Below, piece by piece: positions 1-42,181 of a DNA stretch of 42,181 nt. The notes under the pieces are model-generated. The model worked only from the letters and a program-made list of their open reading frames with translations. It ran no database searches and had not been told where the DNA came from. Location of the stretch: assembly GCA_016218445.1 (NCBI GenBank), contig JACREC010000115.1, positions 1 through 42,181 on the forward strand, in the 5' to 3' direction. Positions within the stretch are counted from its first letter, which is position 1; each line of letters begins with the position of its first letter. Made by a program: the position numbers and the translations under genes. The stretch comes from Nitrosomonadales bacterium (GTDB lineage: Bacteria > Pseudomonadota > Gammaproteobacteria > Burkholderiales > Gallionellaceae).

Positions 1-1
1 C

Positions 2-745
2 GTCACCAAGTCCAAGTTCGACAACCTGTACGGCTGCCGCGAATCGCTGGTGGACGGCATCAAACGCGCCACCGACGTGATGATCGCCGGCAAGGTCGCG
101 CTGATCGCCGGTTACGGCGACGTGGGCAAGGGCTCGGCCCAGGCCATGCGCGCGCTGTCGGCGCAGGTATGGGTCACCGAAGTTGATCCGATCTGCGCGC
201 TGCAGGCGGCGATGGAAGGCTACCGCGTGGTGACCATGGAATACGCCGCCGACAAGGCCGATATTTTTGTTACCTGCACCGGCAATTATCACGTCATTAC
301 CCACGACCACATGGCGAAGATGAAAGACCAGGCCATCGTGTGCAACATCGGCCATTTCGACAACGAGATTGACGTCGCCTCGGTTGAAAAATACCAGTGG
401 GAAGAGATCAAGCCGCAGGTGGATCACATTATTTTCCCCGATAGCAAGAGGATTATTCTTCTCGCCAAGGGCCGTCTGGTGAACCTGGGCTGCGGCACCG
501 GCCATCCCAGCTACGTGATGTCGTCTTCCTTCGCCAACCAGACCATCGCGCAGATCGAGCTGTTCACGCAGACCGCCAAGTATCCGGTGGGCGTGTACAC
601 CCTGCCCAAGCATCTCGATGAAAAAGTGGCGCGCCTGCAATTGAGGAAGCTCAACGCGCAGCTCTCCGTGCTGACCGACCAGCAGGCCGCCTACATCGGC
701 GTGTCCAAGGAAGGCCCGTACAAGTCGGAAATCTACCGCTACTAA
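2..745 (+). CDS. ahcY: Adenosylhomocysteinase, C-terminal part (truncated by window start)
   Basis: Frame 2 is open from the window edge ([50 protein letters not shown]...[11 protein letters not shown]); NAD-binding motif and conserved YRY terminus of SAH hydrolase. Confidence 0.97.
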
Positions 746-787
746 GCGGTAATTTCGTTTGACCGCCAGCCGTTCTGGAGAACACTG

Positions 788-1141
788 ATGAAACTGCTGT
801 TAATCTGGATACTGAATGCGCTTGCGTTGCTTGCTGTGGCCAACTTTGTGCCGGGCATTCATGTGGATGGGTTCACCGCCGCGCTGATCGCGGCGTTTTT
901 CCTTGGGTTGGTCAATACATTGATCCGCCCGCTCCTGCTGTTGCTTACCCTGCCGGTTACGCTGCTCACGCTGGGATTGTTTATCTTTGTCATCAACGGC
1001 ACGCTGTTCTGGTTCGTCGGTTCAGTACTGCGCGGTTTTGTGGTGGATAGTTTCTGGCACGGGGTGCTGGGCGCGGTGCTATACAGTATTTTTTCGTGGG
1101 CGCTCTCTGCGGCAGCCGCACAATTGATGAGGAAGTCATGA
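788..1141 (+). CDS. Phage holin family / YvlD-type small membrane protein
   Basis: 117 aa, several hydrophobic helices (MKLLLIWILNALALLAVANFVPGIHVDGF...); lies between ahcY and metF; stop overlaps metF start (ATGA). Confidence 0.8.
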   Translation: MKLLLIWILNALALLAVANFVPGIHVDGFTAALIAAFFLGLVNTLIRPLLLLLTLPVTLLTLGLFIFVINGTLFWFVGSVLRGFVVDSFWHGVLGAVLYSIFSWALSAAAAQLMRKS

Positions 1142-1968
1142 GCAAACCACTTTTCAGTTTTGAATTCTTTCCGCCGCAAACCCCGGAAGGCACGGAAAAA
1201 CTCACCGCCGCGCGCAAGCAACTGGCGATGCTCAAACCGGAATTTTTCTCCGTCACCTTCGGTGCGGGCGGCTCCACGCAGGACCGCACCCTGGAAGTCA
1301 TACGCCAGATCAAGGCCGAGGGGCACAGCGCCGCCCCCCACCTGTCCTGCGTCGGCTCCACGCGCGAGAACATCCGCGCCATCCTGAACACCTACAAGGA
1401 CATGGGCATCAAGCGCATCGTGGCGCTCAGGGGCGACCTGCCCTCCGGCATGGGCAGCATCGGCGAGTTCCAGTATGCCAACGAACTGGTATCGTTCATC
1501 CGCGCCCATACCGGCGAGCACTTCCACATCGAAGTGGCGGCCTATCCCGAGTTCCACCCGCAGGCCAAATCACCGCGCGAAGACCTGGTAAACTTCAAGC
1601 ACAAGGTCATGGCCGGGGCAAATTCCGCCATCACGCAATATTTCTACAACGCCGACGGCTACTTCCGTTTCATCGAAGAAGCCCGCAAGCTGGGCGTCAC
1701 CGTTCCCATCGTGCCCGGCATCATGCCCATCGTGAAGTTCTCCCAACTGGCGCGCTTCTCCGACGCCTGCGGCGCGGAAATTCCGCGCTGGATGCGCAAG
1801 ACGCTGGAAAGCTATGGCGACGACAACGCATCGGTGCAGTCCTTCGGCCTCGATGTCGTCACGCAACTGTGCGAACGCCTGCTCGCCGGCGGTGCACCAG
1901 GATTGCACTTCTACACGCTGAACCAGGCTGCGCCCTCGCTGGAAATCTGGAAGCGGCTGGGGCTTTGA
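1138..1968 (+). CDS. metF: Methylenetetrahydrofolate reductase
   Basis: MSKPLFSFEFFPPQTPEGTEKL...VTFGAGGSTQDRT...; start trimmed to the ATG at 1138 from the longer ORF at 1096. Confidence 0.95.
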   Translation: MSKPLFSFEFFPPQTPEGTEKLTAARKQLAMLKPEFFSVTFGAGGSTQDRTLEVIRQIKAEGHSAAPHLSCVGSTRENIRAILNTYKDMGIKRIVALRGDLPSGMGSIGEFQYANELVSFIRAHTGEHFHIEVAAYPEFHPQAKSPREDLVNFKHKVMAGANSAITQYFYNADGYFRFIEEARKLGVTVPIVPGIMPIVKFSQLARFSDACGAEIPRWMRKTLESYGDDNASVQSFGLDVVTQLCERLLAGGAPGLHFYTLNQAAPSLEIWKRLGL

Positions 1969-2004
1969 TGCGGTTAAACAGGTTTTGAGTTCTTCGCGTT
2001 CGTC

Positions 2005-2101
2005 CCTTCCCCTTTTCAGGGGGAAGGTTAGGATGGGGGTTGAAGCGTTGCGCTCGGCTTCTACCCCCTCCCTACCCCTCCCCCTGCAAGGAGGAGGGAA
2101 C
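2005..2101. repeat. Palindromic intergenic repeat of the 'CCCTCCCC..GGGGGAGG' family
   Basis: cccttccccttttcagggggaagg ... taccccctccctacccctccccctgcaaggaggaggga; same family as the in-frame segment in polA near 24060. Confidence 0.65.
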
Positions 2102-2123
2102 TTGTCTCTGGATTGAATCGCTG

Positions 2124-3590
2124 ATGAAAACACCCGAACTCTTATTACCTGCCGGCACACTGGAAAAAATGCGCACCGCCTACGCCTTCGGCGCGGACGC
2201 GGTGTACGCCGGACAGCCGCGCTAGTCCCTGCGCGCGCGCAACAACGAATTCCAACTGGAAGAGCTGCAAACCGGCATTCGGGAAGCGCATGCGCTGGGC
2301 AAGAAATTCTATGTTGCCAGCAACCTGATGCCGCACAACGCCAAAGTAAAAACCTACATGGCCGACATGGAACCGCTCATCGCCATGCAGCCGGATGCCC
2401 TGATCATGGCCGACCCCGGCCTGATCGCCATGGTGCGCGAGCGTTGGCCGGAAATGGAAATCCATTTATCGGTGCAGGCCAACACCGTCAATTACGCGGC
2501 AGTGAAATTCTGGCAATCGCTCGGCCTGTCCCGCATCATCCTGTCGCGCGAACTGTCGCTGGACGAGATCGAAGAAATCCGCCAGCAATGCCCGGACATC
2601 GAACTCGAAGTATTCATCCACGGTGCGCTGTGCATCGCCTATTCCGGGCGCTGCCTGCTCTCCGGCTACTTCAACCACCGCGACGCTAATCAGGGTACCT
2701 GCACCAACTCCTGCCGCTGGGATTACAAGGTGGACAGCGCGGAAGAAGACGGCACCGGAGACATTCAGAAAGTTTTGTCATTCCCGCGCAGGCGGGAATC
2801 CAGTGATTTAAATGGACTGGATGGCCGTTCCTCGAAACTCGCCGCAAGCGGCTCGTTTTCCCGCCTGCGCGGGAATGACGACGGTGATGTGGCAGAAAAA
2901 ATAGACTTTGACTTCGACAAAGCACTCAGTGAATCAGCGCTCTCCGATTGCGGCTCGCAACCGCGCCATCCGCTCGCCGACCGCGTGTACCTCATTTCGC
3001 GCCAGGACCACCCGGACGAGCTGATGCCGGTACTGGAAGACGAGCACGGAACCTACATCATGAACTCCAAGGACCTGCGCGCAGTGGAGCACGTCGAGCG
3101 TCTGGTGAAGATCGGCATTGATTCACTCAAGGTCGAAGGCCGCACCAAATCCATCTACTACGTGGCGCGCACCGCACAGGTGTATCGCCAGGCGATCAAC
3201 GATGCCGTCAAAGGCCGTCCGTTCAATCTGGAACTGCTGGGCGCGCTGGATGCGCTGGCGAGCCGCGGCTACACCGACGGCTTTTACGAACGCCATCACA
3301 CCCATGAGCAACAGAACTACATGCGCGGCCACTCCGAAAGCTTCCGCCAGCAATACGTCGGCGACATCGTGGCCTGCGCGAACGGCATGGCCGAGATCGA
3401 GGTGAAGAACCGGTTCAGCATCGGCGACAAGCTGGAGATCATCCACCCCTCCGGCAACTCCATCGTCGAACTGAAAGAAATGCACAGCCTCACAGGCGAG
3501 GTGCTCACTGTCGCACCAGGCAGCGGACATCGCGTGCAGATACCGTTGCAGGGCGAGTTGGCCAAGGGGATGGTGGCGAGGTTCATTTAA
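2124..3590 (+). pseudogene. U32 family peptidase (YegQ/TrhP-like) with an in-frame TAG at codon 34
   Basis: MKTPELLLPAGTLEKMRTAYAFGADAVYAGQPR*SLRARNNEF...MPHNAKVKTYMADMEPLIAMQPDALIMADPGL...SVQANTVNYAAVKFWQSLGLSRIILSRELSLDEI; the same frame continues uninterrupted after the TAG at 2223-2225. Confidence 0.88.
2777..2879. repeat. Palindromic repeat (GTCATTCCCGCGCAGGCGGGA) inserted in frame in the U32 gene
   Basis: Perfect 21-bp inverted repeat gtcattcccgcgcaggcggga / tcccgcctgcgcgggaatgac; encodes SFPRRRESSDLNG...FSRLRGND. Confidence 0.9.
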
Positions 3591-3623
3591 GGTCGCCCCA
3601 ACCCGAGCAACTCACCCTATCGG

Positions 3624-4103
3624 TCATCGACGCATATTACTGAACACATAATCGTGTTTGGCTTGCGGCTCATGGCAACCAAAACAGGCAGTTGCGGCAG
3701 CGCTCCCCACGGCACGATCCGTTTTTGAATCACCCTTGAAACCTTCGAACCCCCAGCCACCGGTTGCCGCATAGAGCTTGTTATCCTTGTGCATCACGCC
3801 AAGCACTTTGCGGTTACCTTCTGTAACGGCATTGTCAGCACTATTCGCCTCTAGCAGGTCAAATGCGATGACTGAGCCATCCGGAAACTTACCCTTGGCA
3901 TAACCTTTCACCGCTTTTTTATTGGCATAAATATGGTGGATGCCGCCAAATGATTCATGTAGTGCATGGCCCGGATTTATTACCATGCTCTTCACGTGTT
4001 GCCAAGTGCGGTAACCGTTTGGATAAGGCACATCTTGGGCTATGGCGCTGACAGACAAGGCAAGCAAACTGCCAAACAAGCTAATCTGCAAAATGGATTT
4101 CAT
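3624..4103 (-). CDS. Cytochrome P460 family protein, secreted c-type haem protein
   Basis: Signal peptide MKSILQISLFGSLLALSVSAIAQ; P460-like sequence; CFGCH (CxxCH) motif then HDYVFS near the C-terminus. Confidence 0.85.
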   Translation of the reverse strand: MKSILQISLFGSLLALSVSAIAQDVPYPNGYRTWQHVKSMVINPGHALHESFGGIHHIYANKKAVKGYAKGKFPDGSVIAFDLLEANSADNAVTEGNRKVLGVMHKDNKLYAATGGWGFEGFKGDSKTDRAVGSAAATACFGCHEPQAKHDYVFSNMRR

Positions 4104-4213
4104 GATGCTCTCCTCAGGTTGTAATTAACGGGAGCACAAGGTAACCTATTCACAAAAGCTGCAACAAGCGGGCACTAAATGGTAACCCACCCACTTTCTG
4201 GTCTATCTTACTG

Positions 4214-4543
4214 ATGAAGAATGAAATAAATATTTTGGAAGTGCCGCATCCGACCGTCGGGCAAATGGTGGAAAGCGTGATCAGATGCAAATGGTCACTG
4301 GCCGTGATCGATCTGATTCGCCACGGCACTAACCGACCGGGAAAAATGGAACATGCGATTAAAGGACTTTCGGCCAAGGTGCTCAATGAAAGGTTACGCA
4401 AGCTGCTCCACTTCGGCGTCATCGAGAAACGCACTTTTGCAGAAACGCCGCCCCGCGTGGAGTATTACCTCACCGACTTTGGCAACCGCTTCGCTGCCAT
4501 ACTCGATTCAATACATGCCCTGCAAAATGAATTGTCCCAATAG
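4214..4543 (+). CDS. HxlR-family winged-helix transcriptional regulator
   Basis: CKWSLAVIDLIRHGTNRPGKMEHAIKGLSAKVLNERLRKLLHFGVIEKRTFAETPPRVEYYLTDFG is characteristic of HxlR; divergent from the P460 gene. Confidence 0.85.
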   Translation: MKNEINILEVPHPTVGQMVESVIRCKWSLAVIDLIRHGTNRPGKMEHAIKGLSAKVLNERLRKLLHFGVIEKRTFAETPPRVEYYLTDFGNRFAAILDSIHALQNELSQ

Positions 4544-4595
4544 CAATACGCAACCTTGATCTTCCCTTTTTAGCAGTTTCAACTGCCTTAACCCA

Positions 4596-5054
4596 ATGAT
4601 TCTTTCTTCCCTCTCTCAATCCTCCCGCTACGCCGCGCTGCACCCGCTGTTCCCGCGCGCATTCGAATACATCCGCAACACCGACCTGCTGGCACTCGCG
4701 CCGGGGCGCTATCCCATCGTCGAAAAACAATTGTTCGTTATCGTGGAGAATGTCGCGGGGCGCACGCGCGAGGCGGCGAAACTGGAATGCCACCGCAAGT
4801 ACATCGACATTCAGCTGGTACTGGAAGGGGTGGACGAGATGGGGTGGAAGGCGCTGGCGGATTGCACGCAGCCGGTGAACGATTACAGCGCGGAGAAGGA
4901 CATCCAGTTTTTCCACGATGCCCCCGCTTCGTGGATCGCCGTGCCGCCCGGTGCTTTCTGCATCTTCTTCCCGGAAGATGCGCATGCGCCGCTGGTTGCG
5001 ACCGGGAACATCCGCAAGGCGATCTTCAAGATTGCGGTGAATCCGGCAACCTAA
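4596..5054 (+). CDS. YhcH/YjgK/YiaL family protein
   Basis: LECHRKYIDIQLVLEGVDEMGWKAL...FFPEDAHAPLVATGNIRKAIFKIAV typical of the family. Confidence 0.88.
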   Translation: MILSSLSQSSRYAALHPLFPRAFEYIRNTDLLALAPGRYPIVEKQLFVIVENVAGRTREAAKLECHRKYIDIQLVLEGVDEMGWKALADCTQPVNDYSAEKDIQFFHDAPASWIAVPPGAFCIFFPEDAHAPLVATGNIRKAIFKIAVNPAT

Positions 5055-5061
5055 ATACTTC

Positions 5062-5144
5062 GTCATTCCCGCGCAGGCGGTAATCCAGTGGGTCTACCAA
5101 AAAGCATTTTTGAATTGCTGGATTCCCGCCTGCGCGGGAATGAC
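5062..5144. repeat. Palindromic repeat (GTCATTCCCGCGCAGGCGG...CCGCCTGCGCGGGAATGAC), intergenic copy
   Basis: Arms gtcattcccgcgcaggcggtaatccag / ctggattcccgcctgcgcgggaatgac; between convergent genes, so it may also act as a terminator. Confidence 0.9.
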
Positions 5145-5146
5145 GG

Positions 5147-5992
5147 CTAATCAAATACCACATCGCCCTCCACCACCTTGTCGCCGAGCCTGATGTTCTT
5201 GAAGTCGAACAGGCTGCCGTCGAGCAGGTGCGACGGCGCGACGTTCTGCATCGCGGTGAAGATGGTCTGGCTGCGCCCCGGATATTGCAGTTCCCAGGCA
5301 GCGAGCATTTCCTTGATGTTCTGCCGCTGCATGTTTTCCTGCGAGCCGCACAGGTTGCAGGGGATGATGGGGAATTCCATGCCGCGCGCAAAACGCGCGA
5401 TGTCTTTCTCTGCGCAGTAGGCCAGCGGGCGGATGACGATGTGGTCGCCCTTGTCGGTGACCAGCTTGGGCGGCATGGCCTTGAGCTTGCCGCCAAAGAA
5501 CATGTTCAAAAACAGCGTCTCGATCATGTCGTCGCGGTGGTGCCCCAGGGCGATCTTGTTTGCGCCCAGTTCCTGCGCCACGCGGTAGATGATGCCACGG
5601 CGCAGGCGCGAGCACAGCGAGCAGGTGGTTTTGCCCTCGGGGATTTTTTCCTTGACGATGGAATAGGTGTCCTGCGCCTCAATGCGGTATTCCACGCCGA
5701 TGGATTTGAAATATTCCGGCAGGACGTGCTCGGGGAAACCCGGCTGCTTCTGGTCCAGATTCATGGCGACGATGCGGAAATCAATCGGCGCGCGCTTTTG
5801 CAGGGCACGCAGGATTTCCAGCAGGGTGTAGGAATCCTTGCCGCCGGACAGGCATACCATCACGCTGTCGCCATCCTCGATCATGTTGAAATCGGCGATG
5901 GCCCTGCCGACCTGGTGTTCCAGCCGCCCCTTGAGGCGGTTGAAGTTGGTGGAGTGGCGGTCGAAGTGGATGGGTTGAATAACGTCGTTCAT
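5147..5992 (-). CDS. ttcA: tRNA 2-thiocytidine(32) synthetase TtcA
   Basis: [19 protein letters not shown]-loop, [10 protein letters not shown] and CNLCGSQ cysteine motifs. Confidence 0.95.
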
Positions 5993-6000
5993 GTTTGCGG

Positions 6001-6741
6001 TTAGATATTGATGCTGCGCCCGCCGTCCACGGCGATAACCTGCCCGGTAATATAAGGCGCATTGCTTAATAAGAATTGCACCGTGCGCGCGACATCGTCC
6101 GGCTCGCCTTCGCGCTTGAGCAGGGTATGCGCGATGATTTTGCGCCGTTGCTCATCGTCCAGCCACTCCGCGTTTTCCGGCCACATGATAACGCCGGGTG
6201 CGACTGCGTTGACGCGCACCTGCGGCGCCATTTCCTGCGCCAGCGCGCGCGTCAGCGCGGTCAATCCGGCCTTGGCCACGCTGTACAGCAAATGGCCGTG
6301 CATCGGGCGCTCGGCGTGGATGTCCACGATGTTGACGATGGCGCCGTGGTTGCGGCGCAGTTCATCGGCTGCCGCCTGTGCCAGCAACAGCGGCGCTTTC
6401 AGGTTGGTGCCGATCAGGTCGTTCCAATGCTGTTCGTCTATCTTGCCCAGCGGCGTGGCAAAAAAACTGGAGGCATTGTTGACCAGCGCATCCATCCGCC
6501 CGAAGTGTCGCACCGTGTGGTGCACCAGCCGGGACAGCGCATCTGGGTCGAGCAAATCGGCCTGCACGCTCAGCACGGAGCCGCGGCGCCTGGCCTGCAA
6601 CTCGGCCTGCAAGGCCTGCGCCTCCTGTGCGGAGGAACGGTAATGCAGCGCGATGGAAGCACCCGCCGCATGCAGCCGGCGGCAGATCGCCGCACCCACA
6701 CGCTTCGCACCACCCGTCACCAATACGACTTTGCCTTGCAC
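6001..6741 (-). CDS. SDR family oxidoreductase, pteridine reductase type
   Basis: [37 protein letters not shown]...[11 protein letters not shown]. Confidence 0.88.
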
Positions 6742-6807
6742 CCGGCCTCCTCGCTACGTTATTGACCAACCTGTTAAACTTGCCCACCCCGTGAATTATA
6801 CCTGACC

Positions 6808-7962
6808 ATGCGCACACCTCTACCCACACCCAGCCCGGAAGCTGCACTGCACAGCAACAAATTGCGCGACTTCATTCATCACGACATCGCAGCGCAAGGC
6901 GGCTGGATTCCGTTTTCGCGCTTCATGGAACTGGCGCTGTATGCGCCGGGACTGGGCTATTACAGCGCGGGAGCGCGCAAGTTCGGCGCTGCTGGGGATT
7001 TTGTCACTGCCCCGGAAATTTCCCCGCTGTTTGGCCGCACGCTGGCGCGGCAAGTGGCCGAGATCATGGCGCAAAGCGCGCCGCACATCACCGAACTCGG
7101 CGCGGGCAGCGGCAAGCTGGCAGCAGATATATTGGCTGAACTGGAGCAATCGGGCTGCCTGCCGGAGAGCTATGCCATTCTCGAGGTAAGCGCCGATTTG
7201 CGCGAACGCCAGCAGGCGCTGCTGCAAGAGCGCGTGCCGCATCTGGCTGCGCGGGTGCATTGGCTGGATGCGCTGCCGGAAAACATCTCCGGAGCGCTCA
7301 TTGCAAACGAGGTGCTGGATGCGCTGCCGGTGCATCTGGTGCACTGGCCGGATGGCCGCATTCTTGAACGCGGCGTGGCGAGCGAGGGGAAAAATTTCGC
7401 CTGGCAGGAGCGCCTGCCGGAAAACCCCGCACTGCTGCAAGCGGCGCAGCAGATTAACGTGCCGGACGGCTATCTGAGCGAAATTTCGCTCACCGCGCGC
7501 GGCCTGATCGGCAGCCTGTGCGAGCGTTTGAACCAAGGCGTGCTGCTGTTCATCGATTACGGTTTCGGCGCGGGCGAGTATTACCATCCGCAACGCTCGC
7601 GGGGAACGCTGATGTGCCATTACCGCCACCATGCGCACGACGATCCGTTCTTCCTGCCCGGCTTGCAGGACATCACCGCGCATGTGGATTTCACCGCCGT
7701 TGCCGAAAGCGCCATAGACAGCGGCGCGCACCTGCTCGGCTACACCCCTCAGGCGCACTTCCTGATCAACTGCGGCATCGCCGAAATGCTGCAAGACACT
7801 GCACCGGAAAACCTGCGCGACTACCTGCCGCTTTCCGCGCAACTGCAAAAGCTCACCAGCCCGGCGGAGATGGGCGAGCTGTTCAAGGTGATGGCGCTGG
7901 GCAAGGGCATCGAGGAGCCGTTGCGCGGCTTCATTTCAGGCGACAAGTCACGCCTGCTGTAA
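6808..7962 (+). CDS. SAM-dependent methyltransferase, MidA/NDUFAF7 family
   Basis: FMELALYAPGLGYYSAGARKFGAAGDFVTAPEISPLFGRTLARQ...ELGAGSGKLAADIL...LIANEVLDALPV. Confidence 0.93.
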   Translation: MRTPLPTPSPEAALHSNKLRDFIHHDIAAQGGWIPFSRFMELALYAPGLGYYSAGARKFGAAGDFVTAPEISPLFGRTLARQVAEIMAQSAPHITELGAGSGKLAADILAELEQSGCLPESYAILEVSADLRERQQALLQERVPHLAARVHWLDALPENISGALIANEVLDALPVHLVHWPDGRILERGVASEGKNFAWQERLPENPALLQAAQQINVPDGYLSEISLTARGLIGSLCERLNQGVLLFIDYGFGAGEYYHPQRSRGTLMCHYRHHAHDDPFFLPGLQDITAHVDFTAVAESAIDSGAHLLGYTPQAHFLINCGIAEMLQDTAPENLRDYLPLSAQLQKLTSPAEMGELFKVMALGKGIEEPLRGFISGDKSRLL

Positions 7963-7987
7963 TCACACCTGGTTTCCCGATCAGAGA

Positions 7988-8482
7988 ATGCCGCACATCC
8001 ACAGTTTCGCGCCGGTAAGCAACGCTGATGCAAGGGTGCTGATTCTGGGCAGCATGCCCGGAAAGAAATCGCTGGAGCAGAACCAGTACTACGCCCATCC
8101 GCCGAACGCCTTCTGGAAAATCATGGGTGATCTGGTTGGCGCGTTTCCATCTCTTCCCTACGAGGAAAGACTTTGTATCCTGAAATCTTCCGGTATCGCA
8201 TTATGGGATGTGCTTGCCTCCTGCGAGCGCAAAACCAGCATGGATTCACATATCAGGAAAGAATCCGCGAACGATTTCGCCTCCTTCTTCGCACGGCATC
8301 CGCATATCACGCAGGTATTCTTCAATGGCAGCAAGGCAGAGCAAAGCTTCAGAAAATTCGTGCAGGATAAACAAGAATTACCGCCGCTCAAGTTTCATCG
8401 ACTACCTTCAACAAGCCCGGCCCATGCCGGCATGCGCTATGCAGATAAATTGCAAACATGGCGCGCGGCTATAAATCCTTGA
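7988..8482 (+). CDS. DNA-deoxyinosine glycosylase (uracil-DNA glycosylase superfamily)
   Basis: HSFAPVSNADARVLILGSMPGKKSLEQNQYYAHPPNAFWKIMGDL...LPSTSPAHAGM. Confidence 0.9.
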   Translation: MPHIHSFAPVSNADARVLILGSMPGKKSLEQNQYYAHPPNAFWKIMGDLVGAFPSLPYEERLCILKSSGIALWDVLASCERKTSMDSHIRKESANDFASFFARHPHITQVFFNGSKAEQSFRKFVQDKQELPPLKFHRLPSTSPAHAGMRYADKLQTWRAAINP

Positions 8483-9698
8483 TAACCTCTTCCACCGCCA
8501 CAATGCGCGCTTCACGCACTTTTTCGGCGATCAGATTTTTATCCGTGCACTGCTGCGCAATTTCCCCGGCATTCACCGCCTGCGTCGCATGCAGGGCGCG
8601 CAGCAGATAATCCGCCTGCGGATAGGCATCGTGCTCGTGCCCGGTGCGCCCGCGCGCGTCGGAAGCGCATACCCGCAGCAGTTGCGCAAAACGCTGCGGC
8701 CTGCGCCACGCATCGCAGCCCTGGAACAAGCGCACGATGGTGTCGGGGCGCAGCTCGCGGGCACGGTGCACGTCGCCGTGATAGCGCGCCGCCAGGAGGC
8801 CGAGGTCACGGCATTCGCCCGGCACGCGCAGGCGTTCGCACAGCGCATGCAATAAATCCACGCCGCGCGCCTCGTGGCCGATGTGGCGCGGCAATATATC
8901 TTTCGGCGTATTGCCCTTGCCCAGGTCGTGCGCAAGCGCGGCGAAGCGCACTTCCAGCGCGTAATCATGGTATGCCGCATCGTCCAGCACCAGCATGGTG
9001 TGTATGCCGCAATCAATTTCCGGGTGGTAGTGCGGCGGCTGCGGCACGCCGAACAGCGCATCCACTTCCGGCAGGATTCTCGCCAGCGCACCGCACTCGC
9101 GCAGCGTCTCAAAAAAACGCGAGGGCGTCTTTTCCATCAGGCCGCGCGCCAATTCCTGCCACACGCGCTCCGCTACCAGCGCATCCACTTCGCCATTGCC
9201 CACCATGCCGCGCATCAGCGCCAGTGTCTCCGGCGCGATGGAAAAACCGAAGCGCGCGACGAAGCGCGCGGCGCGCAGGATGCGCACCGGGTCCTCATTG
9301 AACGCCGGGCTGACATGGCGCAGGATGCCCGCGCGCAGGTCGGCCTCTCCGCCGTAGGGATCAACCAGCTTGCCGTCCACATCCTGTGCGATGGCGTTGA
9401 CGGTGAAATCGCGCCGCAGCAGGTCCTGCTCCAGCGTCACGTCCGGCGCAGCATGGATGACAAAGCCCTTGTAACCCGGCGCGGTCTTGCGCTCGGTGCG
9501 CGCCAACGCGTACTCCTCGTGCGTCCCGGGGTGCAGGAACACCGGGAAATCCTTGCCCACCGGCTGGTAGCCGCGCGCCACCATGTCTTCCGGCGTGCCG
9601 CCGACCACCACCCAGTCGTGATCCTGCACCGACAGGCCGAGCAGCCGGTCGCGCACCGCGCCGCCCACGCAATAAATTTTCAGGTCACTATTTTTCAT
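8469..9698 (-). CDS. cca: Multifunctional CCA tRNA nucleotidyltransferase
   Basis: MKNSDLKIYCVGGAVRDRLLGLSVQDHDWVVVGGTPEDMVARGYQPVGKDFPVFLHPGTHEEYALARTERKT; start trimmed to 9698; HD domain ALAHDLGKG. Confidence 0.94.
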   Translation of the reverse strand: MKNSDLKIYCVGGAVRDRLLGLSVQDHDWVVVGGTPEDMVARGYQPVGKDFPVFLHPGTHEEYALARTERKTAPGYKGFVIHAAPDVTLEQDLLRRDFTVNAIAQDVDGKLVDPYGGEADLRAGILRHVSPAFNEDPVRILRAARFVARFGFSIAPETLALMRGMVGNGEVDALVAERVWQELARGLMEKTPSRFFETLRECGALARILPEVDALFGVPQPPHYHPEIDCGIHTMLVLDDAAYHDYALEVRFAALAHDLGKGNTPKDILPRHIGHEARGVDLLHALCERLRVPGECRDLGLLAARYHGDVHRARELRPDTIVRLFQGCDAWRRPQRFAQLLRVCASDARGRTGHEHDAYPQADYLLRALHATQAVNAGEIAQQCTDKNLIAEKVREARIVAVEEVIKDL

Positions 9699-11664
9699 CC
9701 GGGATGGGTTGCTGGTTGACGGAATTTTTTCCTTCAATCACGCCCAGGCGCTGCTTGAGAGAACGCGGCGGTTGGCCGAACAGTTGGGCGTAATACACGG
9801 TGTTGCTCATCACTTTCTTGACATAATCACGCGTCTCGTCAAAGGGGATGGTCTCGGCATAAATCGCGCCTTCCAGCGGCTTGTCGCCGCGCCACTGGCG
9901 CGCGCGCGTAGGCCCGGCGTTATAGGCAGCGGATGCCAGCACCGGATTGTTGTCGAACATCTCCAGCATGCTTTTTAAATAATACATTCCCAAGGTTAAA
10001 TTGGTTTCAGTCTGGCGGATCAGCGGATGACGGTAATTTTTCATGCCCAGCTTGCGTGCCAGCCAACGCGCGGTCGCAGGCATAACCTGCATCAACCCGG
10101 TCGCACCGGTGTTCGATTTCGCCAGCGTCACGAAACGGCTTTCCTGGCGCATCAACCCGTACACCCAGGCCTCCTCCAGTCCATGCTGCTGGATGTGCCC
10201 GTGCAAGGCTTCCCGGTAAGGCGCGAGATAGCGCAGGCTGAAATCGTGCAACTGCACCGTGCGGTTGGCAGCATTTATGGCGCGGTCGTACATTTCGTTG
10301 CGGCGGGCAATTTCCGATGCGATCAGCAATTGTTTGTCATCGAAGTTGCGCATCGCCCACGTCCACTCATTTGCCGCATCAGTGCGCAAATCCATGCGAT
10401 ACAGCGCCAGTGTGCGCTGAATGGCCGGCTGCGCCAGCATGGCGCTCAATTCTTCCTTGCCTGGCTGGTAGCCGGCCGGCATTATGCTTGACACAAATGC
10501 CTCACTGATTTCCTCGGCGGCAAGCTGGCCGTAGAAATTATATTCTTTACTCAACACAAAAAACATTCCGTCTGCCTCGTCGGGTTGCCCCAGCGCCTTC
10601 AGCGCCCGTGCACGCCAGTAGCGCCATGCGCCTTCGTGCTGCTGTTGCGGCGGCATCCTGCCCACGCTCGCCAACACCTCCTGCCAATCCTGCGCGCGCA
10701 ACGCGGCGCGGACACGCCAGGCCAGTTGTTGCTCCGTGAGCGGCGCATCACCCGCCGCCCTGAACCACTCCAGCGCACGGGCATCCAGCGCGCGTGCCGC
10801 CTCGTAGCCCAGCCAGATGTAAAAATAATGCTGTTCATCCGCATTGAAATACACGGCAATTTTTTCCCACCGCGTATAGGCCAGTTGCGGCAACTGCTTG
10901 GCGAGGCGTTGCAGCGCAAACAGCGCCACCATGCGTTGCGCTTCGGAGGCTTTTTCCAGTTTGGCCTTGCTGAGATAGCGTTGCGGATCGGCAGCCACGC
11001 TTTCCAGCGTGCCCGCAGGAAACGCGCGCTTCGCAGGCAGCTTGGCGGACAACTGGCGGGCCAGCGACACGCTACCTGTCTCCAGCGCCAGGCGCACGCG
11101 CAGCCATACATCGGCCTCATTGATGATGCCGCCAGCGCGCGCCGCATCGAACAATGGCGTGCAGCTTTCCGGCAATTCCTTGCCGCCGGACAACCACAGG
11201 TTGCGCGCTTCGTGCAGCACCTCGCCTTCCTGGAGGCGACGGCGTGCCTGCAGCGCATAACATGCCAGTTCCGTATCCTCGCTCAACAGGCGCGGATACT
11301 CTGCCGCTAAGGCGTCCCACTGCTGTTTTTTTCCGAGCAGTTCCAGCCATTCCGCGCGCATGCGGTCTATCATCGGGGTTTCGTCTGGACGCGCAAGAAA
11401 TGCCTGAATGGTGCTGGTATCCGCCGTTTCCAGGCGCATGCGCAACTGGTAATAGGTGAGGTAGGGTTCCAGCGGGGAATTCTTCAGGCGCGCGGCGATG
11501 CGGTCAAGCCGCACGGCATCACCGACGCGAAATGCATCGCGCGCGGCAAGAAAATCCGCATCACCCGCAATGGGTACCCCGCCGCGCGGCGGCGCCCCTT
11601 TCGCAGCCTGGCCCGCTGCCGCAAGAGTGGGAATTAACAGCAAGACAAGCAATAGAAACTTCAT
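9688..11664 (-). CDS. slt: Soluble lytic murein transglycosylase
   Basis: Signal peptide MKFLLLVLLLIPTLAAAG; C-terminal GLMRQESRFVTLAKSNTGATGLMQVMPATARWLARKLG...LGMYYL...ASAAYNAGP. Confidence 0.93.
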   Translation of the reverse strand: MKFLLLVLLLIPTLAAAGQAAKGAPPRGGVPIAGDADFLAARDAFRVGDAVRLDRIAARLKNSPLEPYLTYYQLRMRLETADTSTIQAFLARPDETPMIDRMRAEWLELLGKKQQWDALAAEYPRLLSEDTELACYALQARRRLQEGEVLHEARNLWLSGGKELPESCTPLFDAARAGGIINEADVWLRVRLALETGSVSLARQLSAKLPAKRAFPAGTLESVAADPQRYLSKAKLEKASEAQRMVALFALQRLAKQLPQLAYTRWEKIAVYFNADEQHYFYIWLGYEAARALDARALEWFRAAGDAPLTEQQLAWRVRAALRAQDWQEVLASVGRMPPQQQHEGAWRYWRARALKALGQPDEADGMFFVLSKEYNFYGQLAAEEISEAFVSSIMPAGYQPGKEELSAMLAQPAIQRTLALYRMDLRTDAANEWTWAMRNFDDKQLLIASEIARRNEMYDRAINAANRTVQLHDFSLRYLAPYREALHGHIQQHGLEEAWVYGLMRQESRFVTLAKSNTGATGLMQVMPATARWLARKLGMKNYRHPLIRQTETNLTLGMYYLKSMLEMFDNNPVLASAAYNAGPTRARQWRGDKPLEGAIYAETIPFDETRDYVKKVMSNTVYYAQLFGQPPRSLKQRLGVIEGKNSVNQQPIPDEK

Positions 11665-11802
11665 CGGGAAATGCACGAAATCAACTGGGGGAAGGATAAC
11701 ATACCGGTATGGTGACACACCTCATGCATAACAGCGCAGAGTGGTAATCCGGATAAATCCGGTACCCGTATCCGCCCGGCGGAGAAACCCATCGGGCATT
11801 TA

Positions 11803-11944
11803 GGGCGCCTCTAAAAATTCGGAGTTCGCCCAAATGCAAGGCGCGAGGAAATTTTCGCAGCGCCGCATATGCATGATATGTAAGCAAGAAAATTTCTTGA
11901 GCAACGCAGCAGTTGGGATGAAATCTGGATTTTTAGAGGTGCCC
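11803..11944. repeat. MITE-like repeat A, uninterrupted copy, terminal inverted repeat GGGCRCCTCTAAAAAT
   Basis: gggcgcctctaaaaat ... atttttagaggtgccc (1 mismatch in 16); core caaggcgcgagg...gatatgtaagcaagaaaatttcttgagcaacgcag shared with 37494-37694. Confidence 0.85.
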
Positions 11945-12033
11945 TTTATTTTGAGCCATACCCCACCCACCAGGTTACTGACTCCACGATTCCACGGCAA
12001 CGGCATGAATAATCACTGTGGCATAATCCAGTC

Positions 12034-14352
12034 ATGATTCCCTCCCTTCTTTCCGGCCTTAACCCGGAACAACGCGCCGCCGTCACCCTGCCCGAACAAT
12101 CGGCGCTGATCCTCGCCGGGGCGGGCAGCGGCAAGACGCGCGTGCTGACCACGCGCATCGCCTGGCTAATCAGCTCCGGACAGGCCAGCCCGCAAAACAT
12201 TCTGGCGGTGACGTTCACCAACAAGGCGGCGAAAGAAATGCTCACGCGCTTGTCTGCGATGCTGCCTCCTTCGACAATGCTCAGGACAGGGATCAACACG
12301 CGCGGCATGTGGATCGGCACCTTTCACGGGCTGTGCAACCGCATGCTGCGCGCGCATCACCGCGAGGCGAATTTGCCGCAGACTTTCCAGATACTGGACA
12401 GCGCCGACCAGCTTTCTGCCATCAAGCGCCTGATGAAGGCGATGAATGTGGATGACGAAAAGTATCCTCCGCGAGAAGTGCAATTCTTCATCAGCGGCAA
12501 CAAGGAAGAAGGGTTGCGCGCATCCGAGGTGGAGGCCTTCGACCCGTACACGCGGCGCAAGGTGGAAATCTTTGCCGAATACGACGCACAGTGCCAGCGC
12601 GAAGGTGTGGTGGATTTTGCCGAGCTGCTGCTGCGCTGCTACGAGCTGTTGTCGCGCAACCAGCAGCTGCGCGAGCATTACCAGGCGCGCTTCAAGCACA
12701 TTCTGGTGGATGAATTCCAGGATACCAACAAGCTGCAATACCAGTGGCTGAAGCTGCTGGCGGGTGTCGCTGAAAATCGCAAGCGCCTCCCTCTCCCCAA
12801 CCCTCTCCCGGGGGGAGAGGGGGCAACCGTATCGCTACGCGATGATTTTTCAACTTCCGCGCTGTTCGCGGTGGGGGACGACGACCAGTCCATCTACGCG
12901 TTTCGCGGCGCGAACGTCGGCAACATGCAGGAGCTGCTGCGCGACTTCCATGTGCAGAATGTCATCAAGCTGGAGCAAAACTACCGCTCGCACGGCAACA
13001 TCCTCAATGCCGCCAATGCCTTGATCCAGCACAACCGCAGCCGCCTCGGCAAGAATCTGTGGACGGCAGAACACCAGGGTGAAGCGCTGCGCGTGTACGA
13101 AGCGCCGACCGATACAGAAGAAGCCAGGTTCATCGTCGAGGAGGTCAGGCAGCTCAACCGCGAAGGCGTGCGGCTTTCCGGGATGGCCGTGCTGTACCGC
13201 TCCAACGCGCAATCGCGGGTGCTGGAGCACGCGCTGGTGTCCGCCGGGGTGTCATACCGCGTGTATGGCGGCCTGCGCTTTTTCGAGCGGCAGGAAATCA
13301 AGCACGCGCTGGCCTATCTGCGCCTGATGCAAAACACCGATGACGACAACGCGCTGCTGCGCATCATCAATTTCCCGACGCGCGGCATCGGCGCGCGCAG
13401 CATCGAACAGTTGCAGGAAAGCGCAAAAATAAATAGCACTACGCTGTGGGACGCGGCTGCGCGTGCTGGGGGTAAGGTTGCGGCATTTGTCGGGCTGGTC
13501 GAATCGATGCGCAGTACTTGCCGCGAACTTCCGCTGCACCCGCAAGGGGTAGGCCGGGGGGTGCCCGGAGCCTCCGGCTCCACCCTTCCGCTCCCCGAGA
13601 TCATGGATCATGTGTTGCAGCACAGCGGGCTGATTGCGCATTACCAGAATGAAACCGGCGCCAAGCAGCGCGAGGCGCAGGAGCGGCTGGAAAACCTCAA
13701 CGAACTGATCAACGCGGCGACGCTGTTCGTGCATGAGAACGAGGACGACAGCCTCACGGCCTTTCTCACCCATGCCGCGCTGGAGGCGGGCGAGCATCAG
13801 GCCGGGGACAGCGACGATGCGCTGCACCTGATGACGGTGCACGCGGCAAAGGGCTTGGAGTTCGATGCCGTGTTCATCACCGGGCTGGAGGAAGGATTGT
13901 TCCCGCACCAGAACAGCAAGATGACTGACGGCGGGCTGGATGAGGAGCGCCGCCTGATGTATGTCGCCATCACGCGCGCGCGGCGCAGGCTGTACCTCAC
14001 CTTCGCGCAGAGCCGCATGTTGCACGGGCAGGTGGACTACAGCCTGGTGTCCAGCTTCCTGCGCGAACTGCCGGATGAGTTGCTGCACTGGATCACCCCG
14101 CGTATCGCGGCGCGCAATCCGTTTACCGCATCGTTTGCGCCGCAGCGCGATGCGCCGGTGGCCGCGCCCGTGCCGCGCCCTGCCAGCAGTTCCGGCTGGC
14201 ACGCCGGGCAGCGCGTATTCCACCAGAAATTCGGCGAGGGCGTGGTGCTGGACATCAAGGGAGGCGGGGCCGATGGCCAGGTGCAGGTCAATTTCAAGCG
14301 CGCCGGAACCAAGTGGCTGGCGCTGGAGTATGCCAAGCTTGAGCCGCTCTAA
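12034..14352 (+). CDS. uvrD: UvrD/PcrA-type superfamily I DNA helicase with three repeat-derived in-frame insertions
   Basis: LNPEQRAAVTLPEQSALILAGAGSGKTRVLTTRIAWLI...FAVGDDDQSIYAFRGA...LMTVHAAKGLEF...C-terminal GQRVFHQKFGEGVVLDI. Confidence 0.95.
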   Translation: MIPSLLSGLNPEQRAAVTLPEQSALILAGAGSGKTRVLTTRIAWLISSGQASPQNILAVTFTNKAAKEMLTRLSAMLPPSTMLRTGINTRGMWIGTFHGLCNRMLRAHHREANLPQTFQILDSADQLSAIKRLMKAMNVDDEKYPPREVQFFISGNKEEGLRASEVEAFDPYTRRKVEIFAEYDAQCQREGVVDFAELLLRCYELLSRNQQLREHYQARFKHILVDEFQDTNKLQYQWLKLLAGVAENRKRLPLPNPLPGGEGATVSLRDDFSTSALFAVGDDDQSIYAFRGANVGNMQELLRDFHVQNVIKLEQNYRSHGNILNAANALIQHNRSRLGKNLWTAEHQGEALRVYEAPTDTEEARFIVEEVRQLNREGVRLSGMAVLYRSNAQSRVLEHALVSAGVSYRVYGGLRFFERQEIKHALAYLRLMQNTDDDNALLRIINFPTRGIGARSIEQLQESAKINSTTLWDAAARAGGKVAAFVGLVESMRSTCRELPLHPQGVGRGVPGASGSTLPLPEIMDHVLQHSGLIAHYQNETGAKQREAQERLENLNELINAATLFVHENEDDSLTAFLTHAALEAGEHQAGDSDDALHLMTVHAAKGLEFDAVFITGLEEGLFPHQNSKMTDGGLDEERRLMYVAITRARRRLYLTFAQSRMLHGQVDYSLVSSFLRELPDELLHWITPRIAARNPFTASFAPQRDAPVAAPVPRPASSSGWHAGQRVFHQKFGEGVVLDIKGGGADGQVQVNFKRAGTKWLALEYAKLEPL

Positions 14353-14373
14353 TTAACCTAAAAAGCACAATTC

Positions 14374-14610
14374 GAAACCACGGAAGACACGGAAAAAAGC
14401 GAGGCTTATCGAAGAGTTGGTGGGTGATGTGCGCTCACCCATTGGGTGCATGCCGCTTCTTGTCGAATTCATTGTTTTTATTCCGTGTTATCCGTGTTAT
14501 CCGTGTTATCCGTGTTATCCGTGTTATCCGTGTTATCCGTGTTATCCGTGTTATCCGTGTTATCCGTGTTATCCGTGTTATCCGTGTTATCCGTGTCTTC
14601 CGTGGTTAAC
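14374..14610. repeat. 9-bp tandem array (TCCGTGTTA x12, 14482-14589) bracketed by an inverted repeat
   Basis: aaccacggaagacacggaa near 14375 and tccgtgtcttccgtggtt at 14590-14607 are reverse complements flanking the array. Confidence 0.93.
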
Positions 14611-14740
14611 TGCCGTTTCTAGGGCTAAGGATGTTGGAATGTGCGCCATAAGCTGAAACACGCCGTGACTTGGCCGGACAGGATTCAGAGGTGGTAGAAT
14701 TTCCACTTTGCGGCGCACCGCTTCATCATGGAGTCTTTCC

Positions 14741-15349
14741 GTGCAACTCGTTTGTCTCGACCTCGAAGGCGTCCTCGTCCCGGAAATCTGGATCGAATTT
14801 TCACAACGCACCGGCATTCCGGAATTGCGCCGCACCACACGCGATGAACCCGATTACGACAAGCTGATGAAATACCGGCTGGGCATCCTGGCGCAGCACA
14901 AACTTGGCCTGCCTGACATTCAGGAGGTGATCGCGGCGATGGGGCCGCTGGCCGGCGCCAGGGAGTTCCTCGACGACCTGCGCCAGCGCTTCCAGGTCAT
15001 CATCCTTTCCGACACTTTCTACGAATTTGCCATGCCGCTGATGCGGCAACTGGGCATGCCGGCGCTGTTCTGCCATAAGCTGGAAGCCGATGCCAGCGGC
15101 ACCCTGGTCAATTACCACCTGCGCATGCCGAACCAGAAACGTGAAGCGGTGAAACGCTTCAAGGAGCTCAATTTCAAAACGATTGCTGTCGGCGACTCGT
15201 ACAACGACACGGCCATGCTCGGCGAGGCGCATGCCGGCATCCTGTTCCATCCTCCGGAAAACGTGGTTCGTGAATTCCCGCAATTTCCGGTAACCATGAG
15301 CTATGCGGAACTCGATGTGGAAATCCGCAAGGCCAGCGCGAAAATCTGA
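14741..15349 (+). CDS. thrH: Bifunctional phosphoserine phosphatase / homoserine phosphotransferase ThrH
   Basis: GTG start after a ggag motif; VQLVCLDLEGVLVPEIWIEFSQRTGIPELRRTTRDEPDYDKLMKYRL. Confidence 0.92.
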   Translation: MQLVCLDLEGVLVPEIWIEFSQRTGIPELRRTTRDEPDYDKLMKYRLGILAQHKLGLPDIQEVIAAMGPLAGAREFLDDLRQRFQVIILSDTFYEFAMPLMRQLGMPALFCHKLEADASGTLVNYHLRMPNQKREAVKRFKELNFKTIAVGDSYNDTAMLGEAHAGILFHPPENVVREFPQFPVTMSYAELDVEIRKASAKI

Positions 15350-15426
15350 TACACCTGCCCACGGGTGTTGCGCGTTGCGTCAAACTCTATAATGAAAGTG
15401 ATTCTCTTTCAGGACAGGAGGATGAT

Positions 15427-16638
15427 ATGGCCACGCGCAAGATGCCTGTTTGGAGCCCGGCGGAATTGCACCGTCATCTGACCGAGGGCAGCCGGTTTGC
15501 CATCCTGGACGTACGCAATCGGGACGAATTCGATGCCTGGAAAATCGAGGGCAAGGGTCCGATCCAGACTCTTAACATACCCTATTACGATCTGCTGGAC
15601 CTGGAGGAAGAAGACGAAGAAATCGCCGCAGCGGTTGTCCGCGCGGTCCCGAATCGGCTGAAGGACAGGTTGCCCCGGAGCGGGCCGATCCTGGCGGTAT
15701 GCGCCAAGGGCGACACTTCAACGCACGTTGCCGAGGGGCTGCGGCGGCTCGGCTATCAGGCATTCAACCTGGAGGGCGGGATGGCGGCCTGGGGCGACCA
15801 TTATGAAATGCTGGCCGTTGAGGAAACCCAGCGGCTCTCCATCCTCCAGATCAACCGCACGGCACGGGGATGCCTCAGCTATCTGCTGGCCAGCGGCGGC
15901 GACGCCATGGTGGTCGACGCCGCGCGCCACACCGAGATCTACACCCGGATCGCCGCCGAGCGCGGCTGGCGCATCACGGGCGTGTTCGACACCCATCTTC
16001 AGGCCGACCATCTGAGCGGCGGGGTGGCCCTGGCGAGGGCACTGGGGGTGGATTACTGGCTGCATCCTTATGACAGCATCCATCCCGATGACCTGCTTCC
16101 CGCGACGTTTTCCTTCCGCTACCTGGAGGACGAAATGGTCTTTACGCTGGGTGAGGTGAGCGTGCGCGCGCTCCACCTCCCCGGTCACACCCTCGGTATG
16201 ATCAATCCGCTGGTGGACGACCGCTATCTGCTGACCGGCGATACGTTGTTCATCGATTCGATCGGCCGGCCCGACCTGGGGGGCCGGGCAAAGACCTGGA
16301 CACCCCTCCTCTACCGCTCGCTGCAACGGCTGCTGACGTTGCCCGACCGCACCATCGTGCTCCCGGCCCACTTCAGCCACATGCGCGAGGCGGACGATCA
16401 GGGCTGCTACCGCGCCACCATCGGCGCTCTGCGCAGCCACAACGAGGGTTTGCGCATGCTAGGCCAGGGACTGGATGCGTTCAGCGCATACATCCTGGGG
16501 AGCATGCCGGAATATCCGCAGTCCTACGACGACATCCGGCGGGTCAACACGGGCCTGCTCCAGGTGGACGAAGCGAAGGCCGGCGAACTGGAACTCGGGC
16601 CAAACCTCTGCGCCCTCACACCCCACGAAGCAGAGTAG
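15427..16638 (+). CDS. Rhodanese domain (N-term) fused to MBL-fold metallo-hydrolase (C-term), persulfide dioxygenase-like
   Basis: ILDVRNRDEFDAWKIEG...VCAKGDTSTHVAEGLRRLGYQAFNLEGGMAAWG then VFDTHLQADHLSGG...LHLPGHTLGM...LLTGDTLFIDSIGRPDL. Confidence 0.9.
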   Translation: MATRKMPVWSPAELHRHLTEGSRFAILDVRNRDEFDAWKIEGKGPIQTLNIPYYDLLDLEEEDEEIAAAVVRAVPNRLKDRLPRSGPILAVCAKGDTSTHVAEGLRRLGYQAFNLEGGMAAWGDHYEMLAVEETQRLSILQINRTARGCLSYLLASGGDAMVVDAARHTEIYTRIAAERGWRITGVFDTHLQADHLSGGVALARALGVDYWLHPYDSIHPDDLLPATFSFRYLEDEMVFTLGEVSVRALHLPGHTLGMINPLVDDRYLLTGDTLFIDSIGRPDLGGRAKTWTPLLYRSLQRLLTLPDRTIVLPAHFSHMREADDQGCYRATIGALRSHNEGLRMLGQGLDAFSAYILGSMPEYPQSYDDIRRVNTGLLQVDEAKAGELELGPNLCALTPHEAE

Positions 16639-16652
16639 CGTCTGACGCAGGC

Positions 16653-18497
16653 TCACGCGATGATGTGGTGTACCGGCAGCTTGCTCATGCGCCATTCGCC
16701 TGTCTTCGCGTCGTACTGCGACGCGGTGAAGGCATGCCACTCGGTATCTTCCAGCTTCGGATAATCGCCACGGTAATAGTAACCCGGCCACCGGGTTTCC
16801 TGCCTGAACAGCGTGTGCCTGAGCACGGCCTCCGCAGTCCAGACCCGGTGGTTGAGTTCCCATGCTCTCTGAAGTTGGTGGAGATCCTCGGCGCCGATAT
16901 GGTCGAGGTCCTCCTTCAGCATGCCCAGTAGCTCCAGACCACGGTTGAGCATCGGTTCGCTGGTCACATAAAAAGTGCTGATGCCGCCGACGTACTCATC
17001 CATGATCTTCTCCAGCCTCTGCAGGCCCTGAAGAGGCGAGATGTAGCTTGGCGCCACGCTCCCGGCGACGATCTCGTTCCTGCCCACTGCGTAGTTTTCC
17101 AGCGGCTTGAATATCGTTTCCTGAAGCATCTTGACCTGAGTTTCGTCCACCTGGGGCAGGTTCCCGGCCAACTCCATGACATATTTGACGGCGGACTTCC
17201 CGGCTATCCTGCCCTCGGTGAAGGAGCCGGACGAGAACTTGTGCGCGGAACCGCCGATGGTGTCCCCGGCCCCGAACAGTCCTTCGACCGTCGTCATCCG
17301 GTTGTATCCCCACTGGTAGTCCGCCGGGGCGCAGTCCTCAGGCCCGCTTGCCCAGGCACCGGAACAGGTGGCGTGAGAACCCATGATGTAGGGTTCGGAA
17401 GTAATCAGCTCGGACGGTTTCTCCTTGGGATCTATGTTCTGCGAAGCCCAGACCACCGCCTGGCCGACCGTCATGTCGAGGAAATCCTCCCAGCCGATTT
17501 CCTCCTTTTCTTTGGTGTCGAGCACCTTCTGTGTCTGCATGTAAATGGGGCCCTTGCCGGCCTTGATTTCCTGCAACATCGCATGATTGCGCAGGCAGGT
17601 CGGCAACGGCGCGATCTCCGCATATTTGCCGACCATCGATTTGATCTCGTCGAGCCGGGAGGCCTCGTAGCTGTCGCCATAGGCGTTGGTGGTCTGTGCT
17701 TTAAGGAGCAACGACCAGGCACCGACCGGGCCGTAACCGTCCTTGAAGCGGGCGAGAACGACCCGGTTCTCCATCTGGATCATTTTGGCGCCGGTACGCA
17801 ACACCAGACCATAGGCCGAAGCGCTGCTCCATGGCGCATACCAGGTCCTGCCCGCGCCTTCGCCGACCGACCTGGGCTTGAAGAGGTGTGAACCGCCGCC
17901 GGCAGCGACGATGACCGCTTTCGCCCGGAACACGTAAAGGCTCCCGTCCCGGACGTTGAAGCCGACGGCGCCGGCGACCCGGTTGGGATGCGTCTTGTCC
18001 ATCAGCAAATGCGTCACCATGATGCGGTTGTACACTTCGCTGGCGGACTTCCTGGCGGCTTCGGCGATGATCGGCTTGTAACTCTCGCCGTGTATCATGA
18101 CCTGCCATTTCCCTTCTCTCAGGTATCGGCCGGTCTTCGGGTCCTTCATGATCGGCAGACCCCACTCCTCGAACTTGTGGACAGTGGCGTCGACATGCCG
18201 GGCGATGTCGAAGATCAGGTCTTCCCGCACCAGACCCATCAGGTCACCGCGTGCATAGCGGACGAAATCTTCCGGCTGGTTCTCGCCCCACTGCATCCCC
18301 ATATAACAATTTATCGCCGACAGGCCGTGCGCGACGGCACCGCTCCGCTCGATGTTTGCCTTTTCGACGAGGACGATCTTCAAGTTCCGCCCCCAGTATC
18401 TGGATTCGTAAGTGGCACCGCAGCCGCCGAAACCGCCGCCTATGACGAGAATATCCGAATCCACTAACTTGATGTTTCCGGATGATCGCAGACTCAT
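16653..18497 (-). CDS. aprA: Adenylylsulfate (APS) reductase alpha subunit
   Basis: DSDILVIGGGFGGCGATYESRYWGRNLKIVLVEKANIERSGAVAHGLSAINCYMG; linked to aprB. Confidence 0.96.
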   Translation of the reverse strand: MSLRSSGNIKLVDSDILVIGGGFGGCGATYESRYWGRNLKIVLVEKANIERSGAVAHGLSAINCYMGMQWGENQPEDFVRYARGDLMGLVREDLIFDIARHVDATVHKFEEWGLPIMKDPKTGRYLREGKWQVMIHGESYKPIIAEAARKSASEVYNRIMVTHLLMDKTHPNRVAGAVGFNVRDGSLYVFRAKAVIVAAGGGSHLFKPRSVGEGAGRTWYAPWSSASAYGLVLRTGAKMIQMENRVVLARFKDGYGPVGAWSLLLKAQTTNAYGDSYEASRLDEIKSMVGKYAEIAPLPTCLRNHAMLQEIKAGKGPIYMQTQKVLDTKEKEEIGWEDFLDMTVGQAVVWASQNIDPKEKPSELITSEPYIMGSHATCSGAWASGPEDCAPADYQWGYNRMTTVEGLFGAGDTIGGSAHKFSSGSFTEGRIAGKSAVKYVMELAGNLPQVDETQVKMLQETIFKPLENYAVGRNEIVAGSVAPSYISPLQGLQRLEKIMDEYVGGISTFYVTSEPMLNRGLELLGMLKEDLDHIGAEDLHQLQRAWELNHRVWTAEAVLRHTLFRQETRWPGYYYRGDYPKLEDTEWHAFTASQYDAKTGEWRMSKLPVHHIIA

Positions 18498-18501
18498 GGC
18501 A

Positions 18502-18957
18502 TCACACCTCTTTCTTCTGCAAAACCGGGAGTGTTGGCAGATTCTCTACCCCGAGTGCCGCTGGCTCGTGCGCCAGCAGCGGAGAGCTCAGGGCGTTTGC
18601 ATCGGGAGCTTCATATTCGGATGGCGACTTGATGGAACCCCAGGGGGTTGCCCTGATCGGGAATGTGAACTCCTTTACCCGACCGTCCCGATACCTGGTC
18701 TTCCAGGAGATCGTTCCCTTTGCCTCTTCCCTGAGCACCCTGACGCTGTGGCCCAGCGGGGCGAAGTCCGCATAGCCTCGGACGTCTATCGCATGTTGCG
18801 GACATGCCTTCACGCACGAGTAGCACTCCCAGCAGAAATTGGGCTCGATGTTGTAAGACCTTCTGTAGACCGTGTCTATGTGCATGATGTCGGACGGGCA
18901 TATATCCACGCACTGACCACAGCCGTCGCATCGCGTCATGTATGTGAAGGTGGGCAT
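18502..18957 (-). CDS. aprB: Adenylylsulfate reductase beta subunit (two [4Fe-4S])
   Basis: MPTFTYMTRCDGCGQCVDICPSDIMHIDTVYRRSYNIEPNFCWECYSCVKACPQHAIDVRGYADFAPLG. Confidence 0.96.
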   Translation of the reverse strand: MPTFTYMTRCDGCGQCVDICPSDIMHIDTVYRRSYNIEPNFCWECYSCVKACPQHAIDVRGYADFAPLGHSVRVLREEAKGTISWKTRYRDGRVKEFTFPIRATPWGSIKSPSEYEAPDANALSSPLLAHEPAALGVENLPTLPVLQKKEV

Positions 18958-19706
18958 CGATCTCCTCCTGTCGTTGCGGGCGCTGGCAGGCCGGAAGAAC
19001 CGTCTGCCTCCTCCACCCTTCTCTGAAAGGCCATTACGGGCTTGTAGAACATATGCGGTAACTTGGACCAGGACACGGAAACAAAGAGCAGCGTCGTGAA
19101 GAAGAGGTAGATGCCGGCGAATACCCTGGTCGCAGAAACGTTCTCCGCCATCGCGACAACTTCCAGCAGAAGTGCAAACGTCACGCTTGCGAGGAGCGTG
19201 ACGATGAACAGGTCGGCACGCTCCAGCCGCCAGGGCGAGTGGCCGTCATGCATTACGTTTACCCTGAGAAAGAAGAAAAACCAGTATCCACCAACAAGCG
19301 TCATCAGGGCGCCGATGTTCCATAGGATCGGGAGGACAGCCGGCGCATACGTGTCTGTTGGATAGATGAATACCATAACGATGGTCATCATCAGATAGAG
19401 CACGAAGCCGTAGAACATCAGGACATGCGAAATCCTTCTGTGGTTGTTGCAGAATTCGCCGAAAGTTGCGATGTCGTGTACGAGGGTCCGGACCGCGATA
19501 GCAGCCATGTCCGCGGCGCCGAGGCGCCGCTTTGCGGCAGCCTTTGTCCGCTTCCTTTCTTGCAGGAAGAATTTGATTTTCTTCCCATGAATAAGATCGA
19601 ATAGCGTTCCAATAGCAACCGCGAGTGCCATCAAAACGATGTAGACCTGCAAGACGGCAGGAGATACGAAAAGTGTCAGCGGGGTGAACGGATTGGTGGT
19701 AAACAT
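18936..19706 (-). CDS. aprM: Membrane protein of the apr operon (AprM-type anchor/electron transfer)
   Basis: Multi-spanning membrane protein directly upstream of and overlapping aprB; paired conserved His in TM helices (HRRISHVLMFYGFVLYLMM). Confidence 0.85.
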   Translation of the reverse strand: MFTTNPFTPLTLFVSPAVLQVYIVLMALAVAIGTLFDLIHGKKIKFFLQERKRTKAAAKRRLGAADMAAIAVRTLVHDIATFGEFCNNHRRISHVLMFYGFVLYLMMTIVMVFIYPTDTYAPAVLPILWNIGALMTLVGGYWFFFFLRVNVMHDGHSPWRLERADLFIVTLLASVTFALLLEVVAMAENVSATRVFAGIYLFFTTLLFVSVSWSKLPHMFYKPVMAFQRRVEEADGSSGLPAPATTGGDRCPPSHT

Positions 19707-19854
19707 ATTACCTCCCGATACAAGCCGGCGCCCTCTTGGAATGGCGGAGGAGCCTTGTCTTGCAGGCGAAGCCTGCGTTTGGATGTTGCGGAGCTACAGT
19801 TGCCTGAAGCGCCAGTCCCTGCGCCAAGCGTAAGAAAAGTAAATCATTTTACTC

Positions 19855-19882
19855 ATGGTAGCACTTATAGAGGTCATGTCAA
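19855..19882 (-). promoter_or_regulatory. Candidate sigma70-type promoter for aprMBA
   Basis: On the minus strand TTGACA (19877-19882), 16-bp spacer, TACCAT (19855-19860), about 150 bp upstream of aprM. Confidence 0.35.
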
Positions 19883-20030
19883 TTAATTTACCCAGAAGGC
19901 AGTTAGGCAGGAGGGATAGAAAATTCCTTCTGCTTCTATGGATAATCACGCGCTCCCGCCAAGCTTCCACCGGCAGCTAAAATAAAGCCACTCACAGGTT
20001 TCTCCGGTGACCGCAAAGCACTGCTGCGCG

Positions 20031-20801
20031 TCATGGCGCCTGGTCGTCGCGCGTAACCACTTCGCCTTCGGCGGCTGGGGCCGGTTCCTCCTGTGTCGGG
20101 AACAAGTCGCGATAGATTGCGTATATCGAAGTGATGACTACCGGCAGCAGGACCAGCCAGCCCAGCAGCATCGGCAGGGTGGCCAGGACTGCGAATGGCA
20201 GCAGCATCACGGCGTATACCGTCAACGGAATCATGTTGCGCAGAAAGGCGCGCAGGCTGGCTTTCAGCGCGGGTATGGGCTGCATTCCGCCGAAGATCAC
20301 CAGCATGGGTGCGAACTGCATCGCCATCATCAGCACGCTGAACAGCGTCACGCCCAACAGCAGCGCAAACCCGGCGCCTGCGGCGGCTTGCATCAATATT
20401 GCCGGGTCGTCCGGCGATTTGCCGCTCATCAGGATGCCAACCAGTGTCGCGCCGCCGGTGAGCATCATCACGCCGAGTATCAGCAATTGGCCGACCAGAT
20501 TGACGCCGCCCAGCGTTACAAGCTGCTGCGCGTGTTGCTGAAATCCGGCGAACAAATGTGCCAGCTCCAGCTCTTCTCCCCGCGCCAGGGCGTGGCAGCC
20601 AAACATGTAGCCGGCGAGCAGCACCGGGAACAGCATCGTGGCCAGCGGGTCTCCGACCACGGGGATGGATGCGATGCCGAGCAGCCCGACTACTCCGATG
20701 GCTGTCAGCACCATCCATAACAACGGATTCTTCCTGAACAGCCAATAGCCATTCTTGATCCACATCCAGCCGTGGGAGGCATTTACTTTGCGAGCTTCCA
20801 T
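20031..20801 (-). CDS. BPSS1780 family membrane protein
   Basis: MEARKVNASHGWMWIKNGYWLFRKNPLLWMVLTAIGVVGLLGIASIPVVGDPLATMLFPVLLAGYMFGCHALARGEELELAHLFAGF. Confidence 0.85.
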   Translation of the reverse strand: MEARKVNASHGWMWIKNGYWLFRKNPLLWMVLTAIGVVGLLGIASIPVVGDPLATMLFPVLLAGYMFGCHALARGEELELAHLFAGFQQHAQQLVTLGGVNLVGQLLILGVMMLTGGATLVGILMSGKSPDDPAILMQAAAGAGFALLLGVTLFSVLMMAMQFAPMLVIFGGMQPIPALKASLRAFLRNMIPLTVYAVMLLPFAVLATLPMLLGWLVLLPVVITSIYAIYRDLFPTQEEPAPAAEGEVVTRDDQAP

Positions 20802-20809
20802 CTGAGCAC

Positions 20810-20943
20810 CTCTCAAAACTTAAATTTCGTTTCCCTACTGTGTTGCGCTCAAAAAATCTTGCTTACATATCTGTTCCATACGCTGCGCTGCGATTTTTTT
20901 CGCGCGCCTTGTATGGCTTGGAAATTTAAATTTTTAGAGGCAC
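20810..20943. repeat. MITE-like repeat A, diverged copy in opposite orientation
   Basis: gagcacctctcaaaacttaaattt ... aaatttaaatttttagaggcactc; reverse complement contains caaggcgcgcgaaa...gatatgtaagcaagattttttgagcgcaacacag. Confidence 0.75.
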
Positions 20944-20952
20944 TCAGTAATT

Positions 20953-21897
20953 TTATAACCAAACGGTATTGCCATCCGCAGCAATGTGTTGTTGCAGGAT
21001 GCGTTTGAATTGTTCAGGGTCACGCACATGAACCAGTTCGCCTTCGCGCGGCAGGTGCAAGTTAAACAGGCGCGACAGCCAGAAACGCAACGCCGCAGCA
21101 CGCAAGGCGATTGGCCAAGCCGAATGTTCTTCCGGCTGGAATGGCCGCACTGCGTGGTAGGCGCGCAGCAAAGCCCGGGTGCGCGCCTCGTCCAGCATAC
21201 CGTCCGCATCCATGCACCAGTCGTTCACGGTAATGGCCACGTCATACAGCAGGCTGTCGTTGCAGGCAAAATAGAAATCAATCAGGCCGCCGACGCGCGC
21301 GCCGTTGAACAGCACGTTGTCGCGGAACAGGTCGGCGTGGATTATGCCCTGCGGCAATGCGGCCAGCGTGTGTTGTGCATGGAAAGCGACTTCGCTGTCC
21401 AGCAGCGCCGCATCCTGTGGCGACAAAAAGGATCTGACCTGTTGAGCGGCGCGAGTGCGCCACGCGGCTGCGCGCGCGTTGGGCATGGTTTCGGCGAAGC
21501 TCTGCGCCGCGCAATGCAATTGCCCCAGCACTGCGCCCACGGCGGCACAGTGCGCCGCATCCGCCCGTGTCAGGGATTTGCCGGATAGGCGGCTGACGAT
21601 GCAGGCAGGCTTGCCATTCAGCACGCCGAGGAAACGGTTATGCCGGTCTGCCACCGGGCTGGGGCAGGGAATGCCGTGCCGCGCGAGGTGGGACATCAGG
21701 TTGAGGTAGAACGGCAGTTCGCCGGAGGTGAGCTTCTCGAACAGCGTCAGCACGAAACGGCCGTTGCTGGTGGTGACGAAGTAGTTGGTGTTCTCGATTC
21801 CCGAGGCGATGCCATGCAGTTCAAGCAGGCTGCCGAGAGAATAATCGCTCAGCCACGCCGTCAGTTCTGTTTCGGTGACGCGGGTAAAAACGGCCAT
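20953..21897 (-). CDS. thrB: Homoserine kinase (ThrB, APH-like fold)
   Basis: MAVFTRVTETELTAWLSDYSLGSLLELHGIASGIENTNYFVTTSNGRFVLTLFEKL...GIIHADLFRDNVLF. Confidence 0.93.
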   Translation of the reverse strand: MAVFTRVTETELTAWLSDYSLGSLLELHGIASGIENTNYFVTTSNGRFVLTLFEKLTSGELPFYLNLMSHLARHGIPCPSPVADRHNRFLGVLNGKPACIVSRLSGKSLTRADAAHCAAVGAVLGQLHCAAQSFAETMPNARAAAWRTRAAQQVRSFLSPQDAALLDSEVAFHAQHTLAALPQGIIHADLFRDNVLFNGARVGGLIDFYFACNDSLLYDVAITVNDWCMDADGMLDEARTRALLRAYHAVRPFQPEEHSAWPIALRAAALRFWLSRLFNLHLPREGELVHVRDPEQFKRILQQHIAADGNTVWL

Positions 21898-21914
21898 CGC
21901 CTGTTAACCCGGAC

Positions 21915-22250
21915 TCAGAACTGGTGAATGATCCAGCGTGGGGGGCGCACACCGGAGTCCAGGCTTTCCTGGCGCGAGAATTTGCCATCGCCAAGATCAT
22001 CCACCAGGAAGTAGGGCTTGCCGACCTTGGGAGTGATCTTGATCATGTAAAGCCTGCCTCCGGCGCGGTATTCTTCCACCGTCTGTTCGGTCTGCTTGGT
22101 GATGGTTACCTGCGGCTCCAGATCGGTATCCGGCGCGTTCGCATCAAATGGCGGTGGGGGCTGCAACGGCTGCAGATCGCGCGGCTGCGGCTGTCCCGCG
22201 AATGCGGCGCTGCACAAGCCGCCCAGGAATAAAGTGGTAATCAGGCGCAT
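21915..22250 (-). CDS. DUF2782 domain-containing protein
   Basis: MRLITTLFLGGLCSAAFAGQPQPRDLQPLQPPPPF...EPQVTITKQTEQTVEEYRAGGRLYMIKITPKVGKPYFLVDDLGDG; start trimmed. Confidence 0.8.
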   Translation of the reverse strand: MRLITTLFLGGLCSAAFAGQPQPRDLQPLQPPPPFDANAPDTDLEPQVTITKQTEQTVEEYRAGGRLYMIKITPKVGKPYFLVDDLGDGKFSRQESLDSGVRPPRWIIHQF

Positions 22251-22313
22251 CGCATTTCCCCGGTGGTTTTGCATGGGCACATTTTAGCAGAGAAGAGAGT
22301 TGAGCAAGGCTCA

Positions 22314-22373
22314 TAACCAGCGACTTGGCTGGCGTTGTTTGCCAGCCTAGTCGAATGGCTAGTAGTTTTATCA
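22314..22373 (+). repeat. 60-bp CA-flanked hairpin element, copy 1
   Basis: taaccagcgacttggctggcgttgtttgccagcctagtcgaatggctagtagttttatca; preceded by CA, ends in CA. Confidence 0.9.
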
Positions 22374-22453
22374 AGGTACAAAGGGCAAGGCAAGCCCCCG
22401 TCTTGCTGTCGTTCCCTGGACCTTGTTCCTTGAATCTTGTACCTTGAATCTGC

Positions 22454-23170
22454 TTACAGGTAAAACTGCCGTTCGCGCTCCGCCTCCGAAAGCTCGAAAC
22501 CGCGCGCCTCGTAATGCTTGAAGATGGCGCTTACCACGGCTTCCGGGTCGTCGATCAGCTGGATCATGTCCATGTCTTCTGGGTGGATCATGCCCTCGAC
22601 CAGCAGCGTCTGCCGGAACCAGTCCACCATGCCGCGCCAATAATCGCTGCACACCAGGATAATCGGGATGTGCCGCGTCTTGCCGGTCTGCACCAGGGTG
22701 AGCGCTTCCATCAATTCATCCAGCGTGCCAAAACCGCCGGGCATCACCACATAAGCAATGGCAAATTTCACGAACATCACCTTGCGCGCGAAGAAATGCT
22801 GGAATGTCTGGCTGATGTTCTGGTAAGGGTTAGAGCGCTGTTCATGCGGCAACTGGATGTTCAGCCCCACGCTGGGCGATTTGCCGTAGAACGCGCCCTT
22901 GTTGGCCGCTTCCATGATGCCCGGCCCGCCGCCGGAGATGACCGAAAAACCGGCATCCGACAGCAGCCGCGCGATATGCTCGGTGAGCTGGTAATAGGGG
23001 TGTTCGGGCAGAACGCGCGCGCTGCCGAAGAAGCTGACAGCAGGCTGGATGGCGTTCAGCCGTTCGGTGGCGGAGACGAATTCTGACATAATGCCGAACA
23101 CGCGCCACGCCTCTTTCGAGTTCCATATTTCCGGCAATTGCGAGGAGGGTATCTTGGACTGGTTATTCAT
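22454..23170 (-). CDS. LOG family protein (TIGR00730 Rossmann fold)
   Basis: SFFGSARVLPEHPYYQLTEHIARLLSDAGFSVISGGGPGIMEAANKGAF...VVMPGGFGTLDELMEALTLVQT. Confidence 0.92.
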   Translation of the reverse strand: MNNQSKIPSSQLPEIWNSKEAWRVFGIMSEFVSATERLNAIQPAVSFFGSARVLPEHPYYQLTEHIARLLSDAGFSVISGGGPGIMEAANKGAFYGKSPSVGLNIQLPHEQRSNPYQNISQTFQHFFARKVMFVKFAIAYVVMPGGFGTLDELMEALTLVQTGKTRHIPIILVCSDYWRGMVDWFRQTLLVEGMIHPEDMDMIQLIDDPEAVVSAIFKHYEARGFELSEAERERQFYL

Positions 23171-23197
23171 GCTTGATGAACCTTTAAACGAAAAATA

Positions 23198-25972
23198 ATG
23201 AAGACACTGCTGCTGGTTGACGGCTCATCTTACCTGTACCGCGCTTTCCATGCACTGCCCGATTTGCGCAGCCCTCAGAATGAGCCGACCGGTGCGATCT
23301 ACGGCGTGCTCAACATGCTGCGCAAGCTGCGCGCCGATTTCCCGGCGGATTATAGCGCTTGCGTGTTTGACGCAAAAGGCAAAACTTTCCGCGAGGACTG
23401 GTATCCGGAATACAAGGCGCATCGCCCGCCCATGCCGGAAGACCTCGTCGCGCAGATCGCGCCGCTGCACGAGGCCATCGCCGCCTTCGGCTGGAACATC
23501 CTGATGGTGGACGGTGTGGAGGCCGACGACGTGATCGGCACGCTGGCGCAGCAAGCCGCCGCTGAAGGCGCGCGTTGCATCATCTCCACCGGCGACAAGG
23601 ACCTCACGCAACTGGTGAATGAACATGTGCTGTGGGTGAATACCATGAGCGAGGAAAAGCTGGGCGAGGCAGGCGTGCTCGCCAAGTTTGGCGTGCCGCC
23701 GGAACGCATCGTGGATTACCTGACGCTGGTCGGCGATACGGTGGACAACGTGCCGGGCGTGACCAAGGTTGGCCCCAAGACCGCCGTGAAATGGCTCAAC
23801 CAATACGGCACGTTGGACAACCTGCTGGCGCACGCTGACGAAGTCGGCGGCGTGGTCGGCGAGAATTTACGCGCTGCCGTGGATTGGTTGCCGCAAGGCC
23901 GCAGGCTGGTCACCGTGAAATGCGATGTCCCGCTGCCCAAACGTTACGATGAATTGACTGCACCGCCACAGGACACGGAACAACTGCGCGCGCTGCTGCA
24001 GCGGTTCGGGTTTAAATCTTGGTTGCGCGAGTTGGATAGCGGAAAGAATTCCAACTCCGCTCCCTCCCCCTTGCAGGGGGAGGACTGGGGCGGGGGTAAA
24101 GCACGCACAGATTCTACCCCCTCCCTAACCCTCCCCCTGCAAATGGGAGGGGATGGTAGGCCGGTTTTTTCCTCTGGACATTACGAAACCATTCTCACCG
24201 AAGCACAACTCGACGGCTGGCTGGGGAAAATCCTGCAGGCCGATCTGGTGTGTGTGGACACCGAGACCACGGGCCTCGACGTGATGAATGCACAACTGGT
24301 CGGTATTTCTTTTTCCATAGAGCCGCACCACGCCGCCTACCTGCCACTGGCGCACCACTATCCCGGCGCGCCGGATCATCTGAAGCGCGAGCACGCGCTG
24401 CAAAAACTCAAGCCCTGGCTGGAAAGCGCGCAGCACAAAAAGCTCGGGCAGAACCTCAAATACGACCAGCACATCTTTGCCAACCACGGCATCACGCTTG
24501 CGGGTATTCATGAGGATACGCTGCTGCAATCCTACGTGCTGGAAAGCCACAGGCCGCACGACATGGATAACCTTGCGCTGCGCCATCTCGGCGTGAAAAC
24601 CATCAGCTATACCGAGGTGGTAGGCAAGGGCGCCAAACAGATTTGTTTCGATCAGGTGGATCTCGATACCGCCACGCGCTATGCGGCGGAAGACGCCGAC
24701 ATCACGCTGCAACTGCACCAAGCCTTGTTGCCGCAATTGCGCGACAAACTCGCCGAGGTCTATCGCAACATCGAGATGCCGGTGCGGCAGGTACTGTACG
24801 TCATGGAGCGCAACGGCGTGCTGATAGACGGCGCCAAGCTGGCGGCGCAGAGCCGTGAACTGGGCGAAAGAATACTCGCCATCGAGGCGCAGGCATTCGA
24901 GGCAGCGGGACAGCCATTCAACCTCAATTCGCCCAAGCAGATACAGGAAATTCTGTTCGACAAGCTGCAACTGCCGGTGAAGAAAAAAACGCCCAGCGGC
25001 ACGCCCTCCACCGACGAGGAGGTGTTGCAGGAACTGGCGCTGGATTACCCGCTGCCGAAAATCCTGCTCGAACATCGCGGCATGGCAAAGCTCAAATCCA
25101 CCTACACCGACAAGCTGCCGCAAATGGTGGACCGCAAAACCGGGCGCGCGCACACCAGCTACTCACAGGCGGTGGCAGTGACGGGCAGGCTAGCCTCCAG
25201 CGACCCCAACCTGCAGAACATTCCGATACGCACTCCGGAAGGCCGCCGCATCCGCGAAGCCTTCATCGCACCCGCAGGCAGCCGCATCGTGTCGGCGGAC
25301 TATTCGCAGATCGAACTGCGCATCATGGCGCACCTCTCCGGCGACGAAGGACTGCTGCGCGCGTTCGCCAACAACGAGGACATCCACCGCGCCACTGCCG
25401 CCGAAGTGTTCGGCGTTGCGCCCGATGAGGTGAGTTCAGAGCAGCGCCGCTACGCCAAGGTCATCAACTTCGGCCTGATCTACGGCATGTCCGCTTTCGG
25501 CCTGGCAAGCCAGCTCAACATCGAACGCAGCGCCGCGCAGCAATACATAGACCTCTACTTCGCGCGCTACCCCGGCGTAAAGAACTACATGGACAGCACG
25601 CGCGAACAGGCCAGGCGGCAAGGCTACGTTGAGACCGTGTTTGGCCGCAGGTTATGGCTGCCTGAGATCAACGCCAGCAACGGTGCAAAACGCCAAGGCG
25701 CCGAGCGCGCCGCCATCAACGCGCCGATGCAGGGTACAGCGGCAGACCTGATCAAGCTGGCAATGATTGCCGTGCAGAACTGGATAGAAAAAGAAAAGCT
25801 GCACACCCGCCTCGTCATGCAGGTGCATGACGAACTCGTGCTCGAAGTGCCGCAGGCGGAACTGCATCACGTGAAGGAAAAACTGCGCGATCTCATGTGC
25901 CATGTCGCCGAACTGAAAGTGCCGCTGGAAGTAGGGCTGGGAGAAGGCAGCAACTGGGACGAGGCGCATTAG
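23198..25972 (+). CDS. polA: DNA polymerase I
   Basis: MKTLLLVDGSSYLYRAFHALPDLRSPQNEPTGAIYGVLNML...DYSQIELRIMAHLSGDEGLL...MQVHDELVLEVP; TAG stop. Confidence 0.97.
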   Translation: MKTLLLVDGSSYLYRAFHALPDLRSPQNEPTGAIYGVLNMLRKLRADFPADYSACVFDAKGKTFREDWYPEYKAHRPPMPEDLVAQIAPLHEAIAAFGWNILMVDGVEADDVIGTLAQQAAAEGARCIISTGDKDLTQLVNEHVLWVNTMSEEKLGEAGVLAKFGVPPERIVDYLTLVGDTVDNVPGVTKVGPKTAVKWLNQYGTLDNLLAHADEVGGVVGENLRAAVDWLPQGRRLVTVKCDVPLPKRYDELTAPPQDTEQLRALLQRFGFKSWLRELDSGKNSNSAPSPLQGEDWGGGKARTDSTPSLTLPLQMGGDGRPVFSSGHYETILTEAQLDGWLGKILQADLVCVDTETTGLDVMNAQLVGISFSIEPHHAAYLPLAHHYPGAPDHLKREHALQKLKPWLESAQHKKLGQNLKYDQHIFANHGITLAGIHEDTLLQSYVLESHRPHDMDNLALRHLGVKTISYTEVVGKGAKQICFDQVDLDTATRYAAEDADITLQLHQALLPQLRDKLAEVYRNIEMPVRQVLYVMERNGVLIDGAKLAAQSRELGERILAIEAQAFEAAGQPFNLNSPKQIQEILFDKLQLPVKKKTPSGTPSTDEEVLQELALDYPLPKILLEHRGMAKLKSTYTDKLPQMVDRKTGRAHTSYSQAVAVTGRLASSDPNLQNIPIRTPEGRRIREAFIAPAGSRIVSADYSQIELRIMAHLSGDEGLLRAFANNEDIHRATAAEVFGVAPDEVSSEQRRYAKVINFGLIYGMSAFGLASQLNIERSAAQQYIDLYFARYPGVKNYMDSTREQARRQGYVETVFGRRLWLPEINASNGAKRQGAERAAINAPMQGTAADLIKLAMIAVQNWIEKEKLHTRLVMQVHDELVLEVPQAELHHVKEKLRDLMCHVAELKVPLEVGLGEGSNWDEAH
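24055..24160. repeat. Repeat-derived in-frame insertion in polA, exonuclease linker region
   Basis: ccctcccccttgcagggggaggactggggcggggg...taccccctccctaaccctccccctgcaaatgggagggg; encodes APSPLQGEDWGGGKARTDSTPSLTLPLQMGGDG; same family as 2005-2101. Confidence 0.85.
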
Positions 25973-26066
25973 TTTTTTGAATACCGTGACATCTTTACTT
26001 TTCCATGCAGCAAATAGCCCATATAAACGTATGGCTTATTAGCCAGCAAAAGCGTATTATTCCCAC

Positions 26067-26357
26067 ATGCGTAAAGCCAATTTTGACTGGGACAAAAAGA
26101 AGGATTTGGAAAATTTCGCCAGGCACGGCGTATCCTTCGTTGAAGCGCAATACGCATTTACAGACCCGAAGCGCATCATTGCCGAAGATCTCGCGCACAG
26201 CGAAAAGGAGCAGCGGTTTTTCTGCTTCGGGATAGTGGAGGGCGGAGTGATGACAGTCCGGTTCACTTATCGAGCGGGTGTCATTCGCATTATCGGTGCG
26301 GGATATTGGCGCAAAGGAAAGAAAATTTATGAGCAAGAAAATCAAATACACGGATGA
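26067..26357 (+). CDS. brnT: BrnT family toxin
   Basis: MRKANFDWDKKKDLENFARHGVSFVEAQYAFTDPKRIIAEDLAHSEKEQRFFCFGIVEGGVMTVRFTYRAGVIRIIGAGYWRKGKKIYEQ. Confidence 0.92.
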   Translation: MRKANFDWDKKKDLENFARHGVSFVEAQYAFTDPKRIIAEDLAHSEKEQRFFCFGIVEGGVMTVRFTYRAGVIRIIGAGYWRKGKKIYEQENQIHG

Positions 26358-26607
26358 ACCCATCGGGCCGGTAAAGGTAGTGGCGGATTTTCTGCCGCCG
26401 CCAGAACAACTGGCTTTCAAGGAAGAATCCACCAAAGTAACGCTGTCGTTAAGCAAGGCTAGCATTGAATTCTTCAAGAAAGAAGCCGCGCGTCAGAATA
26501 CTCAATACCAACGCATGATCCGCCGCCTGCTGGATGCTTACGCGCAGACCTATGCAGAAACTTCGCCACAGAAGGTTGGCGGGCATACGAAATCAGCACG
26601 TCGCTGA
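26329..26607 (+). CDS. brnA: BrnA-type antitoxin
   Basis: MSKKIKYTDEPIGPVKVVADFLPPPEQLAFKEESTKVTLSLSKASIEFFKKEAARQNTQYQRMIRRLLDAYAQ; overlaps brnT 3' end. Confidence 0.85.
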   Translation: MSKKIKYTDEPIGPVKVVADFLPPPEQLAFKEESTKVTLSLSKASIEFFKKEAARQNTQYQRMIRRLLDAYAQTYAETSPQKVGGHTKSARR

Positions 26608-26625
26608 TATGGGGTAGCAAGCCTC

Positions 26626-26894
26626 CAAACGCACCACCATCAACGCGCCCATGCAAGGCACGGCCGGATCTGATCAAACTGACAATGATCGCCGTGCAGA
26701 ACTGGCTGGAGCGCGAACACATGCACACCAGCCTCATCATGCAAGTGCACGATGAACTTGTGCTCGAAGTACCGCAGGAGGAACTGCCTCACGTGAAAGA
26801 AAAATTGCGCGATCTCATGTGCCATGTCGCCGAACTGAAAGTGCCGCTGGAGGTGGGGCTGGGGGAAGGCGGGAACTGGGATGATGCGCATTAA
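26626..26894 (+). pseudogene. Second, truncated copy of the polA 3' end
   Basis: MIAVQNWLEREHMHTSLIMQVHDELVLEVPQEELPHVKEKLRDLMCHVAELKVPLEVGLGEGGNWDDAH is identical at 59/69 residues to the intact polA tail; about 2 nt missing near 26664 relative to polA. Confidence 0.95.
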
Positions 26895-26900
26895 TGTTTT

Positions 26901-27752
26901 ATGGCAATCTATATGGTTATGACGAACGAGCTCCCAGCTACACTTTATAAATATTACGAAGTTAAAGAGTTTCTGCCCAAAGTGCTAAGCGGCGAAGCGC
27001 TTAAGTTTTCGTGTCCAATGGATTTTAATGATCCATTTGAAAGTCGTTCTTGCTTTCAGATCGACAACTCTAAAGAGGGCAAACGATACATCCATGAAAA
27101 GGTAAAACAAAGATTCTCGAATCCCTCTCAAAGAATAGCCAAGGCACGACAAATCGAAAGAAGATTTAACGCCCCTCAATCACTTGATGATGATGCCATT
27201 ATTCGACTGGTTGGCGTTTGCTGTTTTAGTGAGATGAAAGACAGCATTTTGATGTGGTCTCACTATGCAAATGAACATAAAGGTGTTTGTATTGGATTTG
27301 ATACGAGAAAATCTTTGTTTCGACTTGCTTGGCAAGTTAAATATCAAGAAGAGTTTCCAATTGTCAGGAGGCCGACAGATAGCGATGAAATATTGCTCGC
27401 TAAAACTTTACTGACCAAGGCAGATTGTTGGTCTTACGAGAAAGAGTGGCGCATTATTAAACGTACACAAACAGAGTTTGAAAGGGACTATAGGCTAAGA
27501 AAAAGATATTCATCAAACGAAAATCTTTCAGAGGAAGATATTCAACTACTGGTAGATGAAAAAGGCCCTGGCTTTTACAGCTTTCCCAAAGAGGCAATAA
27601 CAGAAATTTATTTGGGCGCTAGAATTGAAAAAAACCAACGAGAGAAGGTGATTCAGGGCGTTAGAGACGCAAATTTGAACATCCCTATTTATGAGGCTCA
27701 GAGGAATCCAAAAAAGTATTGCCTGGAATTTAAGCTGATTAAATCTGCGTAG
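26901..27752 (+). CDS. DUF2971 domain-containing protein, low GC
   Basis: LYKYYEVKEFLPKVLSGEALKFSCPMDFNDPFESR...VCCFSEMKDSILMWSHYANEHKGVCIGFD...SYEKEWRIIK; actual start may be 26919. Confidence 0.85.
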   Translation: MAIYMVMTNELPATLYKYYEVKEFLPKVLSGEALKFSCPMDFNDPFESRSCFQIDNSKEGKRYIHEKVKQRFSNPSQRIAKARQIERRFNAPQSLDDDAIIRLVGVCCFSEMKDSILMWSHYANEHKGVCIGFDTRKSLFRLAWQVKYQEEFPIVRRPTDSDEILLAKTLLTKADCWSYEKEWRIIKRTQTEFERDYRLRKRYSSNENLSEEDIQLLVDEKGPGFYSFPKEAITEIYLGARIEKNQREKVIQGVRDANLNIPIYEAQRNPKKYCLEFKLIKSA

Positions 27753-27762
27753 CCAAGTAGGG

Positions 27763-27796
27763 TGGGCACCCCGTGCCCACGCGGATGCGGGAATTT
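27763..27796. repeat. Short hairpin repeat GTAGGGTGGGCACCCCGTGCCCACGCGG
   Basis: gtgggcac-ccc-gtgcccac inverted repeat. Confidence 0.6.
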
Positions 27797-27804
27797 GAAT
27801 CAAT

Positions 27805-28140
27805 ATGGAAATGGTGATGTCATCGTTCTGCCATTGGGAAGGAGACACCTTGGTGCTGAATATCCTTGGTCGCCCGCGCGCGAAGAAAACTAAAATCGGC
27901 AAGGTCATCGGCAAGCAGTTGGAGATTTATGTTGCCGAGAATCCGGTGCGCGGGAAAGCCACGGCGCACTTGGTGCAATTTCTGGCCGAGGAGTTTCAGG
28001 TTCCCAAGAGCGCGATAACGGTGGTGTTCGGGGTGTACAACGTCAACAAACAACTGCGCATCACCGCGCCCAAACGGCTCCCTTCCGTTATTCCACCGCC
28101 AACCCATCCAGTGAAACAAACCCCAATGCTGTTCACTTAA
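27805..28140 (+). CDS. DUF167 (YggU) family protein
   Basis: DTLVLNILGRPRAKKTKIGKVIGKQLEIYVAENPVRGKATAHLVQFLAEEFQVPKSAITVVFGVYNVNKQLRI. Confidence 0.85.
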   Translation: MEMVMSSFCHWEGDTLVLNILGRPRAKKTKIGKVIGKQLEIYVAENPVRGKATAHLVQFLAEEFQVPKSAITVVFGVYNVNKQLRITAPKRLPSVIPPPTHPVKQTPMLFT

Positions 28141-28206
28141 CCGTTCGTGGTGACCCTTCGACTTCGCTCAGGACTAAAGGCCTTGTCGAACCACCAGCCC
28201 GAACGG
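28141..28206. repeat. TTCGACTTCGCTCAGGAC-type palindromic repeat, upstream of the sugar dehydrogenase
   Basis: ccgttcgtggtgacccttcgacttcgctcaggac...ttgtcgaaccaccagcccgaacgg. Confidence 0.75.
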
Positions 28207-28220
28207 AATTGGAGAATGTA

Positions 28221-29327
28221 ATGCGCATCCCCGCTACCAACGCCTTCACCTTCCTTCTGCTGCTGGCCGCCAGCACCGCCTTTGGCCGCGACCTGCCGCT
28301 GAACGAGATCAAGCTGCCGCCCGGTTTCAGGATCAGCCTGTATGCCGACGACGTGCCGGGCGCGCGCTCGATGGCATTGAGCCCGGACGGCACGCTGTTC
28401 GTCGGCACGCGCGGCGACAAGATTTACGCGCTGCCCAACCGCCAGCACGGCAAGCGCGCCGACGAAGTGATCACCCTCTTCTCCGGCCTCAACACCCCGA
28501 ACGGCGTGGCGTTTCGCGACGGTGCGCTGTACGTGGCGGAAATAAATCGCATCCTGCGCTTCGACGGCATCGAGTCCAGGTTGCGCAACCCGCCCAAGCC
28601 GGTGGTGGTGAACAACAGCTTTCCCACCGACACCCACCACGGCTGGAAATTCATCCGCTTCGGCCCGGACGGCCTGCTCTACGTGCCGGTGGGCGCGCCG
28701 TGCAACATCTGCGAGCCCGACCCCGCGCGCTACGCCGCCATCTTCCGCATGAAGCCGGATGGCCCCGCTCTCGAACAGTATGCGCGCGGCGTGCGCAACA
28801 CAGTGGGCTTCGACTGGAGCCCCGATAGCAATGAACTGTGGTTCACCGACAACGGCCGCGACTGGTTTGGCAACGACGCCCCGCCGGATGAACTGAACCA
28901 TGCGCCGCGCCCCGGCATGAATTTCGGCTACCCTTATTGCCACGGGCGTTCGCTGGCTGATGACGAATTCGGCGGCAAACATGCGTGCGGCGAATTCACC
29001 CCGCCCGCCATGGAACTCGGCCCGCACGTGGCCTCGCTGGGCATGCGCTTCTACACCGGCGCGATGTTCCCGGAGCCCTACCGCAAGCAGATCTTCATCG
29101 CCGAACACGGCTCGTGGAACCGCTTTCCGCCCATCGGCTACCGCATCACCCTGGTGCGCCTGCACGACGGTCAGGCGGCGAGCTACGAGGTGTTCGCGGA
29201 AGGCTGGCTGCAGGGGCTGCTCGCGTGGGGCCGCCCGGTGGACGTGCAGGTGATGCCGGACGGGGCGCTGCTGGTTTCGGATGACAAGGCGGGAGTGATA
29301 TACCGGATCAGCTACGGCGCTGATTGA
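28221..29327 (+). CDS. PQQ-dependent sugar dehydrogenase-like (sorbosone/aldose dehydrogenase family)
   Basis: Signal peptide; LPPGFRISLYADDVPGARSMALSPDGTLFVGTRGDKIYAL...HHGWKFIRFGPDGLLYVPVGAPCNICE...IFIAEHGSWNR. Confidence 0.9.
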   Translation: MRIPATNAFTFLLLLAASTAFGRDLPLNEIKLPPGFRISLYADDVPGARSMALSPDGTLFVGTRGDKIYALPNRQHGKRADEVITLFSGLNTPNGVAFRDGALYVAEINRILRFDGIESRLRNPPKPVVVNNSFPTDTHHGWKFIRFGPDGLLYVPVGAPCNICEPDPARYAAIFRMKPDGPALEQYARGVRNTVGFDWSPDSNELWFTDNGRDWFGNDAPPDELNHAPRPGMNFGYPYCHGRSLADDEFGGKHACGEFTPPAMELGPHVASLGMRFYTGAMFPEPYRKQIFIAEHGSWNRFPPIGYRITLVRLHDGQAASYEVFAEGWLQGLLAWGRPVDVQVMPDGALLVSDDKAGVIYRISYGAD

Positions 29328-29349
29328 TCCGGCACGAATTGAAATTCCA

Positions 29350-29505
29350 TTCCGTTCGGGCTGATGCTTCGACAGGCTCAGCACAGGGTACATCCGTTCG
29401 TGGTGAGGTATCGAACCATAACGGATGTATCGAGGCCCAAGATTGTCGCGGGGTTTCATCCTTCGATACCTCAGGATGAACGGTGAAATGAATTATGGAA
29501 TGCTT
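29350..29505. repeat. TTCGACAGGCTCAGCAC-type compound repeat, downstream of the sugar dehydrogenase
   Basis: gcttcgacaggctcagcac, acatccgtt...aacggatgt inverted repeat, ccttcgatacctcaggatgaacgg. Confidence 0.75.
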
Positions 29506-29509
29506 ATAG

Positions 29510-30607
29510 TCATCGCACCGCCTCTTGCGCGGCTCCGGCAGCAAATCGAACCTTGTAGTTCAGCATGACCAGCAACAGCACGAGAAGCGCCGCGCCGCCA
29601 TTGTGCACCACTGCCAGCGCCAGCGGGAAATTCAGGAAGACAGTGGAAACGCCGGTGGTGAATTGCAGCGCGATGATGGCCAGCAGCCAGCGCGCGGTCT
29701 TGCGCAAACCTTCGACCTTGAGTGCCCTGAATGCTACCCAGGCAACCAGCGCAACCACGGCAAAGGCGAAGAAGCGATGCGTCCAGTGGATCGCGGTCAG
29801 CGCGGAGAAAGGCAGGAACTCACCTTGGGCGGTCATGCCCAGATTGCGCCATAGCGTGAAGCCGTTGGCGAAATCCATAGGCGGCCACAGCGTGCCTTGG
29901 CACAGCGGAAAATCCTGGCAGGCCAGCGTCGCATAGTTGGTGCTGACCCAGCCGCCGAGCGCGATTTGCACCGCAAGCAACGCAGCTGCCAGCATCGCCG
30001 GCATGCGCAGCGCGGCGGCAGCCGATTGCGGCAGCGGCGGATGTTCACTCAAGTGCGCGCCGAGCCATGCCATAAGCGCCAGCAGCACCATGCCCAGCAG
30101 CAGGTGGGTGGTCACGATGACCGGTTGCAGTTTCATCGTGATGGTCCATGCGCCGAAGGCTCCTTGCAGGCAAACGAAGGCAAACAGCAGCGTCGGGAAC
30201 AGCGGCGAGAATTTCGCCGCCTTGCGCCCCGATTGCAGCCACCTGCGCCACGAAATCACCATCAATGCGATGATCAGCACGCCGATGCCCATGGCCAGGT
30301 AGCGGTGGATCATTTCTATCCACGCCTTCATGACGGTTACCGGGCCGGTCGGCATCGCCGCTTCGGCGGCGCTGATGTTCGCATGCGCCTGCAACGGATT
30401 GGCTTGTCCGTAGCAGCCGGGCCAGTCCGGGCAGCCGAGGCCGGAATCGGTCAGCCGCGTGAAGGCGCCGAACATGATCAAGTCGAAGGTAAGAAACAGC
30501 ATGACCCATACCAGCTTGCGGTACTTGTCTTCGTCGCTCGATACCCAAACGGTTGCCAGCGGCAGCAATGCCGCAAGCATGCCCATGACAGCAAGCTGGA
30601 TCAGCAT
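29510..30607 (-). CDS. ctaA: Haem A synthase, COX15/CtaA family
   Basis: FGAFTRLTDSGLGCPDWPGCYGQANPLQ...AWIEMIHRYLAMGIGVLI...LGGWVSTNYATLACQDFPLCQG...IHWTHRFFAF. Confidence 0.94.
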   Translation of the reverse strand: MLIQLAVMGMLAALLPLATVWVSSDEDKYRKLVWVMLFLTFDLIMFGAFTRLTDSGLGCPDWPGCYGQANPLQAHANISAAEAAMPTGPVTVMKAWIEMIHRYLAMGIGVLIIALMVISWRRWLQSGRKAAKFSPLFPTLLFAFVCLQGAFGAWTITMKLQPVIVTTHLLLGMVLLALMAWLGAHLSEHPPLPQSAAAALRMPAMLAAALLAVQIALGGWVSTNYATLACQDFPLCQGTLWPPMDFANGFTLWRNLGMTAQGEFLPFSALTAIHWTHRFFAFAVVALVAWVAFRALKVEGLRKTARWLLAIIALQFTTGVSTVFLNFPLALAVVHNGGAALLVLLLVMLNYKVRFAAGAAQEAVR

Positions 30608-30711
30608 GATGAATATCCTGAATCAGGCAATTGAATACGCCCGTGATGAAGGGGGATTTCAGGCAGCATTCAGCCGGGCTTGCACTTGTTTGCCAGTGCC
30701 TGTCATCCCGC

Positions 30712-31233
30712 TTATTTCCTGTCGCGCAGCGACACGCGGGCCATGATGTTGTCCTTCGTTATGAACTGGTGCTTCAAGGCGCCCAGCACATGCACCACCG
30801 CCACTGCGATCAGCACGTTCACCAGTATTTCATGCACCCCATGAGCGGGCACGCCTTCGAATTTCTTCGGCAACAGGGACGCATCGCCCGCCAGCAGCGC
30901 CTTGCCGACATCACTGGTCAAGACCTGCATGATGCCGCTCAGCGGCAACAAGATCAGCAGGAGATAAAGCAAATGGTGGACGCCCTTGGCAACCTTGTCC
31001 AGCAGAGTGTCGCCCAACGCCGGCGGAATGCCGTCCGTGCGGCGGTAAACGAGGCGCAGCAAGGTCAGCAGCAGCACCACGCCACCCACCAGGGAGTGCA
31101 CCATGTACCCGGCGATGGTCGCGCCGCCCTCATGCCGCGCGTCATCTAACGAGTCGCCCAGGAACCATGCGACCACCAGCAAGGCCAGAGTCAGCCAGTG
31201 AATGATGATGATGCGTTTGCTGTATTTCCCCAT
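30712..31233 (-). CDS. Cytochrome b561 family protein
   Basis: IIIIHWLTLALLVVAWFLGD...VHSLVGGVVLLLTLLRLVYRR...HHLLYLLLILLPLSG...HEILVNVLIAVAVVHVLGALKHQFI. Confidence 0.88.
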   Translation of the reverse strand: MGKYSKRIIIIHWLTLALLVVAWFLGDSLDDARHEGGATIAGYMVHSLVGGVVLLLTLLRLVYRRTDGIPPALGDTLLDKVAKGVHHLLYLLLILLPLSGIMQVLTSDVGKALLAGDASLLPKKFEGVPAHGVHEILVNVLIAVAVVHVLGALKHQFITKDNIMARVSLRDRK

Positions 31234-31357
31234 GCTGTTACACCTCCAGGGTTAAACGGTTTGAAATTATTGCCCCTATCACTGCGGCGGATTATAGCGA
31301 AAGCGGGCGGGCAACAGAATAAATGCTTGCGGGACGTTGATGGCGCAACAAACCTGG

Positions 31358-32227
31358 CTAAGGCTTGATACGATAAAACCGTGCCGCCAGCGTCTGCCCC
31401 CTGACCGCATCGAAGCGGTCGTTCATGGCCAGCCCCAGCTTTTCCAGGCGGGCATCGGGGTGGGGATGGGTCTTGAACAGCAGCGCCACGTTGCCGTCAT
31501 CCTTGGCGAAATGGCCGATCTGCTGCAACACTTCAGGAAAAGCGAAAGCATCATAGCCGGCGCGTGTGGACAGCACCACGGCGATGCGGTCGGCCTCAAA
31601 CTCGGCGCTCTTGTCGAGCGAGCGCGCCACCACCTCCGCACCGCTGCCGATCAGCTTCTGCACCGCGTTGTTATCACCGACCTGCCTGGCGATCAATTTG
31701 CCGCCCAGATCCACCAGACGGCTTTGTTGCAAAATTTTCAAATGATGCTGGCGGATGACGTGGCCGACCTCGTGCGCCAGCACGCCGGCCAATTCGGCTT
31801 CGTTGGCGAGCAGGCGGTATAAACCGCGCGTGAGAAAAATGTAGCCGCCGGGCGCGGCAAAAGCATTGACGTCATTCGATTCGATCACGCCGAAATGCCA
31901 GGGCAGGTCGGGGCGCTCGCTCTGGCTGGCCACCCAGCGCCCGACGTTGTTGACGTATTTTTGCAGGCGCTTGTCCTTGACCAGTGGAGACGCGCCGAGC
32001 AGGTTGCCGGCGATCTGCCTGCCGATGGCGATTTCTTCTTCCTGCGAAGTGCCGCCAAGCCCCGACAGCAGGTTGCCGCCTTGGGCGCTGCCGGATGGGG
32101 CCGCACTTTTTTGCTGTACACCCTCCTTGAGCGCTTTCTTCAGTTCCTGCTCAAAATCCAGCCCCGATACAGTGCCGCAACCCAGCGCCAGCACTGCCAG
32201 ACACAACCCTTTCATCGCTCTCATCAT
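31358..32227 (-). CDS. M48 family metalloprotease
   Basis: EEEIAIGRQIAGNLLGASPLVKDKRLQKYVNNVGRWVA...ELAGVLAHEVGHVIRQHH; HEVGH zinc motif; start trimmed. Confidence 0.92.
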   Translation of the reverse strand: MMRAMKGLCLAVLALGCGTVSGLDFEQELKKALKEGVQQKSAAPSGSAQGGNLLSGLGGTSQEEEIAIGRQIAGNLLGASPLVKDKRLQKYVNNVGRWVASQSERPDLPWHFGVIESNDVNAFAAPGGYIFLTRGLYRLLANEAELAGVLAHEVGHVIRQHHLKILQQSRLVDLGGKLIARQVGDNNAVQKLIGSGAEVVARSLDKSAEFEADRIAVVLSTRAGYDAFAFPEVLQQIGHFAKDDGNVALLFKTHPHPDARLEKLGLAMNDRFDAVRGQTLAARFYRIKP

Positions 32228-32240
32228 GATGGCGTTCTCC

Positions 32241-32738
32241 TCATTCCGCAGCGGGCAGATAGTCGAACTTGCGCGCGGCCAGCTTGCCTTGAGCGGCAAA
32301 TTTCTGCGCTTCAGGCCGGTTAGTGGTGAATGATTCGGCAAGCTTGAGTTCTGTCGCGTTGAATTTGGCGGATTTCAGTTCCTCTTCGTTGAGGCCGCGG
32401 ATGCCGGTAGTGGCGACCACCTTCCCCGTTCCCGCGCGCCCCGATGCCAGACCCAGCAGCCCGGCAGCATCGCCTGATCCCTTGCGCGCTTCACCCTTGC
32501 GGATGCTCAGCATGCGCACCCAGCCGCTGCCCTTGGCGCTTTTCACTTGCAGCCAGCCGCCGTCTTTCTTGAGGATTTCCACCTTGTCGCCGGCGGACAG
32601 CGTGGCTACCGTCCTGGCGTCGCCGAACGGTTCCGCCCTGATGGCATCTGCCTTGAGTGCCGTGCCGTTTTCTGCGGCCCATGCATGTGGCATGGCCAGC
32701 ATGGCCAATACCACCAGCATTATCCTGATCGGATTCAT
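32241..32738 (-). CDS. SH3 domain-containing secreted protein
   Basis: Signal peptide; LKADAIRAEPFGDARTVATLSAGDKVEILKKDGGWLQVKSAKGSGWVRMLSI typical bacterial SH3. Confidence 0.85.
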   Translation of the reverse strand: MNPIRIMLVVLAMLAMPHAWAAENGTALKADAIRAEPFGDARTVATLSAGDKVEILKKDGGWLQVKSAKGSGWVRMLSIRKGEARKGSGDAAGLLGLASGRAGTGKVVATTGIRGLNEEELKSAKFNATELKLAESFTTNRPEAQKFAAQGKLAARKFDYLPAAE

Positions 32739-34447
32739 ATCGTCTTCCCTCGTTGTTGTTCGTCCCAGCGCAGCAAGGCCTGCGCGAACATCACGCGCCA
32801 GCTGGCATGCGCCGCCGTCCCGCCGGAAACCAACCCTTGATGCACGAACCAGCTTGCCGCATTATCGGCATAGGCAAGGTTTTTGCGCAACAGCGGCGGC
32901 AAGGCGGCAAGCACCGCCGCGACATCTTTTTCCACCCGCGCCGCGCCATCCGTGTCTTCCGCAGCCACTACCCAGGAAACCGCAAAGGTTTTTTCGAACA
33001 GATCCCACAGGCCTTTCTGGTAGCCTTTCAGAACCTCGGCGCTCTTGGGTTCCGTGCCGGTTTTTTCCAGGCCGTAGCGTATTTTTTCCAGCACGACACC
33101 GGTCATAACGTTGCGCGTAGTATCGAGGCGGATCAACAACAACGTTGCGCGCAAAGCGCCGCCGCGCTCGAGCGAAGCGCGCACCATGTCCTGTTCCAGC
33201 GCCTTGCCGGTGGCGGAGGCGTAGATGCGCGCAAGGGTGAAATAGGCCAACCCTATCGACACCGGCCCGGTGAGATTGATGTAGGTGTCGGTGAAGTTGA
33301 TGCTGGCGTAGGAAATGCCGATCAGGATGAATTGCGAAGCACCGAACAGGCGGTCTATCTTGCTGCGCCCGGCACCGTGGTAGAACCCCCAGGCGGTAAG
33401 CCATACGATGGCCAGCGACAGCAGCAGGTAAGCCACGCGGGCCTCGGGAAAGCGCAGGTAGTCGCCATGCTTGAAGTTGTCCAGCGCGGTGGCGAGAATT
33501 TCCACGCCGGGGTGCATCTGGCTCAGCGGCGTGGGCTTGATGTCGAACAGGCTGGGCGCAGTGGAGCCGATGATGATGACCTTGTTCCTGAACTCGTCCG
33601 GCGGCCGTTTTTTCTGCTTGTTCGAGAAGTCGCTGAATACGTCGCTGAAGCTGAGGTAACGGTATGAGAACGGCGGGCCGCGCCAATTGAGCAGGACGCG
33701 CTGCGCGGCAGGCTCGGGCCAGCCCAGCTCGCGCGCCACCCGCGCCGGCAATGACGGCAGCTTCCAGCCGTATTCGTTGCGATACACCAGATACTGGCGC
33801 GCGGTGCCGTCCACATCGGGATAGATGTTGTGCAACCCGAGGCGCCCGCCGCTAAGCGCTGCCTGGAAGTGCGGCAGCACCACGGCGATGGTGGCATCCT
33901 GTTTCGCTTCGCCGGGTAGCGGTGCTGCGTCGGGTATCATGCCGGGTTTCACCTGGCTCAAGGCATCGCTCGCCGGGTCGAGGCGCAGCATGGGGAAGAA
34001 AGTATTATGCGTGGCGGCGATGGCAGCGTCGAAGTAAGCATCGCTGTCCGGGTTGTACACGTCGGCATCGCTGAACAGGATGTCGAATACCACCGCCTTG
34101 GGTTGCTGCTTTTCGATCTGCTCGAGGAATTCACCCATCACCTGGCGCGGCCACGGCCAGCGCCCGTAGTCCTTGGCCATCGCAGCCAGGCTGGCTTCGT
34201 TGATGTCGAGGATGACAATGTCGGGATCGGGCTTGGGCACGATGATGCGGTAGCGCACCATCGCATCGAAAGCCGCCTGGCGCATTTCGGCAGTGACGTG
34301 CAGGAAAGCCGCATCGGCCACGGCGAACAGGGTGAACAGCACCGCAAGGTACAGGTAGAAACTGTTTTTCCAGCGCCTTGCCAGCAGCTCGGAAAAGGCT
34401 GCGAAAGCTCGTCGCAAGCGGCTGACCAACAAGAGTCCCGGTTTCAT
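32735..34447 (-). CDS. CHASE2 domain-containing membrane protein with unassigned C-terminal domain
   Basis: PDIVILDINEASLAAMAKDYGRWPWPRQVMGEFLEQIEKQQPKAVVFDILFSDAD...FRNKVIIIGSTAPSLFDIKPTPLSQMHPGVEILATALDNF; then TM helices; no recognisable cyclase or kinase motif. Confidence 0.88.
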   Translation of the reverse strand: MKPGLLLVSRLRRAFAAFSELLARRWKNSFYLYLAVLFTLFAVADAAFLHVTAEMRQAAFDAMVRYRIIVPKPDPDIVILDINEASLAAMAKDYGRWPWPRQVMGEFLEQIEKQQPKAVVFDILFSDADVYNPDSDAYFDAAIAATHNTFFPMLRLDPASDALSQVKPGMIPDAAPLPGEAKQDATIAVVLPHFQAALSGGRLGLHNIYPDVDGTARQYLVYRNEYGWKLPSLPARVARELGWPEPAAQRVLLNWRGPPFSYRYLSFSDVFSDFSNKQKKRPPDEFRNKVIIIGSTAPSLFDIKPTPLSQMHPGVEILATALDNFKHGDYLRFPEARVAYLLLSLAIVWLTAWGFYHGAGRSKIDRLFGASQFILIGISYASINFTDTYINLTGPVSIGLAYFTLARIYASATGKALEQDMVRASLERGGALRATLLLIRLDTTRNVMTGVVLEKIRYGLEKTGTEPKSAEVLKGYQKGLWDLFEKTFAVSWVVAAEDTDGAARVEKDVAAVLAALPPLLRKNLAYADNAASWFVHQGLVSGGTAAHASWRVMFAQALLRWDEQQRGKTI

Positions 34448-34647
34448 CGCGCACGCCACCTGTCATTAAAAGCAAGCCTGCTGCGATTCTACACCGTCGC
34501 GGGAGGCACGACACGCTCATGCGCCGCACCCGAATGGCCAGCAGGGAAAAGCAATTATGCTATCCTTTCCGTATCCAATTGGAAAACAGGGCCGCAGGTC
34601 AGGGAAACTATAGACTTAAGTCCCCTCATGGAGCGTTTGCCGGAACA

Positions 34648-35787
34648 ATGACAGCCGAACAGATTGCGCAACTGGTGATCGAGATGGATCCGGCATCCGC
34701 TACGGCGGCGGCGAGGCTGCGCTGTGCGGGGGCATGGGTGGTGCAGGGAATCGCCCAACTCGAACGGCGACTGGAAGCGCTTCCCTTGACCGGTGAGGGC
34801 AATGCGGTGATCGACGGCTCGGCGATATCCGCGCTGGATACTTCGGGTGCCTGGCTGCTGCACCGGATTACCCGGAAACTGGAGCAGCGCGGGCGCAGTG
34901 TCGAGATCAATGGATTGCGGCCTGAGTTCAGCACCTTGCTGAAGCTGGTTGCCTCCAGCGCAACGGCAGCGGAGAACCCGCTCCCGCCCATACCCGGCCT
35001 GCTGGTGCGCATCGGACAACAGACCTGGCGCCACCTGCTCGAGCTGTCCGGCATGCTTTCGTTCATCGGGGAATGCGCGATCATCCTGCTGCGTTCGCTC
35101 ATGCAGCCGCGCCGCATCCGCTGGCGGCCCGTCCTCCACAATCTGCAGACCGCGGGGTTTGAAGCGCTGCCGATCACCGGGCTGCTGTCATTCCTGATGG
35201 GAGTGGTAATCGCGTATCAGGGCGCAAGCCAGCTGGAACGCTTCGGCGCCAATGTATTCATTGCCGATCTGGTGGGGCTTACCATGCTGCGCGAACTTTC
35301 ACCCCTGCTGACCGCCATCATCGTCGCGGGGCGGTCGGGCTCCGCCTATGCGGCGCAAATCGGCACCATGAAGATTACCGAGGAGATTGACGCGCTGCGC
35401 ACCATAGGCGTCAGGCCGCAAGAGCTATTGGTTCTGCCCAAGATGCTGGCGCTGATCATCGCCCTGCCCCTGCTCACGGTTTATACCGATGCAACCGGCG
35501 TCCTCGGCGGCATGATCATGGCGCGCGCCAAGCTCGGCGTCAGCTTTGATGTCTTCTTCGACCGCCTCGGTGACGCGGTCAGCCTGTCCTCTTTTCTGAC
35601 CGGTGTCTGCAAAGCGCCGGTATTTGCCGCGATCATCGCACTGGTCGGATGCCACCAGGGGTTCCAGGTAACCGACAGCGCCGACAGCGTCGGGCGGCAG
35701 ACGACGGTAAGCGTGGTGCAGTCCATATTTCTGGTGATCGTGGCCGACGCGCTGTTTTCCGTTGCCTTCAACTGGCTCAAGATATGA
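34648..35787 (+). CDS. STAS domain fused to MlaE-type ABC permease
   Basis: VIDGSAISALDTSGAWLLHRITRKLEQRG (STAS) then LPITGLLSFLMGVVIAYQGASQLERFGANVFIADLVGLTMLRELSPLLTAIIVAGRSGSAYAAQIGTMKITEEIDAL. Confidence 0.92.
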   Translation: MTAEQIAQLVIEMDPASATAAARLRCAGAWVVQGIAQLERRLEALPLTGEGNAVIDGSAISALDTSGAWLLHRITRKLEQRGRSVEINGLRPEFSTLLKLVASSATAAENPLPPIPGLLVRIGQQTWRHLLELSGMLSFIGECAIILLRSLMQPRRIRWRPVLHNLQTAGFEALPITGLLSFLMGVVIAYQGASQLERFGANVFIADLVGLTMLRELSPLLTAIIVAGRSGSAYAAQIGTMKITEEIDALRTIGVRPQELLVLPKMLALIIALPLLTVYTDATGVLGGMIMARAKLGVSFDVFFDRLGDAVSLSSFLTGVCKAPVFAAIIALVGCHQGFQVTDSADSVGRQTTVSVVQSIFLVIVADALFSVAFNWLKI

Positions 35788-36587
35788 GCACTGTGGCGGA
35801 ACAAACACGGGATTCCGGCGCCGTCGTTGACATCCGCGGCCTGAATACCCGCTTTGGCAGAAACGTGGTGCATGACAACGTCAGCCTGAGTGTGCAGCCG
35901 GGGGAAATTTTCGCGCTGGTGGGCAGCAGCGGCTGCGGCAAGTCCACGCTGCTGCGCACCATCATCATGCTGCTGCAGCCGGTAGCGGGCTCGATCCGGG
36001 TGTTCGGCCAGGAAGTGCTCGGGCTGCGCGACGAGGAAGCGCTGCCGCTGCGCCGCCGCTGGGGGGTCATGTTCGAACGTGGCGCACTGTTCAGTTCTCT
36101 TACGGTGGCGGAGAATGTCGGCATGGTGCTGCGCGAACATACGCAGCTCAGCGCACGATTGATTGCCGAGGTCGCCGCCATGAAAATCGCGCTCACCGGG
36201 CTGCCCGCAGATGCGGGCGCCAAGTACCCGAGCGAGCTGAGCGGCGGGATGCGCAAGCGCGCTGCACTGGCACGCGCCATCGCACTCGATCCTGAATTGC
36301 TGTTTCTCGACGAACCGACCGCGGGGCTTGACCCGCTGAGTGCGAGCGGCATTGACGAACTGGTGCGGAGCTTGCGCAATGCGCTCGGATTGACCATCAT
36401 GATGGTGACGCACGACCTCGACCTGCTGTGGCGGGCGGCAGACCGCGTCGCAGTGCTGGGCGAGGGGCACATTCTGGGGATAGGCACCATGGAGGAACTC
36501 TCCCGCTTGGATCATCCGATCATCAGGGAATATTTTTACGGGCCGCGCGGCCGCGCCGCGCGGGAACAGGCATGGAAGAAAAAGTAA
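35784..36587 (+). CDS. MlaF-type ABC transporter ATP-binding protein
   Basis: GSSGCGKSTLLRTI Walker A, LSGGMRKRAALARAIALDPELLFLDEPTAGLDP. Confidence 0.94.
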   Translation: MSTVAEQTRDSGAVVDIRGLNTRFGRNVVHDNVSLSVQPGEIFALVGSSGCGKSTLLRTIIMLLQPVAGSIRVFGQEVLGLRDEEALPLRRRWGVMFERGALFSSLTVAENVGMVLREHTQLSARLIAEVAAMKIALTGLPADAGAKYPSELSGGMRKRAALARAIALDPELLFLDEPTAGLDPLSASGIDELVRSLRNALGLTIMMVTHDLDLLWRAADRVAVLGEGHILGIGTMEELSRLDHPIIREYFYGPRGRAAREQAWKKK

Positions 36588-37474
36588 ATTTTGCCGTGGT
36601 TGGTGTTTTCGTGCTGGTGTTAAGCATTGCACTCATCAGCGGCGTGCTGTGGCTGAGCAGTGGGGAATCCTATCGCAAGGTTTACGATGTCTACCATACC
36701 TACATGAAGGAATCGGTAGCAGGACTGAGCCTCAATGCGTCGGTACGGTACCGTGGTGTCGAAGTTGGCCGCGTGCAAAAAATTGCGCTGGCGCCGGGCA
36801 ATGTCGAGCAGGTGCAATTGACGCTCGACATCGAGCGCGGCACCCCGGTCAAAACAGATACGGTGGCCATACTCCAGACCTATGGAATAACCGGCCTCGC
36901 CTTTGTCGAGTTGACGGGAGGCGGCCGCGATTCGCCTGTACTGAAGGCGCAGCCCGGCGAAAAATACCCGGTGATCAAAGCCGGGACTTCCCTGATGACG
37001 CGGCTCGATTCCGCAATTACGATTTTGCTTGCCAATCTCACCCGGACCAGCGATAACCTCAATGCCCTGATGGATGAAGATAACCGGCGCGCGTTCAAGA
37101 ACACCCTTGCGGATATCAAGGTCCTGTCGCACACCCTTGCGGCGCGCTCGGCCGCGATTGACTCCAGCTTGGCCATGGCGGCACGCACCATGGAAAACAC
37201 CGCGCGCCTGACCGGTGAACTGCCGCAACTTTCCCAGCGCATACAACGCAGCGCGGACGCCTTCGACCGCATGGCAAACGAGCTTGCCCGCACCGGAGCA
37301 AGCGCCAGCAGCGCGCTCGATGACACCCGCGAGACGCTGCCGGAAGTGCAGCAACTGGTCATGGAATTGCGTGACCTGACAGCCTCGTTGCGGCGCTTCA
37401 GCGGCGAACTGGAACAGAATCCGAGCGCGCTGGTGTATGGCAAGGCCGCAGCGAAGCGCGGCCCCGGCGAATGA
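36572..37474 (+). CDS. MlaD/MCE family protein
   Basis: MEEKVNFAVVGVFVLVLSIALISGVLWLS...VAGLSLNASVRYRGVEVGRVQKIAL...VAILQTYGITGLAFVELTGG. Confidence 0.93.
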   Translation: MEEKVNFAVVGVFVLVLSIALISGVLWLSSGESYRKVYDVYHTYMKESVAGLSLNASVRYRGVEVGRVQKIALAPGNVEQVQLTLDIERGTPVKTDTVAILQTYGITGLAFVELTGGGRDSPVLKAQPGEKYPVIKAGTSLMTRLDSAITILLANLTRTSDNLNALMDEDNRRAFKNTLADIKVLSHTLAARSAAIDSSLAMAARTMENTARLTGELPQLSQRIQRSADAFDRMANELARTGASASSALDDTRETLPEVQQLVMELRDLTASLRRFSGELEQNPSALVYGKAAAKRGPGE

Positions 37475-37493
37475 TTCCATGGATTGGCCTATG

Positions 37494-37694
37494 GGGATCT
37501 CTAAAAATTCAGAGTTCGCCCAAATGCAAGGCGCGGACAAAATTTCGCCGCGCCGCATATGTATTGATATGTTAGCAAGAAATTTTTTACGCAACGCAGC
37601 ATAACCAGCCACTTGGTTGCCGTTTTTTGGCAACTTAGTGGAATGGCGAGTAGTTCCACCAGTTGGGATGAAATGTGAATTTTTAGAGGTTCCC
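37494..37694. repeat. MITE-like repeat A, copy interrupted by the 60-bp element
   Basis: gggatctctaaaaattc ... gaatttttagaggttccc; core as in 11803-11944 with a 60-bp insertion. Confidence 0.92.
37602..37661 (+). repeat. 60-bp CA-flanked hairpin element, copy 2 (nested in repeat A)
   Basis: taaccagccacttggttgccgttttttggcaacttagtggaatggcgagtagttccacca. Confidence 0.95.
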
Positions 37695-37696
37695 AT

Positions 37697-38371
37697 ATGA
37701 CAATGATGAAACAATTTCTGGCGATAACCTCCCGCACAATGAACAAAAACAGGCAGCAGCGCATACCCTGCCGGACGCTGTGTATCTTGGCGTCCTCCAT
37801 GCTGCTGGCCGGCTGCACCGCCCTGCCGGCCCCGAAACCGGAGAGTCCCCACATCTACCTGCTCGATGCGCAACCGGCCGCCAAAGCAGCGCAGGTAAAA
37901 CGCGACCTGGTGCTGGCAGTCGCCATGCCGCGCGCGCGGCCTGGCTTTGACACGCCGCAGATGGCTTACCTGCGGCAGCCCCATGAACTGGAATACTTTG
38001 CGGCCAACCGCTGGGCAGATGCTCCGCCGCACATGCTGTGGCCGCTGCTGGTACAGGCATTGGAGCAAACGGGAGGATTCCGCGCCATCGTGCAGACGCC
38101 GGGCGCGATTCCCGCCGATGTCCGGCTCGATGTTGAACTGATACGCCTGCAGCAGGACTTTGGGACAAGGCCGAGCCGGGTACAACTCACGTTGCGGGCA
38201 CAGCTGAGCGATGTGCGCAGCAAACGGGTGCTCGCCGTAAAGCTGTTCGACGAGATGCAAAATGCCGCCAGTGACGACGCATATGGCGGAGTCACCGCAG
38301 CGAACCAGATAGTACAACGTGTGTTGAACCATCTGACCGATTTTTGCCTCGACGAGTCAGTCAGCCAATAG
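37697..38371 (+). CDS. ABC-type transport auxiliary lipoprotein
   Basis: Lipobox LLAGC; YLLDAQPAAKAAQVKRDLVLAVAMPRARPGFDTPQMAYLRQPHELEYFAANRWADAPPHML. Confidence 0.88.
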   Translation: MTMMKQFLAITSRTMNKNRQQRIPCRTLCILASSMLLAGCTALPAPKPESPHIYLLDAQPAAKAAQVKRDLVLAVAMPRARPGFDTPQMAYLRQPHELEYFAANRWADAPPHMLWPLLVQALEQTGGFRAIVQTPGAIPADVRLDVELIRLQQDFGTRPSRVQLTLRAQLSDVRSKRVLAVKLFDEMQNAASDDAYGGVTAANQIVQRVLNHLTDFCLDESVSQ

Positions 38372-38506
38372 ACTCCCCGCCGCCCGCTTCTGTAAAATTT
38401 TTCGCAACTTAAGCCGGCCTGGTTCAGTCTTGAATTTTTGAAGCGGCTGGTTAGGGACACGCATGGCGTGTCCACCTTGCAAGAATCAGATAAACTCGAT
38501 CCGGCC

Positions 38507-39580
38507 ATGAGAGAAATCCCCGTCTCCTCCCCCCGCCCCCGCCTGCGCATCTATCTTGCCGCAGGCTATGCATTGTTCATCGTGTACGCAAGCCTGTCGC
38601 CGTTCACCGGCTGGCAGGAGCAGGGGCTGGAATTCTCCGCGGTGCTGACCGCGCCGCTGATGCAGACTTACTCGCTGTCCGATGCGGTAGTCAACCTGCT
38701 GGCTTACATACCTTTCGGGCTGCTGCTTGGGCTGATTTTGCGCGCGCGCTCCGGCGCGGGCTGGAGCGTACTGCTTGCCACGCTGGGCGGAATGGCGCTT
38801 TCCGCCGCAATGGAATACGCGCAGATGTATTTGCCCGTACGCATCAGTTCCAATCTTGATTTGCTCACCAACAGTATCGGCGCGCTGGCGGGGGTGCTGC
38901 TGGCGATAAGCATTGCGCCGCGCGCCTGGTTTGCGCTGCACCTGGCGAGCTGGCGCATGCGTCTGTTTCATGCCGGCGCTGGCGCGGATTTCGGCCTGGC
39001 ACTTGTGGCGCTATGGATGTTCGCGCAGATCAACCCTTCTCTGCCGATGCTGGGCAATGTGTTCATCAGCGAGGCGGCGCGCGCGCCTTTCGCCGTGGTG
39101 CATCCCGAGCCGCTCAACTGGCTGGAGAGCGTGACGGTGGCGCTCAACCTGTTGATGCCGGGGATGCTGCTGCTGACCCTGCTGCGCCAGCGCCGCCATG
39201 CGGTGAGCGCGCTGTTGCTGGTGCTGTGTGTGGTGGCGCTGACCAAGTTCGTTGCCGCCGCCGTGTTGCTCAAGTCATGGGCGTTGCTGCTGTGGCTGAA
39301 CAGCGAGGCCATGTTCGGCATTTTTGCCGGCGTGCTGCTGCTGGCCGCCGTGGTCAGGCTGTCGCACCTGCGCCTGTTGTGGTTCACCGCGCTGGTTACG
39401 CTGGCATACCTCGGCTTGGCGCATGGGCTTTTGGATCGCCACGCACCCTCCTCCGCCATGCGGCTGTACCAGTTGCAGTACGGTCATCACCTGCTCAACT
39501 ACAACGGCCTGTCGCAAACCGTTGCGCTGGTGTTTCCCTTCCTCATGCTCGGCTACCTGTGGCGCATCAGAGAGCAGTGA
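38507..39580 (+). CDS. VanZ family protein
   Basis: LAAGYALFIVYASLSPFTGWQ...DAVVNLLAYIPFGLLLGLIL...AMEYAQMYLPVRISSNLDLLTNSIGALAG. Confidence 0.9.
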   Translation: MREIPVSSPRPRLRIYLAAGYALFIVYASLSPFTGWQEQGLEFSAVLTAPLMQTYSLSDAVVNLLAYIPFGLLLGLILRARSGAGWSVLLATLGGMALSAAMEYAQMYLPVRISSNLDLLTNSIGALAGVLLAISIAPRAWFALHLASWRMRLFHAGAGADFGLALVALWMFAQINPSLPMLGNVFISEAARAPFAVVHPEPLNWLESVTVALNLLMPGMLLLTLLRQRRHAVSALLLVLCVVALTKFVAAAVLLKSWALLLWLNSEAMFGIFAGVLLLAAVVRLSHLRLLWFTALVTLAYLGLAHGLLDRHAPSSAMRLYQLQYGHHLLNYNGLSQTVALVFPFLMLGYLWRIREQ

Positions 39581-39643
39581 CTATGGCGGTATAATCACTG
39601 TGTGATTTTGGACAATTGCTTTTAATTTATCGGGAGGTTTCTC

Positions 39644-39955
39644 ATGAGTACTTTCCACAAACATGTTTTCTTTTGCACCCACCAACGAACGGACGGCTCA
39701 GATTGCTGCAACAACCACGGCGCGCAGAAGCTGCGCGATTACGCCAGGGACAAGGTAAAAGCGCTGGGGCTATCCACCGAAAAAAACCGCATCCGCATCA
39801 ACGCGGCAGGCTGCATGGATCACTGCGATGAAGCGCCGGTGCTGGTGGTGTATCCGGAGGGCGTTTGGTACACCTATAGGGGCGAGAGCGATATTGACGA
39901 AATTATCGAAGAACACCTGAAAAACGGGCGGGTAGTCGAGCGCCTGAAAATTTAA
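39644..39955 (+). CDS. (2Fe-2S) ferredoxin, thioredoxin-like
   Basis: MSTFHKHVFFCTHQRTDGSDCCNNHGAQKLRDYARDKVKALGLSTEKNRIRINAAGCMDHCDEAPVLVVYPEGVWYTY. Confidence 0.92.
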   Translation: MSTFHKHVFFCTHQRTDGSDCCNNHGAQKLRDYARDKVKALGLSTEKNRIRINAAGCMDHCDEAPVLVVYPEGVWYTYRGESDIDEIIEEHLKNGRVVERLKI

Positions 39956-39956
39956 C

Positions 39957-40167
39957 AGGGTGTTTAAAAACTACTGATGGAACAACTAGCCATCTGACTA
40001 GGCTGCCAAAAGACAACAGCCAAGTCATTGGTTATGCGCTCGGCATAACTGCGTTGCTCAAGGGTTCAAAATGCGGGGTCGCGTAGCGATAAACTCCATG
40101 TAAATTCCGCTTTTTCACCCTTTCGCGCCTTGTTCTGCCATCGCTCGCTACGTTTTTCAACACCCTG
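39957..40167. repeat. MITE-like repeat B (terminal CAGGGTGTTKAAAAAC inverted repeat), interrupted by the 60-bp element
   Basis: cagggtgtttaaaaac ... gtttttcaacaccctg; core contains gcgttgctcaa and cgcgccttg shared with repeat A. Confidence 0.85.
39975..40034 (-). repeat. 60-bp CA-flanked hairpin element, copy 3 (nested in repeat B)
   Basis: Reverse complement taaccaatgacttggctgttgtcttttggcagcctagtcagatggctagttgttccatca. Confidence 0.92.
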
Positions 40168-40184
40168 CTAATGCCTTAACTTAA

Positions 40185-40799
40185 ATGCCTACCTTGAAAA
40201 CATTTTCCACAACAGGCGCAGCTGGAAACCTTGAAGGCATCATACACCTGCCTGACATTGCGCCCCGCGCCATCGCGGTGGTGGCGCATCCCCTGCCCAC
40301 GATGGGCGGCACGATGGAAAACAAGGTCGTTACGACGCTGGCAAAAACTTTTGCAGAGTTGGGGCTGGTCGCATTGCGCTTCAATTTTCGCGGCGTGGGC
40401 GCCAGCGATGGCGCATTCGATAACGGCCCCGGCGAGGTGGAGGATGTGCTGGCAGTGGTGCACCATGCCCAGCAGGAATATGGCGGCCTGCCGCTGGTCC
40501 TGTCCGGTTTTTCTTTCGGCGCTTATGTGCAGGCGCGCGCCGCGCAACACTTGCATCCGCACAGACTGGTGCTGGTCGCGCCCGCAGTGGGGCATTTTGC
40601 CATGCCGCCGGTGCCGCACAACACGCTGCTGGTGCATGGCGAGCTGGACGAGGTGGTGCCGCTGGCCGATGTGCTGCAATGGGCGCGCCCGCAGCATCTG
40701 CCCATCGTGGTGCTGCCGGGGGCAGGGCATTTTTTCCATGGGCGGTTGGGCCAGATCAAGCAGATCGTGCTGCATGAATTCGACGGGCAGCGTATATGA
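40185..40799 (+). CDS. Alpha/beta hydrolase
   Basis: [60 protein letters not shown]...[17 protein letters not shown]. Confidence 0.9.
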
Positions 40800-41710
40800 C
40801 CGCCGTGCTTTCCGCACAAAACCTGTACAAGTCATACGCCGGGCAAACCGTGGTGGACGATGTCAGCCTTGCCATCAACAAGGGCGAGTGCTTCGGCCTG
40901 CTGGGTCCCAACGGTGCGGGCAAGACCACCACGCTGCGCCTGCTGCTCGGCCTGATTGCGCCGGCCAGCGGCGAGTTGAGCCTGCTCGGCCATGCCGTGC
41001 CGCAGCACGCCCGTGAGGCGCGGCTGCGCGTGGGTGTGGTGCCGCAGATGGACAACCTCGACCCGGATTTTTCCGTGGCGGAAAACCTGCTGGTGTATGG
41101 CCGCTACTTCGGCATGCACGATGCCGAGATCGAGGCGCGCATACCCGCACTGCTGGACTTCGCCAATCTCGCGCACAAGCGCGACGTGAAAATTCCCACG
41201 CTGTCCGGCGGCATGAAGCGCAGGCTGACACTGGCGCGCGCGCTGGTGAACAACCCGGATATTATCTTCCTCGACGAGCCGACCACCGGCCTCGATCCGC
41301 AGGCACGGCATCTCATCTGGCAGCGTTTGCGCGAGTTGACCGCGCATGGCAAGACCTTGTTGTTGACCACGCATTTCATGGACGAGGCCGAGCGCCTGTG
41401 CCACCGCCTCGCCATTCTCGACCAGGGGCGCATGATTGCGCAGGACACGCCGCGCGCACTGAGTGCGCAGCACATCGAGCCGCAGGTGGTGGAAGTGTTC
41501 GGCGAGGGTGTGGAGCTGTGGGCGCAGGAACATGCGGCGCATTACGCGAAGCGCTTCGAGGTGACTGGCGAAACCGCATTCTGCTATGTGGACGATGCGC
41601 AGCCGCTGCTGGCGCATCTGCAGGGGCATGGCGGGCTGCGCTACCTGTATCGCCCGGCAAATCTGGAGGATGTGTTTTTGAAATTAACCGGGCGGGAGTT
41701 GCGCGAATGA
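40796..41710 (+). CDS. NodI-type ABC transporter ATP-binding protein
   Basis: [46 protein letters not shown]...[47 protein letters not shown]. Confidence 0.92.
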
Positions 41711-41718
41711 TTTCTACT

Positions 41719-41886
41719 TCGTCATTCCGGCGCATAGCCAGCGACTTTGCTGGCGTTTTTTGCCAGCTTAGTCGAGTGGCTAGTAGTTTCATCAGGCCGG
41801 AATCCAGCAAATTAAACAACGCCCGCGAAGCGGGACAACAGATCGGTCTTGTCCGCTGCGCGAAATTATTGACGGACTGGATTCCG
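41719..41886. repeat. GTCATTCCGGCGCAGGCCGGAATCCAG-type palindromic repeat, interrupted by the 60-bp element and truncated at its right arm
   Basis: cgtcattccggcgca / ggccggaatccagc ... ctggattccggcc, then an unrelated repeat. Confidence 0.85.
41735..41794 (+). repeat. 60-bp CA-flanked hairpin element, copy 4 (nested in a palindromic repeat)
   Basis: tagccagcgactttgctggcgttttttgccagcttagtcgagtggctagtagtttcatca. Confidence 0.95.
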
Positions 41887-41888
41887 GC

Positions 41889-41980
41889 CCCCTCTCCTCA
41901 ATCCTCTCCCGCTCGCGGGAGAGGAGGCAATCGCTCCTTCTCCCTCTGGGAGAAGGTTGGGATGCGGGATGGCCGGACTG
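41889..41980. repeat. CCCTCTCC..GGAGAGG palindromic repeat
   Basis: ccctctcctcaatcctctcccgctcgcgggagaggaggcaatcgctccttctccctctgggagaaggttgggatgcggg. Confidence 0.7.
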
Positions 41981-41999
41981 ACGGGTGGGTGAAATAAAC

Positions 42000-42181
42000 A
42001 TGAACCATTTTTCCCCACCGCGCTTGAGTTTCAGATTTATCCCGATCTGGCGGCGCCACTGTCTGGTGTGGAAGAAAGTGGCCGCCACCTCCATCATCGG
42101 CCATCGGGCCGACCCGATAATCAATTTGCTGGGGCTGGGCTACGGCCTCGGCAGCCTGCTGCCGCAGATGGGCGGCACATC
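42000..42181 (+). CDS. NodJ-type ABC transporter permease, N-terminal part (truncated by window end)
   Basis: MNHFSPPRLSFRFIPIWRRHCLVWKKVAATSIIGHRADPIINLLGLGYGLGSLLPQMGGT, downstream of the NodI-type ATPase. Confidence 0.85.
   Translation, partial: MNHFSPPRLSFRFIPIWRRHCLVWKKVAATSIIGHRADPIINLLGLGYGLGSLLPQMGGT

Follow-up and report, generated by a model that had tools for sequence, protein, structure and literature searches.

How tiny palindromic repeats spread in bacteria is an open question, and most families lack clean empty sites or defined ends. The SDRs of cyanobacteria are approximately 21–27 nt long. Elements of the IS200/IS605 type usually show a leading/lagging-strand bias. Y2 (IS91/Helitron-like) enzymes are associated with a hairpin lying 10–12 nt from the 3′ end and leave no duplication on insertion. 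Recombinases of the IS110/IS1111-type group leave an identical core dinucleotide on either side of the insertion and require a target match of greater length; some members of the group insert in REP palindromes. IS200/IS605 elements transpose as single strands, and TnpA-REP proteins (RAYTs) recognise single-stranded hairpins, imperfect in one group, and cut at CT, in one case at CA, located 5′ or 3′ of the hairpin (PMC8266576). REPs are also known to serve as targets of insertion sequences (PMC1525189).

Here we analyse a 60-nt element that carries no gene. The window, the whole 42,181-nt stretch of DNA that was studied, is contig C89 of a Gallionellaceae MAG of 1.92 Mb that is 85% complete. 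The element is real, and the initial annotation correctly recorded four copies of it in the window, with coordinates and strands as listed below. Each copy is exactly 60 bp long, is preceded by CA and ends in CA.

22314 to 22373, plus strand: copy 1 (hairpin 22314–22361, tail 22362–22373)
37602 to 37661, plus strand: copy 2 (hairpin 37602–37649, tail 37650–37661), which sits in a MITE-like repeat
39975 to 40034, minus strand: copy 3 (hairpin from 40034 down to 39987, tail from 39986 down to 39975)
41735 to 41794, plus strand: copy 4 (hairpin 41735–41782, tail 41783–41794), in the loop of a CGTCATTCCGGCGCA^GGCCGGAATCCAG palindrome

The element resembles a REP or a cyanobacterial SDR, but it lacks the GTAG and CGTC tags and the linkage to RAYT genes. 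It shares with the REP/REPIN (RAYT) systems the form of a small, multi-copy, imperfect hairpin with internal mismatches that is apparently recognised as a single strand; RAYTs are reported to cleave at CT or CA near the hairpin, and RAYT genes are present in many carriers of the element. It differs from REPs and REPINs in its unit of exactly 60 nt with a 12-nt 3′ tail, in its precise insertion at A^G with empty sites, and in that its copies do not flank RAYT genes, which carry other REPs. Unlike GTAG REPs, it lacks a GTAG tetranucleotide in front of the stem: host DNA (..A|) directly precedes it, and a GTNG motif follows the stem on the 3′ side. CGTC-tagged REPs are likewise small hairpins without a dedicated transposase, with a short unpaired 3′ tail that often ends in CCA (PMC3733652), but the element has no CGTC tag, its left flanks are A-rich host DNA, and CGTC-type palindromes are its targets (copy 4). 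As far as Elhai et al. (2008) is cited in PMC4390886, cyanobacterial SDR5 is a similarly tiny module that is precisely inserted at a fixed position of another short repeat and has no known mobiliser, whereas the element is 60 nt long and strongly structured, belongs to another host group and has an A^G target. The 42-nt palindromic GC42 clusters of yeast mitochondria merge with each other and encode no enzyme (PMC4478555), but their setting is an organelle. Like miniature derivatives of IS200/IS605, the element probably moves as a single strand, and it inserts next to a short fixed sequence, on the 3′ side, with no duplication of the target. However, it is a single hairpin from base 1; neither a pair of end hairpins nor a left or right guide was identified, nor, among the fetched loci and their neighbours, a parental IS. 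The likeness to IS91/Helitron lies in the hairpin approximately 10–12 nt from the 3′ end, the lack of target duplication and the fixed flanking bases, whereas the element differs from IS110/IS1111 in not having the same core dinucleotide at both ends. The literature on Gallionella repeats yielded nothing relevant, and no account of the element family turned up in the open-licence papers searched.

The element is composed of a 48-nt imperfect hairpin starting at base 1 (pair 1/48) and a conserved 12-nt tail, GTNGTTYCATCA. All four copies in the window fold as single-stranded DNA far better than shuffled sequences (z −3.6 to −6.3), which agrees with the imperfect hairpin described initially, and in copy 4 the stem pairs 1–6/43–48 fold too. 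Four base pairs were said to covary (8/40, 9/39, 16/32 and 19/29), and all of them were confirmed in larger alignments; the covariation alignments contained 127 and 18 sequences. The covarying stem pairs are 4–6/43–45, 8–12/36–40 and 14–20/28–34. In 125 distinct rows, aligned by fitting to the model, 97.4% of the cells pair and two-sided changes occur at 11 pairs; an ungapped alignment of 39 copies gives the same covariation. The covariation score is 0.420, compared with 0.164 after shuffling, and none of 500 shuffles reached it. When relatives from other families were added, pair 1/48 was TA or CG and pair 4/45 was CG or GC. Pair 3/46 is AT or GC in the wider alignment and an A/C mismatch in Gallionellaceae. 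Because the relatives from other families show these outer pairs, the stem begins at base 1, which defines the 48-nt hairpin and the 12-nt tail. The extension of the stem to the first base had previously been overlooked. T13 is opposite T35 in 171 of 171 unique copies, a mismatch that is invariant in Gallionellaceae, and the hairpin also contains a 1×2 internal loop. The unique copies start with TAACC, except for one that starts with TAGCC.

A scan with a degenerate pattern, allowing up to three mismatches, found 42 copies in the assembly from which the window derives, and the reversed control gave 0. A covariance model built from 39 copies (R1) had 104 matches in the same 1.92-Mb MAG. Among the best 71 of the 104 matches, 63 were exactly 60 nt long and the other eight were 59 or 61, as expected from the fixed length proposed earlier; partial and nested matches score lower. 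Rfam gave 0 matches in the window above the gathering score and chance-level ones only below the threshold. Matches of R1 were present in 30 of 60 relatives, all of them within the family of the window (30 of 36), with copy numbers from 1 to more than 90 per genome. In G121 and G161, the apparent recent amplification of the element turned out to be mostly that of larger repeats containing it. A degenerate pattern identified at least 118 stretches in GTDB genomes, and nearly all of the matches listed are labelled Gallionella, Gallionellaceae, Gallionellales, Sideroxydans, Ferrigenium or Nitrosomonadales. When the order was sampled more widely, the element also appeared in several other families (f15, f21, f22, f32, f35, f43, f45 and f50); these copies are diverged but still mostly 60 nt long, for example TAAGCAGGGACTTGG..GCTTAGTAGTTTCATCA. 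Two contigs from IMG/VR carry one copy each, L228 and L229 (IMGVR_UViG_3300037222_000062, positions 5610–5655), and inspection of L229 by eye suggests a phage tail region, with ORFs that resemble tape-measure genes. A plasmid search gave no match.

Comparison of filled and empty sites shows that the element is mobile and has been inserted repeatedly in iron-oxidising Gallionella-type bacteria and some of their relatives, and also into its own copies. For 106 of 173 copies, an uninterrupted relative matches the two flanks when these are joined; 102 of these 106 junctions are clean, with no duplication or loss of target sequence. One such pair lies within the window: the repeat that is filled by copy 2 differs from its empty paralogue by exactly 60 bp. 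The window also contains an uninterrupted palindrome of the type entered by copy 4.

11800 to 11950, plus strand: empty-site paralogue of the repeat that hosts copy 2, with the insertion point at 11911^11912 (GCA^GTT)
37483 to 37704, plus strand: repeat that hosts copy 2, with inverted ends (arms 37483–37524 and 37663–37704)
5061 to 5088, plus strand: uninterrupted CGTC-tagged palindrome (empty-site type of copy 4)

G002, G003, G001 and G007 have no copy 1 at the orthologous intergenic position; the site is otherwise rearranged in these sisters, so this is an absence rather than a clean empty site. Copy 3 is within a 222-bp block (39956–40177) that is missing at the orthologous site in G002 and G003. 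The initial annotation had proposed a structure-recognised, non-autonomous mobile element and a comparison of its filled and empty sites; the clean junctions without duplication, the strong covariation, the nesting and the absence of copies at orthologous sites of sisters bear this out. The 222-bp block is itself a dispersed repeat, with a paralogue, for example, at G003:C178:876-1072. The MITE-like repeat occurs at 11802–11945, 20877–20941 and 37483–37704 of the window, has the inverted ends CTCTAAAAATTC..GATTTTTAGAGG, and recurrently hosts the element at GCAACGCAGCA^GTTGGGATG in several genomes.

The target of insertion is A^G. In 107 non-redundant sites, A occupies position −1 in 93% and G directly follows the element in 85%, whereas C is present at position −2 in just 47%. 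The fixed CA target dinucleotide suggested earlier thus holds for the copies in the window but not for the family. Of 191 copies, 164 have CA at their right end, while the left flank is CA in 75, TA in 50, GA in 44 and others in the remainder; clean empty sites also have the left flanks GG, CG and GT. A constant CA on the right against a variable flank on the left means that CA is no target duplication. The two ends share no core, which disfavours recombinases that depend on a core dinucleotide. The element prefers repeats: 61% of copies are in sequence that is found uninterrupted elsewhere, compared with 26% of nearby and 19% of distant control A|G sites taken from the same loci as the copies. 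The hosts include CGTC-type palindromes (copy 4), CCCTCCCCCTTGCA^GGGGGAGGG repeats and CTTCGACA^GGCTCAG repeats. Palindromes with a stem of at least 6 bp are formed by the flanks of 8 of the 107 sites, compared with 1.4 expected and a maximum of 6 in 500 shuffles. The targeting of palindrome loops by these elements, class I, is real but modest and concerns a minority of sites. Self-insertion at CTA^GTCG and GGCTA^GTAG produces nested arrays with 48-bp spacing. Mutual information between element and target reflected mostly subfamilies and nesting.

A second class of elements has the hairpin in common with class I but carries the tail TGCARAGC and is 56 nt long (55–57). Class II sits mostly at T^T in the loops of palindromes, including GTAG REPs and class I loops; judged by eye, most of the 17 contexts listed look palindromic or are existing elements.

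L070, L120, L122, L127, L143, L144, L174, L196 and others, and G096 in L318: class II relatives

Two other sequences were found in association with the element. A second, unrelated hairpin repeat, GCACCCGCAAGAGGTACACCGTGGTTGTAAGGGGCTGAAGCCCCAACAACACACGCAGG, has inserted into or next to the 60-bp element, or the repeats that host it, in L080, L071, L085 and L088 (G000 C48, C43, C57). The sequence TATATAAACCCATTAATTACG, which is joined to two copies (L227; G000:C68 = L075) and was considered as a partner, belongs to a transposon that was assigned as IS630-like by eye from its translated end and is apparently inserted at the TA of the tail.

The mispairs in the stem distinguish the two DNA strands. 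Read on the top strand, there are 109 G-T and 14 A-C mispairs (57 and 12 without pair 14/34), and eight of ten informative pairs lean to G-T; the copies are not independent, so a binomial p-value for this excess is only indicative. A constraint on double-stranded DNA would not produce such an asymmetry. It is the structure of one strand, as a single strand, that is conserved. The excess of G-T would be expected from selection for a top-strand hairpin, either of single-stranded DNA or of RNA, or from deamination of C on an exposed top strand. No bias towards leading- or lagging-strand orientation was seen by local GC skew, which is weak here.

The search for a mobiliser covered whole genomes for Y1 genes and the fetched loci with their neighbours for IS ends. 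The fetched loci and neighbours contained no parental IS that combines these ends with a Y1 transposase, and no autonomous partner in the shape of a linked or longer form, an element-specific gene upstream or downstream, or a recurrent transposase. The genes that recurred near copies were apparent housekeeping clusters only. Where copies have the flank on one side in common, the host repeats account for it. The Pfam profile Y1_Tnp (PF01797) found nothing in the MAG of the window. This profile under-detects local RAYTs, and the impression that several carriers have no Y1 enzymes was partly an artefact of sensitivity, as A3, a profile of 15 local RAYTs, finds genes in G007, G023, G030 and others. 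Full-length genes matching the RAYT profile are present in 18 of 22 genomes with strong copies and in 6 of the 14 remaining genomes (Fisher p = 0.029, with no correction for phylogeny). The carriers G005, G025 and G028 and the MAG of the window have no full-length RAYT, and the latter has weak partial matches only. The RAYT flanks in these genomes are other, GTAG-tagged REPs. Application of R1 to 38 RAYT-type loci gave two matches of approximately 53 nt, and the match in L280 is inside another REP. Because the RAYT flanks carry other REPs and a related hairpin lies beside only two, the element is not the cognate REP of these RAYTs. Local RAYTs could still act on it in trans. The mover is not an enzyme whose gene was found flanked by the element.

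Based on the junctions, the covariation and the strand asymmetry, a mechanism of movement can be proposed, in which we infer both the enzyme and its mode of action. On balance, we lean towards a new REP-like element that has no gene and travels as single-stranded DNA with the help of a trans-acting HUH transposase. Having folded the top strand as single-stranded DNA, the transposase would cut it after the A at either end (..A|TAACC, ..ATCA|G) and join the excised strand to an A^G site in single-stranded target DNA. Among HUH enzymes we favour one of the Y1 type, a relative of IS200/IS605 TnpA or of TnpA-REP (RAYT). Cleavage by TnpA-REP at CT or CA suits a hairpin that is cut after CA. The IS200/IS605 or RAYT route suggested by the initial annotation stands as the best guess, since there is no duplication, the G-T/A-C asymmetry is present and TnpA-REP cleavage is compatible with it (PMC8266576), but the cognate transposase was not found. 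The HUH model is supported by the clean junctions, the A^G target, the covariation, the G-T asymmetry, the targeting of repeats, the palindromes in flanks, the nesting and the association with RAYT genes. It is opposed by the lack of an autonomous partner among the fetched loci and their neighbours, the RAYTs that are accompanied by other REPs, the carriers that lack a full-length RAYT, and the absence of a strand bias by local GC skew. Class II, moreover, combines the same hairpin with a T^T target, which a guide located 5′ of the shared hairpin would not predict.

The excess of G-T fits an RNA hairpin equally well. A 60-nt hairpin RNA could be copied into the target by a trans-acting reverse transcriptase, in the manner of a minimal bacterial SINE; the one-strand tolerance of G-T (G-U), the fixed 3′ end ..CA and the lack of target duplication fit this route. 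However, no recurrent reverse transcriptase was found near copies, no series of 5′-truncated copies was noticed, and the targets are A^G sites in repeats, and we consider the RNA route unlikely. We give a similarly low probability to a possible Y2 HUH transposase (IS91/ISCR or Helitron-like) working by a rolling circle, with the hairpin and 12-nt tail as the 3′ terminus: the hairpin 12 nt from the 3′ end and the insertion after A without duplication match it, but a structured 5′ end and a total length of 60 nt would be atypical of such an element. Somewhat less doubtful, although still tentative, is an undescribed route, whether through a novel HUH lineage that has no copies linked to it or through RNA, by which a bare 60-nt hairpin enters A^G with a preference for repeats and at least two tail classes follow different target rules (class I at A^G; class II, with the tail TGCARAGC, mostly at T^T in hairpin loops). 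The preference for repeats and, modestly, for palindromes would also suit a passenger of an IS110/IS1111-type DEDD recombinase, but this is very unlikely, given that the left flank varies (CA, TA, GA, GG, CG, GT) while the right end is CA, and that the targets share only A^G. The least probable reading, to which we attach hardly any weight, is that the copies are functional hairpins that do not move (attenuators, sRNAs or protein-binding sites) and owe their spread to descent and recombination rather than to their own insertion. The structure is indeed conserved across genera, and some copies were amplified within larger repeats. Nevertheless, the exact 60-bp presence or absence in unrelated repeats, with the 102 clean junctions, the nesting and the absence in sister species speak against static hairpins, and the empty sites refute this reading as the main explanation; it could apply to single copies.

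The element family offers base-exact ends, approximately 100 pairs of filled and empty sites, two tail classes that differ in target, and a strand signature. Owing to the exact ends, the paired sites and the strand signature, the cutting rules can be read from the sequence and are testable in vitro with a 60-nt oligonucleotide. The element is a ready natural substrate with which to test TnpA-REP-type or other HUH enzymes.

The window contains two further repeats. The 3′ end of a polA-like gene is duplicated downstream (25745–25978 and 26667–26900, 86% identity), with a small ORF between the duplicated ends (26278–26607). At 14482–14604, the 9-bp unit TCCGTGTTA forms a tandem array.

Follow-up and report, generated by a model that had tools for sequence, protein, structure and literature searches.

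Two copies of repeat A, a MITE whose terminal inverted repeats are long and imperfect, differ by an internal 60 bp within one stretch of 42,181 nucleotides (the window), and it may be asked whether these 60 bp are a mobile element in their own right or belong to repeat A. The first-pass annotation had described the pair as a filled and an empty site, and both sequences quoted for it were found as stated. The copy at 11803-11944 reads gcaacgcagCA^gttgggatg without the 60-mer (a caret marks an insertion point here and below), whereas the copy at 37494-37694 reads gcaacgcagCA, followed by TAACCAGCC...TTCCACCA and then by gttgggatg. The difference was exactly 60 bp (37602-37661), with a 1-bp ambiguity in the form of an A at either end, and the two repeat A bodies were 88-89% identical on either side of it.

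The locus and the element copies of the window

Besides the copy at 37602-37661, three further copies of the element were found in the window. The features are as follows.

36428-37474, + strand: MCE/MlaD-family gene, upstream of the insertion (PF02470, E 5e-15)
37489-37492: CTAT, left copy of a probable 4-bp target duplication of repeat A (right copy ATAT, 37695-37698; a single CTAT at the empty locus of the relative G002)
37494-37601, + strand: left part of repeat A
37602-37661, + strand: 60-bp element, alpha tail class, type 1 core (TAACCAGCCACTTGGTTGCC-GTTTTTT-GGCAACTTAGTGGAATGGCGAGTAGTTCCACCA)
37605-37646, + strand: imperfect hairpin of the element (helices of 3 bp, 5 bp and 8 bp), followed by a 15-nt tail
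37662-37694, + strand: right part of repeat A
37697-38371, + strand: ABC-type transport auxiliary lipoprotein gene, downstream of the insertion (PF03886, E 2e-17)
11803-11944, + strand: empty copy of repeat A, without the 60-mer
20806-20941, - strand: third copy of repeat A in the window, diverged (72% identity)
22314-22373, + strand: second element copy (alpha, type 1), target CTCA^AGGT
41735-41794, + strand: third element copy (also alpha and type 1), hosted by the loop of a hairpin repeat, GTCATTCCGGCGCA^GGCCGGAATCC
39975-40034, - strand: fourth element copy (alpha, type 2 core CCAATGACT..AGTCAGATGG), in the second MITE-like repeat
39956-40177, no strand assigned: second MITE-like repeat (terminal inverted repeats CAGGGTGTTTAAAAA / TTTTTCAACACCCTG), host of the type 2 copy

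The element was approximately 48-61 bp long and consisted of one oriented imperfect hairpin and a short 3' tail. At 37605-37646, the hairpin also had a conserved internal loop (G/AA) and one T.T mismatch. The consensus of 33 copies (alignment A2) was TAACCAGCSACTTNG..loop..YTAGTSGAATGGCTAGTAGTTTCATCA. In the hairpin, 94.6% of the cells were paired, the covariation score was 0.358 compared to 0.167 for shuffled sequences, and both sides had changed at 9 of the 16 pairs. The element thus folds into a single imperfect hairpin, which compensatory changes have maintained.

In the own genome, approximately 30 matches were found by DNA search, in which approximately 20 copies besides that at 37602-37661 had E = 3e-21 to 1e-10, and a covariance model gave 105 matches in the 1.92-Mb assembly. 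Among 100 related genomes, matches were present in 51 of the 60 from Gallionellaceae, compared to 1 of the 40 from other families of the order. Public records with the element were Gallionella, Sideroxydans and Ferrigenium assemblies and a few labelled Thiobacillus, Sulfuricella or Sulfuricaulis (L135, L152, L187 and L196); these last may reflect either horizontal spread or mis-binned contigs. The plasmid and phage searches gave no element match. One alpha element (L480) was seen on a 6.9-kb contig classed as viral (IMGVR_UViG_3300037222_000062). Rfam 15 contained no curated family matching 37400-37800, where microRNA matches occurred at chance level only, and our literature search found no account of these repeats for Gallionella or Sideroxydans. 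Furthermore, no longer autonomous parent bearing both element ends was found in approximately 2.7 Mb of sequence (overlaps included). Among small hairpin repeats in the broad sense, the element forms a new family whose ends, empty sites and target rules are unusually clear, and much of the repetitive clutter of Gallionellaceae genomes is explained by it.

The genes at the locus were those for MlaE, an ABC ATPase, MlaD/MCE and the auxiliary lipoprotein. The composite of repeat A and 60-mer had been said to part the MCE gene from the lipoprotein gene in a compact operon, and this agrees with the gap of 222 bp here compared to approximately 20 bp at the orthologous locus of G002, a relative of the same genus. 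The start codon of the lipoprotein gene lies just beyond the edge of the composite, and the AGAGG upstream of it is supplied by the terminus of repeat A. The corresponding junction in G002 had neither repeat A nor the 60-mer, and a single CTAT instead of the CTAT...ATAT seen here. The comparison with relatives proposed in the first-pass annotation therefore yielded an empty locus, but one that was empty of the whole composite and not of the 60-mer alone. To judge from this junction, the composite was either gained after the split from G002 or cleanly lost in G002. Since G002 was without the whole composite, the 60-mer at this locus may equally have entered after repeat A had landed or have come as part of a ready-made composite. 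Near-identical filled composites were found elsewhere (C68 of the own genome and C329 of G002), and some composites have thus probably moved as units. The second MITE-like repeat (39956-40177) was likewise missing as a whole unit at the orthologous loci of G002 and G003.

Several other repeats were observed in the window. The hairpin repeat GTCATTCCCGCGCAGGCGGGAATCC occurred in several copies (2774-2812 and 5059-5145), which are empty versions of the hairpin kind hosting the element at 41735-41794. A perfect 9-bp tandem array, (TCCGTGTTA)n, was located at 14482-14604, 3' of a long ORF (12034-14352). A probable partial gene duplication was seen as a direct repeat of approximately 280 bp (25694-25978 and 26618-26900, 79-86% identical), of which one copy sits at the end of another long ORF (23198-25972) and the other lies 0.9 kb downstream.

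Filled and empty copies of repeat A

As suggested in the first-pass annotation, the repeat A copies of the own and related genomes were aligned. Ten of the 36 copies were filled and 26 were empty, all at exactly the same point. A tree was made from the repeat A bodies with the 60-mer removed; it is unrooted and leaves gain and loss unpolarised. It required at least 9 filling changes, and a single clade of filled copies was rejected (p-AU 0.005). Since the filled copies were scattered among the empty ones, the alignment and tree indicate that one repeat A site was filled, or precisely emptied, repeatedly. Among the repeat A paralogues with common outer flanks, one in the own genome was empty (L054) and two in relatives were filled (L385 and L387). 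Moreover, the filled copies held different variants of the 60-mer, including one of 54 bp, and variants resembling these were found in other hosts.

Repeat A was one of several hosts, each of which was hit at one point. The others included the second MITE-like repeat (39956-40177), the GTCATTCCGG hairpins, the CCCTCTCCCGC..GCGGGA^GAGGG hairpins and the CCACA^GAGATCACAGAG repeats. The element was also found nested in other copies of itself, where GGCTA^GTAGT had received 7 type 2 copies and YTA^GTSRA had received 5 of type 1. The view of the 60-mer as an insertion into repeat A is thus upheld by its identical ends in unrelated sites, by the 26 empty copies and by the filled copies not forming one clade.

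These data bear on two simpler accounts. If repeat A had ancestrally held the 60-mer, 11803-11944 and the other empty copies would be deletion derivatives, which the first-pass annotation had named as the finding that would overturn its own view. The unrooted tree leaves room for this, and the precise loss of a single copy is possible; however, the 60-mer recurs with unchanged ends in many unrelated repeats and sites, the empty copies are seamless and come from several genera, and the filled ones hold different variants, so that this account is strongly disfavoured. Another account makes repeat A the only mobile unit and the 60-mer a passive cargo of the MITE and of other repeats. It would fit the absence of the whole composite from G002 and the near-identical composites at C68 and C329. 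Nevertheless, the 60-mer kept constant ends in several other families of host repeats and in nested and apparently non-repeated sites, and the filled copies were scattered on the repeat A tree. Passive carriage is therefore contradicted as a general account and quite improbable as such, but it is possible for single loci, including 37494-37694.

Two further accounts concern the hairpin itself. It may be kept mainly as a useful structured RNA or DNA site (an mRNA stabiliser, an attenuator or a protein site) and not as a selfish element, as the compensatory changes in the stem and the position of the 37602-37661 copy between two genes of one operon would allow. However, the stem would also be preserved if a transposing enzyme reads the fold, the sites were not conserved between close relatives, and neither a promoter nor an intrinsic terminator stood out in the insert region (0 promoter-like matches; 1 terminator-like match, compared to 0.6 expected by chance). 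We regard this account as improbable, though less so than passive carriage. As a single imperfect hairpin of 50-60 nt that has unpaired bases and whose terminal stem varies, the element resembles folded attC sites, and it could then be a recombination site of an integron-type tyrosine recombinase. Nevertheless, alignment A2 had no RYYYAAC/GTTRRRY core boxes at the ends, and single hairpins were inserted without cassettes or a gene array, which leaves this reading very improbable.

Ends, targets and tail classes

The ends of the alpha class were constant across unrelated sites and read A^TAACC...ATCA^R. Target statistics were obtained from a cleaned set of 157 distinct sites, in which position -1 was A in 145, position +1 was a purine (G/A) in 155, and position -2 was A in only 5. 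The alpha target lies behind GGBA^ and before R. The first-pass annotation had placed the insertion at CA, either with a 2-bp duplication or without one. The left flank was not CA in 122 of 200 copies, and 112 of those 122 elements still ended in CA. Therefore the version with a CA duplication fell and that without duplication stood; as judged from these flanks, the right-end CA belongs to the element, and at most one A is ambiguous.

When element and target were compared base by base within the alpha class, the only strong signals lay between type 1 and type 2 cores at target position +2, and they probably reflect few independent events. Stems of at least 6 bp spanned 37 of 226 empty sites, compared to 56 of 652 nearby controls, and insertion was mostly in the 3' arm or the loop.

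A scan for unpaired halves exposed a second class, beta, with the same hairpin and the tail ...TATGCAAAGC. In total, 48 beta copies were collected, and a reversed-pattern control gave zero in all 24 genomes searched. Beta elements end in ...AAAGC^ and their targets lie behind CGY^ and before Y, often in hairpin loops. The two target rules were distinctly different: A at -1 was present in 186 of 200 alpha copies and 10 of 46 beta copies (p 9e-23), and a purine at +1 in 187 of 200 and 1 of 46, respectively (p 3e-36). In both classes, the last base or bases of the element resembled the target base or bases behind which it had landed. The sequence 5' of the hairpin foot was identical in alpha and beta (TAA), and a 5' guide cannot therefore account for the class switch.

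Six beta copies were found in the terminal loop of alpha hairpins. Approximately ten lay within GTAG-type REP hairpins like those flanking the RAYT genes of the family (L140, L252/L449, L301, L431, L435, L437, L438, L441, L447, L451 and L323), with 8 in the GTAG orientation and at least 3 reversed. Head-to-tail beta tandems with a period of approximately 55 bp were seen at L460 (G016:C4:1-400) and at L465-L469 (G040), and another element often started right after a TATGCAAAGC end.

It is hard to show whether single REP-like hairpins move as discrete units, and with which ends, since unoccupied sites are seldom met with. In the present case both filled and empty sites were abundant, the ends were exact to the base, two tail classes followed two target rules, and nesting recorded the order of insertion. 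The mobility of a 60-bp hairpin is thus directly testable, and the natural tail swap is a ready experiment on target choice.

Mode of movement and candidate enzymes

The comparisons above established fixed ends, insertion as a unit without target duplication, repeated gain or loss in repeat A, nesting and two tail classes. On this basis we propose, with a probability of roughly 0.6, that Gallionellaceae genomes carry the 60-mer as a miniature non-autonomous mobile element with fixed ends, defined short targets and no target duplication, which would be moved as a folded single strand by an IS200/IS605- or RAYT-like enzyme acting in trans. In this proposal the element would fold and move as a single strand, the enzyme supplied in trans would carry out the cutting and rejoining, and one recognition would select both the cut at the right end of the element and the cut in the target. 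Targets in hairpins or loops would fit the cleavage of single-stranded or cruciform DNA. The elements tended to oppose the replication fork in three complete genomes (47:23, p 0.006), but this suggestive bias did not recur in a larger sample in which a skew proxy was used (47:41).

The missing duplication, the fixed 5' target, the likeness of right end and target, the hairpin recognition and the hairpin targets are the traces to be expected from single-strand transposition as in IS200/IS605 and RAYT systems (PMC6006769, PMC8266576). In IS200/IS605 elements, a target tetranucleotide next to the left end and the last tetranucleotide of the right end are recognised in similar ways (PMC6006769). 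With these and with PATEs, their palindrome-only derivatives, the 60-mer shares insertion 3' of a short fixed sequence without target duplication, hairpin recognition and related right-end and target bases (PMC6006769, PMC7290912). However, it has one hairpin instead of one per end, contains neither tnpA nor tnpB, and does not differ between its two target classes at the guide position 5' of the hairpin; no matching autonomous element was found. It resembles REP/REPIN sequences with their RAYTs in being a high-copy, short, imperfect hairpin that has internal mismatches, is oriented and non-autonomous, and has cut sites beside the hairpin (PMC3116915, PMC8266576, PMC6006769). It differs from them as a precise unit of 48-61 bp with demonstrable empty sites and class-specific targets that does not flank RAYT genes as their own REP; GTAG-type REPs are instead insertion hosts of the beta class. 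Moreover, the 60-mer carries no GTAG (or CGTC) tag 5' of the hairpin, where the top strand reads TAA and the bottom strand CTAG (alpha) or ATAG (beta); the alpha TAGTAG lies 3' of the hairpin in alignment A2. Because of the single hairpin, the unchanged 5' guide position, the missing GTAG tag and the position away from that of a RAYT gene's REP, we did not file the 60-mer as an IS200/IS605 or RAYT element, although it behaves like one.

With MITEs, as represented by repeat A and the second MITE of the window, the element shares the non-autonomous, multi-copy and strongly folded character; unlike repeat A, which has both, it lacks terminal inverted repeats at its very ends and a target duplication. 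The small dispersed repeats of cyanobacteria, reportedly described by Elhai et al. in 2008, are likewise very small, may be mobile and have no obvious transposase. By description, these are alike in size class, possible mobility and lack of an obvious transposase, but they occur in other hosts and are shorter, at approximately 20 bp (PMC2884548) compared to 48-61 bp.

We also considered, as a doubtful extension, that the family represents a new class of mobile DNA with a single hairpin, for which an as yet undescribed transposase would be responsible. An interchangeable 3' tail, and not a 5' guide or the host enzyme alone, would then set the target; a tail swap would change it from GGBA^R to CGY^Y, and insertion into loops would yield nested stacks of hairpins.

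Candidate enzymes were searched with the profiles PF01797 (Y1_Tnp), PF01548 (IS110), PF04986 (IS91-type) and NF047646 (RAYT). In the own genome, which is 85% complete, Y1_Tnp was without a match and the RAYT matches were all weak. Y1 HUH transposases were present in most carriers and absent from several; as a marker of the mobiliser, PF01797 did not track the element, and this profile misses many RAYTs. IS110/IS1111 DEDD transposases were absent from most carriers (G000, G001, G004, G007, G034, G043, G049, G053, G055 and G056), and so were IS91/Helitron-like Y2 transposases. Among the candidate enzymes checked, only RAYTs were common in carriers.

We speculated that the RAYT (TnpA-REP) proteins of these genomes may move the 60-mer in trans, although the hairpin is not their own REP. 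Full RAYTs (NF047646) were present in most genomes of the family, and genomes with a RAYT hit above approximately 130 bits had a median of 26 elements compared to 9.5 (p 0.0015, genus g9 left out). RAYTs cut beside folded REP hairpins at CT, or at CT and CA (PMC8266576), and on the bottom strand the alpha insertions were mostly at C^T. However, the correlation over all genomes, g9 included, was not significant (p 0.16) and is confounded by ancestry, and g9 itself was rich in RAYTs with almost no elements. The RAYT genes read here were flanked by other, GTAG-tagged hairpins, whereas GTAG is missing 5' of the 60-mer hairpin on both strands, and the carriers G056 (a complete genome), G028, G039 and G045 had no RAYT. 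A role of these RAYTs is thus possible, with the odds against it.

The elements were also considered as the own REPs of Y1 or RAYT genes, and this was rejected: they were present at 1 of 30 Y1 loci, and only beta-type matches lay near NF047646 RAYTs. The latter were confined to G043, G013 and G023, and at least one of them (L438 in G013) was inside a RAYT-type REP. In G043, a complete genome with 33 element matches, a RAYT gene was found to be split over two frames (G043:C1:191332-191768); it was missed by PF01797 and found by NF047646.
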